Assembly (NCBI GenBank): GCA_016288635.1
Contig: JAEEKZ010000047.1
Coordinates: forward strand, 1-56,927
DNA length: 56,927 bases
Reading direction: 5' to 3'
DNA from: Caryophanales bacterium
GTDB taxonomy: Bacteria > Bacillota_I > Bacilli_A > RF39 > UBA660
A model generated the notes under the pieces. That model worked only from the letters and a program-made list of their open reading frames with translations, had not been told where the DNA came from and did no database searches. Position numbers and translations under genes: made by a program. Within the stretch, counting starts at the first letter, position 1; the number at the start of each line of letters is the position of its first letter. Of this stretch, positions 1-56,927 are shown in pieces.

Positions 1-225
1 CAAATTCCACCCATTCAAGTAATACTTATTAACCATTTTGTTTTTAGAAAGCGTTTTATTTACTTCCTTAGTCAAAATATTAGTACTTTTACCATGAATA
101 ATACATACTACTTTCTTTTTCATCAAATAATTATCTTTAATAAATCCATTAACCAATGACTCCACCATTGAACTTACTTCACCATGCAAATCCAATCTTG
201 GAGTTGTACTCGTAACTATAACCAT
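1..225 (-). CDS. Smr-domain protein (partial; 3' end outside window)
   Basis: The first 75 codons of a gene that runs off the left edge. The translation begins MVIVTSTPRLDLHGE and continues with a helix, then VVCIIHGKST, then a helix and NKYYLNGW. This is the layout of a small MutS-related (Smr) domain: an LDLHG strand, a central HGK-[ST] loop, and a final strand. Smr domains are nucleases or nucleic-acid-binding modules, free-standing or at the end of MutS2; no MutS2 body is present. The ATG lies two bases after the TAG stop of the PfkB-like gene and no SD is evident, so translational coupling is likely. Function beyond the domain cannot be stated because the end is missing. Confidence 0.75.
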   Translation of the reverse strand, partial: MVIVTSTTPRLDLHGEVSSMVESLVNGFIKDNYLMKKKVVCIIHGKSTNILTKEVNKTLSKNKMVNKYYLNGWNL

Positions 226-227
226 TA

Positions 228-1385
228 CTATTGAGTTGGTGTATTATTAATTGTTGGTTGATTTCCTTGAACTGCTGTTACAGGAGGTGGATTAGTTGAT
301 GATGTTGGAGCAGCTGGCGTTGGAGCCGGTGCTGGTGCAGCTGGTGCAGCTGGTTGAGTTTGTTCAACCGCTTGTGCTGGTGCAGCAGGCTGTGTTGGAA
401 CTGCTGGTTGAGCAGGAGCCTGAGTCGTTGGAGCAGGTTGAGCCCCAGCTGCAGGTTTATCATTTGAAACTGCAACAGATCCTCCAAGTTTTTGAGTTAA
501 CGCTGTCATAACACTATTTAATGGTGGTATTGAATCGTGGCTACCTATTTTTTCAGTACTTAAACCACCCGCTATATTAGCAACTTGAATACTTTTTGGC
601 ATATCATAATTAACTGCTAGCGAATAAACAAATGCCCCAGCAAATATATCTTTTGCAGATGTTGTATCAATTGCTTTAGCATTTATACCTGTTGTAACAC
701 GAATTTGTCCATCAGCAGCAAATAAAGCTCCCCCATCCGCTAAAGTTATAATGAAATTAGTTCTATAATATTTTTCTACTAATATGTTAAATATTCCAGC
801 TAAAGTAGTTGGGCTTTGTAGATTAACTTGTTTTCCAGATATCTTTTCAGCCACTTCTTTAGATGCAATTACATATTTAGCATATTTACATAAATCGGCA
901 GTTTCAGCATTATATTCATCCGCAACAAGAACAGTAATTTTATCAGCAAATCTATTAAAAGCTGTCATTGCAGCATGATATTCTTTAGAGCTTGCTACTA
1001 CTATATCTGGACTTAGTGCCCATTCTTCTTTTCTAATTCTTGCGGTTGATTCAGATGTATCATACAATATTTTTCCACCAGTAGATTTATTAACAATAGA
1101 AACACGCATAGATGTTGGCTTATCAAAACTTGTATCCAAGTATTCAGTTTTAACACCAACTGATTCTAATTCTTTTCTAATAAAATTTCCATAATCATCT
1201 GATCCTACTATGGAAGAAATATAAGTTTCAATCCCCCATGTAGCAAGTAAATAAGAGATGGTTGGCGCCAAACCAGCACTGCCATCAACCTTATCCGTTA
1301 CAGAATATTTACTATTTTCTTTTGGAAATTCATCAGCTGGAAATGTAAATTCAAATGATGAAACTCCAATACATAACACCTTCAT
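228..1385 (-). CDS. Divergent PfkB/ribokinase-family protein with Pro/Ala/Gln/Thr tail
   Basis: A 385-residue protein. Residues 1-308 have the PfkB fold: an MKVLCIGVS first strand, a DGSAGLAPTISY segment where family members carry GG-x3-N, a VGSDDYG loop and the C-terminal signature. The signature reads DTTSAKD at 240-246 instead of DTxGAGD: the catalytic-base Asp246 is kept, but both glycines of the anion hole are Ser and Lys. Residues 309-385 are a low-complexity Pro/Ala/Gln/Thr tail not normal for this family. Sugar or nucleoside kinase activity is therefore doubtful, and a binding or scaffold role is possible. SD AGAGGTG precedes the ATG. The Smr gene follows by two bases. Confidence 0.7.
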   Translation of the reverse strand: MKVLCIGVSSFEFTFPADEFPKENSKYSVTDKVDGSAGLAPTISYLLATWGIETYISSIVGSDDYGNFIRKELESVGVKTEYLDTSFDKPTSMRVSIVNKSTGGKILYDTSESTARIRKEEWALSPDIVVASSKEYHAAMTAFNRFADKITVLVADEYNAETADLCKYAKYVIASKEVAEKISGKQVNLQSPTTLAGIFNILVEKYYRTNFIITLADGGALFAADGQIRVTTGINAKAIDTTSAKDIFAGAFVYSLAVNYDMPKSIQVANIAGGLSTEKIGSHDSIPPLNSVMTALTQKLGGSVAVSNDKPAAGAQPAPTTQAPAQPAVPTQPAAPAQAVEQTQPAAPAAPAPAPTPAAPTSSTNPPPVTAVQGNQPTINNTPTQ

Positions 1386-1415
1386 ACAAACACCTCTTTA
1401 TTGTAACTTTATTAT

Positions 1416-1444
1416 AATATATTTTTATTTAAATATCTATCATT
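1416..1444 (-). promoter_or_regulatory. Promoter of PfkB-like gene
   Basis: On the minus strand a clear TATAAT -10 lies about 30 bases before the ATG, with a weak -35 (TAGATA) at 17 bp. It follows directly after the terminator of the upstream small gene. Confidence 0.5.
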
Positions 1445-1446
1445 TT

Positions 1447-1463
1447 AAAAAAAGAATATTAAA

Positions 1464-1474
<11 letters not shown>
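1447..1474 (-). terminator. Intrinsic terminator of 102-residue gene
   Basis: Minus-strand hairpin with arms AAGAATATTA / TAATATTCTT, followed by seven T. The stop codon (1464-1466) lies inside the hairpin. Confidence 0.85.
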
Positions 1475-2890
<1,416 letters not shown>

Positions 2891-2900
2891 TCACAAAGAA

Positions 2901-2929
2901 ATTATAACATTTAAAAGTGGACAAAACAA
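2901..2929 (-). promoter_or_regulatory. tgt promoter
   Basis: Minus strand: -35 TTGTTT (2929-2924), 17-bp spacer, -10 TATAAT (2906-2901). Transcription would start near 2894, about ten bases before the tgt ATG. The -35 abuts the -35 of the opposite promoter. Confidence 0.75.
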
Positions 2930-2946
2930 CTTTATTATGCTATTAT
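2918..2946 (+). promoter_or_regulatory. Promoter of putative small RNA
   Basis: Plus strand: -35 TGGACA (2918-2923), exactly 17 bp, -10 TATTAT (2941-2946) with an upstream TG (extended -10 TGCTATTAT). It points away from tgt into a region without an open frame, which ends in a plus-strand terminator. Confidence 0.7.
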
Positions 2947-2951
2947 TAGCT

Positions 2952-3041
2952 TGCCGGGAAGCAATTCCGTCAGGCAAGATGCGAGCTATATTTATTATAG
3001 TTTTGTAGCATGAGGGCAACGATATTGCCCTCACTTTTTTT
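2952..3041 (+). ncRNA. Putative ~90-nt small RNA, family unknown
   Basis: The plus strand between tgt and dus has a promoter, two hairpins and a terminator but no open frame. The 5' hairpin has outer arms CTTGCC (2951-2956) and GGCAAG (2973-2978). Inside it a GGAA/TTCC stem closes a GCAA tetraloop. A short A/T-rich linker follows, then the terminator stem TGAGGGCAA/TTGCCCTCA (3011-3033, loop CGATA) and seven T ending at 3041. It is clearly more G+C-rich than its surroundings. It does not match what I know of SRP RNA, 6S, tmRNA or the preQ1 riboswitches. It could act in trans, or its transcription could interfere with tgt. Confidence 0.6.
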
Positions 3042-3043
3042 GC

Positions 3044-3072
3044 AAAAAAATAATAAGTATATTTTACTTATT
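3044..3072 (-). terminator. dus terminator
   Basis: Minus-strand hairpin AATAAGTA / TACTTATT with a 5-base loop, then A and seven T. The dus stop codon (3066-3064) is inside the hairpin. Confidence 0.8.
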
Positions 3073-4044
3073 ACTTATAGATTCAAAATATTCATTAATT
3101 ATATTTAAGTACTCTTCCCTATTATTAGCATGACATAATTTAACCTTTGTCTCTTTAGCATTAGGAAGCCCTTTTAAATAATACATAAGCATACTTCTAA
3201 GTTCTAATGTTGCTTCAACCTGTGATTTATCGCTATATAAATAATCCATATGCTGAACCATCATATTATGAACGTCCTCAATTGAATGTGATGATGGTTT
3301 TTTACCATCTAAATATTCTACTGTTTCTTTAATTAACCACGGATTACCAAGTATTCCCCTACCAATCATTACCGAAGTACATCCTGTTTCATCAATCATT
3401 CTTTTAGCATCTTGATATGTTACTATATCACCATTTCCAATTACTGGAATACTAACATTATCCACAACTTCTTTAATAATACCCCAATCGGCCTTACCGG
3501 AATAGCCTTGTGATCTAGTTCTAGCGTGAATAGCTATAGCACTAGCTCCATTCTTTTCAATTATTTTAGCTACCTCTACAGCATTAATACTTTTTTCATC
3601 CCATCCACTTCTTATTTTAACTGTAACAGGACAACTAACACTTTTTACAACAGCTTTAACTATTTTACCAATCTTTTCTGGATCCTTTAATAAAGCTGAA
3701 CCAGCTTGTGCTCTAAGAGCAACTTTGGGAACCGGACAGCCCATATTAATATCAATAATATCAGGATGCATGTTTTCTTCAACTAGCTTAGCTGCTTTTA
3801 CAAAATCATCTACATCCGAACCAAATATTTGTTGAGAAATTGGCCTTTCCATCTCATCCATTTTTAGCAAATCAAAAGTTTTCTTACTACCATATACTAA
3901 AGCTTTATCAGAAACCATTTCAGCTACAACTAAAGCAGCACCCATTTCCTTACATATCTTACGATAAGAAGTATTAGTTACTCCAGCCATTGGAGCAACA
4001 ACAACTTGGTTTTTTAGTTTAACATTACCAATTTTCCATTCCAT
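3064..4044 (-). CDS. dus: tRNA-dihydrouridine synthase (DusB type)
   Basis: A 326-residue FMN- and NADPH-dependent enzyme that reduces specific uridines of tRNA. It begins with the TIM-barrel motif VVAPMAGVTNTSYR. It carries the catalytic cysteine in DINMGCPVPKV (near residue 103), the HARTRSQGYSG motif with FMN-contacting His/Arg, and phosphate-binding VIGNGDI and MIGRGILGNPW. A helical tRNA-binding domain fills about 245-326. The length is typical. SD GGTGA lies five bases before the ATG, and its own terminator overlaps its stop, so it is probably monocistronic. The exact target position cannot be read from sequence. Confidence 0.93.
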   Translation of the reverse strand: MEWKIGNVKLKNQVVVAPMAGVTNTSYRKICKEMGAALVVAEMVSDKALVYGSKKTFDLLKMDEMERPISQQIFGSDVDDFVKAAKLVEENMHPDIIDINMGCPVPKVALRAQAGSALLKDPEKIGKIVKAVVKSVSCPVTVKIRSGWDEKSINAVEVAKIIEKNGASAIAIHARTRSQGYSGKADWGIIKEVVDNVSIPVIGNGDIVTYQDAKRMIDETGCTSVMIGRGILGNPWLIKETVEYLDGKKPSSHSIEDVHNMMVQHMDYLYSDKSQVEATLELRSMLMYYLKGLPNAKETKVKLCHANNREEYLNIINEYFESISNK

Positions 4045-4081
4045 CTAGTTCACCCTCAAACTTCCTTTATATTATCAAAAT

Positions 4082-4108
4082 AAAAAAAGAATATCAAATA
4101 ATATTCTT
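4082..4108 (-). terminator. pduL terminator
   Basis: Minus-strand hairpin AAGAATAT / ATATTCTT with a 6-base loop and seven T, abutting the stop codon. It closes the rmuC-to-pduL unit. Confidence 0.8.
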
Positions 4109-4668
4109 TAATATTCTAAATCTATTATATCTCCAGAATTAAGTGCAAAAGCTGCAGCTTCATCTGTATCAATATGTGTTTCAAAGAAACCATCATCACT
4201 TACTTTAAACACAGCATTTAATGTTCCTCCTTTTATACCAGGAACTTTTAATGTACATGGCTGTTTATCCTTAATTCCGAGTTCAGCTGCTTCTTTTGTA
4301 TTCATATGAACATGTCTATGAGCAATAATACATCCTTCAATAGTAATTTCTGCTTTTGGTGTAACTAAAGTGATTTTTTCACTATTAGCAACATCTCCAC
4401 TATCTCTAACTGGTGGATTTAAGCCAAATTTTCTAGCATCCGTTTTAGATATTTCAATTTGATTATATTTTCTAAATGGTCCTAATATTCTAACATTAGG
4501 TATTTCTGTCTTTTCTGTTTTCAAAGTTAATGTTTGATTACTAGCAAATTGACCAATTTGATTTAAATCGTTCTTCTTAGTTAATTCCTCATCAAATAAT
4601 AACTTATATGTTTCTTCTGTTAAATGAACATGTCTATTACTAACCCCAACTGATACTTTTGTTTCCAT
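4108..4668 (-). CDS. pduL: Phosphate propanoyl/acetyltransferase, PduL family
   Basis: A 186-residue enzyme that moves an acyl group between CoA and phosphate (acetyl-CoA to acetyl phosphate, or the propionyl equivalent). Two zinc-binding halves are visible: VSVGVSNRHVHLTEE near the N-terminus and CIIAHRHVHMNTKEA near residues 113-128. The ARKFGLNPPVRDSGD and VPGIKGGTLNAVF segments are typical. There is no microcompartment-targeting extension and no microcompartment gene nearby, so it probably serves acetate fermentation as a Pta substitute, with acetate kinase elsewhere. It is the last gene of a tight unit, 11 bases after the degenerate phosphatase, with SD AAAGGAG. Confidence 0.92.
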   Translation of the reverse strand: METKVSVGVSNRHVHLTEETYKLLFDEELTKKNDLNQIGQFASNQTLTLKTEKTEIPNVRILGPFRKYNQIEISKTDARKFGLNPPVRDSGDVANSEKITLVTPKAEITIEGCIIAHRHVHMNTKEAAELGIKDKQPCTLKVPGIKGGTLNAVFKVSDDGFFETHIDTDEAAAFALNSGDIIDLEY

Positions 4669-4679
4669 TCTCTACTCCT

Positions 4680-5300
4680 TTAATTATTTATACTTAAATT
4701 CTTTATATCAACAAATTCTTTACCTTTATATGTAATTTCATATATATTACATAATTGCCCTGTATTATCTAATATAATTTTATCATTTTGAGTTAAAACT
4801 AAACTCTCATCTAAATTATAACCCACCTCAATATAATTAATTAAATAAGCTAAAATACATCTTTTAGGCATAAATACAGCAACCTGATTATAACCATCTT
4901 CTAATACTTCATCAATAAATGCCGTGACTCTTTTACTACACTCATTTAATGACTCTCCCTTTTCAAGTTTAAAATCAAAATTCCTTTCTTGGAAATAGCT
5001 TAGCATCTTGATACTTTTACCCTCTAGATTACCTATTTTACAATCATATATTTTTTTATTAACATTTATAAGTAAATCTTTTTCATAAGCTAAGTTCTTA
5101 GCTAACTCAATTGATCCAAAACTCATATCGCTATATATTGCCTCAATATTATCAAATTCTTCCATCTTAGCAAGTTTTTTAGATACCATATCTCCCTTTG
5201 GATTAAGTGTTCTAAACTTCTTCTTTATTTCAATATCGGTTTCATTAGTAAAAACGATATTATTACTTAATTCTGTACTTGCAATTAAAAATATTTTCAT
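4680..5300 (-). CDS. Degenerate histidine-phosphatase-superfamily protein
   Basis: A 206-residue protein with the outline of phosphoglycerate-mutase-like phosphatases but not their active site. The first strand reads MKIFLIASTELSNN where active members have a LIRHGET-type motif, so the nucleophilic His is absent. A NPKGDMVSKKLA segment fits the usual LTPxGxxQA helix, and AIYSDMSFGSIELA fits xYSSPLxRAxxTA. GNLEGKSI and GESLNE fit the later insert. The second catalytic segment reads VAVFMPKRCILAYL instead of VSHGGVIRxLL. It was probably recruited as a non-catalytic binding protein. The ATG overlaps the upstream TGA by four bases, so it is co-expressed with the membrane protein before it. Confidence 0.6.
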   Translation of the reverse strand: MKIFLIASTELSNNIVFTNETDIEIKKKFRTLNPKGDMVSKKLAKMEEFDNIEAIYSDMSFGSIELAKNLAYEKDLLINVNKKIYDCKIGNLEGKSIKMLSYFQERNFDFKLEKGESLNECSKRVTAFIDEVLEDGYNQVAVFMPKRCILAYLINYIEVGYNLDESLVLTQNDKIILDNTGQLCNIYEITYKGKEFVDIKNLSINN

Positions 5301-5800
5301 TTTACTAAACCTCCAATTATACCAAACGAAATAATATACATTATGATACTAGCTAGCACTAATCCTAAAGCAATAGATAAGAAAGCTTTCTTTTTATCCA
5401 TATCTAGGACTGACGCAATTAAAGCTCCAGTCCAAGCCCCAGTAACAGGAAGAGGAATAGCAACAAATATTGCTAAACCTATATATTGTAGTCTTTCAAT
5501 TGAGTCTTTTCTTTTATCAGCTTTTTTTAAACACCATTCAACGACTTTAGACATAAATTTTCTTTTCTTTAACCAGTCAAATAATGGCATTATGAAAGCT
5601 AAAATAAATGGTATAGGTAATAAATTACCTAAATAGCAAATTATAATACTTGGTATTGGTTTTAAGCCGAGTAATGATGCTGCAATTAAGCCGCCTCTTA
5701 ATTCAAGAATAGGCATCATTGAAATAATAAATGTAATTACATACCTGTTTTTAATAAAAGCTAGTACACCAATTAACCATTTAGCTAACTTTTCTGCCAT
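5297..5800 (-). CDS. Small multi-drug export-like membrane protein (COG2426)
   Basis: A 167-residue integral membrane protein. Family features are the ELRGGLIAA motif near residues 28-36, a hydrophobic helix with GNLLPIPFILAF, the cytoplasmic loop WLKKRKFM, and the re-entrant-like FVAIPLPVTGAWTGALIAS, then a last helix near 143-163. The COG2426 family is named for small multidrug export, but transport has not been firmly established for most members. It begins one base after the rmuC stop and overlaps the next gene by ATGA, so three neighbours are expressed together. Confidence 0.8.
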   Translation of the reverse strand: MAEKLAKWLIGVLAFIKNRYVITFIISMMPILELRGGLIAASLLGLKPIPSIIICYLGNLLPIPFILAFIMPLFDWLKKRKFMSKVVEWCLKKADKRKDSIERLQYIGLAIFVAIPLPVTGAWTGALIASVLDMDKKKAFLSIALGLVLASIIMYIISFGIIGGLVK

Positions 5801-5801
5801 A

Positions 5802-6887
5802 TTATTTATTATCCTTTCCGGAATGAGTTACCAACAAATCAATATCTACATTATTAATGTTATCAAATTTCTTGGTTATTTTGTCGCTAGTAATTTGTAA
5901 TTCATCAATGGATGCATTAACACTCTTAACATTTTTAGCTAACTTATCCCAACGTTCTTTATATCTTGAGAATTCAACACTTAATTTATTTAATTCATCA
6001 TGAATAACTTGCGTATATTTATCTCTTTCCATATTCTTTAAAATCATGCTTATAATAGATAATGTACTAATCAATGTAGTTGGACCCGTAATCCACACCT
6101 TTTTATTATACGCATAAGTAAGTAATTCTGTATGATACGCATTAATTTCTGCGAATATTGCCTCAGCTGGCAAAAACATTATAGCTTCTTCTGTCGTTTC
6201 TCCTGGAACAATATATTTAGATGATATTGCATCAATATGTTTCTTAACATCAGAAACAAAAGCTTTTTCATATATAAGTCTTTCTTCTCTAGATCTACTC
6301 TTATCAGTCATCTTCTGATAACTCTCAAGTGGAAATTTTGAATCTATTGATATTGTTCCAAGAGGAGCTGGTGCATATAATAACGCATCAACTATATAGC
6401 CATTTTTAAATTTATGCTGTGTTTCATATATTCCAGATGATTTAGCTCCAAATGCATTTTGTAAGATATACTCTAGATTTACTTCCCCAAAAGTACCTCT
6501 AGTCTTTTTATCAGTTAATACACTTTGCAAAGAAACTATCTCAGTAGATAATCCATCAATCTTCTTTTGCGCTTCATCAATCTTAGTAAGTCTTTCTAAT
6601 ACATTAGCAAAAGTTTTATTTGTTTTTTCAAAACTCTTATCTAATCTATCGTTTACTTTTTCATTTATCGCAAGAAGATTTCTCTCAATTTTATCATTCA
6701 TCTTTTCAAAATCGTTATGCATATTTTTACTAAAATCATACTTAAAATTACCAATTTCTTTATTGATATTAGCTTCAAAATGTCCTAATCTTTCGATAAG
6801 TTCAATATTCTTGTTTCTTCTAAATATGGATATTATAAGTAATATTATTACTACTACAAGTAATCCAATTATTATATAATCTAACAT
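5802..6887 (-). CDS. rmuC: RmuC-family DNA recombination protein
   Basis: A 361-residue protein. It has an N-terminal membrane helix (residues 2-22), a long coiled coil (about 25-125, rich in EKMNDKIERN-type heptads), and the RmuC core with TFGEVNLEYIL, IDSKFPLESY and FLPAEAIFAEI, a predicted PD-(D/E)xK-like nuclease fold. RmuC limits sequence inversions in E. coli. I use the ATG at 6887: it has SD AGAGG seven bases upstream. An in-frame ATG nine codons earlier lies inside the extended -10 (ATGGTATACT) and cannot be transcribed from that promoter. It is the first gene of a four-gene unit ending with pduL. Confidence 0.9.
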   Translation of the reverse strand: MLDYIIIGLLVVVIILLIISIFRRNKNIELIERLGHFEANINKEIGNFKYDFSKNMHNDFEKMNDKIERNLLAINEKVNDRLDKSFEKTNKTFANVLERLTKIDEAQKKIDGLSTEIVSLQSVLTDKKTRGTFGEVNLEYILQNAFGAKSSGIYETQHKFKNGYIVDALLYAPAPLGTISIDSKFPLESYQKMTDKSRSREERLIYEKAFVSDVKKHIDAISSKYIVPGETTEEAIMFLPAEAIFAEINAYHTELLTYAYNKKVWITGPTTLISTLSIISMILKNMERDKYTQVIHDELNKLSVEFSRYKERWDKLAKNVKSVNASIDELQITSDKITKKFDNINNVDIDLLVTHSGKDNK

Positions 6888-6904
6888 TTTATTACCTCTA
6901 AATA

Positions 6905-6912
6905 AGTATACC
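6905..6912 (-). promoter_or_regulatory. Extended -10 promoter of the rmuC unit
   Basis: Minus strand TGGTATACT (-10 TATACT at 6910-6905), with no good -35. The predicted start near 6898 leaves a leader of about 11 bases holding the AGAGG SD. Confidence 0.5.
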
Positions 6913-6933
6913 ATAAATAAGTACTATTAGACT

Positions 6934-6958
6934 AAAAAACTGTCTATTAAGACAGTTT
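6934..6958 (-). terminator. Terminator of 206-residue unknown gene
   Basis: Minus-strand hairpin AAACTGTC / GACAGTTT with a 6-base loop, then a short T run. It overlaps the stop codon. Confidence 0.75.
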
Positions 6959-7577
6959 ATTTTGAAAGATTATGAGCTTTATTGAATAGTTTGTTATAAA
7001 TATCAAATTCTTCAAGCTTTTCATTAATGTTTTTATTAATATTTTTTTCTAACTTAGCAGTAGCCTTACAATAACCGGTTGTAAGAATAACTCTTATTGC
7101 ATCTATTCCCAAAGTAGGAATAACTGATTTTTTAACAAAGCCGATTTTTTGTAAATCTTTTGAATCTAATTCTCCAAGAGCTTTACGATATGCTCCTTCT
7201 TGCTTACGTAATTCTTTAGAATCTAAATCATCTAATATTGCCAAGTATTTAAAAACAGTTCTTTTATAATCAATTCTAACGATTCTCTTTTTATTACTAA
7301 TTGATGATAAATACTTTTCTAACTCGCATCTAATAGGTAAGTGATAAGAATATCCACCTTGTTTAAATACGGATATAATTATTTCACTAGTCTTGTTAGT
7401 AGCTTGATCGATTTGAGCAATATTTCTAATAGTTCTCAAACTATTTAATTCAGATTCGTATTTACATAATAATGCAACATCTTTTTTTAGCAACGCTAAA
7501 TCTTTGTCTTTTTTAATATTTCTTTTTGTAGCATTTATATCATTTAATACACTTTTTACAGTTCTTCTCTCGCTCAC
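6957..7577 (-). CDS. Unknown 206-residue basic helical protein
   Basis: Not recognised. The protein is soluble, Lys-rich and mostly helical, with no signal peptide or membrane segment. It contains RNIKKDKDLALLKKDVALLCK (helical, about 19-39), a central RIVRIDYKRTVFKYLA stretch and a glycine-poor C-terminus ending NKLFNKAHNLSK. No catalytic motif stands out. The start is GTG, supported by SD AGAGGTG eight bases upstream and a TATAAT -10 about 40 bases before it. It is a single-gene unit with a terminator overlapping its stop. The abundance of Lys/Arg would suit nucleic-acid or membrane contact, but that is a guess. Confidence 0.6.
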   Translation of the reverse strand: MSERRTVKSVLNDINATKRNIKKDKDLALLKKDVALLCKYESELNSLRTIRNIAQIDQATNKTSEIIISVFKQGGYSYHLPIRCELEKYLSSISNKKRIVRIDYKRTVFKYLAILDDLDSKELRKQEGAYRKALGELDSKDLQKIGFVKKSVIPTLGIDAIRVILTTGYCKATAKLEKNINKNINEKLEEFDIYNKLFNKAHNLSK

Positions 7578-7645
7578 TTTAAGAACACCTCTTTATTCTA
7601 TACAAAATTATACAATATTACCCATTAAATTTCTATAGATAAATT

Positions 7646-7670
7646 AAAAAAAGACTATTTTGTAGTCTTT
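7646..7670 (-). terminator. tig terminator
   Basis: Minus-strand hairpin AAGACTA / TAGTCTT (loop CAAAA) and seven T. The last four codons and the TAG stop of tig form the hairpin itself. Confidence 0.85.
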
Positions 7671-8926
7671 TCATTTTCTTTCTTGATTAATTCTAAAGCT
7701 TTATGCATTCTTAAATCATATTCAACAACTTCTAAAGAACCAAATTCTTTAATTAATTCATCTTTAGATACGCCATACATTTTAGCAACTTCTTCTGCTC
7801 TCTCATCAACTTCTTTTTTAGTTGTTTTAATCTTTTCAGCTTCAGCAACTGCATCAATTAAATATCTATATTTTAATGTCTTAAGAGCTTCTGGTTCCAT
7901 TTGCTTATGTAAATCTTCATGAGTTGTATTTGTAAATTTATAATATAAATCTAAACTCATACCTTGTTGAGCAAGTCTTTGCTCATATTGATGCATCATT
8001 CTATGAACTTCAGCATCAACAATTCTATCATCAATAGTTACCTTCATATTATCGGCAGCTTTAGCTAAACATTTTTCAACAAAATCATCATCTAAATGAG
8101 CTTGTTTATGAGCAACTAAATCAGCTTTAACTTTCTTTTCTAATTCTTCTTTAGTAGTTACTTCTTCATAACCTAAATCTTCAAAGAAATCTTTATTAAT
8201 TTCAGGTAATTTACGAGCTTTAACTTCATTAACTTTTACTTCAAAAACAACTGGTTTTCCTTTTAATTCAGGTGTGTAGTTCTCAGGGAATTTTAAGTCA
8301 AGACTAACAGTTTCACCCTTCTTAACACCAACTAATTTATCTTCAAATCCAGGTATAAAAGATCCTGATCCAATTTCAAGTGAATAATTTTCAGCAGTAC
8401 CGCCTTCAAATGCTTTGCCATCAACAAATCCTTTGAAGTCAATTATGGCAGTATCGCCTTTTTCAATAACTCCACCTTTTTTAACAACTAAATCAGCATA
8501 TTCTTCTTGTAAATGTTTAATTTGTTCTTCAACTTCTTCTTTAGTTACTTTAGCTTTTTCAAGTTTAATTCCTAAATTCTTATATTCACCTAATTTAACT
8601 TCTGGTTTAGTAATAATAGTAAACTTTAAAGTAATTGCTTTTTCATCTACTTTAACAATACTAGTTTCAGGTTCAATAACAGGAATTAAGTCGCCAACTT
8701 CTTTCTTTTCAGTTACTTTCTTATAACCTACTTGGCAAGCTTCATCAAATGCATCTTGATATAATGATTCAACACCATATTTCTTTAAGAAAACATCTTT
8801 AGGAGCATGTCCTTGTCTAAAACCATCTACTTTAGTTTTTTTATTAGCTTTTTCAAAAGCATTATCTAAGCATTTTAGCCATTCATCTTTTAATTCAATT
8901 TCAAATTCATGTATATTTTTTTCCAT
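7655..8926 (-). CDS. tig: Trigger factor
   Basis: A 423-residue ribosome-bound chaperone with prolyl isomerase activity that meets nascent chains. The N-terminal ribosome-binding domain has GFRQGHAPKDVF (about 36-47), the family signature. The FKBP domain spans roughly 145-230 with GDTAIIDFKGFVDG and IPGFEDKLVGVKKGE. The C-terminal helical domain follows to the end. The protein is near usual length and lacks a long tail. A strong promoter and separate terminator indicate a monocistronic gene, unlike the tig-clpX arrangement of many bacteria. Confidence 0.95.
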   Translation of the reverse strand: MEKNIHEFEIELKDEWLKCLDNAFEKANKKTKVDGFRQGHAPKDVFLKKYGVESLYQDAFDEACQVGYKKVTEKKEVGDLIPVIEPETSIVKVDEKAITLKFTIITKPEVKLGEYKNLGIKLEKAKVTKEEVEEQIKHLQEEYADLVVKKGGVIEKGDTAIIDFKGFVDGKAFEGGTAENYSLEIGSGSFIPGFEDKLVGVKKGETVSLDLKFPENYTPELKGKPVVFEVKVNEVKARKLPEINKDFFEDLGYEEVTTKEELEKKVKADLVAHKQAHLDDDFVEKCLAKAADNMKVTIDDRIVDAEVHRMMHQYEQRLAQQGMSLDLYYKFTNTTHEDLHKQMEPEALKTLKYRYLIDAVAEAEKIKTTKKEVDERAEEVAKMYGVSKDELIKEFGSLEVVEYDLRMHKALELIKKENEKTTK

Positions 8927-8946
8927 AATTCCTCTTTTCCTGTGAT

Positions 8947-8975
8947 ATTATACCTTATTTTTTTGATATTTACAA
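8947..8975 (-). promoter_or_regulatory. tig promoter
   Basis: Minus strand: -35 TTGTAA (8975-8970), 17 bp, -10 TATAAT (8952-8947). The leader would be about 14 bases. Confidence 0.75.
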
Positions 8976-9010
8976 CCAAATTACCCCACCATTTAATAGA
9001 TTTTATCAAT

Positions 9011-9032
9011 AAAAAAGAGTCTATTTGACTCT
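9011..9032 (-). terminator. glyQS terminator
   Basis: Minus-strand hairpin AGAGTC / GACTCT with loop AAATA, then six T, four bases after the stop. Confidence 0.8.
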
Positions 9033-9036
9033 ATTT

Positions 9037-10413
9037 TTAAATATCTGTATTTTTTGAAATGTAATCAACTAATTTATCAATTGGTAATGTAATTTGTTCC
9101 ATTGTATCTCTTGATCTAACTGTTACAGTATCGTTATTTAATGAATTATCATCAATTGTAATACAAAATGGTGTTCCGCATGCATCAGAACGACGATATC
9201 TTTTACCAATTGAACCTGATTCATCTACACTGCATTGGAAATGCTTACATAGCATTGCATATACATCGTTTGCTTTATCAGCATGTACTTTCTTAATTAA
9301 AGGTAAAATAGTAGCTTTAATTGGTGCCAATGCTGGATGTATTTTCAATACTATTCTTTCTTCATTGTCTACCATTTCTTTTGTATAAGCATTGCTTAAC
9401 AAAGCAAGTAATAATCTATCTAGACCCACTGAAGGTTCAATAACATATGGTAAGTACTTTTCATTAGTTTCAGGATCAACTACTCTTAAATCTTGTTTAG
9501 AATGCTCCATATGAGTATTTAAATCATAGTCTGTACGATCTGCAACGCCCCATAGTTCTCCCCATCCAAATGGGAATTCAAATTCAATATCAGTAGTAGC
9601 CTTACTATAGAAAGCTAATTCTTCTTTAGCATGATCTCTATATCTTAATTTATTTTTATCTAATCCTAATGTCTTTAAGAATTCTAAACAGAAACTTTTC
9701 CAATAACCAAACCACTCTAAATCATCACCGGGTTTACAAAAGAACTCTAATTCCATTTGTTCAAATTCTCTTGTTCTAAAAATAAAGTTACCTGGAGTTA
9801 TTTCGTTTCTAAACGCTTTACCAGTTTGACAAACACCAAATGGTAATTTAAGTCTCATTGCTCTTTCAATATTCTTAAAGTTAACAAATATACCTTGAGC
9901 AGTTTCTCCACGTAGATATACAACTGATTTAGTATCTTCAGTTACACCCATATGTGTTTCAAATAATAAATTAAACTTTCTAATTGGCGTAAAATCACAC
10001 TTACCACAAACAGGACATTTAACTTTATTATCTTTAATATAAGCTTCTAATTTTTCATTATCCCATCCATCACCAGTTTCTTTTCCTTTAGAGAAATCCT
10101 CAATAAGCTTATCCGCTCTATGACGAGACTTACATTGTTTACAATCGATTAGGGGATCAGCAAAACTAGCTACATGACCAGATGCAACCCAAACATTTGG
10201 ATTCATTAATATTGCAGAATCAAGTCCATAGTTATATGGATTTTCTTGAATAAATTTCTTCTTCCAAACATTACGTAAATTTTCTTTTAAAAGTGTTCCT
10301 AGAGGACCGTAATCCCAAGCATTAGCTAAACCACCATATATTTCACTTCCTTGGAAAATAAAACCATATTGCTTAGCATAATTAACTAGCTCATCCATTT
10401 TAATTTGCTCCAT
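9037..10413 (-). CDS. glyQS: Glycyl-tRNA synthetase, single-chain type
   Basis: A 458-residue class IIa synthetase of the dimeric archaeal/eukaryotic/Gram-positive form, not the alpha2-beta2 GlyQ/GlyS form. Motif 1 follows YGGLANAWDYGPLG near the N-terminus. A zinc-binding insert shows CKQCKS and CPVCGKC. RGETAQGIFVNF, FRNEITPGNFIFRTREFEQMELEFF (motif 2) and EPSVGLDRLLLALL (motif 3) are all present. The C-terminal anticodon-binding domain starts near residue 355 (APIKATILPL) and includes GKRYRRSDACGTPFC. No T-box precedes it: only about 95 bases separate it from murC and they hold two promoters. It has its own terminator. Confidence 0.96.
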   Translation of the reverse strand: MEQIKMDELVNYAKQYGFIFQGSEIYGGLANAWDYGPLGTLLKENLRNVWKKKFIQENPYNYGLDSAILMNPNVWVASGHVASFADPLIDCKQCKSRHRADKLIEDFSKGKETGDGWDNEKLEAYIKDNKVKCPVCGKCDFTPIRKFNLLFETHMGVTEDTKSVVYLRGETAQGIFVNFKNIERAMRLKLPFGVCQTGKAFRNEITPGNFIFRTREFEQMELEFFCKPGDDLEWFGYWKSFCLEFLKTLGLDKNKLRYRDHAKEELAFYSKATTDIEFEFPFGWGELWGVADRTDYDLNTHMEHSKQDLRVVDPETNEKYLPYVIEPSVGLDRLLLALLSNAYTKEMVDNEERIVLKIHPALAPIKATILPLIKKVHADKANDVYAMLCKHFQCSVDESGSIGKRYRRSDACGTPFCITIDDNSLNNDTVTVRSRDTMEQITLPIDKLVDYISKNTDI

Positions 10414-10439
10414 ACTAACACTCCTTCATAACAATGAAA

Positions 10440-10468
10440 ATTATAACACAATCAATAACTTGAAACAA
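10440..10468 (-). promoter_or_regulatory. glyQS promoter
   Basis: Minus strand: -35 TTGTTT (10468-10463), 17 bp, -10 TATAAT (10445-10440). Its -35 overlaps the -35 of the murC promoter by three bases. Confidence 0.75.
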
Positions 10469-10488
10469 CTAATTATTAATTATATAAT
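10460..10488 (+). promoter_or_regulatory. murC promoter
   Basis: Plus strand: -35 TTGAAA (10460-10465), 17 bp, -10 TATAAT (10483-10488). The predicted start near 10495 falls on the SD AGGAGTG (10494-10500). Confidence 0.75.
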
Positions 10489-10507
10489 TAACTAGGAGTG
10501 ATTAAGT

Positions 10508-11872
10508 ATGTACGAAAACAAAAAAATACATTTTATTGGTATTGGTGGCATAAGTATGTCAGGACTTGCATTAATGGTTTTAGATCATCATGCAACAGTA
10601 TCAGGAAGCGACATAACCGAATCAGAATTAACGGATAAATTAGAAAAGATAGGATGCATTATTAAATATGGACATCATCCTGAACTTATAGATGACGCTG
10701 ATATAGTTGTTTATACAGCTGCAGTACACGATGATGACCCTGAACTAATGCGTGCTAAAGAATTGAATAAAGAAACATATGAGAGAGCAGATTTCCTAGG
10801 TTTAATAACAAAAGAGTATAAAAACTGTATTTGTATTTCAGGAACTCATGGAAAATCTACAACAACAGGAATGACTTCCCTAGCCTTCTTAAAATCAGGA
10901 TTAAATCCTACAATTCACATTGGGGCTATTCTAGAACAAATCAATAGCAACACTAAAATTGGTTCAAAAGATTATCTTGTGATGGAAGCATGTGAATATG
11001 TTGATTCATTTCTAGCATTCCACCCTACTAGTGAAATCATACTTAATATTGATGACGATCATTTAGATTATTTTAAAAACGTTGATAATATTAAAAAATC
11101 ATTTAGAAAATTTACAAGCCTTCTACCTAATGATGGTTTTGTAGTTTTAAATATAGATGATGAAAATGCTAAGACTCTTGAAGATGTAGATAAAAAAGTA
11201 ATTACTTATGGAGTAAATAACGACGCTAATTATAGAGCTAAAAATATTGAGTTTAATGACTTAGGATGTGCAATGTTTGATATTTATCTTGATGATAAAT
11301 ATTTAACTCATTTAAATATTAATGTCATGGGAGAACATAACGTATATAATGCTCTAGCAAGTTTTGCATTATCCCATCAATACATTAATGATATTAATAG
11401 TATTAAAGAAGGTATTGAAGATTATAGAGGTGTTAAAAGAAGATTTGAACTAATAAAAGTTTTAGATAATGGTATTAAAATATATGATGATTATGCTCAT
11501 CACCCAACTGAAGTAATGTCTACACTTAAAACTTCAAAAGGAATTAAATGCCATGAAAGTTGGGCAGTATTCCAATCACATACTTTTTCAAGAACAGCCG
11601 CTCATCTCAAAGAACTTGCGGATATCTTAAAACAATTTGATCATGTAGTTATTGCCAAAATATATCCAGCTAGAGAAATAAATACATTTGGTATAAGCGA
11701 AGAAATGATTGTAGATGAAATCAAAAAAGATAATCCAAATGTTATCTATATAGATGATTTTGATAAAATCGTTGATTATCTAGAAGAAAACGTTAAAGAT
11801 AATGATCTAGTTATCACAATTGGAGCTGGTCCAATAGATAAAGTTGCTCATAAATACGCAAATAAAAATTAG
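10508..11872 (+). CDS. murC: UDP-N-acetylmuramate--L-alanine ligase
   Basis: A 454-residue cytoplasmic Mur ligase that adds L-alanine to UDP-MurNAc using ATP, the first step in building the peptidoglycan stem peptide. The N-terminal Rossmann domain starts with IHFIGIGGISMSGLA. The ATP site is SGTHGKSTTTGM (near residues 117-128). The central motif is VMEACEYVDSFL, followed by NIDDDHLDYF, GEHNVYNALA and IYDDYAHHPTEV. The length is typical. It stands alone between its promoter and a bidirectional terminator, outside any mur/fts cluster, on the opposite strand to most of the window. It shows the organism makes a cell wall, excluding true Mollicutes. Confidence 0.97.
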   Translation: MYENKKIHFIGIGGISMSGLALMVLDHHATVSGSDITESELTDKLEKIGCIIKYGHHPELIDDADIVVYTAAVHDDDPELMRAKELNKETYERADFLGLITKEYKNCICISGTHGKSTTTGMTSLAFLKSGLNPTIHIGAILEQINSNTKIGSKDYLVMEACEYVDSFLAFHPTSEIILNIDDDHLDYFKNVDNIKKSFRKFTSLLPNDGFVVLNIDDENAKTLEDVDKKVITYGVNNDANYRAKNIEFNDLGCAMFDIYLDDKYLTHLNINVMGEHNVYNALASFALSHQYINDINSIKEGIEDYRGVKRRFELIKVLDNGIKIYDDYAHHPTEVMSTLKTSKGIKCHESWAVFQSHTFSRTAAHLKELADILKQFDHVVIAKIYPAREINTFGISEEMIVDEIKKDNPNVIYIDDFDKIVDYLEENVKDNDLVITIGAGPIDKVAHKYANKN

Positions 11873-11895
11873 ATATTAAATATCTAATTTTTTTT
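11867..11895. terminator. Bidirectional terminator between murC and the giant gene
   Basis: Palindrome AATTAGATA / TATCTAATT with T runs on both strands. The murC TAG is in the left arm and the convergent gene's TAA abuts the other end. Confidence 0.8.
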
Positions 11896-14800
11896 ATCTT
11901 ATAATTCTTCCCTGCTTATATGCATTTTCGTATTCTAGTAATTCTTTTAATGCTCTTTTATCTCTATCAATAAAGTCTTGATATGTTCTACCATCACTAC
12001 ATACACAATAATACCAGTCATTGTTACAAACAAAATATACTACATTTTCTATATTGTTTACTAGACTAATTAAATATCCTGATGCATTAGATGATATATA
12101 TTCAAAAGGCATTCCATCTAAAGCTAATTTAACAGCATATATTCTATTAATAACATTCAACATATCATCTGTATTAGTTAAACATCTAACCTCATCTCTT
12201 CCTGGTGGATAATAAGGCATATTTTCTTCGGAAAAATCAAGAGGAACAAATGGTCTATCAGTTGCTGTAGTTGCTTGAACAACAGCATTATCTTTAGAAA
12301 TTGATGAGTAAAAATATTTCCATCCTTCATGAAGGCTTTCAACACCTAAATTAGCTTTTGGTTCATTTTCAAATCCATTTCTAGCAGAAATAAATACATT
12401 TTGAATAGGATATTCTGAAACACTACTTTCAGCGATTAAATCTTTAGCTACTTCATATGAGGCATTAACTAAAAACTGAGCAGTACTTGATAATGCCACA
12501 GGTATAGAGGATAACTCACTCATAAATACAGAATTACCATGTCTAAATCCAGATTCTTTTCCTAAATACTGTCCCGTACTTGCATCTTCAAATCGTATAT
12601 GAAAACCATTTTCATTTTCCATGCAAAAATCGTAAAGTTCTTCACCTACTCCACCAACACGCATACAAGAATCTACTCTTTCACCATGAGTAAAATTACA
12701 TGGATTAGTAAAATTAGCTACAACAGCTCTTATTTTAACAGAACCAATTTTATATACTTTATTAAATGTTGGAATAGTTACACTTTGTCTTTCAAATGCT
12801 TTTAATGTCCACTCAACCGATTCTCTTAATCTTTGATCTCCTTGCGTTTTACGATTTGCAGATAAAGCTCCCGGATTTTCATCAATTAATCTTGCATCTT
12901 CAGGAGTTAATATTTGCGAATATATATCAGAAGTTCTAGAATATCCTTTTGTTTTCTTGAATATAGAAGACAAGGTCATTACTCCGCCTCTAACATGTTT
13001 TTTCTTCTTTCTTTCCTCTTCTTCTTTTCTAAGAATTGGCATAAAATAAGACATAAAAGCAGCAATTTGTCTTTCATCTATTTCAAAATCCAAGCAATTA
13101 TTATCATTAATAAACTTAACCAACTCACTTGGTAATTTATGTAGTTTTCTCTTAGACATTATCTCTTTTAATTTTTGATAATAATATTCATTTTCAAGTA
13201 TACCCTTTAAAACATCTAATCTTAAATAAGACAATATTTTACAAATAGATAAACTTGATTTACCAGGTGAATAATTTTTCTTTAATTCATCATCTTTTTC
13301 AGTTAGTATTTTTTCTCTTATATCTTCATACCAAGCTGGTGATTCATTTTTAACCTTCGAAATTATTTCTAAACCTAATAATCTAAATTCAAACATTTTA
13401 GATGTAACAATATTAGTATCATTAGTTAATTTTGCATGTTTATTTTTATTAAACTTAATTAAATCTTGGATTAAATCGTCACTATAACCTTTTTCATGAC
13501 ATTTTCCTATCAAGACATTTACAAAACTTGTTTCATTAGGAAGAGTAACATCTTTTTCTAAAAAATAACTAAAGATAACCTGTTTAGCACTATTTTCATC
13601 AATTGATTCAATTAGTTTAATTTCTCTTCCAACATCATATGTATTTTTATATTCATCTCTTTTTTTATCAACATAATAATCCATAATATATTTTAGTATT
13701 TTTGAATATTTTTCAGGATCTCCATTGTTGATTTTATAAATAACAAGTTCTAGGAATTTTCTAGGATTACTTTTATATTTAAGGTCTATCTTTGCACCCA
13801 AATCCTTTTCAAGCATTTCAAAGAATACTCCATTTAGACTACGAGCAACATCACTAACAAGCTCACTATCTACTTTATTACCTTGAATTTGGTTTAATAG
13901 TATAGCAAAACTATCAACTATTGGTGCAAATTTTATAGAAAACTCATGTTGTTTAATATTATCATAAGCTGAATCTAAATCATCCATAGTATATCTTTTG
14001 TTAGGAAATAAAGCTATTAGTTTATCAAATAAACTTTCATTTAAACTAAGTAATTCTAATATGTTTTTATCATCAATATAATATAATAATTCTTTTCCAA
14101 CAATTGCTTTTAAGGCTTCAACATTATGCTTATTTAACTTCTTTTGCTTTACAACAAAATCCAAATAATATATTAATTCATCTGACTCTAAAGCATTTAC
14201 AAATAAAGCATTATTTTTTAAATATTCACGAGCAAAAATAAGTTCACGAAATTTTTTGTTTTCTAAAAATAAACTTCTTAATACCGATTTATTATAAGAC
14301 GACGAAACTTCCTCGTTATTAAAATATTCAAGAAATAATTCTTCATAAAAATCAGGATCATTTTTTCTAATTGCCCTAAATGAATTAGTAACAACAGTTC
14401 TTGTTTCATTAGCAAAAATATTTATATATTGTTTAAAATACGTTTTTATATTTTCAACACTATTAGTACTTACAAATATCTCAAATACTTTTAATGAGAT
14501 AGTGTCTGATGTGATAATTATTTCTCTAGACGGATCTGATTCTAAACTTTTCTTCAATAATTCAAGTATTCTATTATTAAATATATCCCCTTCAAATAAA
14601 TGAACCACCCTAGCATTGGGATTTCTAAGAACTGCTTCAATTATTGAAGCATCCCCTTCCTCACAACATATTTCTTTTCTATTTATCTTGTCAATATACG
14701 CTTTATCACTTGATTCAATATGTCCTCTAATTCTATCAACACACATTGAAGAATACTTTCCACTTCTTAATAAGTGTTCTATATTACCGGCTTCAATTAA

Positions 14801-15703
14801 TGCGTCAACAAATTCGTCATTATATAGATTATCTAATTTCTCTTTTGGATAATACTTTATAAAAGAACGAAAACTATAATCATTTTCTTTCATGTCTTTT
14901 ATTAGTTTTTCTCTTAAGTCTTCATCACTTATTAAATTAAAACCAACCATTTCATTAGCAAATAAATAAATTCCACTTGCATATAGCAAATCATAAATAT
15001 CAAATCTAGCAGAATAATCTAACTTGTTAACGAAGAAACGAAATTTACCTAATATGTCGTTACTATCCTCATTAATTAAATTAAGAAAATCTTTTGGAGC
15101 ACCCTCAGAAAACACCATGCGCATTTTATTAACAAATTCACTTTCAAATAAAATAGCATTTGCATCAAGTATTTTTCTAGTTATATAAACAATCATTATA
15201 GGATGGACATCTTTGATATTTGCAACAACCATATTAACATAATCATCCATATTTTCTGGAGATATAATAGATTCAAAATTAATTGCATCAAGCTTTTTTT
15301 CTTTAATTAAAGTTGCAAGATTAGCAACATCAAATACAATAGCGTTAGCAATATCAAACTTATCTTTAATTCCATCATACACATCTTTTAATTCTTTAAT
15401 ATGTGTTTTATTATCCGTAGATTTTAAACACTCTACCATTGTAGATGGACCATCGTAAGCATATAACAACCTGCATTTATTATATTGAAGTTTTAGTTCT
15501 TCATCATCACCTAAAATATCTATATCTCTTGAAAGAAAAAAATCAATAAAATCAAAGAATTCTTTTTTCAAAGTTTTTCTTCTTTTTTTAAACTCTTCAA
15601 TTACTTTTTTTCTTAATTCTTCATTATAAATTAGATAAGTTTTTTCTAGATCAGAAAAAAACAAATTATTATCACTTAATTGTTGTAGTATTTGTTTATC
15701 CAT
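11894..15703 (-). CDS. Giant 1269-residue protein of unknown function, SOS-box controlled
   Basis: Not recognised as a known family. About 870 N-terminal residues are helical and charged, with no signal peptide or membrane segment, and look like helical-repeat material. A basic link (EEEERKKKKHVRGG) follows, then a more compact C-terminal region from about 890. That region has TLSSIFKKTKGYSR, a VKIRAVVANF strand, a DSCMRVGG motif with Cys1013, GFHIRFEDA, GFRHGNSVF at 1052-1060 and NVFISARNGF. The Cys-x-Arg-x-Gly plus FR-x-GN layout suggests a distinct enzymatic or binding domain; I note only a loose resemblance to the PcfJ-like layout. A perfect LexA box lies in its promoter. SD AGGTGA supports the ATG. 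It is transcribed alone. Confidence 0.75.
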   Translation of the reverse strand: MDKQILQQLSDNNLFFSDLEKTYLIYNEELRKKVIEEFKKRRKTLKKEFFDFIDFFLSRDIDILGDDEELKLQYNKCRLLYAYDGPSTMVECLKSTDNKTHIKELKDVYDGIKDKFDIANAIVFDVANLATLIKEKKLDAINFESIISPENMDDYVNMVVANIKDVHPIMIVYITRKILDANAILFESEFVNKMRMVFSEGAPKDFLNLINEDSNDILGKFRFFVNKLDYSARFDIYDLLYASGIYLFANEMVGFNLISDEDLREKLIKDMKENDYSFRSFIKYYPKEKLDNLYNDEFVDALIEAGNIEHLLRSGKYSSMCVDRIRGHIESSDKAYIDKINRKEICCEEGDASIIEAVLRNPNARVVHLFEGDIFNNRILELLKKSLESDPSREIIITSDTISLKVFEIFVSTNSVENIKTYFKQYINIFANETRTVVTNSFRAIRKNDPDFYEELFLEYFNNEEVSSSYNKSVLRSLFLENKKFRELIFAREYLKNNALFVNALESDELIYYLDFVVKQKKLNKHNVEALKAIVGKELLYYIDDKNILELLSLNESLFDKLIALFPNKRYTMDDLDSAYDNIKQHEFSIKFAPIVDSFAILLNQIQGNKVDSELVSDVARSLNGVFFEMLEKDLGAKIDLKYKSNPRKFLELVIYKINNGDPEKYSKILKYIMDYYVDKKRDEYKNTYDVGREIKLIESIDENSAKQVIFSYFLEKDVTLPNETSFVNVLIGKCHEKGYSDDLIQDLIKFNKNKHAKLTNDTNIVTSKMFEFRLLGLEIISKVKNESPAWYEDIREKILTEKDDELKKNYSPGKSSLSICKILSYLRLDVLKGILENEYYYQKLKEIMSKRKLHKLPSELVKFINDNNCLDFEIDERQIAAFMSYFMPILRKEEEERKKKKHVRGGVMTLSSIFKKTKGYSRTSDIYSQILTPEDARLIDENPGALSANRKTQGDQRLRESVEWTLKAFERQSVTIPTFNKVYKIGSVKIRAVVANFTNPCNFTHGERVDSCMRVGGVGEELYDFCMENENGFHIRFEDASTGQYLGKESGFRHGNSVFMSELSSIPVALSSTAQFLVNASYEVAKDLIAESSVSEYPIQNVFISARNGFENEPKANLGVESLHEGWKYFYSSISKDNAVVQATTATDRPFVPLDFSEENMPYYPPGRDEVRCLTNTDDMLNVINRIYAVKLALDGMPFEYISSNASGYLISLVNNIENVVYFVCNNDWYYCVCSDGRTYQDFIDRDKRALKELLEYENAYKQGRIIR

Positions 15704-15744
15704 TCTATCACCTATCTTCTTCTATTATTTTATCACATTTTATT

Positions 15745-15774
15745 AATATATACCATACGAACATCTGTTCGCAA
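15745..15774 (-). promoter_or_regulatory. SOS-type promoter of the giant gene
   Basis: Minus strand: -35 TTGCGA (15774-15769) and a -10 at TATATA (16 bp) or TATATT (18 bp). The LexA box overlaps the -35 and spacer, the usual place for repression. Confidence 0.6.
15758..15771. promoter_or_regulatory. LexA/DinR (SOS) box
   Basis: The sequence CGAACATCTGTTCG (minus strand CGAACAGATGTTCG) is a perfect match to the B. subtilis LexA consensus CGAAC-RNRY-GTTCG. I saw no second copy upstream of another gene in this window. It lies 55-68 bases upstream of the giant gene's ATG. Confidence 0.85.
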
Positions 15775-15801
15775 TATAAAAGCACATATTGATATGTGCT
15801 T
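15774..15801 (-). terminator. valS terminator
   Basis: Minus-strand hairpin AAGCACATAT / ATATGTGCTT with a weak U-tract (TTTTATATT). It overlaps the valS stop and ends where the next promoter begins. Confidence 0.65.
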
Positions 15802-18340
15802 ATTTTAATAATTCTTCTAATTTTTTCTTTTCTTCTTCTAATTTAGTTCTATCCATTTCTACTATTTTAGCCGGTGCCTTATTAACATAATTTTCATTAG
15901 ATAATAAAGCTTCTCTTCTAGCAATAGAGGCCTGTAAAATCTTAATTTGTGATTCTTTTAAAATTCTATCTGCTTCAGATTCAACTTTTTCAAAAAAGAT
16001 TGTAGCTTTAATTCTATTTGAGAATACTTTATATGCTTTTATACCTAAAGGTTTATTAACAATATGATCTTTATCTATTTTTAATAATTTAACAATAATA
16101 TCATTATCATCTTCAGTATCAAACATTACTTTAAATTCTTTAGTCATATTATTCTCTGCTTTAATATTTCTAAATGATTTAATAAACTCTACAGAATCAT
16201 CTACTGCAACTTCTTCAGATTCAAATATATATTTCTTACTATATTTTGGATAAGCAGAAATCATAATAGATTCTTCATCTTTAACTGGTAACATTTGATA
16301 TATTTCCTCAGTTACAAATGGCATAAATGGATGTAGCATTTTTAAGATACCAGTTAAAACATAACATAACGTTGATTTGGTACTATCTGTATCAATTGAA
16401 TACTTAGCCATTTCTATATAATAATCACAGAAGTAATTCCAAGTAAATTCATATATACTTGCTCCAGCATTATTAAATTCATATTTATCCATAAATCTCT
16501 TTGATTCATGTAAACACTTTTCAAATTTAGTTAAAATCCATTTATCTTCAGGTTTTAAACTATCTAAATTAATCTCTTTTAACCCATCAATATTTGATAA
16601 AACAAATCTTGAAGCATTCCATATCTTATTAATATAGTTCCATGCAGATTTAATCTTTTCTTCATCAAATCTCATATCAGTTCCAGGTGCAACATCTGTA
16701 GCAAGATAATATCTTAATGCATCAGCACCATATTCTTTAACCATATCAAATGGATCTATACCATTGCCTAAACTTTTACTAAACTTTCTACCCTGTTTAT
16801 CACGAATTAAACCATGTATTAAACAATCTTCAAATGGTCTAGCACCAAGTAACTTTTCACCTTGGAAAGTCATTCTATTAACCCAGAAAGGTATAATATC
16901 ATAACCAGTTACTAAACATTGATTTGGATAATACTTCTTAACTAGCTCATCACTATCAGGCCATCCTAATGTAGCAAAAGGCCATAGAGCACTAGAGAAC
17001 CATGTATCAAGTACATCTTCATCTTGTACCCATCCTTCTCCTTCTGGAGCATCCATTCCTACATATACTTCATCATTTCTATACCATGCTGGAATTCTAT
17101 GACCCCACCATAGTTGTCTAGAAATACACCAATCATAAGTTATTTCCATCCAGTGATTCATAGTCTTTTCATATCTTGATGGTACAAAGTTAACTTTTCT
17201 ATCTTTATCTTTTTGAGTCTCTAATACTGTATCAGCAAGAGGTCTCATTTTAACAAACCATTGTCTCTTAACCATTGGTTCAACCATAACACCAGTTCTC
17301 TCTGAATGTCCAACTTCATGAACTAATGGTTCAATATCAATTAGTAAGTCTTGACTCTTTAAGTCTTCCAAAACAGCTTCACGACATTCTTCACGAGTCA
17401 TTCCAGCATATTTCTTACCGCAATTCTCATTCATTGTAGCATCATCATTCATAATACAAATACGTTCAAGATTGTGACGATTTCCTACTTCAAAGTCATT
17501 AGGGTCATGTGCTGGAGTAATCTTAACTACACCAGTACCTTTTTCCATATCAGCATGTTCATCAGTTATAACTGGAATAGGTTTATTTAAAATAGGTAAT
17601 ATAACATTTTTACCAACATACTTTTTATATCTTTCATCATTCTCATTAACAGCAACAGCAGTATCACCAAATAATGTTTCTGGTCTAGTTGTTGCAACAT
17701 CTAAGTATTCTTCACTACCTTCTAATTTATATTTAATATGATAGAAAGCGCTCTTTTCTTCACTATAGATAACTTCCTCATTAGATAGTGCAGTTTGTGC
17801 AACAGGATCCCAGTTAATTATCTTTTCACCTCTATAAATAAGGCCTTCATTATAATAATCAACAAATACTTTTCTAACAGCTTTTGATAGTCCTTCATCT
17901 AAAGTAAATCTTTCTTTTGTATAATCTAAAGCAATACCCATTTTAGCCCATTGCTGTCTAATGATATCACCATGTTCATGAGTCCAATCCCAACAAGCTT
18001 CTAAGAATTTTTCTCTTCCATATTCATATTTATTAATACCTTGGTCTTTAAGTCTTTTAACAACTTTAGCTTCCGTTGCTATTGCGGCATGATCCATTCC
18101 TGGAAGCCAAAAAGTATCATAACCTTCCATCTTCTTATATCTAATAATAATATCTTGTAAAGTTACGTCCCAAGCATGTCCTAAATGTAATACACCAGTA
18201 ACGTTAGGTGGTGGTAACACTATACAAAACGGTTCTTTCTTTGAATTGACATCACAATTAAAATATCCTTTGTTTAGCCAAAAATCATATTTGTTTTGCT
18301 CTACAATCTCAGGATTATACTTTTTTTCTAACTCTTTCAT
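15800..18340 (-). CDS. valS: Valyl-tRNA synthetase
   Basis: An 846-residue class I synthetase. The HIGH motif is PPPNVTGVLHLGHAWD (near 42-57), the editing (CP1) domain follows with TTRPETLFGDTAVAVN and ITPAHDPNDFEVG, and the KMSKS motif is KFSKSLGNG. The anticodon-binding helical domain follows to about 700. A C-terminal coiled-coil arm closes the protein (KKKLEELL). The length matches the short Bacilli form. Expression is controlled by a T-box leader directly upstream, with SD GGAGG after the terminator. The gene stands alone, without the folC partner seen in B. subtilis. Confidence 0.97.
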   Translation of the reverse strand: MKELEKKYNPEIVEQNKYDFWLNKGYFNCDVNSKKEPFCIVLPPPNVTGVLHLGHAWDVTLQDIIIRYKKMEGYDTFWLPGMDHAAIATEAKVVKRLKDQGINKYEYGREKFLEACWDWTHEHGDIIRQQWAKMGIALDYTKERFTLDEGLSKAVRKVFVDYYNEGLIYRGEKIINWDPVAQTALSNEEVIYSEEKSAFYHIKYKLEGSEEYLDVATTRPETLFGDTAVAVNENDERYKKYVGKNVILPILNKPIPVITDEHADMEKGTGVVKITPAHDPNDFEVGNRHNLERICIMNDDATMNENCGKKYAGMTREECREAVLEDLKSQDLLIDIEPLVHEVGHSERTGVMVEPMVKRQWFVKMRPLADTVLETQKDKDRKVNFVPSRYEKTMNHWMEITYDWCISRQLWWGHRIPAWYRNDEVYVGMDAPEGEGWVQDEDVLDTWFSSALWPFATLGWPDSDELVKKYYPNQCLVTGYDIIPFWVNRMTFQGEKLLGARPFEDCLIHGLIRDKQGRKFSKSLGNGIDPFDMVKEYGADALRYYLATDVAPGTDMRFDEEKIKSAWNYINKIWNASRFVLSNIDGLKEINLDSLKPEDKWILTKFEKCLHESKRFMDKYEFNNAGASIYEFTWNYFCDYYIEMAKYSIDTDSTKSTLCYVLTGILKMLHPFMPFVTEEIYQMLPVKDEESIMISAYPKYSKKYIFESEEVAVDDSVEFIKSFRNIKAENNMTKEFKVMFDTEDDNDIIVKLLKIDKDHIVNKPLGIKAYKVFSNRIKATIFFEKVESEADRILKESQIKILQASIARREALLSNENYVNKAPAKIVEMDRTKLEEEKKKLEELLK

Positions 18341-18344
18341 ATTT

Positions 18345-18559
18345 TACCTCCATATAACAAAAAAATAGTTATATCATAAAGGGCGTCTATTAAACACTGT
18401 ACCACCTTTACTTTATAACTATTGTTATCTCCTTATTCTTAACGCGAATCACACGCTTTTTCTCGATTTGCAACCAACTATTATCTATTTGTTAATTTCC
18501 ACCAAACATTAACTCTCTTTAAAATTCGATTAATAGTACCTCAAATGTCCTCAAAAACT
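18345..18559 (-). promoter_or_regulatory. T-box riboswitch, tRNA-Val responsive (leader of valS)
   Basis: A minus-strand leader of about 215 bases. It has an AGAGAG-type Stem I segment, the GGTGGAAA element, and the T-box core AAAGGTGGTACAG at 18410-18398. The TGGT would pair with tRNA ending ACCA, which fits discriminator A. The alternative terminator pairs AATAGTTATAAAG with CTTTATGATATAACTATT and ends in seven T (18365-18359). A GTT valine triplet at 18478-18476 in the 3' side of Stem I is a candidate specifier, though another GTT sits close by. Uncharged tRNA-Val would favour the antiterminator and raise valS expression. Confidence 0.9.
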
Positions 18560-18565
18560 AATGTG

Positions 18566-18594
18566 ATTATATAATAATAACAATTAATTTTCAA
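18566..18594 (-). promoter_or_regulatory. valS leader promoter
   Basis: Minus strand: -35 TTGAAA (18594-18589), 17 bp, -10 TATAAT (18571-18566), just upstream of the T-box. Confidence 0.75.
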
Positions 18595-18623
18595 GTCTTA
18601 TTTACTTTATTAAAAACTTGTTT

Positions 18624-18629
18624 TATAAT
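18624..18629 (+). promoter_or_regulatory. -10 of yitT promoter
   Basis: Plus strand TATAAT with a weak -35 (TTTACT) 17 bp upstream. The predicted start near 18636 places the GGTGA SD at the very 5' end of the mRNA. Confidence 0.5.
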
Positions 18630-18646
18630 TCTATGCGGTGAATCAA

Positions 18647-19513
18647 ATGAAAGATAACAAAAAGAATATCATTATTAGTTTAATAGGAATAACTTTATTT
18701 TGTATTTCCATTAATTTATTTATAAGAAATAACAATTTATACAATGATGGAATATTAGGTGTATCTCAATTATTAAATAATCTAATTATAAAACTATTCC
18801 ATATTAAAATGGATTTTGATTTTTCTGGTATAATCAATTTTTTTCTAAATATACCTTTATTCATTCTTGCTTATAAATCCATAAGTAAAGAATTCTTTTG
18901 GAAAACCCTTATAGCAGTTATCTTTCAAACAATTCTTTTAAGTATAATACCCATTCCCAAAGAAAGCTTAGTTAGTGATACGCTTACATCTGTTTTAATT
19001 GGAGGCATCTTAGCTGGTATTGGTGCTGGTATGACATTATCAAGCGGAGCATCTGGTGGAGGAACGGAAATAATTGGTATGTTCCTATTAAAGAAAGATG
19101 GACATTTATCCGTAGGTAAAATTAATCTAGGAATAAATTTAGTATTATTCTCTATTTGTGGATTGTTATATGGCGTAGAAACAATGATATATTCAATCAT
19201 ATATGTTGCCATTACTTCATTAATGATTGATAGAACGCACGCTCAAAATATTTGTACTAAACTTGTTGTATTCACCAAAAATGATCCTCAAAATTTAATT
19301 GATTATGTTGAAAACAATATTGAACGAGGAATAACATATTTTAAAGCCAAAGGTGGATACGATAATTCCACCACTTATATTTGCTATATCGTTCTAACAA
19401 AATATGAATGCCGCGAATTTGAAAACAACTTAAAGAACATCGATCCTAATGCATTTATCGTAAAAGATGTCGGAGTACAAACATTAGGAAACTTCCAAAA
19501 AATATGGAAATAA
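18647..19513 (+). CDS. yitT: YitT-family membrane protein
   Basis: A 288-residue protein with about five membrane helices in the first 190 residues, including the Gly-rich GIGAGMTLSSGASGGGTEIIG motif region near 130-150. A cytoplasmic C-terminal DUF2179 domain follows (VVFTKNDPQNLIDYV, GITYFKAKGGYDNS). The biochemical role of the family is unsettled. The ATG at 18647 is chosen because SD GGTGA lies five bases upstream. The in-frame GTG at 18638 is part of that SD and almost coincides with the predicted transcription start. It is one of only two plus-strand protein genes here, divergent from valS and convergent with the Lon-like protease. Confidence 0.9.
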   Translation: MKDNKKNIIISLIGITLFCISINLFIRNNNLYNDGILGVSQLLNNLIIKLFHIKMDFDFSGIINFFLNIPLFILAYKSISKEFFWKTLIAVIFQTILLSIIPIPKESLVSDTLTSVLIGGILAGIGAGMTLSSGASGGGTEIIGMFLLKKDGHLSVGKINLGINLVLFSICGLLYGVETMIYSIIYVAITSLMIDRTHAQNICTKLVVFTKNDPQNLIDYVENNIERGITYFKAKGGYDNSTTYICYIVLTKYECREFENNLKNIDPNAFIVKDVGVQTLGNFQKIWK

Positions 19514-19543
19514 AAATACAGAATTAAATCTGTATTTTATTTT
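19512..19543. terminator. Bidirectional terminator between yitT and Lon-like gene
   Basis: Palindrome AAAATACAGA / TCTGTATTTT with loop ATTAAA and T runs on both strands. It touches both stop codons. Confidence 0.8.
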
Positions 19544-20523
19544 GCCATTAAATATTCTACTGCTTCATCAAAAGTCGCAACTGCTTTTATTTCAATTTTT
19601 AAATTGTATTTTTCTTTTACTCTTAAAGCTTCCGCCTCGTTTTCTTTAGGGCATAAGAATATATCAGATCCTTTAGCACCAAGAAGTTTATATTTAATAC
19701 CATCAATCTCTCCAACTACACCACCATCATTTATAGTGCCTGTACCAATTATATCTCTTCCCTTGGTTATATCTTCTTTAGTTAACTTGTTATATATTGC
19801 AAGAGTAGTCATCAAACCACCACTTGGACCTGATTCTGATTCTTTTGAATCAATCTTAACTTCAGGATTTGTTTTATAATCATATGTTGTTATAATTCCT
19901 GTACCAATTTTAGACACACCATCAATTTCATAAATAACTGCATTACATTTTATTTCTTTATTATTCCTTAATACATCTACCTCAACTTTATCTCCAGGAG
20001 TTAATTGAGTAATATATTCTCCAACATCATTATAATCCTTCATATCAACACCATTAATTTTAATGATTTCATCCATTGGTTTTAAATCAGTATTCGCTTC
20101 TTCTGCTATAAAAACAATAATAAAATGCGTATCAACTAACTCTATTTCTTTTCCAGCCTTTTCGTAAGCAATAAGAGTAGCTAAATCTTGAGCACTTCTC
20201 ATTGAAAGTTTATCGACATTTAAAGAATCTTCATAAGACATTCCATCATAACTAGCTTCCTGATTTGGATACATATCCCAATTCGGAATAATTAAAGCTG
20301 CTATGGCAGTTGGTAATGTTGCTTCCCTCATTGTTACATATGATAATTGTAATTTACCTTTTGTTTCATTTTCTCCAGAAATAGATATTCTTTCTACTAA
20401 ATCAACTTTACCTCCTGGAGAATATATTACATAATCGAACTTAATAAAAAATAAAGCAATTAAAACAAGAATTATTATGGTTCCTTTATTATTTTTTATA
20501 AAATCCTTTATTCTTTTTAACAT
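19537..20523 (-). CDS. Lon-like PDZ protease (YlbL family)
   Basis: A 328-residue membrane-tethered protease. One N-terminal helix (about 15-28) is followed by an extracytoplasmic PDZ domain (about 110-200, with IIKINGVDM) and a Lon-type S16 domain. The catalytic Ser is in SGPSGGLM and the Lys in GIKYKLLGAKG, with IIGTGTINDGGVVGEI between them. There is no AAA+ ATPase domain, as in B. subtilis YlbL. Substrates are unknown. SD AAGGTGA sits four bases from the ATG and a TATAAT -10 lies at 20545-20540. It forms a single-gene unit. Confidence 0.9.
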   Translation of the reverse strand: MLKRIKDFIKNNKGTIIILVLIALFFIKFDYVIYSPGGKVDLVERISISGENETKGKLQLSYVTMREATLPTAIAALIIPNWDMYPNQEASYDGMSYEDSLNVDKLSMRSAQDLATLIAYEKAGKEIELVDTHFIIVFIAEEANTDLKPMDEIIKINGVDMKDYNDVGEYITQLTPGDKVEVDVLRNNKEIKCNAVIYEIDGVSKIGTGIITTYDYKTNPEVKIDSKESESGPSGGLMTTLAIYNKLTKEDITKGRDIIGTGTINDGGVVGEIDGIKYKLLGAKGSDIFLCPKENEAEALRVKEKYNLKIEIKAVATFDEAVEYLMAK

Positions 20524-20539
20524 ACCATCACCTTATATA

Positions 20540-20545
20540 ATTATA
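20540..20545 (-). promoter_or_regulatory. -10 of Lon-like protease promoter
   Basis: Minus-strand TATAAT 17 bases before the ATG; the -35 is poorly conserved (CTTAAA). Confidence 0.5.
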
Positions 20546-20600
20546 CCAAATCTATATACTTGTTTAAGTATAAATAATAATACTATACACATTTATAGAC

Positions 20601-20633
20601 AAAAAAAGATAATTATTATAATTATCTTTTTTT
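20601..20633. terminator. Terminator of 730-residue surface-protein gene
   Basis: A perfect palindrome with 15-base arms around a 3-base centre, with seven A and seven T at its ends. It works on the minus strand after the stop at 20643 and could work on both. Confidence 0.75.
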
Positions 20634-20642
20634 AAACTATTA

Positions 20643-22835
20643 TTAAGGATTCTCCTCAGGAGCAACATAGTCCTTATCCCACCAAGCATACAATGAGCCA
20701 GTGTAACTAAATTCGGTATTCATTCCAGCTTTTATCTCTCCAGTTGGATAAACTACCAAATAAGAAGCTCCACCACCTCGTCTAGAACAATATCCTTTAA
20801 AAGTATAACCACTTCTAAAATCTGTTGGCATATCCCATTCAGTTTCTCCTGCAGGAGCAATATCTGTTTTAAGATTATATATTGGTATATAATTATTACC
20901 ATCTATCTTATACCAGCCATCATCATAACGTTCATAAATTGCATTATCTCTTGTAAGCTCAATATCTATTTTATAATTTGAGAATTTTTGAGGATTGCTG
21001 CTATTTGGCTTAATGTAAATTGTTTTAGGTATTCCCGTGAATACAACTTCACTAAATCCATCAGTTGGTAAATCAACACTTTCTATTTTAGCGTCATTTA
21101 TTTTTATATATAATTTTAAATCACCACTAATACTTCCATCTAATTTTTTAATTGTCATTCTAAATGGTTGTGAAGATGAACCCGTTGGAGTATTAACGAA
21201 TAAATCAAGATTCTTATTATTTGTTATATATTGTTGACTAAATTCTCCATCTAATACCAATGATTTTAAACCATCTTCATCAAAATCAACACGTATACCA
21301 CTATCATAACCATTATCACTATTCGCATAGAATAAATCATCATTAATGCTAATAGGAATATATTTCTTCAAATCAGTAATAACATGATATGGTTTTTCAG
21401 CTGAACCATCAGATCTTATTCCATTTACAGTTTCATATACATAAGTATTGTATTTAAGGGAAATTGCAGGTCTTACACCAATTTCACTTTCCACATCAGA
21501 AGAAACCAAATAACCATAATCAGAAACAGAATAAACGCTAGCTGATGTTCTATCAAAATCAACTGGAGACATAGTCCAAAAACCATTATAACCGTCTATC
21601 AAATAATTATAGCCAGCTTTTGGATCACGACTATTATCATAAATCATATATACTTCATCTGCAGTAATTGTTGCGCCAGATATACCTACATTCTCTAATA
21701 ATTCATTACCTTGAACATAGTTAATTGTATGTGACACAGTGTATCTATCAGCCTGTTGTGAACAATACATTGTTTCTGGAGTATTAATACTGGCTTGTGT
21801 TGCAGTTTGACTAACTAAATCCTTGAAACAAACATAATTTCCTACACTTGGTCCACTGGCAACTTTTGCCCATTTTGAAGAGCAATTTGTTGTATCACCA
21901 AACAATACAGGCGTATTAGTACTTGGGTTCCACTCAATCTCAACAGGTTCTTGATCAGCCAACTGACTAAAATATGAAGTCATATCCGTATGATCTGTAT
22001 AAATTACAGTTTCTGTATTTGCATACATTTTTTTGACTGACTCAACAATATTTCCCAATCTTCTTTTGGGTCCATAACTAGTTACAGTTCCATCGCCAAT
22101 CATTGGTTCAGATCTATCATTACACCAATGTGTATCTTCAACGAAATAACTGACCGGTTTAATATTATCTATTAGAAACTCATCGATTTTTGCTTTTAAC
22201 ATTGAATTTTGCTCGACGGTTGTTTCTGGTAATTTATAAGTATAACCAACATATTCTTTTAAAGGAACATTATTAAAATATTCATTATATTTTGTTTTTC
22301 CAATACCATCTTTGTTTGTAACCGTCTTACACGATCCGTTTTCATCCGGTAAACCAACATATAGCAACTTAACGCCACCTGTTTCAGTTGTTCTTATTAT
22401 CTTCCAACATCTATCAGCAAATATAACATTATTATGCGTTGCAGTTTGATAATAAAAGAATACTGGGCTATTATAATCCATATAGTCTTTCGAAAACTTA
22501 TATACTTCATAGTTTTCATTTCTATGATGGTTTATACAATACTCGCCATCTTCTCCACTATTTTTATGACAATCAGGATGCTGATCTCTCTCATATAAAG
22601 CTATTAAAGCATCATACTTCTTAGAAATAACAGCAGAAAGCAATAAACCATCTTTACCTTTTACTTTTGCATTTAAATCTTCTCTAATATCTTCTGCTGA
22701 TTTTTGTACATTTCTTCTAGTATTAATATACTTTTCAAGTAAAGCAATCATTAATAGTAAAAACAAAACAACAAAAGTAATTATTATTGAGCTGGATATA
22801 AATCCCTTTTTATTTAATTTTTTTCTATTTTTCAT
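20643..22835 (-). CDS. Large secreted/anchored protein with pilin-like leader and InlB-type repeat
   Basis: A 730-residue protein. The N-terminus is a prepilin-like leader, KKLNKKGFISSSIIITF, followed by a hydrophobic stretch to about residue 34, but the Glu usual at +5 is Ser. The extracellular part begins with Cys-rich segments and FADRCWKIIRTTETGGVKLLY (about 135-160), a motif common in surface proteins of gut Firmicutes. Further on are WTMSPVDFD, SDVESEIGVRPAISL and beta-rich sequence. The C-terminus has one InlB-type (Listeria-Bacteroides) repeat unit with FRSGYTFKGYC and LYAWW. It follows the pilin-like gene by ten bases. Adhesion or a pilus-tip role is inferred. Confidence 0.65.
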   Translation of the reverse strand: MKNRKKLNKKGFISSSIIITFVVLFLLLMIALLEKYINTRRNVQKSAEDIREDLNAKVKGKDGLLLSAVISKKYDALIALYERDQHPDCHKNSGEDGEYCINHHRNENYEVYKFSKDYMDYNSPVFFYYQTATHNNVIFADRCWKIIRTTETGGVKLLYVGLPDENGSCKTVTNKDGIGKTKYNEYFNNVPLKEYVGYTYKLPETTVEQNSMLKAKIDEFLIDNIKPVSYFVEDTHWCNDRSEPMIGDGTVTSYGPKRRLGNIVESVKKMYANTETVIYTDHTDMTSYFSQLADQEPVEIEWNPSTNTPVLFGDTTNCSSKWAKVASGPSVGNYVCFKDLVSQTATQASINTPETMYCSQQADRYTVSHTINYVQGNELLENVGISGATITADEVYMIYDNSRDPKAGYNYLIDGYNGFWTMSPVDFDRTSASVYSVSDYGYLVSSDVESEIGVRPAISLKYNTYVYETVNGIRSDGSAEKPYHVITDLKKYIPISINDDLFYANSDNGYDSGIRVDFDEDGLKSLVLDGEFSQQYITNNKNLDLFVNTPTGSSSQPFRMTIKKLDGSISGDLKLYIKINDAKIESVDLPTDGFSEVVFTGIPKTIYIKPNSSNPQKFSNYKIDIELTRDNAIYERYDDGWYKIDGNNYIPIYNLKTDIAPAGETEWDMPTDFRSGYTFKGYCSRRGGGASYLVVYPTGEIKAGMNTEFSYTGSLYAWWDKDYVAPEENP

Positions 22836-22845
22836 ATCCTACCTC

Positions 22846-23553
22846 TTATTTATAACATGCTTCTGATTTATTAAACTCAAATGGAGAATAAATCCAGGCG
22901 TAGTATCTTGCACTTTTATTAGTAGACGAAAAAGCCTTAAAAGAAGCAACCAAAATATAATTATCAGAGCAATTTGCACTTATAGTTTTAATATATGTTC
23001 TTAATTCTGCAGGTAAATCATACAAAGCTTCTGAACAATATTTATTCTTATTAAACTTAGCAGCAGTTTCTCCTGCTTGACTTGCATAATATGAATCATT
23101 TGCTTGAGTTCTTTTTCCAACATATGTATCACTACACAATGTTAACCCATATTGCAAAGAATTTGACCACAATGCAAATTCTGGCTTAACAAGCAATAAA
23201 TGTTCTAATCCATATGATTGGGTTAAATCCGTAAAACCTGTTTTAAATTTTCTTATTTCATCAGAAGACATATTCATAAATAATTGTGGAGTTCCTATTC
23301 CAATTGGAACAACATAATTATCTGCCGCTATTGAAGTGGCATAATCAGGATTAACGTTGTTAACTTTTAAATAATCTGCAATTGCGTATAACTTAAATAT
23401 ATATGCAGTATCATCATAATAAACTCTTGTTTTCTCTCTTGATAAAGTTGTAGCGAATGATGAAAAGACACGCAAAAGTATAATGGTTACCATAACCATT
23501 ACAACAATCGTTTCAACCATTGCAAATCCTTTTTTATTCTTTATTAGTTTCAT
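22846..23553 (-). CDS. Type IV pilin-like protein
   Basis: A 235-residue protein from the preferred start. The class III signal is textbook: KNKKGFAMVETIVVMVMVTI, with Gly before the cleavage point, Phe+1 and Glu+5. A hydrophobic helix follows, then a globular domain with several Cys (LCSDTYVGKR, KYCSEALYD, SANCSDNY) and a last Cys two residues from the end. No prepilin peptidase, ATPase or PilC gene is in the window, so assembly would depend on genes elsewhere. The start is the ATG at 23553 with SD GGTGA five bases upstream; the ATG at 23565 coincides with the predicted transcription start. The 730-residue protein is its operon partner. Confidence 0.75.
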   Translation of the reverse strand: MKLIKNKKGFAMVETIVVMVMVTIILLRVFSSFATTLSREKTRVYYDDTAYIFKLYAIADYLKVNNVNPDYATSIAADNYVVPIGIGTPQLFMNMSSDEIRKFKTGFTDLTQSYGLEHLLLVKPEFALWSNSLQYGLTLCSDTYVGKRTQANDSYYASQAGETAAKFNKNKYCSEALYDLPAELRTYIKTISANCSDNYILVASFKAFSSTNKSARYYAWIYSPFEFNKSEACYK

Positions 23554-23571
23554 ACTATTCACCATATTATT

Positions 23572-23600
23572 ATTATAGTTTATAATTCAACTTTTTACAA
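23572..23600 (-). promoter_or_regulatory. Promoter of pilin-like operon
   Basis: Minus strand: -35 TTGTAA (23600-23595), 17 bp, -10 TATAAT (23577-23572). The predicted start is near 23565. Confidence 0.65.
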
Positions 23601-23625
23601 TAATCATTATAATTAATTGCGTCAA

Positions 23626-24264
23626 CTATAACACTTTATTAACTAAATCAGTTAATTTCTTAACATGTTTATCTTTAATCTTAACGTATTTTAAATAACA
23701 ATCTCCACAAAGAGGAACATACTCTACATCACTAGTAGATCCATCTATAACAACAGTTTCTCCTTGGTCTGTAAACACTCCATTAACTCTTCTAGAATTA
23801 AATATTGCCTTTTTACCACATAAGCAAAGACAACTACTTCCTATCTCAGAAATATCATCTGCTACTGCAAATAATTTAGCAACAGCTGGTGAGAATATAT
23901 TACCTGTAAAATTACTCTTTAATCCATATGTAATAACAGGTATTTTAATTAAGTGAGCAATTGTCCATAATTCCTCAATTTGACTTTCACTTAGCATTTC
24001 TACCTCATCAACTAAAATAACTTTTGAAGTGTAATACTTTTTATAATTGCCCTCTGTTAACAATGATTCATTTTCTCTCAAAAGAATATCTACTTTTCTA
24101 GCTTCCCCATTTCTAGAAATAATACTATCTTTTCCTTTTGTATCTATCTTAGATTTAATAATGGTAATTTTAAAATTATTTTCTTCATAATTATGTGCTG
24201 TTTGTAAAATATTAATAGTTTTTCCACCATTCATTGCACTATACTTAAAAATTAGATTTGCCAT
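23626..24264 (-). CDS. tdk: Thymidine kinase
   Basis: A 212-residue type II thymidine kinase that phosphorylates salvaged thymidine. The P-loop is SAMNGGKTINIL (family norm xxMxSGKT; here Gly-Gly-Lys-Thr). The Walker B/DE motif is VILVDEVEML and the lasso region is YGLKSNFTG. Zinc is bound by CLCGKKA and CGDCYLKY. The ATG at 24264 is used because SD AGGTGA lies five bases before it; the upstream in-frame GTG is part of that SD. It is separated from recO by a strong terminator and has a -10-like TATAAT of its own. Confidence 0.95.
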   Translation of the reverse strand: MANLIFKYSAMNGGKTINILQTAHNYEENNFKITIIKSKIDTKGKDSIISRNGEARKVDILLRENESLLTEGNYKKYYTSKVILVDEVEMLSESQIEELWTIAHLIKIPVITYGLKSNFTGNIFSPAVAKLFAVADDISEIGSSCLCLCGKKAIFNSRRVNGVFTDQGETVVIDGSTSDVEYVPLCGDCYLKYVKIKDKHVKKLTDLVNKVL

Positions 24265-24288
24265 TATTATCACCTAATTATATATTAT

Positions 24289-24319
24289 AAAAAAGTCTAC
24301 CTCTAATCAAGAGGTAGAC
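24289..24319 (-). terminator. recO (era operon) terminator
   Basis: Minus-strand hairpin GTCTACCTCT / AGAGGTAGAC, 10-bp stem, then six T, within three bases of the recO stop. Confidence 0.9.
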
Positions 24320-24321
24320 CC

Positions 24322-25056
24322 TTATATTTCCAAAATATTTTTTAAAAATTTCTTACTATGAATATAAATTCCTGTGTAATCATCATAGAATGTATTTATA
24401 AAAGAATTTATTTCTTCCTTTGTAGAATTATCAATTTTAAAATTACTGATACTTTTTATTTCAACATAATAATATAATCTAATTAATTTAATCGCTTTTT
24501 GTGACATAATTGGTTGATTATTGTAACAATTTTTACATATATATCCACCAGAAGAAACATCTATAGTTACTATATCTGTTTTACTTCCACATAAACTACA
24601 TGAATCAACATTTAATCTAACACCAAGATATGGTAAATATTTTAACTCAATTATATTAGTTAGAATCATTGGATCTAACTTTTCATTTAGTTTTAATATT
24701 ATATTTATAAATAAATTATATATTTCCTCATATTCACTAGTCTGTTTTACAACTTGTTCAGTTAAATCTGCAATATAAGTTAAATAGCTAATTAATGTTA
24801 AATCGTTATGAATGTTTTTTAAAGGATCAATTATATCAACACTATTTAAAATAGATAATTTATTTTCTTTATAATTAATTAAAAAACGTCCATAGGCAAA
24901 TCTATTAGTGAATGCACGTAATTTTGACTTTACTTGCTTAGCCCCCTTGGCCATTATGCCAATCATGCCATACTCTTTTGTGAAAACATTTATTATTTTT
25001 GATGTTTCCCCATAAGAAATCTCACTTAAAATTATACCTTCAACGCTTTCTATCAT
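24322..25056 (-). CDS. recO: DNA repair protein RecO
   Basis: A 244-residue protein that loads RecA with RecF/RecR and anneals ssDNA. The N-terminal OB fold starts with VEGIILSEISYGETSKIINVFT and includes GMIGIMAKGAKQ. A helical domain has the zinc site CSLCGSK ... ICKNCY near residues 150-175. The length is normal. It begins ten bases after era, as in the conserved Bacilli order ybeY-dgkA-era-recO, and ends the operon. Confidence 0.92.
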   Translation of the reverse strand: MIESVEGIILSEISYGETSKIINVFTKEYGMIGIMAKGAKQVKSKLRAFTNRFAYGRFLINYKENKLSILNSVDIIDPLKNIHNDLTLISYLTYIADLTEQVVKQTSEYEEIYNLFINIILKLNEKLDPMILTNIIELKYLPYLGVRLNVDSCSLCGSKTDIVTIDVSSGGYICKNCYNNQPIMSQKAIKLIRLYYYVEIKSISNFKIDNSTKEEINSFINTFYDDYTGIYIHSKKFLKNILEI

Positions 25057-25066
25057 TTTTACATCT

Positions 25067-25957
25067 TTATTTATCTATAGAATCAATAAAACCTAATTCT
25101 ATTAAATAACTTTCTTTTTCCTTCCAATTTTCAATCGTTTTAACATATGTTTCAAGATAAACTTTTTTGCCTAATAATGCCTCAATATCTTTACGAGCTT
25201 CAATACCGATTTCTTTTAATTTATTACCACCTTTACCAATGATAATTTTCTTTATTGAATCTCTATCTACAATTATATCAATACAAATATTAACAATATC
25301 TTTCTTTTCTTCAAATTTAATCGTATGACACGTTACAGAATGCGGCACCTCTTCTTCAGTAGAATTAAGTATCTTTTCTCTAACTATTTCACTTACCATA
25401 AAATTTAAAGGACTACTTGTATATTCATCTTTAGGGAAAAATAGTACTTCATCCCTAACATATTTCTTAATAACCTCAATTAATCTCTCAATATTATCTT
25501 TCTTAATCGCAGAAACAGGAACTATTTCCGCAAAAGGATAAATATCTTTAAACTTATCAATAGTCTCCATTATTTGAGCATTATTAAGTCTATCTATCTT
25601 GTTCATTACTAATATTACAGGAATATCACAATCTTTTAAAGCCTCTAAGATATATAAATCTCCTCTTCCGATTCCACTTGCTACATCAACAACAAAACAA
25701 ATGCAATCAACATCTTTTGTTTGATTTAAAGATTCCTTATTTAAATATCTATTTAACTTACTTTGTGGTTTTCCTATTCCAGGAGTATCAACAAATATTA
25801 TTTGATAATCATCTTCATTATAGATCCCTTGAATAATATTTCTTGTGGTTCCAGCTTTATTAGAAGTAATTGCAACATGCTCATTAATAATAGAATTAAG
25901 AAGTGTGCTCTTACCAACATTAGGTCTTCCGATTAAACTAACAAATCCACTCTTCAT
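25067..25957 (-). CDS. era: GTPase Era
   Basis: A 296-residue essential GTPase in 16S rRNA maturation and 30S assembly. G1 is GRPNVGKSTLLN (10-21), the G2 region is GTTRN, G3 is DTPGIG, G4 is NKID and G5 is VSAIKKD. The C-terminal KH domain has IIIGKGGNKLKEIG and binds the 3' end of 16S rRNA. SD AGGAAAT precedes the ATG, eight bases after dgkA. Confidence 0.97.
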   Translation of the reverse strand: MKSGFVSLIGRPNVGKSTLLNSIINEHVAITSNKAGTTRNIIQGIYNEDDYQIIFVDTPGIGKPQSKLNRYLNKESLNQTKDVDCICFVVDVASGIGRGDLYILEALKDCDIPVILVMNKIDRLNNAQIMETIDKFKDIYPFAEIVPVSAIKKDNIERLIEVIKKYVRDEVLFFPKDEYTSSPLNFMVSEIVREKILNSTEEEVPHSVTCHTIKFEEKKDIVNICIDIIVDRDSIKKIIIGKGGNKLKEIGIEARKDIEALLGKKVYLETYVKTIENWKEKESYLIELGFIDSIDK

Positions 25958-25965
25958 ATTATTTC

Positions 25966-26421
25966 CTATCTAAATAGATGAATAATCTTTGGAACAAAGA
26001 TAAATAAACAAATGATGAATTCTGCAAGTCCTGCTACTCCAGCAGCCGCTGAACCAGAATCCTTTGCTATCTTAGCTAATGGATCATACTTCTGAGTAAC
26101 TAAGTCTACGACTGCTTCAATACCAGTATTTAATAACTCTACAGCAAGTACAACTACAAGAGATATTAATAATATTGCCCATTGAGTAAATGATATTTCA
26201 AGTAGAAATCCCATAATGATTGCAACAATACTACCAACACCATGAATCCATAAACTTTGCTCATTTTTATAAGCATTTACTAACCCGTCCCATGAATACT
26301 TGCAAGCTCTAAATGTTCTTTTAATACTAAAGTGTTTTCCATCTGGAGTACCACTTTTAGCATAAAGAGGCTCACCATTCTCATCCAATAGTTTTTTGTC
26401 TTTTAGTTTCAATAAACTCAT
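25966..26421 (-). CDS. dgkA: Undecaprenol/diacylglycerol kinase
   Basis: A 151-residue small membrane kinase with three membrane helices. The family motif is ALLxxxxxxAVELLNTGIEAVVD (here LAVELLNTGIEAVVD), followed by AKDSGSAAAGVAG. In Gram-positives it phosphorylates undecaprenol for cell-wall lipid carrier recycling. About 35 extra N-terminal residues precede the usual FRACKYSWDGL start. The ATG is supported by a strong SD AGGAGG and lies 41 bases inside the 3' end of ybeY in another frame, an unusually long overlap. Confidence 0.9.
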   Translation of the reverse strand: MSLLKLKDKKLLDENGEPLYAKSGTPDGKHFSIKRTFRACKYSWDGLVNAYKNEQSLWIHGVGSIVAIIMGFLLEISFTQWAILLISLVVVLAVELLNTGIEAVVDLVTQKYDPLAKIAKDSGSAAAGVAGLAEFIICLFIFVPKIIHLFR

Positions 26422-26839
26422 TTAAAACATCCTCCTGTCTTCCAAACATAACTTTTTCTTCATCTTCTGTTTGATGATCATATCCAAGTAAATGAAGAAG
26501 TCCATGTACACATAAGAAACACATTTCTCTTGTTTCACTGTGACCATATTCTTTTGCTTGTTCCTTCATTCTCGGGATACACACAAATATCTCTCCCAAA
26601 ACATTTAATCCATTTTGATCAAATGTTCCAGAATCGTTATAAGCAAATGATATTACATCAGTTACTCTGTCAATTTTACGATATTCCCTATTCAATTCTT
26701 GTATTTTCTTTTCATCAACGAAAATGATTGTAAATATACCATTATTAATCTTTTCTATTTCTAATGCTTTATCAAGAACTTTAGGCAATACATCTGGATA
26801 TTTATATCCAAATTCATCTACAATTTCATAATTATTCAT
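26381..26839 (-). CDS. ybeY: Endoribonuclease YbeY
   Basis: A 152-residue zinc-dependent RNase in 16S rRNA 3'-end processing and ribosome quality control. The three zinc His are in HGLLHLLGYDH near 113-123. The RVTDVISFAY and LGEIFVC motifs fit. Its stop is 41 bases downstream of the dgkA start, and its own start overlaps the upstream stop as TAATG. The C-terminal tail (EFIETKRQKTIG) is the part that overlaps dgkA. Confidence 0.95.
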   Translation of the reverse strand: MNNYEIVDEFGYKYPDVLPKVLDKALEIEKINNGIFTIIFVDEKKIQELNREYRKIDRVTDVISFAYNDSGTFDQNGLNVLGEIFVCIPRMKEQAKEYGHSETREMCFLCVHGLLHLLGYDHQTEDEEKVMFGRQEDVLNEFIETKRQKTIG

Positions 26840-27456
26840 TAGAAATTAAGCACCCCCAAAATCTTCATGATATATATCACAAAACCAGCAATTATTATAA
26901 TACAAATAACATTATAAAGTCCATCTTTTTGTAAGAATTTTGGTAACTTATTATATATTGCTCTTAAGAAACTATATAATAGATATCCTATGATAGCTCC
27001 AGCTAAGTTTAAAATAATATCATCAACATCAAATGCTCTACCAATTCCTAGTTGAACTAACTCTACTGTACTACTTATTATTATTGAACTAACTATAATA
27101 GGAATTATATTTTTTGGCTTTAAATAGCCAGTCAAAATGCAGCCCATTGGAATAAAAAGAATTATATTACCGAGAACATTTAGTTTAAACAAATTACTTC
27201 CAATTGTATATCTAGTTATTTCTTTAAAAGGAACTAAATTAAATCCAGCATTTGAACTTACTTCGGTATTTATTAATAATTGAAATAATAATACTACATA
27301 TAAGATTGAACCTAAAGATAGTAATTCTCTATATAAACAAAACCTTTCTCTGTGACTAATTAAATAAAAGATACGGGTGGTTATAAGTGTAACACTAAAA
27401 ATAATCAAACTTGGCCAAATAGCACCAATTGATACTTGAAATAATCTTGCAAACAT
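26839..27456 (-). CDS. VanZ-like membrane protein
   Basis: A 205-residue protein with about five membrane helices. VanZ-family features are NLVPFKEI, the NVLGNIILFIPMGCIL helix and a DVDDIILNLAGAIIGYLL helix. VanZ lowers teicoplanin susceptibility in enterococci, but most family members have no assigned role. It replaces the gene pgpH often found before ybeY, and it starts the operon leading to recO. SD GGTGA lies six bases before the ATG. Confidence 0.85.
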   Translation of the reverse strand: MFARLFQVSIGAIWPSLIIFSVTLITTRIFYLISHRERFCLYRELLSLGSILYVVLLFQLLINTEVSSNAGFNLVPFKEITRYTIGSNLFKLNVLGNIILFIPMGCILTGYLKPKNIIPIIVSSIIISSTVELVQLGIGRAFDVDDIILNLAGAIIGYLLYSFLRAIYNKLPKFLQKDGLYNVICIIIIAGFVIYIMKILGVLNF

Positions 27457-27538
27457 AATTCATCACCCTTTCTATTTATATTACATCATATACATTGTAC
27501 TATTAATTGATATTTTTTTAAAGCATTTTATCAATAAT

Positions 27539-27563
27539 AAAAAACAATTAGATAAACTAATTG
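27539..27563 (-). terminator. rnr terminator
   Basis: Minus-strand hairpin CAATTAG / CTAATTG with loop TTTAT and six T. The TAG stop of rnr is part of the left arm. Confidence 0.85.
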
Positions 27564-29770
27564 CCTTTCTTCTGTCTTTGCTTTCTTTGTCTTTGTTTTG
27601 GATGTCTTTGAACAAATTCAACACCTTCAAAAACAACTCCACCTTTATTTCTATCGTTCTTAATAGGTCTAACAATCATATAATCTCCAAGCATTATTAC
27701 ACCTGTTTTGTGTGGTAAAACAATTTGTTTAGAAGGTAAATTAAGACTACTTCCCTGAAGAATACCACTCTTTATTGATAATCTTCCTCTTAGACCATTC
27801 TCAGTAATTTTAACTTCAACATAGTTGTTTTTAACATCCATGATCTGTACTTCCATCTCTTCACCCATATGATCATCAATAAATCTAGAAGAGCATAATT
27901 TAGCAAAATCTCTTTCACATTCATCAGCTTGTCTACTCTTATAAGTACAGTATTTAGCAATGTTATCTAATTGAGATAATAAATCATCCAAATCAATTTC
28001 AATCTTTTCTTTAAATATATAAATATGAATCAATAAACATACTATTAAATCTGCAAGTCTTCTAATTGGTGAAGTAAAATGGCAATATCCATCACTGGCA
28101 AGAGCCCAATGCCCCTTATTTTCAGTAGTGTAATATGCTATAGGCATACATCTTAAGATGATATATGAAATAATAGGACCCCATTCTTTATTTCCAGAAT
28201 ACTGTTTTAAAATTGATTGTAATTGTTTTCTGCCACCTTCTCCATTTAAACCTCTAACATCAACATTAAGTTTTTGTAATATTCCTTTTGCTTTTTCAAT
28301 TTTAAATGATTCAGGATCTTCATGACATCTAAATATTAATGGCAAGGTATTTTTTATAAATTCTAAAGCTATGGCTTCATTTGCGGAAACCATACTGTTT
28401 TCAATCCATTTTTCGGATTCACCTGATGATTCAGTTCGATATTCGACTTCACCAGTTTCGTTATTTTTTCTTGGTTCAGGATTATCATTAACAAATTCAA
28501 GAGCACCTTTAGCTTTTCTGTTACGTGTTAGTCTATCAGAAAGTTTCTTTAATGCATCAATAGATTCAAAAAAGTCATAATATGAATCATCAATTTCGCC
28601 AGTCTGCATGAATTTATTTAAATCTTCATAAGTCATTTTTTTCTTAGACTTAATAACACTTGGATAAATATCGTATTTAATAACATTACCTTGGCTATCA
28701 AATGTCATATCACAGGTAATGGTTAAACGCTCCTTACCTTCTTTTAAAGAACATATTCCACCAGAAATTTCAATTGGGAACATTGGATCAACATAGTCGC
28801 CAATATAAACGCTTGTTCCTCTTTTTAAAGCTTCAGCAAATAATTTAGAATTAACACCAACTACAGCAATTACATCGGATATATTTACCTTTAAATTTAT
28901 CGTTCCATCAGAATTTTCTTTAACAATTAAAGAATCATCCATATCTTTAGTATGAATCGAATCAATCGTAAAAGCTTGTTCTTCAGTTAAATCTACTCTA
29001 CCCTCTTTTTGTTCAGGTTTTATATCATCAGAAAACTGTGCTGCTTCCTCTAAAACTGGTTCAGGGAAACCAGTAGCAAATCCTCTACTTATAGCTATTG
29101 ATATTTCATCAGCAAATTGGTCATCTGCTCTACCAAGTTTTTCAATACTTACACCTTTAACCTGATTAGAAACACATACTTCATCAGATAATTGTATACA
29201 AACTCTATCACCCTCAAAAAGATTTGTTAAAAAATAATCATGAATCAAAACCTCAATTGGATATGGAGCATTAAAAGGAACCAAAGCTAATTTATTATTT
29301 TTTATAACAACATCACAAACTAAATTATGATTACTTCTATTTTGGATACCAACAACAATATTCTTTGTACAATCAACTGTAATAGTGTCGCCAGGAAAAG
29401 CTCCGTGCAGTTTAGCCTCAGGAATAATATAATCTTCCTCATTAACGGTAACAAAGTATTGACCTTGTCTATTTCTTTCAAGCTTAGCAACTGCGAAAGG
29501 TCGTCTTATTGCCCCATATTTTTGATCAATACCTTTATAAATAAAATTCTTTTCTATTAAACTATCTAATATAAAATCTAATTGTTCTCCACTGATAAAA
29601 AGACCAAGTAAAATTAATAATTCTTGTTTTGAATATCTAAATTTATTTAAAAGATCAAAAACAAATTTAACTTTATTATCTACTTCAATAGCGATTGTGT
29701 TTAATACTTCTTCTTTAGATTGTCCAATTTTTTTTAATAGTTCAAGAACTTCTTTTTCTTTATTGCCCAT
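27557..29770 (-). CDS. rnr: Ribonuclease R
   Basis: A 737-residue processive 3'-5' exoribonuclease that degrades structured RNA. It has an N-terminal helix-turn-helix-like region (1-60), cold-shock domains (about 75-225), and the RNB catalytic domain with AFTIDSIHTKDMDDSLI (four acidic metal ligands) and HFTSPIRRLADLI. A C-terminal S1 domain (EMEVQIMDVKNNYVEVKI) and a basic tail QRQRKQRQKKGN close it. secG and smpB, the frequent neighbours, are absent. The SD GGTGAGGG region is a little far from the ATG. Confidence 0.95.
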   Translation of the reverse strand: MGNKEKEVLELLKKIGQSKEEVLNTIAIEVDNKVKFVFDLLNKFRYSKQELLILLGLFISGEQLDFILDSLIEKNFIYKGIDQKYGAIRRPFAVAKLERNRQGQYFVTVNEEDYIIPEAKLHGAFPGDTITVDCTKNIVVGIQNRSNHNLVCDVVIKNNKLALVPFNAPYPIEVLIHDYFLTNLFEGDRVCIQLSDEVCVSNQVKGVSIEKLGRADDQFADEISIAISRGFATGFPEPVLEEAAQFSDDIKPEQKEGRVDLTEEQAFTIDSIHTKDMDDSLIVKENSDGTINLKVNISDVIAVVGVNSKLFAEALKRGTSVYIGDYVDPMFPIEISGGICSLKEGKERLTITCDMTFDSQGNVIKYDIYPSVIKSKKKMTYEDLNKFMQTGEIDDSYYDFFESIDALKKLSDRLTRNRKAKGALEFVNDNPEPRKNNETGEVEYRTESSGESEKWIENSMVSANEAIALEFIKNTLPLIFRCHEDPESFKIEKAKGILQKLNVDVRGLNGEGGRKQLQSILKQYSGNKEWGPIISYIILRCMPIAYYTTENKGHWALASDGYCHFTSPIRRLADLIVCLLIHIYIFKEKIEIDLDDLLSQLDNIAKYCTYKSRQADECERDFAKLCSSRFIDDHMGEEMEVQIMDVKNNYVEVKITENGLRGRLSIKSGILQGSSLNLPSKQIVLPHKTGVIMLGDYMIVRPIKNDRNKGGVVFEGVEFVQRHPKQRQRKQRQKKGN

Positions 29771-29844
29771 ACCAAACCCTCACCTGTAAAATATATAATA
29801 CAATTTTTTATAATAAAAATAAAGTAAAAAAAGAAAATTTTAAT

Positions 29845-29872
29845 AAAAAAAATTAGGCTTTAACCTAATTTT
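29845..29872 (-). terminator. rpsU terminator
   Basis: Minus-strand hairpin AAAATTAGG / CCTAATTTT with loop TTAAAG and a run of T. It overlaps the rpsU stop. Confidence 0.85.
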
Positions 29873-30059
29873 AATAATTTCTATTTTTTTTACGAGAATT
29901 TTTAATTCCTTCTTTAATTTTATCTCTTCTCTCAACACCTGGTTTTACATAGTGTTTTCTCTTTTTCACTTCAGAAAGGACTCCGCTTCTAGCTACTTTT
30001 ACTTTAAATTTCTTTAAAGCACTTTCAACGTTACCGTTTTGAACTACTACTTTTGTCAT
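29871..30059 (-). CDS. rpsU: 30S ribosomal protein S21
   Basis: A 62-residue basic protein of the small subunit. MTKVVVQNGNVESALKKFK begins it, with KKRKHYVKPGVERR in the middle and a Lys/Arg tail. The start at 30059 has a strong SD (GGGAGG) seven bases upstream; a longer frame opening eight codons earlier runs through the SD. It is transcribed alone from its own promoter, not with yqeY or dnaG as in other bacteria. Confidence 0.97.
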   Translation of the reverse strand: MTKVVVQNGNVESALKKFKVKVARSGVLSEVKKRKHYVKPGVERRDKIKEGIKNSRKKNRNY

Positions 30060-30092
30060 TTTTCGCCCTCCCTTCGTGCACAACTACATGGT

Positions 30093-30121
30093 ATTATACA
30101 ACCAATAAAACTAAAAATCAA
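30093..30121 (-). promoter_or_regulatory. rpsU promoter
   Basis: Minus strand: -35 TTGATT (30121-30116), 17 bp, -10 TATAAT (30098-30093). Confidence 0.75.
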
Positions 30122-30155
30122 CAATATTTGCCATAAAATAAGACAATTTTCGACA

Positions 30156-31883
30156 TTAGTCTTTCGTTAATTCTGATTCATATAATTTTTTATAACTCTT
30201 ACTAGTTTTTAATAATTTATCATGTACACCTGAAGCAACTATCTTTCCATCCTCTAAGAAAAGTATTCTATCTGCATTTTTAATCGTAGATAATCTATGA
30301 GCAATTATAAGTATCGTATAGTCATCTCTCATATTATCAATTGCCTTTTGAATTTGACTTTGTGTTTCATTATCTAATGCTGAAGTTGCTTCATCGAATA
30401 AGATAATTTGTGTATTTTGAATTAATGCTCTAGCAATAGCTAATCTCTGTTTTTGACCACCAGATAAGTTAATTCCACCTTCACCTATAAGTGAATCATA
30501 TTTATCAGGTAGTTCATTAATATAATCATCTAAACACGCAATTTTACATGCATTAATCATCTCTTCTTCAGTAATATCACTTTTAACTAATTTTAAATTA
30601 TCTCTAATACTCATATTAAAAATATATGGATCTTGAGAAATAATTGTTATATTACCTCTAATACTATCTTTATCTAATTCATTTATATCAATTCCATCAA
30701 TAGTAATTGATCCTTTTTTAATGTTATACATCTTACATAATAAATTAAATATTGTGGTTTTACCAGCTCCGCTTTTGCCAACAAAAGCAACTGTTTCTCT
30801 AGCTTTTATTTTAAAGTTTAAACCTTTTAATATTTCTTTATCATTGTATCCAAAATAAACATCTTTAAACTCGAAATTTCCTTTAATATTATCAATATGT
30901 TTTTTGCCAAATTTTTCTTTACCAAATTCAGAAGAATCAAATAATGAGTAAACTCTTTCACACGATAAATTAAAGTCTTTAATAGATTCTAGTATATCCC
31001 CCACTAAATAAACACAATATGAAGCTGTATTGCAATAATTATATAGAACAAGTGCCATCGCAGGAACTAACCAATTGTTTTGCATAAAGATTACTAAAAG
31101 CACAATTAGCAAAAATTGGAATAAGTCTTGTAATTCCCAAGAAAACAAATGAAAATTCCATGATCTTTTTCTAACTCTCATCCATTTATTATTAGCATCA
31201 TCTATTTTAACAGAAAGATTACTTATGAAATCTTTTTCACTATTAAGCATTTTAATATCACGTACGCCGCGAACTAATTCTCCAACTAAACCTGATACCT
31301 TTTCTCCTGCTTCCCTAGCAACTTTATCATCTTTTTTCCTCTCACTAGTTCTAACGCTTTCTATATAACCCGTAATTAAAACAGTGATAATTAAATACAA
31401 GAAAACCCATTTATTAACAATAAATACAGCCACTCCTATACCAAGATATTTTACAAAACTTGATACCTGAGAAAGACTAGAATTAAACACATCAGCAATC
31501 TTAGTAGTATCTCCAGTTAGTCTCTGAATAAAAACTCCAGATCCCTTTTCATCAATACATTTATTCTCAATTTTTAAAACATTCTGTCCTAAATCGATTT
31601 CCAACTTTGTTAAAATATTTCGATAAATTTTAATTGACCACATTCTTGTAAAATAGTTAATTAAATTAGAAAAACTATTTACCAAAAGAATAGCAAGCGC
31701 AACAACAATAATATGAACAAAATTATTATTAGTTAACGCCAAAATAATTTTAGCACTTAATACTGGTGCCAAAATTCCTATTGATATACCAAGGATATTA
31801 ATAATTATTAAACCAACTAAATATTTCTTTTGGTTTCTAGCATAACTCCAAGCAAATTTTAAGTTCTTACCAAACTCTTTCAT
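30156..31883 (-). CDS. ABC exporter (fused membrane and ATPase domains)
   Basis: A 575-residue half-transporter that would work as a dimer. Six membrane helices fill residues 1-310, and a nucleotide-binding domain follows from about 335: Walker A GKSGAGKTTIF, Q-loop ISQDPYIF, signature LSGGQKQRLAIARAL, Walker B IILFDEATSALD, H-loop IAHRLSTI. The substrate cannot be told; the MsbA-like subfamily includes lipid, drug and peptide exporters. The ATG lies one base after the yqeH stop, so it belongs to the yqeG-yqeH transcript. Confidence 0.93.
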   Translation of the reverse strand: MKEFGKNLKFAWSYARNQKKYLVGLIIINILGISIGILAPVLSAKIILALTNNNFVHIIVVALAILLVNSFSNLINYFTRMWSIKIYRNILTKLEIDLGQNVLKIENKCIDEKGSGVFIQRLTGDTTKIADVFNSSLSQVSSFVKYLGIGVAVFIVNKWVFLYLIITVLITGYIESVRTSERKKDDKVAREAGEKVSGLVGELVRGVRDIKMLNSEKDFISNLSVKIDDANNKWMRVRKRSWNFHLFSWELQDLFQFLLIVLLVIFMQNNWLVPAMALVLYNYCNTASYCVYLVGDILESIKDFNLSCERVYSLFDSSEFGKEKFGKKHIDNIKGNFEFKDVYFGYNDKEILKGLNFKIKARETVAFVGKSGAGKTTIFNLLCKMYNIKKGSITIDGIDINELDKDSIRGNITIISQDPYIFNMSIRDNLKLVKSDITEEEMINACKIACLDDYINELPDKYDSLIGEGGINLSGGQKQRLAIARALIQNTQIILFDEATSALDNETQSQIQKAIDNMRDDYTILIIAHRLSTIKNADRILFLEDGKIVASGVHDKLLKTSKSYKKLYESELTKD

Positions 31884-31884
31884 G

Positions 31885-32799
31885 TTAATATTTTCTTCCT
31901 ACCAAAGAGTCTCTAACTTCAAGCAAATTAGCATCAAGGTCAGTCTCTAGAATACAAGAGTTTTTAATGTTTATAAATCCTACTCCCTTGATTAAAAGAT
32001 CAGAGTTTTCTGGAATATTGACTCTTGTAGGCCATGATTTTTCACTATTTCTCTTAATAAGTTTTAAATATCCAGGGATATATAAAACAAAATTATTTTC
32101 TACATTAGATTTAACAACAAAATCATGGATAACCAATTCTTGATTTTCTTTCATTATTCTTGAAGATGGTCTAATCTTTCTAAGATAATCTACTCCTTTA
32201 TAATAATGTTTATAAGCTAAACCTGGAGTATCATAAATACAAGTATTATTATACATTGTTTTAATAACATCTAATGTTGTTGTTTCATGTTTTGATTCAA
32301 CAATCTTTGAACCCGTCATTTTATTAATTAGTGTTGATTTACCTGAAATAGTAAATCCACATACATATACTTCTTCTTCCTGAGAAACAATATCTAACAA
32401 TTCATGGATATCATTTTTAGAACTCTCTAAATAAATATCTTCATGTATATCATACGTTTTACGAATATTACTTAAATATCTTTGTTCATGTATATTTTCA
32501 GGAATTAAATCGGCTTTAGAAATAATTAATATTTTTCTTCCGCGTAGATTTTTATAAACATCTAATACTTCTTCACTTATATTTAAAAAGTCAGTTAAAA
32601 ATAATTTTAATGCATTTTTCTTATATAATTTGATTATATCTTCATTACTAATTTCAACGTCTGGTTTAATATCTTGCCCATAGTTTTTTAGTTTAAAACA
32701 ACGCGCACAATAATCAAAATCTAAATTTGGAGCATATCCTAATTCTTCAGAATTAGTATTTTGCATTTCTACTCCACAACCAATACACATTTTTCCCAT
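31885..32799 (-). CDS. yqeH: Ribosome-assembly GTPase YqeH
   Basis: A 304-residue circularly permuted GTPase needed for 30S maturation in Bacilli. The N-terminal zinc finger has CIGCGVEM and YCARCF. The permuted order is visible: G4 SKADLI (about 95-100) comes before G1 GFTISGKSTLINKM (about 148-161) and G3 DTPGLAY. It is about 60 residues shorter than B. subtilis YqeH, mostly at the C-terminus. SD GAGAGGG lies within the last codons of the gene before it, and a single base separates the two. Confidence 0.92.
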   Translation of the reverse strand: MGKMCIGCGVEMQNTNSEELGYAPNLDFDYCARCFKLKNYGQDIKPDVEISNEDIIKLYKKNALKLFLTDFLNISEEVLDVYKNLRGRKILIISKADLIPENIHEQRYLSNIRKTYDIHEDIYLESSKNDIHELLDIVSQEEEVYVCGFTISGKSTLINKMTGSKIVESKHETTTLDVIKTMYNNTCIYDTPGLAYKHYYKGVDYLRKIRPSSRIMKENQELVIHDFVVKSNVENNFVLYIPGYLKLIKRNSEKSWPTRVNIPENSDLLIKGVGFINIKNSCILETDLDANLLEVRDSLVGRKY

Positions 32800-32800
32800 T

Positions 32801-33847
32801 TTATCCCTCTCTTACTCTTGAAGACCCGTCTTGTCCCCTACTATCTAAAGGAAGTAATATATTTTTATAAATACATTCTGCATATGTTCTTTTTAATTCT
32901 TGATATCTAGTATCGTCTTTAAGACTCGGATCCATTTGCTCATATAATAAATCTGCTAATAATAATACTTTTCGCTTTTTTTGATCATAATTAACAAAAG
33001 CTTTCTCAAATTCGGAATCCCCCGGTTTTCCTTCATATCCTTTTAATGCCCATAAAGCATTATTGCTTTCATCCAAAAGTTTAGAAACAGTAAAGTATTT
33101 GGTTCTATTAACAAAATCTATTATTTCTTGATTATTAGAATATGTTTTGCATGAAAAGGTAAACAATTCTCCTCCAAATAAATAATCAAATAATTCAAAA
33201 CACGCTTTATACTCGTCATATATCCTTGATGGGAATAGTCTTTCATCTTTATATGTGCATCCTCCAACCAAATAACCATTATCAGCAAGTTCGTTTATAA
33301 AATCTTCATCCTCGAATATTATAGAACCCATATGTTCTAAAAATCCATCTGAAGTTCTAAATCCATATCCACCTGTTGAACTTAGACTTCCATCTTCTTC
33401 ATGTCTGCAATTTATATAAACCGCATTAGTTTTCTTAATCACAGGATAAATTCCGTTTTTTAATATTTCACACGAAGCAGGTTCTGTCATAACATGTCCT
33501 AATTCATGTGTTAGAATCGTTATCAATTTCATATATTCTGGATCATTAACATAGTACATAATATGCGACACTTTACAATTTTCATCATAATCCGTTATAG
33601 TCGTGCCTAAAATTTTATTGCTTCCAGTAAACGACTCATCATTTACATCAACAGCGACAAACTTAGCTTCGCAAATATTCCTAATATGCTCTAATCCTAT
33701 CAGACCATTTGTTAATCTTACATATGCTTTGCAAATAGCTTTAACGATTGACTTTATCTCATCAGGAATATTTGGAGAATCTTCAATCATTACATCAACC
33801 TTAATCAATAAAACTTCTAATGCCGTTCTCTTATTCGTAATACTCAC
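32801..33847 (-). CDS. Unknown protein with HExxH zincin motif, between yqeG and yqeH
   Basis: Family not recognised. A 348-residue soluble protein with THELGHVMTEP (His114, Glu115, His118), the core of a zinc metallopeptidase. YGFRTSDGFLEHMGSIIFE downstream offers a possible third ligand (Glu or His). A GGYGFR segment and a helical C-terminus end in DSRGQDGSSRVREG. No signal peptide is seen, so it would act in the cytoplasm. The start is uncertain. The GTG at 33847 touches the AAAGGGTGA SD. An ATT at 33841 is better spaced. The first ATG is at 33790 with AAGG upstream. It overlaps the end of yqeG by up to 17 bases. Confidence 0.65.
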   Translation of the reverse strand: MSITNKRTALEVLLIKVDVMIEDSPNIPDEIKSIVKAICKAYVRLTNGLIGLEHIRNICEAKFVAVDVNDESFTGSNKILGTTITDYDENCKVSHIMYYVNDPEYMKLITILTHELGHVMTEPASCEILKNGIYPVIKKTNAVYINCRHEEDGSLSSTGGYGFRTSDGFLEHMGSIIFEDEDFINELADNGYLVGGCTYKDERLFPSRIYDEYKACFELFDYLFGGELFTFSCKTYSNNQEIIDFVNRTKYFTVSKLLDESNNALWALKGYEGKPGDSEFEKAFVNYDQKKRKVLLLADLLYEQMDPSLKDDTRYQELKRTYAECIYKNILLPLDSRGQDGSSRVREG

Positions 33848-34358
33848 CCTTTATTAATATACCACGCTTGTTTAATCTTTTTATAATTTTCGATTCAAAA
33901 TAACGATTAACATGAGTTGGAAGATGTTCTATCTTAGAAATAGGATTAACAAATATTGAATTAATACCCATTCTATTTGCTCCAAACACATCAGTCATCA
34001 ATTGATCACCAATCATAGCAATTTCATGTGGTTTAAATTTATATAATTTCATTATCTTCTTATACTTAATCTTTAGAGGCTTACAACTATTACATGAAGT
34101 ATCTACATTAAGTTGTTCTTTAAATGGAGTTAATCTTCTTTTACCACTATTAGACATAATAATTACTTTAAATCCATATTTGTGCTCTAATAAACTAAAT
34201 AAATCTTTTAATCTTTTATCAGGTTCATGCATAGAATATGGAGCTATTGTATTATCTAAATCATATAAAAGACACTTGATCCCATTCTTTTTTAACTTAG
34301 CATAATTAATTTTAAATATACTTTGATAGTAATAATCTGGTATAAATATATCTAACAT
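33831..34358 (-). CDS. yqeG: HAD-superfamily phosphatase YqeG
   Basis: A 175-residue HAD IIIA-type phosphatase, related to the mitochondrial phosphatidylglycerophosphate phosphatase GEP4. Motif I is LYDLDNTIAPY with Asp nucleophile and acid, motif II is IMSNSG, the motif III Lys is in CKPLKIKYKK, and motif IV is MIGDQLMTDVFG. In Bacilli it typically precedes yqeH directly; here one gene intervenes. A perfect SD AAAGGAGGT precedes the ATG. It follows polC by 11 bases. Confidence 0.92.
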   Translation of the reverse strand: MLDIFIPDYYYQSIFKINYAKLKKNGIKCLLYDLDNTIAPYSMHEPDKRLKDLFSLLEHKYGFKVIIMSNSGKRRLTPFKEQLNVDTSCNSCKPLKIKYKKIMKLYKFKPHEIAMIGDQLMTDVFGANRMGINSIFVNPISKIEHLPTHVNRYFESKIIKRLNKRGILIKGEYYE

Positions 34359-34369
34359 AGTACCTCCTT

Positions 34370-37300
34370 TTAAAATAAACTTAATTGAGCAGATTCAGGC
34401 ATACCGTCAAATACACCCAAATCTCTTAATTTTTCTATTGTAGTTTTATTAACTTTACCTCTATCAGCAAAATCATCTACACAGAAGAATTCTTTTATTT
34501 CTCTTTCTTTTTCAATTTGTAATCCACAAGCTTCTCCTAAACCTTCTACACTACAGAAAGGTAAGTATAAAGCTTTTTCATCTTCTTTAATTACAAATGT
34601 TTTTGCTTTAGAAATCTTAATATCTATATTTTTAAACACAAATCCTCTTGCTAACATTTCAAGAGCAACTTGTAATGTTTCCCCTACAGCTACTTCTTTT
34701 GCTGAAGCATCAAATCCTTTTTCTCTAATCTCAGCAAGTCTTCTTTTTATTCCATCATAACCTTGTAACATAGCTTGTACATCAAAGTCACTTCTTCTAA
34801 TTGAGAAGAATGCTGAATAATAATGTAAAGGATAATAAGTCTTAAACCACGCAACACGGTATGACATCATTACATATGCGCAAGCATGTGCCTTAGGGAA
34901 CATGTACTGAATCTTTCTACAACATTCAATAAACCACTCTGGAACATTATTACTACGCATAGTATCTGTCATTTCCGCCCACTTATCTGGTTCTTTCTTA
35001 GCTTTTCCTTTACGAACGAATTCACTTATTTTGAATGCTTGTGAAGACTCTAATCCATAGTTAATTAAACTAACCATGATATCATCACGACATCCTACAG
35101 CTTCCTCAAAAGGAACTACTTTATTTAATATTAAATCACGAACGTTACCATTCCATACATCTGTACCATGTGATAAACCAGCCACTTTAACTAAATCGGC
35201 AAAATGTGTTGGTTTAATTTCAAGTAACATGTTAATAGCAAAGTTTGTTCCAAATTCTGGAACGCCTAAAGTACCAGTCTTACACATAATTTGCTCTTCA
35301 GTTACACCAAGAGCTTTTGGAGATTGGAATAAACTTAATATATTATGATCATCAAATGGTATTTCCATAATGTTTATACCAGTTGTATCACCTAGTCTTT
35401 TTAACATAGTTGGATCATCGTGTCCAAGTATATCTAGCTTTAAGACATTATCATGAATTGCATGGAAATCAAAGTGTGTAGTATACCATGATGCATCAGG
35501 CTCATCTGCTGGATATTGATATGCCGTAAAATCAAATACATCCATATACTGAGGAATAACGATAATTCCACCTGGATGCTGTCCAGTAGTTCTCTTAACA
35601 CCCGTACAACCTAATGCTATTCTTTCTACTTCAGCAGAGTTAAGAACGATACCATTCTCTTCACAATAACCTCTTACATATCCAAAAGCCGTTTTATCAG
35701 CAACTGTAGATATAGTACCGGCTCTATAGGCATTTTGTTCACCAAACAACACTTTTACATGATTATGTGCTGCTGCTTGATTTTCTCCAGAGAAGTTTAA
35801 GTCTATATCAGGTACTTTTTCAGCTTTAAATCCTAAGAATGTAGCAAATGGAATATTGTGTCCGTCTTTCTTCATCTTTGTTCCACATTCTGGGCAATCT
35901 CTATCAGGCATGTCAAACCCACATGGATATAGTCTAGCTAAATCTTCTCCATCAACCTCAAAATCACTATGTTTACATTTAGGACAAACATAATGTGGTG
36001 GTAAACCATTAACTTCTGTAATACCCATCATTGTCGCAACTAAACTTGAACCAACACTACCACGAGATCCTACGAAGTATCCATCAGCGTTTGATTTTTT
36101 AACTAACTTTTCTGCGATAAGATAAATTACATCGAATCCACCACCAATAATACCATCAAGCTCTGTTTTAAGTCTTGTTTCTATTATTTCAGGAAGCGGA
36201 TATCCATATATTTCATGCGCTTTATTATAAACCATTTCCTTTGTTATCTCAGCAGAATTTTCTAGAACTGGAGTATATAATTTATCTTTAATAATTTGTA
36301 ATTCTTCAACTTGTTCTGCAATCTTATTTGGATTATCAATTACTATTTCTTTTCTTGTTTCTTCATCTATAAATGAGAAGGCATCTAACATTTCATCTGT
36401 AGTTAAGAAGTATTGATTAGGAACCTTTATTCCTCTTTTATTAAGTGGATGTAACTTACCATTTGCTTTTTGTGAAATAATAACTTTACGATATATTAAA
36501 TCATCCGGTCTTAAATTATGAGCATCAGATGTTGCTACAACCATCTTATTTGATTCTTTAGCTACTTTTATTAATCTTCTAACATAATTAAAGTAATCAC
36601 TCTCTGATCTAAATGGAGCATCTTCCCCAATAAGATGAGTTACCACGTTAAGTGGGTATACTTCAATATAATCATAATATGACATCATATTTCTTAAGTC
36701 TTCATCATCTACTGATAAACCTTTTTCAAATACTTCTCCATTTACGCAACCAGAGCCAAATATTAAACCTTCTCTTAATGGATTAATATCCGTTCTTGGA
36801 ATCTTTGGTTCTTTTCCTTTAAATAAATATTTTGTATTTGCTAAAGATACTATTTTAAATAAATTTCTTAAACCTTCCTTATTCTTGGCAATCATAGTCA
36901 TATGGAATGGTCTAGCAAACTTAACAACGGTTTCGCTATCTACTAACTTGTTTAAATCATCAGTTGTTTCTATATGTTCATTATCTAAAACATTAACCAT
37001 TTTATAGAAACAATGTGCTGTTCCTTCGCAGTCATAATCCGCTCTATGGTGTTTATCTTCATCCCACTCTACATCTAAATTTTTAACTAACGTAGATAAT
37101 TTATGATTTTTCCAATCAGGATACATAACTCTAGCAAGTCCCATTGTATCTACAACAGTATTATCAAACTTACGTAATCCATACTTTTCTACTGCTGCTT
37201 CAATAAATGAAATATCAAATGCTGCATTATGGGCAACAAGTGGTAAATCACCAACAAACTCTAAAAATCTCTTCGTAACATTTTCTTCTGTATCTTGTCC

Positions 37301-38701
37301 AACTAACATATCATCCGTTATATTAGTTAATTCAGTAATTACTTTTGGTAATGGTTTATCACAAGCAATTAATTCATCAAATCTTTCAATTATTTCATCA
37401 TTTTTAACTTTAACAGCACCAATTTCAATCATTTGATCAACATTTGGTGTAAATCCAGTTGTTTCTGTATCATATACAACATATTCTTGATCTAATAATT
37501 TGAAATTCTTGTTCTTAAATACTAATCCTGCATCAGTATCAACAACATTCATTTCTGTTCCATATAATACTTTAAATTTATCTTTATCTTCTCTACCTTT
37601 ATTTATTTTAGCAAGAGTATTAAACGCATCAGGATACGCCTGTAGAACATTGTGATCTGTTATAGCAACACTCTTCATTCCTAATTTGTCACAAAACTTA
37701 ATTAACTTAGATGTATCTATAACTCCATCCATCATACTCATCATTGTATGACAATGTAATTCTACTCTTTTTACCTCAGCTGTATCTTTAACTTTTTCAT
37801 CTTTAGAAGGTATTTCTTCGATTCCTGTTATATTAAAAACTAAAGCATGAGAATAATCATTTAACTCGATATTACCATTAAATCTATACCAATTACCAAC
37901 ACTAATTCTTTTAGCAATTTTATAAAATTCTTCTTCTTCGAAACGAACTAAATGACCAACAAAACTATCAGTTTTATCACTCATCTTTAAATCGAGAATA
38001 TAAGCAGTAGCTTTTTTACCTTTTCTTTCTTGAGTTTCCATTGCAAAGACATATGCTTCCACAATAATATTTTTCATTTCACCCAAAATATTATTTAATT
38101 GCGTTATTTCTCCATCTCGATGTCTACCCCAAATAACAGGACTATTCTCTTCAGGAGCAACTTCCTCAACACTATCTTTACCCTCAGTAATTATTTCTGT
38201 TAAAGTTTTTAAATTAGCTAAATCCAGTTTTATTTCAAAAGAGTATTCTCCTAATCCATATCTTTTTAATTTATCACTAATTTTAGCAAACTCTCTATTT
38301 AATTCTGACTTAACTAATCTTGTATAAATAGTTACATATATCTTATCCCCATCAAATTCTAAATTACGATCTTTTAAAGGCGCAAAAGATGGTCTTAAAT
38401 TAACTAATTCATCTATCATAGCATCAATATATTTTGTTAAATCATCAAGCGTTACTTCACCATATTCCATAACAACGTGACATTTCTTTTCACCATTAAT
38501 GCCTCCTTCACAAGCCTTAAATAAATTATCCATTTCTTTTTTATCAATTACGTATGGGTTTTTTATAACCACTTCAAAACTTTGTGAAGCCGTAATTAGT
38601 TTCACTTTATCTATCTCTGAAGCAAAAAATTCTTCTGACTCAAAATTAATACTGTTAAAAAATCTTTCTATTTCTGCATCCATATTTGTCTTCCATTTCA
38701 T
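34370..38701 (-). CDS. polC: DNA polymerase III alpha subunit, PolC type
   Basis: A 1443-residue replicative polymerase. Domains in order: N-terminal domain (1-200), OB fold (about 205-300), PHP domain first half with ELHCHTMMSMMDG and AITDHNV, inserted DEDDh proofreading exonuclease with VYDTETTGF and HNAAFDISF, PHP second half, zinc finger CPKC ... CGFD ... CPECG, and the polymerase core with RGSVGSSLVATMMG and PDIDLNFSG. It ends QLSLF, a clamp-binding motif. PHP ligands are intact. The ATG overlaps the dnaE stop (ATGA). A second ATG six codons on has a GGAAG SD and could be the true start. Confidence 0.97.
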   Translation of the reverse strand: MKWKTNMDAEIERFFNSINFESEEFFASEIDKVKLITASQSFEVVIKNPYVIDKKEMDNLFKACEGGINGEKKCHVVMEYGEVTLDDLTKYIDAMIDELVNLRPSFAPLKDRNLEFDGDKIYVTIYTRLVKSELNREFAKISDKLKRYGLGEYSFEIKLDLANLKTLTEIITEGKDSVEEVAPEENSPVIWGRHRDGEITQLNNILGEMKNIIVEAYVFAMETQERKGKKATAYILDLKMSDKTDSFVGHLVRFEEEEFYKIAKRISVGNWYRFNGNIELNDYSHALVFNITGIEEIPSKDEKVKDTAEVKRVELHCHTMMSMMDGVIDTSKLIKFCDKLGMKSVAITDHNVLQAYPDAFNTLAKINKGREDKDKFKVLYGTEMNVVDTDAGLVFKNKNFKLLDQEYVVYDTETTGFTPNVDQMIEIGAVKVKNDEIIERFDELIACDKPLPKVITELTNITDDMLVGQDTEENVTKRFLEFVGDLPLVAHNAAFDISFIEAAVEKYGLRKFDNTVVDTMGLARVMYPDWKNHKLSTLVKNLDVEWDEDKHHRADYDCEGTAHCFYKMVNVLDNEHIETTDDLNKLVDSETVVKFARPFHMTMIAKNKEGLRNLFKIVSLANTKYLFKGKEPKIPRTDINPLREGLIFGSGCVNGEVFEKGLSVDDEDLRNMMSYYDYIEVYPLNVVTHLIGEDAPFRSESDYFNYVRRLIKVAKESNKMVVATSDAHNLRPDDLIYRKVIISQKANGKLHPLNKRGIKVPNQYFLTTDEMLDAFSFIDEETRKEIVIDNPNKIAEQVEELQIIKDKLYTPVLENSAEITKEMVYNKAHEIYGYPLPEIIETRLKTELDGIIGGGFDVIYLIAEKLVKKSNADGYFVGSRGSVGSSLVATMMGITEVNGLPPHYVCPKCKHSDFEVDGEDLARLYPCGFDMPDRDCPECGTKMKKDGHNIPFATFLGFKAEKVPDIDLNFSGENQAAAHNHVKVLFGEQNAYRAGTISTVADKTAFGYVRGYCEENGIVLNSAEVERIALGCTGVKRTTGQHPGGIIVIPQYMDVFDFTAYQYPADEPDASWYTTHFDFHAIHDNVLKLDILGHDDPTMLKRLGDTTGINIMEIPFDDHNILSLFQSPKALGVTEEQIMCKTGTLGVPEFGTNFAINMLLEIKPTHFADLVKVAGLSHGTDVWNGNVRDLILNKVVPFEEAVGCRDDIMVSLINYGLESSQAFKISEFVRKGKAKKEPDKWAEMTDTMRSNNVPEWFIECCRKIQYMFPKAHACAYVMMSYRVAWFKTYYPLHYYSAFFSIRRSDFDVQAMLQGYDGIKRRLAEIREKGFDASAKEVAVGETLQVALEMLARGFVFKNIDIKISKAKTFVIKEDEKALYLPFCSVEGLGEACGLQIEKEREIKEFFCVDDFADRGKVNKTTIEKLRDLGVFDGMPESAQLSLF

Positions 38702-41520
38702 TTTCTTTTTATAATACTATTCAATATTATTCTTATTTTGTCAAGAGATTTACTTGGCTTTCCTTCTATTAGCACAAGTTCATTTCTTCTTATATTTTCA
38801 AGCAACTTAAAATTCTCTGCGAAAACAGTTACATCCATTGTTCCCGTCTCATCAGACACTTTTAAAAATGCCATATCATTTCCGTTTTTATCTTTTATTC
38901 TATGTATATTTTCTATTATAACAATTATCTTAATTTCATTATATAATTTTGATTTAACATCTTTTAATTTAGTAATGTTCTTACTTTGATATTTGCTAGC
39001 AGGATGATTTCCTACATAGAATCCAAATAATTCTATTTCTTTATCATTCAAAATACTATTATCAAATTCTTCATATTTATTTATAATTGGTTTTAAATCA
39101 TCATCATCAACACCTAATGATACGTAATTCATTGCTGAATCATATAAATTAATTAAAGTCTTTTTATTTAATCCCAATGAATCAAAACTTCCAGCATAGA
39201 TTAATGTCTCTAATATATTTTTCTTAATATCTTTATTCTTACTCAAGAATTCAAAATAATCTTTATAAGGGGCATTATCTATTATGGCATCCGAAATATT
39301 CTTAGTTATGCCTTTAATAATAGTAAGAGGCAATATTAAAGAATCCTCTACAATATTAAAATTTTTAAATGATTTATTAACATCTGGTTTAACAACCTTA
39401 ATATTCTTTCTCTTTAACTCATTTATGTATGAAGATATTTCTACTGTGCTCTTACCATCTAATAACAATTCATTTATAAAATAAATTGGATAATAACATT
39501 TTAAATAAGCCATTTGGTAAGCTACAAGTGCATAAGCTACACTATGAGACTTATTAAATCCATATCCCGCAAATCTTTCAATTAAATCATAAATTTGTGA
39601 AGAAATAGATTTAGAAATTCCATTCTTTTGGGCACCAACAATAAACTTATCTTTTGATACCTTGATTACTTCGTCTTTTTTCTTGCTTATAGCTCTTCTA
39701 ATGGTATCTGCTTCGTTTTTAGTAAATCCGCCTAATTGTTCAAGAATAAGTATTACTTGTTCTTGATATAAAATTACACCATAAGTTTCTTTTAAAATTG
39801 GTTTTAATGAATCATGAAGATATTTAATATTTTCTTCATCTTCTTTATTTTTTATAAATTCATCTTGAGCAGGACCTGGTCTAACAAGAGCCATTGCTGC
39901 AATTAAATCATTGAAGTTTTTAGGTTTTAATTTCCTTAACAAACTCTTCATAGTAGCGGTTTCGTATTGAAATATACCATCAGTATCCGCTCTATTAAAC
40001 ATATCTATTACATTTTTATCATTAAGATCAATATTCTTTAACAAATTCTTATCAGTTTGTCTTAGTATATTAGCAATAATATCTAAGTTCTTAACAGCAA
40101 GAAAGTCCATTTTTAAAAATCCTAAAGATTCCAAATAAGGCATTTCTATTCCTGTAATTAAATTGTCCTCTTCATCCTTTACAACTGGAATTATTTTAGT
40201 TAAATCTACACTAGAAATAATTAATCCAGCAGCATTTATAGATGTATTCTTCTTAATACCTTCTAACTTAAGAGCAATATCATATAAATTATTTATTTGA
40301 GGATACATCTTAATATATTTTGCTACTGTTTCATCTTCAGCATTTTCTTTTAACGACATTTTCCCATCAATAGAATCTAAAAATTTATTTAATAATTCAT
40401 CATCTAATTTAATTAATTTTGCAACTTCTCTTAAAACAGATTTAGTTTTTAAATTATTATAAGTAATACCTACAGCAACATTATTCCTGCCATATTTATT
40501 TCTTACGTATTCAATAATATCTTTTCTCTTACCTGATTCAAAATCTATATCTATATCAGGCATAGTAACTCTATCTGTATTTAAAAATCTTTCAAACATT
40601 AAATTATACTTAATCGGATCTATATCATTAATACCAATTGAATAACATACTAAAGATCCTGCAGAGCTACCACGGCCTGGCCCAACATAGATATCATTTT
40701 TCTTAGCATAACAGCAATAATCATAAACAATTAAGAAATAATCAACAAATCCCATCTTACTTATAACACTAAGTTCATAATTTAATCTATCTTGGTATTC
40801 TTTTGTTACTTTATTATTAAGTCTTTTATTTAAACCTTTATTAGCTAGTTCAACTAAAAATTTTTCTGAATTACGACTTTGTTTAGGTATATATCGTACA
40901 TTCTTAGGAAATTCTAGATTAATCTTATCAGACACTTCTTTTAGGCCATATAAATCATCTTTAGATAGAACATATGCATAATTATAATCTATCTTACTTG
41001 TTCCTCCTAGCATATTTAAATATTTAAGATATTTATTATCTTCTTTCTTTAAACATCTCACTTCTTTTATATAGACAACATTTTTAGTAATTCTTAATAA
41101 ATCTACCTTTTCATCATTATTTTGATATCCATAATAAACCTCAGGATAAAAAGCAACTAACTCTCTTAATGAAACTGAGTGATATGGTATAACACACAAA
41201 ATGTTTGCAGAATATTCTTTTAATAAATCAGTATTTAAACTATCTTTCCTTAAATCCACTTGTAACAAATTACAATATCCATCATAATTCATAGCATACA
41301 AAAACAAATGCTTTTCATCAAGAATAATATCTAATCCCACAATGGGCTTAATACCCAATTCAGTACAACCTGAAATTAATTCCATAGATGCTGAAAGATT
41401 AGTATCAATAATACCACAAGATATATATTTATTTTTCTTTAAATAGTCTAATAAGTCTTTAACTTTAACTAAACTATTTAATAAAGAATAATCAGTTTTT
41501 ATGCTTATTAGACCGTTCAA
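38698..41520 (-). CDS. dnaE: DNA polymerase III alpha subunit, DnaE type (short)
   Basis: A 940-residue polymerase from the preferred TTG start, about 170 shorter than B. subtilis DnaE. The PHP domain is degenerate: ISIKTDYSLLN stands where HLHVHTEYSLL is usual, and GIIDTNL where ITDHGN is usual. The polymerase core is intact: GPGRGSSAGSLV, MPDIDIDF and the fingers motif FNKSHSVAYALVAYQ. It ends with helix-hairpin-helix (ETLIYAGSFDSLG) and OB-fold segments. The upstream ATG at 41532 lies at or before the predicted transcription start, while TTG at 41520 has SD GGGTGAT. It is co-transcribed with polC. Confidence 0.93.
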   Translation of the reverse strand: MNGLISIKTDYSLLNSLVKVKDLLDYLKKNKYISCGIIDTNLSASMELISGCTELGIKPIVGLDIILDEKHLFLYAMNYDGYCNLLQVDLRKDSLNTDLLKEYSANILCVIPYHSVSLRELVAFYPEVYYGYQNNDEKVDLLRITKNVVYIKEVRCLKKEDNKYLKYLNMLGGTSKIDYNYAYVLSKDDLYGLKEVSDKINLEFPKNVRYIPKQSRNSEKFLVELANKGLNKRLNNKVTKEYQDRLNYELSVISKMGFVDYFLIVYDYCCYAKKNDIYVGPGRGSSAGSLVCYSIGINDIDPIKYNLMFERFLNTDRVTMPDIDIDFESGKRKDIIEYVRNKYGRNNVAVGITYNNLKTKSVLREVAKLIKLDDELLNKFLDSIDGKMSLKENAEDETVAKYIKMYPQINNLYDIALKLEGIKKNTSINAAGLIISSVDLTKIIPVVKDEEDNLITGIEMPYLESLGFLKMDFLAVKNLDIIANILRQTDKNLLKNIDLNDKNVIDMFNRADTDGIFQYETATMKSLLRKLKPKNFNDLIAAMALVRPGPAQDEFIKNKEDEENIKYLHDSLKPILKETYGVILYQEQVILILEQLGGFTKNEADTIRRAISKKKDEVIKVSKDKFIVGAQKNGISKSISSQIYDLIERFAGYGFNKSHSVAYALVAYQMAYLKCYYPIYFINELLLDGKSTVEISSYINELKRKNIKVVKPDVNKSFKNFNIVEDSLILPLTIIKGITKNISDAIIDNAPYKDYFEFLSKNKDIKKNILETLIYAGSFDSLGLNKKTLINLYDSAMNYVSLGVDDDDLKPIINKYEEFDNSILNDKEIELFGFYVGNHPASKYQSKNITKLKDVKSKLYNEIKIIVIIENIHRIKDKNGNDMAFLKVSDETGTMDVTVFAENFKLLENIRRNELVLIEGKPSKSLDKIRIILNSIIKRK

Positions 41521-41535
41521 ATTATCACCCATTTA

Positions 41536-41564
41536 ATTGTACCAAATTGACTATGTAAAGTCCA
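41536..41564 (-). promoter_or_regulatory. dnaE-polC promoter
   Basis: Minus strand: -35 TGGACT (41564-41559), 17 bp, -10 TACAAT (41541-41536). The predicted start near 41529 leaves about nine bases before the TTG. Confidence 0.65.
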
Positions 41565-41576
41565 TAAATTAGAAAT

Positions 41577-41607
41577 AAAAAAATACTTAATAAATAAGTA
41601 TTTTTTT
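41577..41607 (-). terminator. Terminator of InlB-repeat gene
   Basis: Minus-strand hairpin AAATACTTA / TAAGTATTT with a run of T, overlapping the stop codon. Confidence 0.8.
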
Positions 41608-43825
41608 ATTTTTTCTTCCAAATTGCATATAGAGTTTTTGTTCCTGATTCTACTATATTAACAACCTTATCATTGTCTTTATAAACAACACCAGAATTAA
41701 GTGAAGTTCCCCATCCAGTAAACTCATATCCTTCTTTAACAAATATGTTCTTTCTTAATAAACATTCTTTATCTCTTTCACATTTCGTTTCATCCATATG
41801 TCCTGTTCCACCAGTGGCATTATAAACAATAGTGTATGTTCCTAAATCCCAAGTAGCTTCAAAATGAATTATTTTATCTTCCTTAGTTGTAAGAGCAACA
41901 AAGTATTCTCCTTTTGCTAGATAAGAACCATCAGTTCCAGGATTAGCAAATTTCTGGGTAATACTTTGTGAAGTGGCTCCATATTTAGCTTGTTCTATAT
42001 TATCTACGCCAGTTACTTTCCAACCAGCAAAATCATAGCCTTCTTTAACTGGTTTTGGCACTTTAATGACATCTGTAAATCCTACGGCTTCAGGAGCTTC
42101 ATCAATCATCTTACCACCAGCAGTATCTATCTCAATTTTATAGCCAATTGCTTCCCAGTTAGCAATAAAAGTTATGTTCCCATTAGATAAAGAAGACAAT
42201 CTTTTAAAACTAAATCCACCATCTGGAGAAAGATCTTTAGGTTCAATTATTTCTAAACCATCCCATGATTTTTCGATTGAACTACCTTTTTCTATATAAA
42301 CTGCTGAATTTGCATAAACTCCAACGGCTGTCCATCCTTTAAATTTAAATCCAGGCTTGATTGGGTTTGGCAGTGTTACAGCATCACTATATAGGATACC
42401 TTCTCCATTAAGAGGATCATATTTATATAAATCTTTATCACAATAAGTAGTGCCAAAACATCCACCATTCAAGTTATATGAAATTTTATATTTTATTTCT
42501 TCCCATGCAGCAGATAATATAACTGTACCTGAGTTTTCCTTTAAATTCATAAAGAATGTCGTATCCACGGGATTTTCGCCACTAAATTTGTTAGAAATCG
42601 AGTTTACGGAAGATCCATACTTAGCATTCGATCCAAGATTAGTTGCTGTCCATCCTTTAAATCTAAAACCAGGTTTAGTTGGTTTTGAAACATTAACTGC
42701 TCTACCTGTTGTACCAAATGTAGGACTATTTACACCAGCAGTACCCCCATTTAAATTATATGAAATACTATATGACTTTGTTGTCCAATTTATATACAAA
42801 TTCAAGCCATTAGTAGCCGCTACTTTATATAAATCATTAGTAAATCTACCATTAGAGTTAATATATTGCGTTCCTAAACCATCTTTAGAAGTATAGAATC
42901 CATCAAAATATTTTCCCGTTGTAGATGAAATACTTGGAATTGGTTCATTAACACATCTTGTTAAATTCGAATCAATAAAATATATACATCCTTTTTCACT
43001 TACAGTATTATATTTATAATATATAAACGAAGAACCATCAACAAGTGAATCTAAAGTGACCTTATATACATTAGGTTCCCAAATTGCATACAAAATTAAA
43101 CCGTTATTTGATTCAGAAACTATACTGGTTTCATCGTATAACCTACCATTTTCTTTTTCATCATACCATCCGGCTAAATGATATCCTTCAAATTTTCTTG
43201 TCTCAGGGAAAGTAAACTTTTCATCAACTCTTTCAAGGAATTGTTCGTCTAATTTTTCGCCAGTTGGATAATTATAATTATATGTAACATATACTGTGTT
43301 ATAACATTTTTCACTGCCGCCAGATTGAACAACACAATATTTTAATTGAGCATTATTAGAAATATATGTAAATAATGTTTCATTCTTCTCTCCCGTAGGA
43401 TAAGAATATTTAATCTTTATATCAAATGTACTTGATACATTTGATGCTTTTGTAGGATTAATTACAACATTTTCTTTATCGAATTTAACATCATAATTAA
43501 TTAGTTTATATACTTTATTTTCTCCCAGAAAATTAGTATAAGTAAATGATGAATTATTATAATATAAACTTGCCTTAGATGAAGCAGATCTAAACTCAAT
43601 TTTATTACCACTATAATTAATTAAAACGCTATCTAAAGTTTGAGTATCTAAATCAGCTTTTATATTATTTAGAAGTGTAGTAATTTTTTCATCATTTTGT
43701 CCAGAGTAATTTGCAGAATCAGAGTCTCTTTTTTCAATAAGCATTTTATATCCAATGAACCCTATCACGCCCATTAAAGCCAAGACAATAATAGCCTCTA
43801 AAATTCCTAGTAATATTTTTTTCAC
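41606..43825 (-). CDS. Surface protein with multiple InlB-type (Listeria-Bacteroides) repeats
   Basis: A 739-residue protein. An N-terminal membrane anchor (KKILLGILEAIIVLALMGVIG) is followed by a beta-rich region (30-165) and then at least five InlB B-type repeats, each with a Gly-Tyr/Phe-x-Phe-x-Gly-Trp core: GYHLAGWY, GFRFKGWT, GFKFKGWT, GYDFAGWK, GYEFTGWG. Several units open with SYNLNGG. It ends LYAIWKKK without LPxTG. Such repeats build rod-like stalks in adhesins. The start is GTG at 43825, five bases after SD GGTGA; the GTG nine bases upstream is part of the SD. A TATAAT -10 is nearby. It stands alone between dnaJ and dnaE. Confidence 0.8.
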   Translation of the reverse strand: MKKILLGILEAIIVLALMGVIGFIGYKMLIEKRDSDSANYSGQNDEKITTLLNNIKADLDTQTLDSVLINYSGNKIEFRSASSKASLYYNNSSFTYTNFLGENKVYKLINYDVKFDKENVVINPTKASNVSSTFDIKIKYSYPTGEKNETLFTYISNNAQLKYCVVQSGGSEKCYNTVYVTYNYNYPTGEKLDEQFLERVDEKFTFPETRKFEGYHLAGWYDEKENGRLYDETSIVSESNNGLILYAIWEPNVYKVTLDSLVDGSSFIYYKYNTVSEKGCIYFIDSNLTRCVNEPIPSISSTTGKYFDGFYTSKDGLGTQYINSNGRFTNDLYKVAATNGLNLYINWTTKSYSISYNLNGGTAGVNSPTFGTTGRAVNVSKPTKPGFRFKGWTATNLGSNAKYGSSVNSISNKFSGENPVDTTFFMNLKENSGTVILSAAWEEIKYKISYNLNGGCFGTTYCDKDLYKYDPLNGEGILYSDAVTLPNPIKPGFKFKGWTAVGVYANSAVYIEKGSSIEKSWDGLEIIEPKDLSPDGGFSFKRLSSLSNGNITFIANWEAIGYKIEIDTAGGKMIDEAPEAVGFTDVIKVPKPVKEGYDFAGWKVTGVDNIEQAKYGATSQSITQKFANPGTDGSYLAKGEYFVALTTKEDKIIHFEATWDLGTYTIVYNATGGTGHMDETKCERDKECLLRKNIFVKEGYEFTGWGTSLNSGVVYKDNDKVVNIVESGTKTLYAIWKKK

Positions 43826-43901
43826 ACTACTCACCTATTTTCTAATTATAGTATACCATGATGTCATTTTTTATGTACATATTTTATTAATTGTTTACAT
43901 C

Positions 43902-43926
43902 AAAAAAAGCACTAATATTAGTGCTT
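43902..43926 (-). terminator. dnaJ terminator (end of heat-shock operon)
   Basis: Minus-strand hairpin AAGCACTA / TAGTGCTT with loop ATAT and seven T, overlapping the dnaJ stop. Confidence 0.88.
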
Positions 43927-45055
43927 ATAAATACTTTTTAAACTTCTTGAAAGAATCATCAGTTTCCAAATCAGTTTCTGCTAATTGTTGTAATAATTCT
44001 TTTTGTTGTCTATTTAACTTTGTTGGCATAATTATATTAACAACAACATACATATCACCTTTAGTACTGCTTTTTGGCGACTTAATTCCCTTTCCTTTTA
44101 GCTTTAATTTTGTATAGTTTTGTGTTCCTGGATCAATTTGCATTACAACACTACCAGTAAGTGTAGGTACTTCTTTTTTACATCCTAAAATAGCATCAGT
44201 AATTGTAATAGGGACTTCTAGATAAATATCTTTTCCATCTCTTTCAAACAAAGGATGTTCCTTAACATGGAATTCTAAATAGATATCTCCATTTGGTCCA
44301 CCATTTATACCAGCTTCACCTTTTCCAGATATTCTTAATTCATATCCATTATCTACACCTTCAGGAATATCAACTGCGATTGTTTTTCTAGTCTTAATTA
44401 AACCTGTACCACTACATTTAGAACAAGACTTTTTATAACTCTTTCCTTTTCCTTTACAAGTTGAGCAAGTCTTTTGTGTTTGCATAACTCCAAATATTGT
44501 TGATTGTTGTTCAATAACTTTACCTCTTCCACCGCAAGTTGGACAAGTTATTTCATCAAATCCACCTTTTCCAGAACATTCACTACATGATTCATTTAAA
44601 TCTAGTTTAATGTCTTTTTTACAGCCAAATACAGCCTCATCAAAAGTTAAATCAATATCAACTTTGACATCAGGCCCTCTTCTTGGTCCGTTTCTTCTTG
44701 CTGTACTGCCGAAACCACCAGAAAATCCACCGCCAAATAAGTCTCCCAAAATATCATCTAAGTTAATATCAACACCATCGAAGCCACCAAAACCACCAAA
44801 GCCACCAGAATATCCTCCGGCACCTCCTCCGTTTTGGAATGCAGCAGAGCCAAATTGATCATATTGTCTTCTTTTGTTTTCATCAGACAACACTGCATAA
44901 GCTTCACCAATTTCTTTAAACTTAGCTTCATCACCTGTTTGTTTATTATCAGGGTGATATTGCTTAGCTAACTTACGAAAAGCACTTTTTATTTCACTAT
45001 CAGATGCATCTTTAGACACACCTAAAATATCATAATAATCTTTACCTGAGGCCAT
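43925..45055 (-). CDS. dnaJ: Chaperone DnaJ
   Basis: A 376-residue Hsp40 that delivers substrates to DnaK and stimulates its ATPase. The J domain (1-70) has KQYHPDNKQ with the HPD motif. A Gly/Phe-rich linker follows (about 72-120). The four zinc-binding CxxCxGxG repeats are CSECSGKG, CPTCGGRG, CSTCKGKG and CSKCSGTG, and the C-terminal substrate-binding domain is complete. Its start overlaps the pepF stop by one base (TAATG). It is the last gene of the cluster. Confidence 0.97.
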   Translation of the reverse strand: MASGKDYYDILGVSKDASDSEIKSAFRKLAKQYHPDNKQTGDEAKFKEIGEAYAVLSDENKRRQYDQFGSAAFQNGGGAGGYSGGFGGFGGFDGVDINLDDILGDLFGGGFSGGFGSTARRNGPRRGPDVKVDIDLTFDEAVFGCKKDIKLDLNESCSECSGKGGFDEITCPTCGGRGKVIEQQSTIFGVMQTQKTCSTCKGKGKSYKKSCSKCSGTGLIKTRKTIAVDIPEGVDNGYELRISGKGEAGINGGPNGDIYLEFHVKEHPLFERDGKDIYLEVPITITDAILGCKKEVPTLTGSVVMQIDPGTQNYTKLKLKGKGIKSPKSSTKGDMYVVVNIIMPTKLNRQQKELLQQLAETDLETDDSFKKFKKYL

Positions 45056-46851
45056 TATTTTTCACCTTCTTTGCTTATTTTAACAAATTGATCTAATAAA
45101 GAATCAAAATATTTAATTGCTTCTTCATATACTTTTTTATCTTCCAAATCAACATCAAGAATTCTAAATGCATCAATAGGCCATACATTTGAACCAGTAC
45201 TTAAGAATTTAATGTATTTATCCAACATATCTTTATTACCATTAATAATATTACTTGCTACAAATAATGCAACACTAATACAAAATGCATAATTAAATAA
45301 ATAATAATTCATATAGTAATGACTTCTTCTAGCCCATGATAAGCCAGAATATTCATCATACTCTACTTCTTTTCCGGAATATTTTTTTATAGAATCAAGC
45401 GTGATTTTATCCATATAATCTTTAGTAATAGCATTACCACTATCTACATAATTATAGAAATCTTGTTCTAGTTTTCCTTCTCTAACGGCTCCAAATAAAT
45501 TACTAATTACTACTTCGATAATATTATTTATTCCCGCTAGTTTTTCTTCTTTAGAGGTACTATTATTAGCTAAATAATGAGAAAGTAAACATTCATTAGT
45601 TAATGATGCTACTTCACTAACTAAACTAGAAACATTAACATAAGGCATATCATTATTTGCTTTTACAAATTGATGATGAACATTATGTCCTCCCTCATGT
45701 ATCAATGTAGATACAGATGAAAGATTAGAATTAAAACTCATCAATATACGAGAATCTTTAGATAATGTTGAAAGAGAATATCCTCCAGAACATTTTCCAG
45801 GATATTGAGCATAATCAACATATCTATTATCTATTATTTTCTTAAATGCTTTACAATATTCTTTTCCTAATGGCTCAACAGCTTTCATACATAATTCTTG
45901 AGCTTCTTCGATAGAATATTCTTTATCACTTTTAGCCATATCTAATTGCAAATCATATTGATATAGTTTATCTAAACCTAAAGTATCTTTAAATATTCTT
46001 AAATATTTTTGATAAGATTTAACATTTTCTTCAGTTGTGTTAATTAATGCATCATATGCTTTATTTGGCATGTTAAGATTAAATAACTTAGCATCCCAAG
46101 CATTCTTGAAATTATGCAATTTTGCATCAGTAATATTAGCTTTAACATATCCATTTAAGAATTGAGCTGAAGAATTAGAATATCTATCTAGTGTTTTAGA
46201 ATATTTTTCTCTAACTTCTTTTCTAATATTTCTATCTTTATTTTCCATTAGTTTATGATAGTTAGTAGATGAAATAGTTTCTACAACTCCATCAATTTCC
46301 ACAGTACCATAATCATGTTCTTTATTAAGCATTGTAGAACTCATTTCTTCAAAATGATTCATTGCATTATTTAATTCAGCAATTATAGTCTCACTTTTTT
46401 CATCTAATATATGTTCTTTGCTTCTATATGTTTTATCAAGTAAATTCTTATATTTATTAAGTTCTTTATACTTAAATAAGTCTTCATATTCTTTTTTATT
46501 TAAAGTAAGTAATTCTGAATCAAAAAAGTTGGAGTTAACAACAAATTGATTAAATAAATCAGCAGATTTAGATAATCTTTCCATATTCTTAGAAACACCT
46601 AATTCTTGATCACTAATTAAATATGCATATCCCTCTAGGTTTTCTACCATATCATAAGCTTCAAAAAACTTATCTAAAAACTCTTTTACTTTTTTAGCAT
46701 CTTTTGTACAACCCTTATAACTATTTAAAGATTTGATTATCTTACTACATTTTTTAAAACAATCTTCAAATTCTTTATCATTTTTATAAAAGTCAGTTAA
46801 ATCCCATTTATACTTTTCTGGTACATCTTTTCTTGATTTGTATTTATGCAT
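45055..46851 (-). CDS. pepF: Oligoendopeptidase F
   Basis: A 598-residue M3-family zinc peptidase that cuts oligopeptides in the cytoplasm. The active site is LIHEGGHNVHH (HExxH with two of the zinc ligands). A SLVSEVASLTNE segment about 25 residues later supplies the third ligand Glu. The N-terminal helical domain (KWDLTDFYKND) is typical. The gene is wedged between dnaK and dnaJ and overlaps dnaJ by one base, so it probably shares heat-shock control, unless the weak terminator after dnaK splits the operon. Confidence 0.95.
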   Translation of the reverse strand: MHKYKSRKDVPEKYKWDLTDFYKNDKEFEDCFKKCSKIIKSLNSYKGCTKDAKKVKEFLDKFFEAYDMVENLEGYAYLISDQELGVSKNMERLSKSADLFNQFVVNSNFFDSELLTLNKKEYEDLFKYKELNKYKNLLDKTYRSKEHILDEKSETIIAELNNAMNHFEEMSSTMLNKEHDYGTVEIDGVVETISSTNYHKLMENKDRNIRKEVREKYSKTLDRYSNSSAQFLNGYVKANITDAKLHNFKNAWDAKLFNLNMPNKAYDALINTTEENVKSYQKYLRIFKDTLGLDKLYQYDLQLDMAKSDKEYSIEEAQELCMKAVEPLGKEYCKAFKKIIDNRYVDYAQYPGKCSGGYSLSTLSKDSRILMSFNSNLSSVSTLIHEGGHNVHHQFVKANNDMPYVNVSSLVSEVASLTNECLLSHYLANNSTSKEEKLAGINNIIEVVISNLFGAVREGKLEQDFYNYVDSGNAITKDYMDKITLDSIKKYSGKEVEYDEYSGLSWARRSHYYMNYYLFNYAFCISVALFVASNIINGNKDMLDKYIKFLSTGSNVWPIDAFRILDVDLEDKKVYEEAIKYFDSLLDQFVKISKEGEK

Positions 46852-46874
46852 TGCAATTCCTTTCTAATATCAAC

Positions 46875-46901
46875 TAAAAGTTCTAGTTTCCTAGAACTTT
46901 T
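46875..46901 (-). terminator. Attenuator-like hairpin after dnaK
   Basis: Minus-strand hairpin AAAAGTTCTAG / CTAGAACTTTT with loop GAAA but only four T, all in the stem arm. It may stabilise the dnaK mRNA end or give partial termination before pepF-dnaJ. Confidence 0.6.
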
Positions 46902-46915
46902 ATATTTTACATTAA

Positions 46916-48754
46916 TTATTTTTCTTCGTAATGTGCTTCTTGTACATCATCGCTCTTGTTTGATGATCCATTATCAGATGTTTCACTATCACTTGTTGAT
47001 TCAGTTTGAGCATTAGCTTTTGCAGCTTCTTCATATACTTTAGCGCCTAAATCCATAGCAATTTTTTGTAAATCTTCACTCTTCTTCTTAATATCATCAA
47101 TATCTTTTCCTTCAAGAGCTTTCTTTAATTCTTTAATCTTATCTTCAGCGTTTTCTTTATCCTTAGTAGATACTTTATCTTTTAAGTCTTCAAGAGCTTT
47201 TTCAGTGTTATTTATAATTGAATCAGCTTCATTTCTAACATCAGCTTCTTCTTTTCTCTTTTCATCTGCAGCTTTATTAGCTTCAGCTTCTTTAACCATC
47301 TTATCAATTTCTTCATCAGATAAGTTAGTTGAATTAGAAATTGTAATTGATTGTTCCTTATTAGTTCCTAAATCTTTTGCAGTTACATGAACAATACCAT
47401 TAGCATCGATATCAAATTTAACTTCGATTTGAGGTACTCCACGTCTTGCGGGTAAGATATTAGTTAATTGGAAGTTACCTAATGACTTATTATCTTGAGC
47501 CATTGGTCTTTCACCTTGTAATACATTAATATCTACAGCAGGTTGATTATCTACAGCAGTAGAGAATACTTGAGATTTGCTTGTAGGAATTGTTGTATTT
47601 CTTGGAATTAAAACAGTCATAACATTACCTAATGTTTCAACACCTAATGATAATGGTGTAACATCTAGTAATACGATATCATCAACTTCACCAGTTAATA
47701 CACCACCTTGAATTGCAGCACCCATTGCTACAACTTCATCGGGGTTAACACTCTTATTAGGTTCTTGTCCTAATTCCTTTTTAACCAATTCTTGGATGTA
47801 TGGAATTCTTGAAGATCCACCAACCATGATTACTTTATCAATATCACTAGCCTTCATATTAGCATCTTTTAATGCTTTTCTAACTGGCTCTAATGTTGAA
47901 TCAAATAAATCTTTACATAATGATTCAAATTTAGCCTTAGTTAATGTCATATCTAAGTGTAATGGATTTCCATCTTTTTGAGTAATGAATGGTAATGAGA
48001 TTTGTGCTGTAGTCATACCAGATAAGTCTTTCTTAGCTTTTTCTGCAGCATCTTTAACTCTTTGCATTGCCATTGAGTCTCCAGATAAATCTACACCTTG
48101 TTCTTTTTTAAATTCTTCAACTAAATAGTCAGAAACAATCTTATCAAAGTCATCTCCACCCAAACGGTTATTACCGCTTGTAGATTTAACTTCAAATACA
48201 CCATCACCTAATTCAAGGATTGATACATCGAATGTTCCTCCACCTAAGTCATATACTAAAATAGTTTGTGATTTATCTTGTTTATCAAGTCCATAAGCTA
48301 GTGCAGCAGCAGTAGGTTCATTAATAATTCTTTCTACTTCTAATCCTGCTATCTTACCTGCATTCTTAGTTGCTTGACGTTGTGCATCGTTGAAATATGC
48401 TGGAACAGTAATAACAGCTTTTTTTACAGGCTCTCCCAAGTAACTTTCTGCATCTTTCTTTAATTTAGCAAGAATTTTTGCAGAAATTTCTTCTGGAGTA
48501 TATTCTTTTCCATTAGCTTCAACTTTTTCACTAGTACCCATCTTTCTCTTAATAGATGAGATAGTATTTTTTACATTAGTAACAGCTTGTCTTTTTGCAG
48601 TTTCTCCAACTAATTCTTCTTCTCCTTTAAATGCTACAACTGAAGGAGTTGTTCTTCCTCCTTCTGGATTTGTAATAACTTTTGGTTCTCCACCTTCTAG
48701 TACAGCAACACATGAGTTTGTTGTACCTAAATCTATTCCTATAATTTTACTCAT
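46916..48754 (-). CDS. dnaK: Chaperone DnaK (Hsp70)
   Basis: A 612-residue ATP-dependent chaperone. ATPase-domain signatures: [18 protein letters not shown] at the N-terminus, [14 protein letters not shown] and [14 protein letters not shown]. The substrate-binding domain follows from about 385 ([10 protein letters not shown]), then the helical lid and an acidic Ser/Asp/Glu-rich tail ending EAHYEEK. It is the third gene of hrcA-grpE-dnaK. Confidence 0.98.
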
Positions 48755-48784
48755 AATTAATCATCTACCCTTTCATATATAAAA

Positions 48785-49369
48785 TTATTTATTTACTTTA
48801 ACCATTGCTACACGCAAAACTTTATCTTTATACATATAACCTTTTTGCATGCAATCAATAACAGTGTTCATTGGTTTTCCTTCAACAGTATCAACCATAA
48901 CAGCTTCCATTGTGCTAGGATCAAATTCTTTATCAATACATTCTATTTCTTGTACTCCATATGCTTGAAGTATTGAAATTAATTGCCCATAGATAAGTTT
49001 AAATCCCGCTAAGAACTTAGATAATTCTTCTGTTAAATTAGGATTATCTAATTTAAGTGCCCTTTCAAAATTATCAACAATTGGAAGTAATTCCTTTATA
49101 AACTTCTCACCATCATACATTAGCAAATTACTACGTTCTTCTTCAAAACGTCTTTTCATATTTTGCATATCCGCAGAAATACGTAAAAGTTTGTCATTTA
49201 AAGCAGCTTTTTGTAAGTATAATGTTTCAACTTCAGCTTTTAAAGCAGCATTTACTTCTTGTTCGTTATTTTTTTGTTCATGTTGCTGTTGGTGTTGCTT
49301 ATCATGTTTATTTTCATGTTTTTGATTTTGTACTTGGTTTTGTTTTTTCTTTTCTTCTTTTTCCATCAT
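48785..49369 (-). CDS. grpE: Nucleotide-exchange factor GrpE
   Basis: A 194-residue partner of DnaK that releases ADP. A long helix (about 40-100) is followed by the compact beta domain with FDPSTMEAVMVDTVEGK and VLRVAMVKVNK. The first 40 residues are unusual: almost only Lys, Gln, His, Asn and Glu. The start overlaps the hrcA stop (ATGA). Confidence 0.95.
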   Translation of the reverse strand: MMEKEEKKKQNQVQNQKHENKHDKQHQQQHEQKNNEQEVNAALKAEVETLYLQKAALNDKLLRISADMQNMKRRFEEERSNLLMYDGEKFIKELLPIVDNFERALKLDNPNLTEELSKFLAGFKLIYGQLISILQAYGVQEIECIDKEFDPSTMEAVMVDTVEGKPMNTVIDCMQKGYMYKDKVLRVAMVKVNK

Positions 49370-50373
49370 TTGTTCCTTTCATCAATGTTCTGTTGAATTA
49401 GGTTTAACATACTAACCACTTTTCCATAGTCCATACGTTTAGGACCAATAATAGCAATTGTACCTTCTTCTCCATCTATATTATAATTTTTCTTAATAAT
49501 TGTTACATTTGAATCTAGATCATTATCACTACCGATACATATTTGAACATCATTTGAATTATCTACTCTAGAAATACTCTTAATAATATTCTCATCATCA
49601 AGTTTATTGGCAATTCTTTTTATTTCTTCAACATTATCATATTCAGGTTGTTGAAATAATTTATTTCTACCAGTAACTCTTACAGTACCTTGTTGATTAT
49701 CAACAAAATCATTAAATGCATTATAGAATATATTATAGATTGCTTCATATTGATTCATTTGAGCAACTATAACTGGTTTTACATCAAGTTCTAGTCTTTC
49801 AGACACTTCGTCAATTGGTGTACCTACAAGCATTTTATTTATAATTTCACAAGCTTTATTTAATTCTTTAAAATCTATATCATCCGGTAAAGAGAATTTT
49901 TTGTTTTCTACGATACCTTTATCTGTACAAACTAAGGCTACAACATGATTTTTGTCTAAAGAAATAATATCAACTTTTTGTAACAAATTATCTCTACTAT
50001 TTTTACCCAAAATAATACTTGTATAATTTGTTAAATCACTAATTATTTGCATACATTCATTAATAGCATCAGAAATAACTAATTTTTGGTTTTGAAATAT
50101 TGCTTGTAACTTAAGCATTTCCTTACCATTTAGCTTTTCGGGTTCCATTAAATGTTCAACATAATATTTGTATCCTTTTTCACTTGGAACTCTACCGCTT
50201 GAAACGTGGTTTTTTTCAAGTAAACCAATACTTTCTAAATAAGCCATTTCATTTCTTATTGTTGCGCTTGAGCAGTGGAATTTCCCACATAAAACTTTTG
50301 AGCCAACAGGCTTAACTGTTTTTATATAAGCTTCAACAATTGCCTTTAGAATATTCTCTTGTCTTTTATCCAT
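49366..50373 (-). CDS. hrcA: Heat-inducible repressor HrcA
   Basis: A 335-residue repressor that binds CIRCE with help from GroEL. The N-terminal winged helix is RQENILKAIVEAYIKTVKPVGS, followed by SSATIRNEMAYLE and SSGRVPSEKGYKYY. A GAF-like dimerisation domain follows. It is the first gene of the operon and is preceded by two CIRCE-type repeats flanking its promoter, so it represses itself and dnaK. Confidence 0.97.
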   Translation of the reverse strand: MDKRQENILKAIVEAYIKTVKPVGSKVLCGKFHCSSATIRNEMAYLESIGLLEKNHVSSGRVPSEKGYKYYVEHLMEPEKLNGKEMLKLQAIFQNQKLVISDAINECMQIISDLTNYTSIILGKNSRDNLLQKVDIISLDKNHVVALVCTDKGIVENKKFSLPDDIDFKELNKACEIINKMLVGTPIDEVSERLELDVKPVIVAQMNQYEAIYNIFYNAFNDFVDNQQGTVRVTGRNKLFQQPEYDNVEEIKRIANKLDDENIIKSISRVDNSNDVQICIGSDNDLDSNVTIIKKNYNIDGEEGTIAIIGPKRMDYGKVVSMLNLIQQNIDERNK

Positions 50374-50387
50374 ATTCTATTACCTCT

Positions 50388-50414
50388 TTAGCACTGATAA
50401 CCTCTAAGTGCTAG
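50388..50414. promoter_or_regulatory. CIRCE operator 1
   Basis: TTAGCACTG-N9-AAGTGCTAG, nearly the consensus TTAGCACTC-N9-GAGTGCTAA. It lies between the -10 and the hrcA start. Confidence 0.9.
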
Positions 50415-50418
50415 AATC

Positions 50419-50447
50419 ATTATATTATTAAAATTAGCACTTGTCAA
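50419..50447 (-). promoter_or_regulatory. hrcA-grpE-dnaK promoter
   Basis: Minus strand: perfect -35 TTGACA (50447-50442), 17 bp, perfect -10 TATAAT (50424-50419). Each end is covered by or adjoins a CIRCE element. Confidence 0.9.
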
Positions 50448-50460
50448 TAGATAATGCTAA
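50434..50460. promoter_or_regulatory. CIRCE operator 2 (degenerate)
   Basis: TTAGCACTT-N9-TAATGCTAA overlaps the -35. One half site departs from consensus (TAATGCTAA for GAGTGCTAA). Confidence 0.75.
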
Positions 50461-50473
50461 CAATTATGGCAAT

Positions 50474-50498
50474 AAAAAAGATGCATCATTTTTGCATC
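50474..50498 (-). terminator. Terminator of BspA-like gene
   Basis: Minus-strand hairpin GATGC / GCATC followed by six T, a few bases after the stop. Confidence 0.65.
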
Positions 50499-50505
50499 CT
50501 TTTAT

Positions 50506-51732
50506 CTACACATTCGAAGCAACAGAAAACTCTCTACTATCTAAATTTAAAGTATAATAAACATTCTCATTAGCTCCATATATTGTAATTATATCGTTAT
50601 ATGAATCATTTTCATTTGATGGTGGAATAACAATATTCCATGAACTAGCATTCATACCAACTCCATCAAACATATAGTCCATATCAACTACCTTTGATGT
50701 ATCCCAAGAACTTATATTAATTGAGAAATTAGCACTATTATATCCAGCATTTAAGAACATACTATGCATATTGGATACGTTAGTTGTTTTCAAAAAATTT
50801 AATCCTGAAATCGTTTTCAAACTTTTAAATTGTTTATTCTCATCCAAATCACTAAATAAATACGATGAATCGCTATTAGCAAAAATATGCCCTGTTCCAT
50901 TTCCTGCGATAGTAACAATCTTTTGTGTAGAGTCTAAATAGCAAGTAACTGATTCGTTTTCAGAATCACTACAATCCCATTTTTTACTTTCCTTTCCAGT
51001 AGGTTTATAACTATCTACAATATTAATATCTGTAATATACGCCTTTTGATTTTCTATCTCATTACTCCAACTGGAACCTTGAGATAAAGTTGAAATAACA
51101 TAATCATCCTTTGTTAATACTATCTTAGTATCTATTGTTTTTCCTGCATTCATAGATTGATCCGTATCAAGATTAATAAATGATAATTCAAATATCCAAT
51201 CCTGTTTTTCTCCTGCAGCAGAATATGATAATATTTCATAATCTTCAGCTATTAAAATAATTCCACTTTCAGTAGTTATATCAAATCCTTGAAGTTCATT
51301 ATTATAAGTTAATCCTTCAACTTCTGTTAAGTATTCACCATCGGGATTAACTACTTTTAATAGCAGCTCCGTTTCATGATTATTAGTAGTGTATTCAAAA
51401 TTATTTTTAATTATATGGAAATACACATCATAATAATCAGTAGCTTCTAAAGTTTTAGTATTAGCCCTTAAAATAGCGCTAGAAGTAGTTGTAGAACTAA
51501 CATTACCCATTCCTTGAGCAAAATTGCCTTCAAATACATCTAAAGCTAAATCTTCACCCTTAATAAATGATAAACTATCACTTTTATATGTTCTTATTCC
51601 GACATTTGTTACAGCTGCATCACCAACTGTAGACTGAAAATAGGCATATGATACAGTTATAACTAAAGTAAACATAACAACTATTAATATCATAATACTT
51701 AGTCTACTTTTTTTATCAATAACTTGATACAT
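50506..51732 (-). CDS. Secreted protein with BspA-like (DUF285) C-terminus
   Basis: A 408-residue exported protein. The N-terminus has a membrane or signal segment (SIMILIVVMFTLVITVSYAYF), a pattern also seen at the front of TasA/camelysin-like proteins. A beta-rich domain follows (about 35-240). Residues 240-400 resemble the DUF285/BspA repeats common in mycoplasma and gut Firmicutes surface proteins: NVSNMHSMFLNAG and SWDTSKVVDMDYMFDG. There is no LPxTG. It follows the DUF4272-like gene by 14 bases with SD AGGAGG. An envelope or host-contact role is inferred. Confidence 0.65.
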   Translation of the reverse strand: MYQVIDKKSRLSIMILIVVMFTLVITVSYAYFQSTVGDAAVTNVGIRTYKSDSLSFIKGEDLALDVFEGNFAQGMGNVSSTTTSSAILRANTKTLEATDYYDVYFHIIKNNFEYTTNNHETELLLKVVNPDGEYLTEVEGLTYNNELQGFDITTESGIILIAEDYEILSYSAAGEKQDWIFELSFINLDTDQSMNAGKTIDTKIVLTKDDYVISTLSQGSSWSNEIENQKAYITDINIVDSYKPTGKESKKWDCSDSENESVTCYLDSTQKIVTIAGNGTGHIFANSDSSYLFSDLDENKQFKSLKTISGLNFLKTTNVSNMHSMFLNAGYNSANFSINISSWDTSKVVDMDYMFDGVGMNASSWNIVIPPSNENDSYNDIITIYGANENVYYTLNLDSREFSVASNV

Positions 51733-51746
51733 ACCTTATCCTCCTC

Positions 51747-52703
51747 TTAAATGTCTAATTTATACCAATCCTTTTCTGAAGAAAATAACCATTCTAAACC
51801 ACGAGTTCTTTCACGAACATTATCGGGTATTAATCTTCCTATAGCAATATTTGAATTGTTTTTATTTTCTTTGCATGCCCAATTATATCTATAATATAAA
51901 TCATACATATCTAATATTTCTTTTTTATCTCTTAAAACACATTTTTCTTTGAAAGTATCCAATGTTTTTCCCTTTAATAAATCGATAATATATTGATAAT
52001 CACATAACAAAGTAGCATCCTTTATATCATCAACAAGAGATAGAGCATAAAGAATTGCCCAAACTGTTTCATATCCCCAATCTAAAGTTGCTAAATCTTC
52101 TTTAGTATATGTTCCATCAAAAACTCTTTGTTCTCTTTCATTAAAATAATCTAATACACCAAATTTTTCAAAAATCGGCATAAAGAATTTTAATGATCCA
52201 GCATAATTATCCCTTCTAACATCACACGCAACTTGAACAATTAAAATACTTGCAATAACCTTTTTACATATATCATCTAAATTTTTTAATTCAGCTTTAT
52301 CATCCTCAAGAGGAATATTAATATCATCACTAATAGAAATATTCAATTTTTGAATATATTCATTATTTGTTTTTCTTCTTTCATCCTGCACACTTAACTT
52401 TTCTGGTTCTTGATTAGCATGTAAATCTAATACTTTTTTAACCGTATCATTAAATGCGTCTTCATTAAAAGACAAACGCATTATTTTATTTTTTTGAGCA
52501 GCATAATAGAAAGTTTTCTTTTCAGTAACAACCTTAAATAGCGCATTATATCCACCACTTTCTATTACATATAAATATCCGAATCCAAAAGAAATATTTT
52601 CAATGTTATCATAATCCTCACCTTGTTTTAATGTCTTTAAAGCACATTTAACAAGTTTATATTTAACAGAGTCATTATTTATCTCATTACGTTCTTTTGT
52701 CAT
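51747..52703 (-). CDS. DUF4272-like protein
   Basis: A 318-residue soluble protein. The C-terminal two thirds resemble DUF4272: IASILIVQVACDVRRD, VLDYFNEREQRVFDG, then LDWGYETVWAILYALSLVDDI and a last helix with YRYNWACKE and RTRGLEWLFSSEKDWYKLDI. The role of this family is not known. The first 110 residues hold a small domain, GFGYLYVIESGGYNALFKV. It is the first gene of a two-gene unit with the BspA-like surface protein, with a TATAAT -10 about 30 bases upstream and SD AGAGGGAG. Confidence 0.6.
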   Translation of the reverse strand: MTKERNEINNDSVKYKLVKCALKTLKQGEDYDNIENISFGFGYLYVIESGGYNALFKVVTEKKTFYYAAQKNKIMRLSFNEDAFNDTVKKVLDLHANQEPEKLSVQDERRKTNNEYIQKLNISISDDINIPLEDDKAELKNLDDICKKVIASILIVQVACDVRRDNYAGSLKFFMPIFEKFGVLDYFNEREQRVFDGTYTKEDLATLDWGYETVWAILYALSLVDDIKDATLLCDYQYIIDLLKGKTLDTFKEKCVLRDKKEILDMYDLYYRYNWACKENKNNSNIAIGRLIPDNVRERTRGLEWLFSSEKDWYKLDI

Positions 52704-52773
52704 AGTTCTCCCTCTCTAGTCTTATACATATATTATATACCAACTATAATCAAACATAAAGAAAAAAATTAAT

Positions 52774-52796
52774 AAAAAAAAGCGATTATTTCGCTC
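52774..52796 (-). terminator. Terminator of GGDEF gene
   Basis: Minus-strand short hairpin AGCGA / TCGCT followed by eight T, just after the stop. Confidence 0.7.
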
Positions 52797-52798
52797 TT

Positions 52799-53596
52799 TT
52801 AATTCTTTCTAACTCTTTCATACGGATTTCCTGCAGCCTTCATAGCAGCTTTATTGTCATACATTCTTGCATCCGCTTCATTTATCATAACCTCTAGATC
52901 ACTACACACAGTTCTATATGATGAACCCATCGCAGCTGAATATTGAGTTTGAGCAATAGATTGCCTGATTTCTTCAATTTTCCTAAAGAATAAATCCTCT
53001 GGAATGTTTTGACATACAGCAACAAACTCATCTCCACCACGTCTAAATAATTCTTTCTTACGAATTGATCTACGCATACATTCCGCTAAAGTGATTAATA
53101 AACGATCTCCCTCACTATGACCATAAGTATTATTGAAAAATCTTAAATCATTAGCATCCATGAATAACACACCGATATTATAACGAATACAAGGTTCATT
53201 AATTAATTCAATTAAAGTATTGTTATTCATTAATCCTGTTAGCTTATCTGTTTGTAAATCAGTTATTTTATCTCCAAGTTTTAATATGTTTCCTAAGAAT
53301 TGACTAATATATAATAATGCTCTTTTATCAAATATTTTTACAAACCTTGGTCTAATTATTTCGATTGAAGACACATCTGATATTTGTACTGTAACCGTAG
53401 CTTTAGGATCAGTAAAGCCATTTAACGAAATAGAGTCTTCAGGTCTATTTTGATCTTTATAGAAAATAATTCTTACATTTTTTGCACCAAAATACTGAGC
53501 AATAATATGCATAATTTTCATATAATATTCATCATCATAAAAATCTGTATACATTGCTTTGTTCAAGTTTGTATATAAATTGAAACGATTCCCCAT
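52799..53596 (-). CDS. GGDEF-domain protein (putative diguanylate cyclase)
   Basis: A 265-residue protein predicted to make cyclic di-GMP. The N-terminal sensor-like part (1-105) has IIAQYFGAKNVRIIFYK and no membrane segment. The GGDEF domain starts at DKLTGLMNNNTLIE (near 118), with FMDANDLRFFNNTYGH binding metal and substrate. The active site reads RRGGDEFVAVCQ, fully canonical. The inhibitory I-site RxxD five residues before it is RKKE, so product inhibition may be lacking. No EAL or PilZ gene is near. SD GGAAGGAG precedes the ATG, and it has its own weak promoter and terminator. Confidence 0.92.
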   Translation of the reverse strand: MGNRFNLYTNLNKAMYTDFYDDEYYMKIMHIIAQYFGAKNVRIIFYKDQNRPEDSISLNGFTDPKATVTVQISDVSSIEIIRPRFVKIFDKRALLYISQFLGNILKLGDKITDLQTDKLTGLMNNNTLIELINEPCIRYNIGVLFMDANDLRFFNNTYGHSEGDRLLITLAECMRRSIRKKELFRRGGDEFVAVCQNIPEDLFFRKIEEIRQSIAQTQYSAAMGSSYRTVCSDLEVMINEADARMYDNKAAMKAAGNPYERVRKN

Positions 53597-53666
53597 AATA
53601 TGACTCCTTCCGCAATAGTTATTTTACATATTATTCGTTGGAAATCAACTTTTTTTAACTGATTTG

Positions 53667-55112
53667 TTAAATTTCAGCAAATTCTTCGTTATTTTTTTCT
53701 TCTTTTTTGCTTTTTTCGTTCTTCTCTTTGCCTTTTTTCTTATTTTTCTTTCTATTATTTTTTGCAGGTTTAGAATTCACAACAATCTCGTCATCTAATT
53801 CATGAGTAACAGTCTCTTGTACAACAGGTTTTCTCTTTTTACTTTTTTTACTTAACAAAATAATAATAATTAAAAGTAAGAAAACAACTAAGCCAAATAA
53901 TCCATAAATGATTTTTAAAAACATATTGTTTTGTTTAATTAAAGATAATGTATATTCAGCTTCATAAGCTGCCATAGAATTATTATCCTTATCATAAACA
54001 TAGAATCCTTCTTTACCAGTATCTAAGTTCGTTCCATAAATGATACTCGTTTTAGATTTATCACTATATTTTAATACTTCGACTTTATTTCCAGATATAG
54101 TTTCATTAACCTTCTTATAATTTTCTAGTTCAACCGGCAAATTTTTATATGAGTCCTTATAAATAAACACAAAATCATTAGAAACTATTTCATTATATTT
54201 AGTATATTCACCATCTTTATAAATAAACAACTCAATATTACCTTCAGCATCCTTTAAGCCGACAAGATACATATCAACTGATTCGTTATAGAATGCCGGA
54301 ATATCAAATTCGCCAATCTTAATAGTTGATTCTTCAAAATCAAGAGGTTTCTTCAAATCAGTATTTTTTTTAATTACCACATAATCAGTTCCAGCAACTG
54401 TAACATTTATTGGATTACTATCCTTGACCTCAACATTTATTTTATAAACTCTTTCACTTCCATTTTGTGCTTTTACTGTAATAGAAATAACATTTAATCC
54501 TAAATTAACTTCTACTTCTCCATCACCGTGAACTGTAGCTTTATTATCATTTTTAGTGGCTACAATAGTTACACTTTTAGTATCTTCTGGAACTACTACA
54601 CTATAAGACAACGTGTCTTTATTAAATCCGGGAGTTAGCTCAAATCCATTAATAGCTAATTTCTTTAAATAATTATCTTTTGAATAACTAGCCTCAATTT
54701 GTTGTTGCGTTTTTATTTCAATATTTTTTCCAGATGACGACAAGTTCATTTCTTGGAAATTACTAAAGTGATATGCATCATAACTACCAACAGTTACTTT
54801 TGTATTTCCTGCTTTTAACGCTTTAAATTTAAACGTATAACTTTTTGAGGAAATACCTTTAGTTGAACTTCCAGCCATTGCAACTCCACCACTTTCAGCA
54901 GTTGAAGATTGCAATTTTAAATAGTTAGAATCATAATTTAGTTTCATTTCCCATGAACCTATATCACCACCAGATAATGTTACTGTTACAGTTATAGAAT
55001 TACCAACAGCAACAACTGATGGTGAAGCAACTGTTATTTTTCCAGAGCCAGCAAAAACAAGCGTCGGAAGCATTAATAACATTATGATTAATCCATAAAT
55101 TACTTTTTTCAT
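53667..55112 (-). CDS. Membrane-anchored cohesin-domain protein
   Basis: A 481-residue protein from the preferred start. After a signal peptide (KKVIYGLIIMLLMLPTLVFA), residues about 22-130 resemble a cohesin: a VGNSITVTVTLSGGDIGSWE strand pair, LNYDSNYLKL and YTFKFKALKAGNTKVTVGS. A cadherin-like beta-sandwich domain follows (YLKKLAINGFELTPGF ... VVVPEDTKSVTI). One transmembrane helix near 400-425 is followed by a Lys/Glu-rich cytoplasmic tail. The ATG at 55112 has SD AAAGGA. It lies ten bases after the dockerin-bearing autolysin gene, which suggests the two products meet on the surface. Confidence 0.75.
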   Translation of the reverse strand: MKKVIYGLIIMLLMLPTLVFAGSGKITVASPSVVAVGNSITVTVTLSGGDIGSWEMKLNYDSNYLKLQSSTAESGGVAMAGSSTKGISSKSYTFKFKALKAGNTKVTVGSYDAYHFSNFQEMNLSSSGKNIEIKTQQQIEASYSKDNYLKKLAINGFELTPGFNKDTLSYSVVVPEDTKSVTIVATKNDNKATVHGDGEVEVNLGLNVISITVKAQNGSERVYKINVEVKDSNPINVTVAGTDYVVIKKNTDLKKPLDFEESTIKIGEFDIPAFYNESVDMYLVGLKDAEGNIELFIYKDGEYTKYNEIVSNDFVFIYKDSYKNLPVELENYKKVNETISGNKVEVLKYSDKSKTSIIYGTNLDTGKEGFYVYDKDNNSMAAYEAEYTLSLIKQNNMFLKIIYGLFGLVVFLLLIIIILLSKKSKKRKPVVQETVTHELDDEIVVNSKPAKNNRKKNKKKGKEKNEKSKKEEKNNEEFAEI

Positions 55113-55122
55113 GTTATCCTTT

Positions 55123-56892
55123 CTATTCAATTGTATATGTTCCCAATAAATTTCTTTGAATTTGTAATAAGTCTAATGCATTAATTATGTTATCACCAGA
55201 TGTATCTCCAGCTTTTCCATAAGCATTTTCTAATTTAAATGTACCCAATATATTCTTCTGAACTTGTAATAAATCTAGTGCATTTATTTTTCCATCTCCA
55301 GAAGTATCACCTTTAATAACTATTGAATATTCTTCAGTAGTTTCTCCATTTCCAACGGAAACAACCATACCAGTGCCAACTTCACCTGATGTTAGTTCTT
55401 TTCCATTATTAGTTACTTTAACCTCAGCACCAACTGCTTGAAGATCCGCAATTAATTCTTCAACTTTTCCACCTAAAGACATGCTCTTAATAAATCCAGC
55501 CTCGGTAGTAATTCCCGCGGTAGTAATCATTGTACTAACTGGTACTACAACTTTTTCTTCAGTCTCTACTGGAGTATCTTGCTCAGGAGAAGTTTGTTCT
55601 GGCTCATCAGGAGGAAGATTTTCGGTTCCACTTGCACTATTCGTAACTTCCTGTTCCATATTTAAATAAACAGGAATATAGAAATCAAATGGTAATTCTA
55701 ATAAATCCATACTCTTGTATGAAAAATATGATGATTTAGATTCACTAGATGGAGCATTTAAATTAGTCATATATTGGTGAATATATAATTTGGACATATT
55801 CGTTGGTGCAACATTAAACTTTTGTAAATAGTTAGTATATTGACCTTTAGTAATATAACTAGATGATAATAACTCAGAACCTCCGGAAATTGCCTTTTGT
55901 AAAGAATCCCATCCACGATTTTTTGCAGCATTTAATCCACAATAAGTAGTTCCTTTTGTTGTTGCACATGAATCTGATACACCAATATTATAGAAATTAT
56001 AATATCCTTTGTATGTATCTCCGTATGTTTCAGATGTATATACACCACTATATAAATTAAATAAAGTATCTTTATTTCCTAACTCTTGTAATATTCTTGT
56101 TGATAAAAATATTGGATTAACATCAGTTTCTTTTCCAGACGCATTTATAACAGCTGCCAAATCATTACCTATTCCTAAATGATAATTATAAAAATTTGAA
56201 TTCTTAATTATTTGCTTAATACCAGCTGGGTAGGTTTCTTCAAGAGATGCTGAATATTTAAGATATTCGAATTGGAACATAGTCTTTTCTTCAAACCAAT
56301 TTCTTGGATCAACATATTTAGCAACTGCTTTCTTACTTGCAGGATGCCATTTAGATGTACTACTATAAGCACTTTTACAAGTTCTATCTATCATTTCCTC
56401 ATTATCTGTATATATATAACTTTCTCCACAAGCACTTTCATTTTTAACAACTGATTCAAAATCTAAATTTGTTATTATTGCATGGAAATTCCATGTTGGA
56501 TGTTGATTCTTTAAAGTACATAATCCTTCCCAATAACTTTGAGGGAATCCCAAATCTTTCATTTGAGCTTCGCATTCACTATTAGCCTCGCTACTATATT
56601 CAACTATTTCTTTTAAACTTACATATGACTTACAAATATACGCCACTTGTGTTCCGTAATTAACCTTATACCAGCCATCCGAACATCCTTTTTCATCAGG
56701 AACTACATTTTCATCAGCAAGAGGAATACTTGCTCCTTCATTCAATCGTTTAATAAGTTCATAATTAGTTCCTGGCCCTTTTCTAACAGCAACGCCACTC
56801 GTGTTTAAAACAACGTTATAGCTAGTTGCTTTAACATCACAAAAAGTGAAAATCAAAAAGAAAATTAACAACATATAAATTATCTTTTTCAT
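55123..56892 (-). CDS. Secreted glucosaminidase-like autolysin with SH3b and dockerin domains
   Basis: A 589-residue exported enzyme. Signal peptide (KKIIYMLLIFFLIFTFCDVKA), SH3b wall-binding domain (about 25-90, GVAVRKGPGTNYELIKRL), then a glucosaminidase-like catalytic region with HPTWNFHAIITNLDF, NPIFLSTRILQELG (Glu as likely acid) and YYNFYNIGVSDS. A Glu/Pro/Thr linker and a small beta domain follow. It ends with two dockerin-like calcium repeats, GDTSGDGKINALDLLQVQ and GDTSGDNIINALDLLQIQ. The ATG at 56892 has SD AAGGAG; an ATG six codons earlier lies upstream of or at the predicted transcription start. It heads the operon with the cohesin protein. Confidence 0.85.
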   Translation of the reverse strand: MKKIIYMLLIFFLIFTFCDVKATSYNVVLNTSGVAVRKGPGTNYELIKRLNEGASIPLADENVVPDEKGCSDGWYKVNYGTQVAYICKSYVSLKEIVEYSSEANSECEAQMKDLGFPQSYWEGLCTLKNQHPTWNFHAIITNLDFESVVKNESACGESYIYTDNEEMIDRTCKSAYSSTSKWHPASKKAVAKYVDPRNWFEEKTMFQFEYLKYSASLEETYPAGIKQIIKNSNFYNYHLGIGNDLAAVINASGKETDVNPIFLSTRILQELGNKDTLFNLYSGVYTSETYGDTYKGYYNFYNIGVSDSCATTKGTTYCGLNAAKNRGWDSLQKAISGGSELLSSSYITKGQYTNYLQKFNVAPTNMSKLYIHQYMTNLNAPSSESKSSYFSYKSMDLLELPFDFYIPVYLNMEQEVTNSASGTENLPPDEPEQTSPEQDTPVETEEKVVVPVSTMITTAGITTEAGFIKSMSLGGKVEELIADLQAVGAEVKVTNNGKELTSGEVGTGMVVSVGNGETTEEYSIVIKGDTSGDGKINALDLLQVQKNILGTFKLENAYGKAGDTSGDNIINALDLLQIQRNLLGTYTIE

Positions 56893-56914
56893 TACGTTAC
56901 TCCTTACCATTTTA

Positions 56915-56920
56915 ATTATA
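56915..56920 (-). promoter_or_regulatory. -10 of autolysin/cohesin operon promoter
   Basis: Minus-strand TATAAT (56920-56915). The -35 would lie beyond the right edge of the window. Confidence 0.55.
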
Positions 56921-56927
56921 TCATGAA

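Follow-up and report, generated by a model that had tools for sequence, protein, structure and literature searches.

The gap between tgt and dusB in the DNA studied here appears to hold a real, lineage-restricted and non-coding unit of 89-97 nt, which looks like a captured promoter followed by new sequence and would probably give rise to a small RNA that competes with tgt at the promoter. This is the explanation that we prefer, and we rate its chances as about even. RNA polymerase would start at a plus-strand promoter, pass through two hairpins, the 5' one G+C-rich and the middle one weak, and stop at a GC-rich terminator; owing to the overlap with the tgt promoter, the RNA would be expected at times when tgt is not transcribed. 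The DNA itself presents the promoter, the terminator, the overlap, a similarity of the promoter to those of relatives, a body with no detected relatives and an unusual neighbourhood, and from these features we infer transcription, its start site, the exclusion in the cell, the origin of the junction and a function at the RNA level. If transcribed, the unit would offer a clean example of the birth of a small RNA gene, in which the promoter stays beside tgt while its product differs, being a protein-coding message in some relatives and a short, terminated RNA in the window.

The locus and its two promoters

The window, that is the whole stretch of 56,927 nt that was analysed, is one contig of a 1.14-Mb assembly (63 contigs, 89.5% complete). 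The gap between tgt and dusB comprises 179 nt (2885-3063), and both flanking genes lie on the minus strand. The gene for tRNA-guanine transglycosylase, tgt (1769-2884), was identified by Pfam PF01702 (1.1e-161) and by TIGR00430 above its cut-off, and dusB (3064-4044), coding for a tRNA dihydrouridine synthase, by PF01207 (1.1e-89) and by TIGR00737, also above its cut-off. Around the unit the only open reading frame (ORF) of 90 aa or more that is not on the minus strand is that at 5343-5636, and because the minus strand carries 40 of the 42 ORFs of this size in the window, there is no evident plus-strand gene that a plus-strand terminator at 3011-3041 could serve.

The plus-strand promoter located by the promoter scan (2918-2946) consists of the -35 hexamer TGGACA (2918-2923), a 17-nt spacer and the TG-extended -10 hexamer TATTAT (2941-2946), and scores 10 out of 12 consensus matches. 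On the minus strand, the tgt promoter picked by script (2901-2929) has the -35 hexamer TTGTTT (2929-2924), likewise a 17-nt spacer, and the TG-extended -10 hexamer TATAAT (2906-2901). The two -35 hexamers abut, and 12 bp are common to both promoters, in agreement with the preliminary description, which had reported an extended promoter of this composition whose -35 element directly adjoins that of tgt. Because of the 12-bp overlap, a polymerase bound at one promoter should block the other, and synthesis of the RNA and of tgt should thus be mutually exclusive. The predicted start sites of tgt and of the plus-strand transcript are 59 bp apart. A second TATTAT, at 2933-2938, could serve as an alternative plus-strand -10 (9 out of 12 matches), in which case transcription would start at approximately 2945. 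A small inverted repeat (AAAGT/ACTTT, 2914-2933), noticed by eye, spans both -35 elements; it may be an operator, although a repeat of this length could also arise by chance.

Terminator, hairpins and extent of the predicted RNA

From the positions of the promoter and the terminator, the predicted small RNA would extend from 2953 to 3041 on the plus strand (89 nt) if transcription begins at the usual distance of 7 nt from the -10 hexamer, and would be 97 nt long, starting at 2945, if the alternative -10 is used; its 3' end is expected at 3033-3041. Its G+C content is 43%, compared with 28.8% for the window. The intrinsic terminator (3011-3041, plus strand) was located by scan and has a 9-bp stem and a 5-nt loop followed by a C and seven T (3035-3041); the GC-rich hairpin proper (3011-3033) reads TGAGGGCAA-CGATA-TTGCCCTCA. 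On the minus strand a likely dusB terminator was recognized by eye at 3044-3072, with an A+T-only hairpin (3072-3052) that crosses the dusB stop codon and is too A+T-rich for the terminator scan, and with seven T at 3050-3044. The RNA unit and dusB seem to end face to face with opposed terminators, that of the RNA standing back to back with the A+T-rich one of dusB.

The 5' hairpin (2949-2978, plus strand) has a minimum-energy form at 2949-2975 and an alternative pairing, seen by eye, that reaches 2978. Its folding z score is -2.6 (2948-2980), with 4 of 200 shuffles as good. A start at 2953 would cut the left arm of this hairpin, and only the form with the GCAA loop (2953-2975) is complete in the 89-nt RNA, where it is also the minimum-energy form; a start at about 2945 would keep the whole hairpin, and a form with an AGCAA loop then wins. 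Downstream follows an A+T-rich middle hairpin (2979-3011, plus strand; z -1.9 for 2979-3010, 10 of 200 shuffles as good). It contains a nine-codon frame, MRAIFIIVL, running from the ATG at 2980 to the TAG at 3009, which by eye is the longest ATG frame inside the unit. No plus-strand ORF of at least 30 aa lies wholly inside the unit, and a 32-aa frame that starts at 3010, in the terminator, exits from it. Taken together, the features listed before for this gap, a plus-strand unit of about 90 nt with a strong terminator and no open frame, were all found; of the GC-rich double hairpin that had been described as well, the hairpin with the GCAA loop is the minimum-energy form if transcription starts at 2953, but it gives way to the AGCAA-loop form if the start is at 2945.

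The folding z score of the whole RNA is -4.9 (2945-3041) or -3.9 (2953-3041). With the terminator removed it is -2.2 for the longer form and -1.3 for the shorter, values that were equalled or bettered by 9 and 18 of 200 shuffles, respectively. Most of the folding signal therefore comes from the terminator, and the upstream hairpins by themselves constitute modest evidence.

Searches for homologues of the RNA body

A covariance model was built from the single window sequence, entered twice, and used to search 386 genomes of the family and 385 of the order, two samples that overlap and that both include the genome of the window. With stricter Infernal filters and at most ten candidates scored per genome, the family search returned the unit itself, a 19.2-bit match on the other strand overlapping the unit, and a match to the terminator only in one genome (G155, 24.8 bits), whereas the order search returned only the unit itself. 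At 100 of the 109 relatives' tgt loci the same model gave a single match of 15.3 bits (E 1.4). The possibility that a neighbourhood with dusB is common to relatives was rejected: a dusB search covered 145 genomes, 30 loci were examined, and neither the unit nor the RNA body was found at any of the 29 that came from relatives. Two exact patterns of the unit were absent from viral contigs, and DNA searches in plasmids and in phages had no hit up to an E value of 0.1. DNA similarity was also considered as a guide to homologues and discarded, as the matches in 6 of 97 relatives and in 34 of the 386 family genomes (the window's own included) were, apart from that own genome, only short A+T-rich stretches; none of the loci collected in this way (L003-L032) held tgt. 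No genome of the same genus other than the window's own was present among the 376 listed of the 386 family genomes, and the nearest tgt in named records is 82% identical.

The reach of such searches was judged by two controls. Single SRP RNA sequences from three genomes, used as nhmmer queries, each retrieved the other five of six SRP loci (weakest E 0.0029), with the reservation that the six were the best-scoring ones and four came from the window's own family, so that this control leans to easy cases. When the window RNA was mutated in silico, nhmmer (not the covariance model) found 30 of 30 copies at 30% substitutions, 26 of 30 at 35% and 16 of 30 at 40%, in a simulation free of insertions and deletions. 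With these controls, and with no homologue detected in the genomes searched, the RNA is either restricted to its lineage or changing much faster than SRP RNA. The covariance analysis suggested earlier, which looked to compensatory changes in the stems, accordingly gave no support from conservation: as the 386 family and 385 order genomes yielded no homologue of the RNA body, there is nothing in which such changes could appear. Lack of conservation is one of the two observations that, taken together, the preliminary description would have counted against the unit, the other being the lack of a plus-strand transcript.

Genes and promoters divergent from tgt in relatives

The gene tgt was found in 356 of the 386 family genomes. 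Its upstream region was compared at 109 loci of relatives, 29 from the family-genome search and 80 from named records, some contigs being present twice; removal of loci identical in the first 100 bases upstream of tgt left 85 distinct ones. By a simple ORF rule, the ORF upstream of tgt is divergent at 39 of the 85 and on the tgt strand at 38; at 6 neither was found (four of these six, L038, L057, L066 and L091, show shorter divergent frames of 48-59 aa), while 2 end at a contig edge. Several of the same-strand upstream ORFs look, by eye, like queA. The back-to-back layout noted in the preliminary description is real as far as the overlap of the promoters is concerned, but it is not peculiar to an RNA gene, since a protein gene is divergent from tgt at the 39 loci mentioned. 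What is new is what now stands behind the tgt-divergent promoter; the layout of the promoter pair itself serves proteins in many relatives.

Clustering of the 39 divergent ORFs gave family B (23 members), family A (9 members, small membrane-like proteins), a cluster of three and four singletons. A gene of family A or B is divergent from tgt at 32 of the 85 distinct loci (B, L063 2466-2903 and 22 others; A, L034, L067 and 7 others). The partner proteins that were examined are without match in the curated libraries searched (Pfam for one member each of A and B, NCBIfam for seven members of B). The tgt-divergent arrangement appears to recur in this bacterial family, and the partner proteins may bear on the control of queuosine modification.

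The promoter region of the window (2885-2948) aligns beyond chance with 8 of the 39 divergent regions (no more than 3 of 300 shuffles reached the same quality; z up to 6.1, median of the 39 1.3), and the same test applied to the same-strand upstream regions gave 1 of 38 (median z 0.0). Five of the eight aligning loci belong to family A, two to family B and one to neither. The similarity starts at 2890-2899 and ends at 2926-2945, except at L087, where it ends at 2953. As judged by a promoter picker with a simple score, which for L034, L035 and L101 chose another plus promoter than the alignment shows, the start sites are 55-57 bp apart in 11 of the 39 divergent relatives and 26 to 128 bp apart in the other 28. 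At nine family B loci the predicted start site is exactly 55 bp from that of tgt.

These comparisons suggest that the promoter pair was probably inherited. We regard this as likely rather than proven, because the alignment of the promoter DNA is no better than chance in 31 of the 39 divergent relatives, two of the eight aligning loci (L034 and L035) are nearly the same sequence, and tgt's own promoter contributes part of the similarity. The sequence after the -10 hexamer appears, in contrast to the promoter, to be new as far as the searches reached. Since this sequence matches nothing found and dusB is now the next gene, the unit looks like a captured promoter: a tgt-divergent promoter, which drives protein genes in some relatives, would have been joined to new sequence at a rearrangement junction. 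dusB was seen in the fetched flank (up to 1.5 or 3 kb) of relatives' tgt at none of the 109 loci.

In none of the 85 relatives did the scan rule detect a terminator on the plus strand within 300 nt upstream of tgt. A terminator on this strand (stem of at least 6 bp with at least 3 GC pairs) is present near the end of 8 of the 39 divergent genes, but inheritance of the window's terminator from such a gene was rejected, as by eye none of the eight resembles it.

Role of the transcript

The likeliest role of the released RNA would be that of a small regulatory RNA acting in trans; this role is favoured because the G+C-rich structured 5' part is unnecessary for mere insulation. Close to this reading stands another, possible though less probable, in which the transcript is a by-product: the promoter would be a leftover or serve to restrain tgt, the terminator would guard dusB from antisense transcription, and the RNA would be inert. 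It is close because nothing points to selection on the RNA and because the predicted pairing with targets is no better than that of shuffles (172 of 200 shuffled RNAs paired as well as segment 2953-3010 with the 5' ends of genes, those of the window only). That relatives use a promoter pair like this one for protein genes, and that the RNA body is without a homologue, is also what would be expected of a by-product. The same holds for the near absence of the partner proteins from the genome of the window, where the only match to family A was weak (E 0.011, within a 320-aa frame) and family B gave none. The absence of family B says little, however, and is ordinary, because 56 of 59 other genomes are also without it (it was found in the other three, in G007 at 3.6e-45).

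Two further findings argue against the by-product. Profiles of three protein clusters, run against the gap translated in all six frames, gave no match, the best score being 1.7 bits on the other strand; a remnant of the relatives' protein gene was for this reason rejected as a candidate, although by eye MRAIFIIVL resembles MNYIFIIS of L034. In addition, the 34-nt block 2953-2986 is 62% G+C, a value that only 63 of the 56,894 positions in the window attain, grouped in six places (top 0.11%). An inert transcript would have no need of such a 5' block, and decay in a genome of 28.8% G+C would not be expected to produce one.

Comparison with chance

In dinucleotide shuffles of the gap (2885-3063), a terminator as good as the observed one occurred in a fraction of 0.0001 and an extended promoter as good in a fraction of 0.0027; the two together occurred in none of 20,000 shuffles, a figure to be taken as a guide, since the cut-offs were chosen after the feature had been seen. 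On both strands of the whole window there are two terminators of such quality, and the unit described here is the sole combination of promoter and terminator. These values, together with the alignment of the promoter DNA beyond chance with 8 of the 39 relatives' promoter regions, make it improbable that the unit is untranscribed and that its promoter and terminator are coincidences in A+T-rich junction DNA. What speaks for coincidence is that simple consensus scans over-predict: a looser scan of 2600-3400 gave 7 promoter-like sites against a shuffle mean of 4.6, and 1 terminator against a mean of 0.4.

More speculative is a role in which the RNA, arisen de novo, couples the two tRNA-modification genes, its start shutting off tgt and its read-through running antisense into dusB, so that both queuosine and dihydrouridine would be lowered; we consider this improbable. 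Similarly improbable is the idea that the unit is what remains of an attenuator or leader after loss of the gene that it regulated, with MRAIFIIVL as leader frame in the hairpin followed by the terminator. The order of the elements (promoter, hairpin, tiny frame, terminator) would suit an attenuator, and two motifs are duplicated in the unit, UUGCC (at 2951 and 3025) and GGCAA (at 2973 and 3015), so the arms could swap partners. However, no plus-strand gene follows, the next gene being dusB on the other strand; the tiny frame has, by eye, no good ribosome-binding site; and no Rfam leader scored above its cut-off.

Comparison with known RNAs and systems

A search of the whole window against Rfam at gathering cut-offs gave no match, and ARAGORN found no tRNA or tmRNA in the window. 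Under relaxed cmscan thresholds the best match to the unit was L20_leader (RF00558), with 19.8 bits against a cut-off of 58.7 bits; it is carried by the likeness of the GC-rich terminator and its T run, and was rejected. The window unit differs from the L20 leader in that no gene lies 3' of it on the plus strand. Nothing credible was thus obtained at either threshold, which upholds the earlier statement that no known family matches.

That the unit represents a known RNA, such as SRP RNA, which has diverged beyond recognition by Rfam is very improbable. SRP RNA has a comparable length, and 38 of 39 other genomes searched gave a match to RF00169 when the window's own assembly did not, but no SRP match appears in the cmscan results for 2885-3065 even at E = 10, the core of the relatives' SRP RNAs (around GUCAGG, a GGAA loop and AGCAGC; by eye) is missing from the unit, and, with an assembly 89.5% complete and one other genome also without a match, the absence is probably due to an assembly gap.

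The unit resembles the small RNAs sought by sRNAscanner, which are defined by an intergenic promoter and a Rho-independent terminator within 40-350 nt (PMC2916834). Unlike these, it is without a relative of known function, and a promoter similar to its own drives protein genes in relatives. The promoter pair can be likened to divergent promoters with mutual interference (PMC3389743), as two polymerases should compete for the same DNA; the systems treated in the accessible part of that paper are herpesviruses, eukaryotes and general theory rather than a bacterial pair, and in the window the interference is proposed from the layout of the promoters. Among the titles and abstract openings of the open-licence literature searched, no report of a small RNA divergent from tgt was found.

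Other features near dusB and in the window

Upstream of dusB lies a phosphate propanoyltransferase gene (4108-4668), a homologue of which is near dusB at 8 of the 29 relatives' loci. In one other genome a G+C-rich structured stretch with a hairpin and a T run is located just 3' of dusB (L149 2497-2571); it has no Rfam match, and no copy of it was seen in the window or in the other relatives' loci examined. The gene at 228-1385 of the window encodes a ribokinase-like protein, with all matches below cut-offs, whose long C-terminal tail is rich in Pro, Ala and Gln; the DNA coding for this tail ranks with the most G+C-rich stretches in the window. A tRNA-Asn(GTT), which is a substrate of Tgt, lies 3' of dusB at three relatives' loci (L152 1333-1408, L161 2510-2585 and L163 1309-1384); the three were first picked out by eye and then confirmed by a scan of 5 of the 29 relatives' dusB loci.

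Follow-up and report, generated by a model that had tools for sequence, protein, structure and literature searches.

The window, that is, the whole stretch of DNA analysed (56,927 nucleotides), derives from the 1.14-Mb genome of a gut bacterium. At positions 11894–15703 its minus strand encodes the 1269-amino-acid protein P0001 that the original prediction had singled out, and the frame proved to be intact, with an ATG start and no internal stop. The features of the locus are:

11894–15703, minus strand: P0001 gene, intact frame of 1269 codons
11897–13174, minus strand: residues 844–1269, conserved C-terminal GNAT-like domain (AlphaFold2, PDB fold matches and alignment)
12524–12550, minus strand: GFRHGNSVF (residues 1052–1060), located at a beta hairpin; R1054, G1056 and N1057 do not vary among the 70 sequences
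12650–12667, minus strand: CxRxGG loop (CMRVGG, residues 1013–1018); Cys invariant in 70/70
13064–15703, minus strand: residues 1–880, helical, solenoid-like N-terminal part (AlphaFold2, 32 sequences)
15745–15750, minus strand: –10-like hexamer TATATT (consensus match only)
15758–15771, minus strand: LexA operator CGAACAGATGTTCG, an exact Bacillus-type SOS box
15769–15774, minus strand: –35-like hexamer TTGCGA, overlapping the operator (consensus match only)
15780–15801, minus strand: terminator-like hairpin between valS and the P0001 gene, 9-pair stem with T-rich tail

The gene had been described as transcribed alone, which is reasonable, since the terminator-like hairpin separates it from valS and the downstream neighbour, a Mur ligase gene, is convergent; the region contains three terminator-like sites vs. 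0.4 in shuffled sequences. A promoter-like pair (TTGCGA-18-TATATT, from 15774 down to 15745) overlaps the LexA box, but the hexamers in themselves prove nothing, since such pairs are no commoner in the region (25) than in shuffles (32.7).

The exact LexA box on which the original prediction rested was confirmed, as was its overlap with the –35-like hexamer. Its sequence is CGAACATCTGTTCG on the plus strand and CGAACAGATGTTCG on the gene strand (15758–15771), its first base lies 68 bp upstream of the ATG, and it matches exactly the Bacillus-type SOS box consensus as given in Table 1 of PMC9578287. Within the 1,142,344 bases searched of this genome, which is 89.5% complete, the exact string CGAACN4GTTCG occurs only here, whereas a dinucleotide model predicts 0.035 occurrences per genome, and 0.005 if only the 150 bp in front of each of 1,100 assumed genes are counted. 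Boxes with one mismatch (2 observed vs. 2.5 expected) or two mismatches (45 vs. 71) are at or below chance; by count alone, the exact match alone is thus notable, and the inexact counts were kept out of the evidence. On a matrix built from 22 recA boxes of the taxon, which omits L120 (without a box) and the fragment loci L134–L137 (split recA genes of two genomes), the P0001 box scores 17.0, as against 12.4–21.4 for the recA boxes themselves and 10.4–21.3 when each of these is left out in turn. It is the sole site in the window that reaches at least 12, the best score in 3,000 random 260-bp stretches of the window being 11.8.

The regulatory circuit to which such an operator would belong is present. 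The source genome encodes lexA (TIGR00498, 217.6 bits, above the cut-off), and boxes of the same type precede its recA, lexA (CAAACAAATATTTG, score 14.6) and Y-family polymerase genes. Across the taxon, 19 of 23 genomes carry a recA box with at most two mismatches and 22 of 23 one with at most three, compared to 1.6% (the P0001 box included) and 24%, respectively, of random 320-bp stretches. With gene starts taken as the first start codon of each open frame, the recA boxes are located 75–88 bp upstream of the chosen start, except one at 48 bp. P0001 shares with the Bacillus-type SOS regulon (lexA, recA, Y-family polymerase) both the operator type and its promoter-overlapping position, and on this sequence evidence its gene is very likely under LexA control. 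To our knowledge, its product does not resemble any known SOS protein.

P0001 belongs to an undescribed family, which was not encountered in the titles and abstracts returned by a small literature search of open-access papers. So far the family has been seen in a single order of Bacilli, mostly of gut origin, in 67 of 385 genomes. Its distribution is patchy and multi-copy, with copies sometimes in tandem. As a lone query against genome contigs P0001 retrieved no relative, whereas alignment A3 retrieved 46 loci; searches of phages, plasmids and viral contigs yielded no relative. Three family copies are encoded in the source genome, among which P0001 alone is strongly boxed.

The family at large is not LexA-linked. 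Among the 108 distinct members for which 150 bp or more of upstream sequence could be scanned, a strong LexA box, with a score like those of recA boxes, precedes only P0001 and L042; in a control set of 504 ORFs 11 scored at least 11, a rate that is inflated because the set includes the box-fetched loci L019–L029 and one recA gene from the matrix. Since the partner gene described below precedes the giant gene in eight members of clade 1, the promoters of such partner-first units were scanned apart, and none of the nine places had a box (best score 2.0). The genus of P0001 comprises one genome, so that the comparison covers 107 other family members rather than same-genus orthologs. The original prediction had made conservation of the box upstream of orthologs its own yardstick, and by this yardstick, applied to the family members compared, the switch would belong to the P0001 copy and not to the family. 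SOS control thus appears to be sporadic, in contrast to the established regulon, and while LexA control is well supported by sequence for P0001 itself, damage induction found no support as a trait of the family. Overall, the original prediction was supported in part; the role it suggested, in repair, as a checkpoint or as an anti-phage effector, is conceivable.

By sequence, P0001 indeed proved unplaceable, as had been stated: it matched nothing in Pfam or NCBIfam, no family of PADLOC-DB (2023) up to an E-value of 10, nothing convincing in the PDB, and in PHROGs a single entry at E = 0.13. The structures of the two parts were predicted separately, as had been proposed. The N-terminal model (residues 1–880; AlphaFold2 with 32 of the 45 N-terminal parts, alignment A5; pLDDT 80.9, pTM 0.55) is almost all helix, as anticipated. 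All ten-residue blocks of residues 511–880 reach at least 85, while residues about 111–180 stay near 45–50, and no particular fold stood out in the searches with Foldseek (lowest E = 1.5e-2) and VIA (highest Z = 7.9).

The C-terminal model (AlphaFold2, 70 sequences; pLDDT 91.9, pTM 0.89), in contrast, is confidently predicted to have a GNAT-like fold, although the match is structural and modest. The best Foldseek match was 3tcv (E = 1.3e-4, probability 1.00), further GNATs, GCN5 and NatD among them, came next, and nearly all of the best 50 matches were GNATs. TM-scores were 0.21 (query) and 0.35 (target) for 3tcv, with an rmsd of 7.5, and 0.24 and 0.52 for GCN5. VIA-align superposed the model on 1qst (Z = 8.0, rmsd 3.5, 136 residues aligned) and 3shp (Z = 8.0, rmsd 4.4, 127 aligned), where values of Z below 8 may reflect a common arrangement only. 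Residues about 975–1149, the predicted core of the domain, superpose on GNAT acyltransferases (GCN5, NatD, RimL and similar), and residues about 1170–1264 resemble half of another GNAT (4nf1, Z = 7.4, 81 aligned); an arrangement of two GNAT units occurs in tandem-GNAT enzymes.

P0001 differs from the GNATs, however, in having no Pfam match, in its 880-residue helical N-terminal part and in the family's own invariant set (G1007, C1013, RxGN, R1169, E1254). GNATs have an acetyl-CoA loop signature, [QR]xxGx[GA], between strand 4 and helix 3, which was found at this place in none of the 70 C-termini; a string of this form is present in the CxRxGG loop of 36 of the 70, but by structural alignment this loop corresponds to the helix 1–2 region. 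As the signature is missing from its usual place, we call the domain GNAT-like rather than a GNAT enzyme. No GNAT family was among the 25 of 26 Pfam families listed for the 70 C-termini, and the scattered weak Pfam and PHROG matches look like chance. Two viral models of PcfJ-like proteins were among the fold matches listed (ranks 6 and 14, E = 4e-3 and 1e-2); homology to PcfJ (PF14284), considered on account of a motif and these low-ranking viral matches, gained no support, with an hhalign probability of 0.2% against a thin profile of 5 PcfJ sequences.

Both motifs that had been noted in this domain, CMRVGG and GFRHGNSVF, are present and contain invariant residues. In alignment A4, which omits L058 (length) and L057 (a near copy of L054), C1013, R1054, N1057, R1169 and E1254 are conserved in 70/70 members and Y1165 in 69/70, and P0001 keeps all six. 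Elsewhere it is altered at 6 of 24 conserved C-terminal columns, compared to a median of 1. The changes N1062S (N in 68/70 members), R1065S (R in 61/70) and D1134S (D in 67/70) may mean inactivity of the P0001 copy.

Many relatives of P0001 are accompanied by a small second gene. Clade 1, to which P0001 belongs, was delineated on a quickly built tree that drew a long-branch warning, has many weak forks and does not include the members first found in later fetches (L138 onwards). The partner is present in 32 of the 38 members for which 300 bp could be examined on either side: 23 after the giant gene, 8 before it and 1 fused to it (L058, residues 1365–1448, E = 8.5e-21), a 4-bp overlap being the commonest spacing. 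L042 combines box and partner. One paralogue in the source genome, C8, has the partner. No partner gene adjoins P0001, and five further clade-1 members are also without it, none of which scores at least 11 for a box. Outside the clade only 6 of 46 members have the partner.

At profile level, the partner (alignment A10, 23 of 39 distinct sequences), which is not encoded in the window, resembles cold-shock domain proteins. Two CSD proteins from within the taxon align with it colinearly (hhalign probability 84.4%, E = 7.1e-6), a single CspB sequence at a probability of only 18%. Pfam detected CSD in 1 of 23 partners (E = 0.028), and cold-shock proteins made up five of nine matches in a PDB profile search, all of them weak (E = 0.045–0.26). 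The aromatic signatures KGFGFI and VFVH, the nucleic-acid-binding motifs RNP1 and RNP2, are not kept in the partner alignments. For this reason the partner is called cold-shock-like, and binding of single-stranded nucleic acids should not be assumed.

Taken together, these features make it plausible, if still short of probable, that P0001 is a LexA-repressed, companion-less paralogue of a two-gene unit, which in the clade usually consists of overlapping or abutting genes for a giant solenoid/GNAT-like protein and a small cold-shock-like partner. Judging from the sequence, LexA bound over the –35 region would very probably hold the gene off. RecA filaments trigger the self-cleavage of LexA, and upon such cleavage the P0001 gene would be switched on alone. 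The solenoid might then grip a macromolecular target, to which the C-terminal domain could transfer an acyl or similar group, unless it binds an acyl-CoA-like ligand instead, and the physiology of the damaged cell would be altered in this way. Catalysis by this domain is conceivable, yet somewhat doubtful. Because 6 of the 24 conserved positions are changed and the partner is missing, P0001 probably acts by now on a different target or in a non-catalytic role.

If catalysis were absent altogether, the C-terminal domain would be a GNAT-derived binding module and P0001 a damage-induced scaffold or decoy. The long helical N-terminal part, the loss of N1062, R1065 and D1134 in P0001 and the absence of the acetyl-CoA signature from its usual place in all 70 C-termini agree with this alternative, but we consider it unlikely, as a retained polar set of this kind (C1013, R1054, N1057, Y1165, R1169, E1254) is more typical of a site for catalysis or ligand binding. 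The genetic linkage could alternatively reflect a toxin-like effector that is restrained by its partner or, in the partnerless P0001, by LexA, with release in damaged cells only. GNAT-fold toxins do exist, entries with toxin titles (9ils and 7byy) appeared at Foldseek ranks 18 and 44, the family occurs in the patchy, multi-copy and occasionally tandem fashion described above, and the close, mostly overlapping partner of the clade is missing next to P0001, of the three copies in the source genome the one with a strong box. This reading is nevertheless rather improbable: the variable gene order and the fusion are no less compatible with a complex subunit than with an antidote, L042 carries a box together with a partner, none of the five other partnerless clade members reaches a box score of 11, the third copy of the source genome has neither partner nor box, the partner is rare outside the clade, and PADLOC gave no match.

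The box and the location of the nearest paralogue, which begins 61 bp past a mutS-like gene in the source genome, would fit a DNA-repair factor in the narrow sense. Presumed repair genes also adjoin other relatives, an xseA-like gene (c18) at L011, L052 and L069 and a priA-like gene (c20) at L017 and L015 (L060 is a second record of L015). However, in the 54 loci compared, three is the highest number of times that any repair-type neighbour occurs, and Pfam and NCBIfam revealed no nuclease, helicase, ligase or polymerase family in P0001. We consider this explanation very improbable. It is also very improbable that the operator is a product of chance or in decay, with no damage regulation of the gene in practice. 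The lack of boxes family-wide, the chance-level frequency of inexact boxes in the source genome and the single-genome genus would be in line with it, but an exact palindrome over a –35-like hexamer, unique in the genome and so rarely expected in promoters, argues against it, as does the operator class shared with recA and lexA.

If a LexA-controlled paralogue is indeed what P0001 represents, the SOS regulon would gain a giant member from a family not described before. The predicted fold, the invariant residues and the genetically linked partner make the function of this family directly testable. An extension of this proposal, rather improbable in its entirety, would be an unrecorded two-gene effector class of gut Bacilli in which a giant solenoid/GNAT-like enzyme is under cold-shock-like control; P0001 would have shed its partner and acquired an SOS operator in its place, with release upon DNA damage only, as in damage- or phage-triggered growth arrest. 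Should the partner be a control subunit, P0001 would exemplify the rewiring of a protein-controlled effector to a DNA-damage switch.

The original prediction had placed an exact LexA box in the promoter of the window gene for the 1269-residue protein P0001, and this observation was confirmed.

Features of the P0001 gene and its upstream region (window coordinates)
11894-15703, minus strand: P0001 gene, an unbroken frame of 1269 codons
15758-15771, minus strand: LexA box CGAACAGATGTTCG, overlapped by a -35/-10-like pair
15780-15801, minus strand: terminator-like hairpin between the end of valS and the P0001 gene

Along the gene strand, the end of valS is followed by the hairpin, the -35/-10-like pair overlapping the box, and an AGGTG stretch 7 bases 5' of the ATG of the intact gene; a convergent Mur ligase gene lies downstream. 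Elsewhere (20643-22835), the window encodes a protein of 730 aa for which Pfam gave no match at E 1e-5.

CGAACAGATGTTCG is the sole exact CGAACN4GTTCG in the genome (1,142,344 bases searched), with 0.035 such matches expected per genome and 0.005 within promoters; inexact boxes are not enriched genome-wide (one mismatch, 2 vs. 2.5 expected; two mismatches, 45 vs. 71). The genome encodes both LexA and RecA, and boxes are found 81 bp upstream of recA, ahead of a Y-family polymerase gene, and ahead of lexA (CAAACAAATATTTG, score 14.6 with the recA-box matrix). recA was found in 24 of the 26 family-bearing genomes of the taxon, 22 being complete enough to scan. Together with the genome under study (23 in all), 19 have a recA box with at most two mismatches and 22 with at most three; among random 320-bp stretches, the corresponding fractions are 1.6 and 24%. 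On a matrix built from 22 recA boxes of the taxon, the window box scores 17.0, compared to 12.4–21.4 for the recA boxes (leave-one-out 10.4–21.3) and a maximum of 11.8 over 3,000 random 260-bp stretches of the window. It is also the operator listed for B. subtilis and S. aureus in Table 1 of PMC9578287. The exact and unique box, the boxes of other SOS genes, the recA-like score, and the published operator therefore make LexA control of the window gene very likely. LexA would in all probability repress the gene via this operator, and DNA damage would, with slightly less assurance, lift the repression.

The predicted role of P0001 as a DNA-damage-induced protein is partly supported: the data favor a LexA switch for the window copy, but judged by box scores SOS control is not a trait of the family, in which the genus is represented by this one genome. 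Among the 110 distinct family members, 108 had at least 150 bp upstream and were scored; only two reached at least 11, namely the window copy and L042, whose gene of 1554 codons has AAAACATTTGTATG (score 14.4) 81 bp upstream. The next-best members scored 10.1, 10.0, and 8.9, the two other paralogues of the same genome −0.3 and 2.9, and the best of nine promoters ahead of units beginning with the partner gene (see below) 2.0. Strong LexA boxes also occur near family genes at two loci, ahead of a presumably DinD-like gene (L032, score 17.9) and ahead of a Y-family polymerase-like gene (L069, score 18.1).

P0001 has no match in Pfam, NCBIfam, or PADLOC. The family to which it belongs is undescribed, but its predicted fold can be recognised and it has a linked partner; the window copy is very likely under an SOS switch. 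The genome holds three copies. Closest by tree to the window copy is the paralogue on contig C8 (43% over 400 C-terminal columns), the join having an SH-aLRT of 90 in a quick tree that carries a long-branch warning. This paralogue and its flanking genes occupy L011 3104-11517; we take the flanks to be mutS-like on one side and nusB- and xseA-like on the other. A single-sequence search of 98 genomes of the bacterial family found members in 6 (own genome counted), and a profile search of 385 genomes of the order found them in 67. A phylum-wide draw matched 5 of 392 genomes, four belonging to the same bacterial family and the fifth giving a weak, partial match with an internal stop. Searches of phages, plasmids, and viral contigs yielded no relative. 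The named relatives (46 loci) come from metagenome assemblies, for many of which the source was animal gut or rumen, and are labeled Bacilli, Erysipelotrichaceae, Bacillales, Tenericutes, and once Clostridiales. Tandem copies occur at three loci (three in L046, two each in L037 and L070).

The C-terminal domain, previously left unplaced, is now GNAT-like by predicted fold, while the N-terminal part still lacks a match. The model of residues 844-1269 (70 sequences) has a pLDDT of 91.9 and a pTM of 0.89. GNAT acetyltransferases make up nearly all of the 50 PDB matches listed for it, led by 3tcv (E 1.3e-4) and followed by GCN5, NatD, and others, with TM-scores of only 0.2–0.5. VIA-align matched model residues about 136-306 to 1qst and 3shp at Z 8.0, and residues 327-421 to half a GNAT (4nf1) at Z 7.4; values near 8 may reflect a common arrangement, and the domain is called GNAT-like because the match lists are uniform and the strand order agrees, rather than on Z. 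G1007, C1013, R1054, G1056, N1057, R1169, and E1254 are invariant in all 70 sequences. The acetyl-CoA loop signature is present at its normal place in none of them, and we therefore speak of a GNAT-like domain rather than of a GNAT enzyme. In 36 of the 70, the CxRxGG loop contains a string of this form, which may or may not bind phosphate. Residues 1-880 are helical (model pLDDT 80.9), with no specific fold match in structure searches. Tentatively, the GNAT-like domain might bind a ligand or transfer a group to a macromolecule gripped by the solenoid-like N-terminal part. Close to the third paralogue (contig C52), L012 2666-6298 encodes P0002, a 1210-aa protein without Pfam match; its N-terminal part has weak profile similarity to that of the family (hhalign 33%), its C-terminal end is a different, unplaced domain, and it may represent another type of effector built on such a solenoid.

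A small cold-shock-like gene (cluster c2), the partner, recurs beside the giant genes of relatives. In clade 1, the clade of the window copy, defined by a score of at least 250 bits against the family profile A3, 38 members could be compared over 300 bp of flank on either side. The partner is present in 32 of them, following the giant gene in 23, preceding it in 8, and fused to it in 1, most often with a 4-bp overlap; outside the clade it accompanies 6 of 46. In L058, the fusion protein has 1451 aa and the partner domain spans residues 1365-1448 (E 8.5e-21). The partner has no convincing match in Pfam or NCBIfam. Its profile found 17 places at E <1e-8 in 385 genomes, and by coordinates a family gene adjoins 16; the lone exception, L220 (contig G266:C4), has a partner gene behind a 397-aa frame without Pfam match.

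Partner genes and the exceptional locus
L011 9532-9759: partner gene, adjoining its giant gene with or without overlap
L013 6883-7170: partner gene, adjoining its giant gene with or without overlap
L220 3575-4768: 397-aa ORF, presumably SGNH hydrolase-like by motif
L220 4779-4997: partner gene

Of the six weaker places, the two inspected encode typical cold-shock proteins (Pfam CSD, E about 1e-25). The partner profile can be aligned to these (hhalign probability 84%, E 7e-6), but lacks their aromatic RNA-binding signatures.

The window copy is among the six clade-1 members without partner; its C8 paralogue has one and the C52 copy has none. Of 24 C-terminal positions that are strongly conserved, it also deviates at 6 (T1010V, R1049K, N1055H, N1062S, R1065S, and D1134S), a number that is tied third among 70 rows and the highest in the clade, against a median of 1. 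The missing partner, the changed residues, and the LexA box therefore mark it, from its sequence, as a divergent, companion-less, LexA-boxed paralogue, very likely put under an SOS switch. The tight pairing could be read in a toxin-like way, the partner restraining the giant protein and LexA restraining the partnerless window copy, but we consider this improbable. That the lost residues and lost partner would have altered the target has, in our estimate, an even chance.

Two other genes of the same genome follow LexA boxes. A candidate further SOS gene (L023 578-2335, contig C27), encoding a 585-aa protein with pentapeptide-like repeats, lies 54 bp downstream of CGAACATTTATTTG (box at L023 2389, score 15.5). 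On C8, a 62-aa ORF with a hydrophobic stretch (L021 2213-2401) follows CGAACGAATATTTG (box at L021 2165, score 11.7); we take its location and size to be reminiscent of SOS cell-division inhibitors such as YneA.

Follow-up and report, generated by a model that had tools for sequence, protein, structure and literature searches.

In standard teaching, cohesin-dockerin joints are how fibre-degrading machines are assembled. At one end of the window, by which we mean the whole 56,927-nucleotide stretch of Caryophanales DNA analysed here, two adjacent genes carry the halves of such a joint, one on a secreted wall hydrolase and the other on a membrane protein. The locus raises the question of whether the two proteins hold together and what such a joint would serve. 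A reading made from the letters alone (hereafter the sequence-only reading) had proposed a minimal surface docking system for peptidoglycan remodelling. The features of the two genes are as follows.

55123..56892, minus strand: gene 1, encoding a secreted glucosaminidase that has an SH3b domain and ends in a dockerin (ORF, 589 aa)
56827..56892, minus strand: the enzyme's signal peptide, roughly residues 1-22 (read from the sequence: KK, hydrophobic core, polar end)
56617..56799, minus strand: bacterial SH3 domain, residues 32-92 (PF08239, 33.4 bits; SH3_3, 5e-08)
55663..56550, minus strand: SagB/Atl-like glucosaminidase domain, about residues 115-410 (structure matches, SagB model, family HMM)
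56083..56085, minus strand: Glu270 (ILQELGN), putative catalytic acid (conservation and alignment with the Glu of Atl LLETG)
55144..55314, minus strand: type I dockerin, residues 527-583, with calcium-type loops DTSGDGKINALD and DTSGDNIINALD (PF00404)
53667..55112, minus strand: gene 2, membrane anchor with cohesin (ORF, 481 aa)
54705..55049, minus strand: cohesin domain, about residues 22-136 (PF00963 and fold search)
54429..54665, minus strand: Cadherin-like beta-sandwich, residues 150-228 (PF12733, 43.2 bits)
53961..54419, minus strand: 'mid', an undescribed conserved beta domain and hallmark of the anchor family, about residues 232-384
53835..53915, minus strand: single transmembrane helix, residues 400-426 (sequence; AlphaFold helix 385-425)
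53670..53834, minus strand: Lys/Arg-rich disordered tail, residues 427-481 (sequence; pLDDT <50)

Gene 1 starts at the ATG at 56892 (with an alternative ATG at 56910) and stops at 55123. The GH73-like identity of its product rests on the resemblance of the glucosaminidase domain to S. aureus Atl, SagB and AtlE in a search of PDB structures (best 6fxo, E 2e-11) and on the conserved Glu270, a position occupied by Glu in 58 of 59 aligned relatives; the Pfam scan of the enzyme gave no match to PF01832, the GH73-like glucosaminidase family, at E 0.001. Judged by its sequence, the enzyme has SagB as its nearest curated family and is not SagB proper, the NCBIfam SagB model NF052642 scoring 58.9 bits, under its equivalog cut-off of 425 bits. 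Its SH3 domain is probably a wall-binding module, and a small linker domain sits between the glucosaminidase and the dockerin. That dockerin repeats end a secreted glucosaminidase, as the sequence-only reading had claimed, was borne out: PF00404 (Dockerin_1) matched residues 527-583 with 44.3 bits (E 2.1e-11) in the protein scan and 49.9 bits in the genome scan, for a cut-off of 22.9, and the two repeats, GDTSGDGKINALDLLQ and GDTSGDNIINALDLLQ, are those that it had quoted. D-x-S-x-D loop residues are present in both repeats, and binding by the dockerin would be expected to depend on calcium. The enzyme would be expected to hydrolyse peptidoglycan, with the cell's own wall as substrate.

Gene 2 begins with the ATG at 55112, exactly 10 nt past the gene 1 stop, which is where a protein with a cohesin-like domain had been said to begin, and the two genes are probably carried on the same message. 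On the DNA, the dockerin and cohesin segments lie about 100 nt apart. The anchor is laid out as signal peptide, cohesin, Cadherin-like domain, 'mid' domain, one transmembrane helix and basic tail. In its AlphaFold model (pLDDT 87.4) the three ectodomains are confident, mostly above 93, and the helix at residues 385-425 followed by the Lys/Arg tail, predicted to be cytoplasmic, agrees with the single-pass membrane anchor that had been read from the sequence. The cohesin family PF00963 was found with 27.4 bits at 54801-55040 in the genome scan and with 29.0 bits (E 1.4e-06) when the N-terminal domain was scanned alone, a small margin over the cut-off of 24.1; the whole-protein Pfam scan omits it owing to HMMER filters, and scanning the domain by itself recovers it. 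The 'mid' domain beside the membrane is the most conserved part of the anchor, and it had neither a Pfam match above cut-off nor a convincing sequence relative in the PDB.

A search of the genome for other dockerins or cohesins, which had been suggested as a check, found a single dockerin and a single cohesin match in the 1.14-Mb assembly (89.5% complete), namely this pair. We sampled 98 genomes from 98 genera of the family and found a dockerin in 75 and a Pfam cohesin in 50. The pair itself is present in 61 of the 98 genera, that is in the window and in 60 further genomes where a dockerin protein adjoins an anchor with Cadherin-like and 'mid' domains; in 4 other genomes it is cut by contig ends or partial, and some genomes are without it, partly through incompleteness. 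Because it recurs in so many genera, the pair is not a chance arrangement. Nearly all loci place the enzyme ahead of the anchor, L130 being reversed, and the gap between the two genes has a median of 12 nt. When 392 genomes of the phylum were searched with a 'mid' profile, 33 proved to have the anchor; they include members of two further families of its class (Bacilli) with genomes of 1.3-3.2 Mb, mostly again with dockerin proteins alongside. Dockerin pairs also came out of the glucosaminidase search, from an Oscillospiraceae and from other Clostridia MAGs (L254, L230, L253). A contig search with the single anchor protein gave no match, whereas an alignment of glucosaminidases did retrieve relatives. 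Their named records are those of uncultured Bacilli, 'Mollicutes' and Mycoplasma-like MAGs, and many of them were sampled from animals, rabbit gut among the sources. The family probably belongs to the RF39-like gut Bacilli, an assignment that fits its small, peptidoglycan-positive genome (PMC10868615, PMC7301438).

The cargo is nearly always a wall hydrolase, drawn from at least three lineages: the SagB-like glucosaminidase of the window and most relatives, PF01832 glucosaminidases (L111, L117, L306, L307, L311, L316) and a GH25 enzyme (L309). The cargo at L130 is an M6 peptidase, not a wall hydrolase, and that of L320, the second pair of one genome, is a metallo-beta-lactamase-fold protein. 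That the enzyme is swapped for unrelated or distant wall hydrolases while the dockerin and the anchor stay argues for conservation of the position and not of one particular enzyme contact. Wall-synthesis genes are among the neighbours and speak for a role at the wall: of 80 named loci, 26 have a LytR-CpsA-Psr cluster, and a GT4 transferase or UppP/BacA is present near others, as is a sulfatase-fold protein. Some relatives carry up to 12 dockerins. The idea that one anchor is shared among many cargoes in these multi-dockerin relatives was rejected, the other dockerins having different motifs or belonging to separate pairs.

Docking of the two domains could be modelled on a natural chain. In one relative, L095, both genes lie in one frame, so that reading the TAA stop as a residue yields a dockerin-linker-cohesin protein, which we submitted to AlphaFold with an input alignment of natural read-throughs and single domains. 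The model reached a pTM of 0.81, with pLDDT of 95-98 in both domains and 51-70 in the linker, docking being judged by the pTM and pLDDT of this matched pair. By our rough estimates unplaced domains would give a pTM of 0.50-0.51 and well-placed ones about 0.74, so the value is higher than two unplaced domains should reach, and a docked complex is predicted, in line with the docking that the sequence-only reading had suggested. A PDB fold search with the docked model returned as best matches the cohesin of C. perfringens GH84C (2w1n, 2jh2; TM up to 0.64 by target), followed by type II cohesins, and not the unrelated beta-sandwiches among which the domain might have clustered. The full anchor model also gave cohesins among its domain-length matches (TM 0.63-0.67), the only ones that we counted, since its other matches were generic beta-sandwiches and antibodies with low TM-scores.

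The two domains also change together. Over 54 loci, dockerin distances correlated with those of the anchor's N-terminal domain (r 0.72). Controlling for four other domains left a partial Mantel correlation of 0.69, reached by 0 of 1000 permutations, and the relation held with pairwise-alignment distances (0.61). The same dockerin distances gave 0.02 against their own enzyme, 0.15 against the linker domain that precedes the dockerin, -0.01 against the anchor's Cadherin-like domain and 0.05 against 'mid'; the dockerin-cohesin correlation was 0.35 inside the canonical class and 0.63 outside it. A tree of the other domains requires at least 12 changes of dockerin class and 9 of cohesin class; among the independent pairs on it, 4 are well supported, and these were as a rule all concordant (agreeing in most pairings; p 0.125), too few to prove the point, with classes drawn up after the sequences had been seen. 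Comparing the two dockerin repeats at 12 recognition positions gives 78% identity when both come from one protein and 38% when they come from different proteins. Symmetric recognition residues are a mark of dual-binding dockerins (PMC12484212), of which this repeat symmetry is thus a sign. Finally, the two halves are lost together: the anchors of L313 and L314 begin directly at the Cadherin-like domain, the cohesin domain being absent and no enzyme adjacent, and a search of both genomes (L313 being a single 3.2-Mb contig) found no dockerin. From the model, the co-variation, the repeat symmetry and the co-loss we infer, with considerable confidence, that the dockerin binds its cohesin specifically, and a minimal surface docking system is still the best reading of the pair.

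We propose that the two genes probably encode a dock of the calcium type, in which one membrane protein holds one wall hydrolase, and that it operates outside any cellulosome and serves the remodelling of the cell's own wall. Having no membrane anchor itself, the enzyme would be exported and then caught, through its C-terminal calcium-type dockerin, by the N-terminal cohesin of the single-pass membrane protein. The Cadherin-like and 'mid' domains may form a stalk and keep the cohesin at a small distance from the membrane, so that the hydrolase would be kept at the membrane-proximal face of the wall and not be lost to the medium. While docked, it could contact the wall through its SH3b domain and trim the glycan strands of new or old peptidoglycan, the remodelling role that had been suggested from the sequence. 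Because the pair recurs with plug and socket changing together, it seems that a joint known from the machines that degrade plant fibre has been turned to use on the cell's own wall, as a stand-alone, one-to-one membrane dock. This dock is conserved across small-genome, largely uncultured gut Bacilli and reaches larger-genome relatives and Clostridia, and it would give a concrete explanation of how autolysins might be retained at the membrane in these cells. The dozens of naturally matched pairs are a resource for decoding cohesin-dockerin specificity and for building orthogonal connectors, and 'mid' is a new conserved anchor domain without known relatives. No description of a free-standing cohesin-dockerin pair that serves a wall hydrolase turned up in a literature search that took in few subscription journals.

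Docking could also be the means and not the point. As in the SagB-SpdC complex of S. aureus, the anchor might control where the enzyme cuts, and hence strand length or the release of new strands from the membrane, a reading that we take seriously while leaning against it. SagB, the nearest curated family of the enzyme, is the glucosaminidase of the 'peptidoglycan release complex', in which SpdC binds SagB and sets product length (PMC12272431). Moreover, the part of the anchor that is most conserved is 'mid', beyond what a spacer needs, and it persists at L313 and L314 where cohesin and enzyme are gone. The anchor, however, has no sequence relation to SpdC, a multi-pass protein of the CAAX-protease family, and the presence of GH25 or of another glucosaminidase lineage as cargo argues against a dedicated allosteric regulator. 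An SpdC-like role would nevertheless be compatible with the dock.

The dock may, more tentatively, be part of something broader, namely a general, fast-diversifying lock-and-key system in which every lineage has a matched pair of its own and wall hydrolases are reserved for the cell that makes them. In about one third of the lineages the anchor's N-terminal domain is no longer recognisable as a cohesin; where the dockerins carry other motifs (KNxIM, RQxLL and others) it is shorter, Ig-like and not recognised as a cohesin, having arisen either by divergence or by replacement. A genuine type I dockerin would in those lineages dock on an Ig-like, non-cohesin receptor, and if this is true, such a partner would represent a new class of dockerin receptor.

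A third possibility is that the two proteins do not bind each other, the dockerin being only a calcium-stabilised cap and the cohesin-like domain a binder of the wall or of a host ligand. Lachnospiraceae and Clostridiales loci (L212, L222, L223, L234, L235, L240-L244) speak for it, for they keep the gene order, the adjacent glucosaminidase and the anchor's N-terminal domain, weakly cohesin-like and under the Pfam cohesin cut-off (18 bits at L234), while their enzymes end in a Cadherin-like domain and have no dockerin. So does L161, where a good full cohesin domain stands beside an enzyme with many SH3 repeats and no dockerin. Judging by these loci, the anchor can do without a dockerin partner, and 'mid' must have some role besides docking. 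With the predicted docking, the specific co-variation, the repeat symmetry and the co-loss against it, we nonetheless consider the absence of mutual binding improbable for the pair.

It is equally hard to credit that the pair is left over from a cellulosome or mucinolysome, or is a minor offshoot of one, directed at foreign polymers, be they food, mucin or the walls of other bacteria. Cohesins and dockerins are best known from such machines, the relatives live in the gut and some hold up to a dozen dockerins; against this, the assembly has its one cohesin and one dockerin with no multi-cohesin scaffold, Pfam detected no carbohydrate-binding module in the anchor protein, the extra dockerins of the multi-dockerin relatives have different motifs and sit in other proteins, and nearly all genera have a wall hydrolase as cargo. 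Since the co-evolving segments adjoin on the DNA, co-transfer may contribute part of their co-variation. That it is wholly an artefact of linkage, a block with both segments some 100 nt apart being transferred as one piece, would suit the scatter of the classes over the tree (12 and 9 changes) and is very unlikely, as the linker domain beside the dockerin (0.15) and the Cadherin-like domain beside the cohesin (-0.01) hardly follow and transfer does not explain the symmetry inside the dockerin.

Taken as a membrane dock, the pair can be set beside several known systems. In S. aureus SagB-SpdC a related glucosaminidase domain is likewise held at the membrane by a partner protein. SagB has its own transmembrane helix. 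SpdC is a multi-pass CAAX-protease family protein and neither cohesin nor dockerin is involved, in contrast to the present anchor, which is single-pass and without a CAAX-protease Pfam match. The cohesin of C. perfringens GH84C is the closest solved fold and an example of single cohesins outside cellulosomes; it is borne, however, by a secreted glycoside hydrolase and not by a membrane anchor. The cargo of the non-cellulosomal cohesins of C. perfringens is not known to consist of wall hydrolases. In R. flavefaciens the sortase-anchored ScaE, a single surface cohesin, binds the XDoc protein RflaF_05439 with two NlpC/P60 modules (PMC3573020), so that the docking of dockerin-tagged, peptidoglycan-hydrolase-like modules on a surface cohesin is already known inside a cellulosome. 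That case differs from ours in that ScaE is covalently anchored to the wall, belongs to a very large cellulosome and mainly anchors ScaB, and in that ScaE and RflaF_05439 are not described as a gene pair. With the cellulosome pairs of C. thermocellum, R. flavefaciens and others the present one shares the type I dockerin with two symmetric calcium loops, the cohesin fold and the symmetric recognition residues of dual-binding dockerins (PMC12484212). Unlike them, it consists of one cohesin and one dockerin without scaffold, carbohydrate-binding module or plant-polysaccharide enzyme, its anchor is held by a transmembrane helix instead of a sortase or SLH attachment, and its cargo is a wall hydrolase.

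Among the loci read in relatives, the anchors of L104, L105, L107, L109, L112, L136, L149, L307 and L311 carry a short, Ig-like N-terminal domain in which no cohesin was recognised, and the enzyme adjoining each of these anchors retains a symmetric type I dockerin. These short Ig-like N-termini are possible dockerin receptors of a non-cohesin type. At locus L161 (genome G089), an intact cohesin anchor adjoins an enzyme that lacks a dockerin, carries at least six SH3 repeats and shows a split glucosaminidase match. The order of the two genes is reversed at L130 (genome G015), where the dockerin is borne by an M6 peptidase with GLUG motifs.

Separate second gene pairs encoding a dockerin protein and a cohesin protein were also observed in relatives (L168, L169, L170 and L134), the enzyme being replaced in these by Cadherin-like repeats or Big_2 domains, and genome G060 holds the enzyme-anchor pair in two similar copies, L125 and L126, each on its own contig.

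Other genes were noted elsewhere in the window:

52799-53596, minus strand: GGDEF diguanylate cyclase, on the same strand as the pair and about 70 nt downstream of it
50506-51732, minus strand: protein with DUF285 (a Mycoplasma protein of unknown function according to the Pfam description) and a hydrophobic segment at its N-terminus
22846-23565, minus strand: ORF with a pseudopilin-like N-terminus, KKGFAMVETIVVMVMV
20643-22835: a further large ORF, next after the pseudopilin-like one and resembling it in its KKGF start

Covalent anchoring may be available to the window's organism, since its genome contains three sortase (PF04203) matches (loci L173-L175, on contigs C25, C58 and C21); the window's glucosaminidase has a docking partner despite these matches.

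The two-gene order, a glucosaminidase followed by a protein with cohesin-like, Cadherin-like, 'mid' and transmembrane segments, also occurs in Lachnospiraceae/Clostridiales (L212, L222, L223, L234, L235 and L240-L244), where the enzyme is devoid of a dockerin and ends C-terminally in a Cadherin-like domain.
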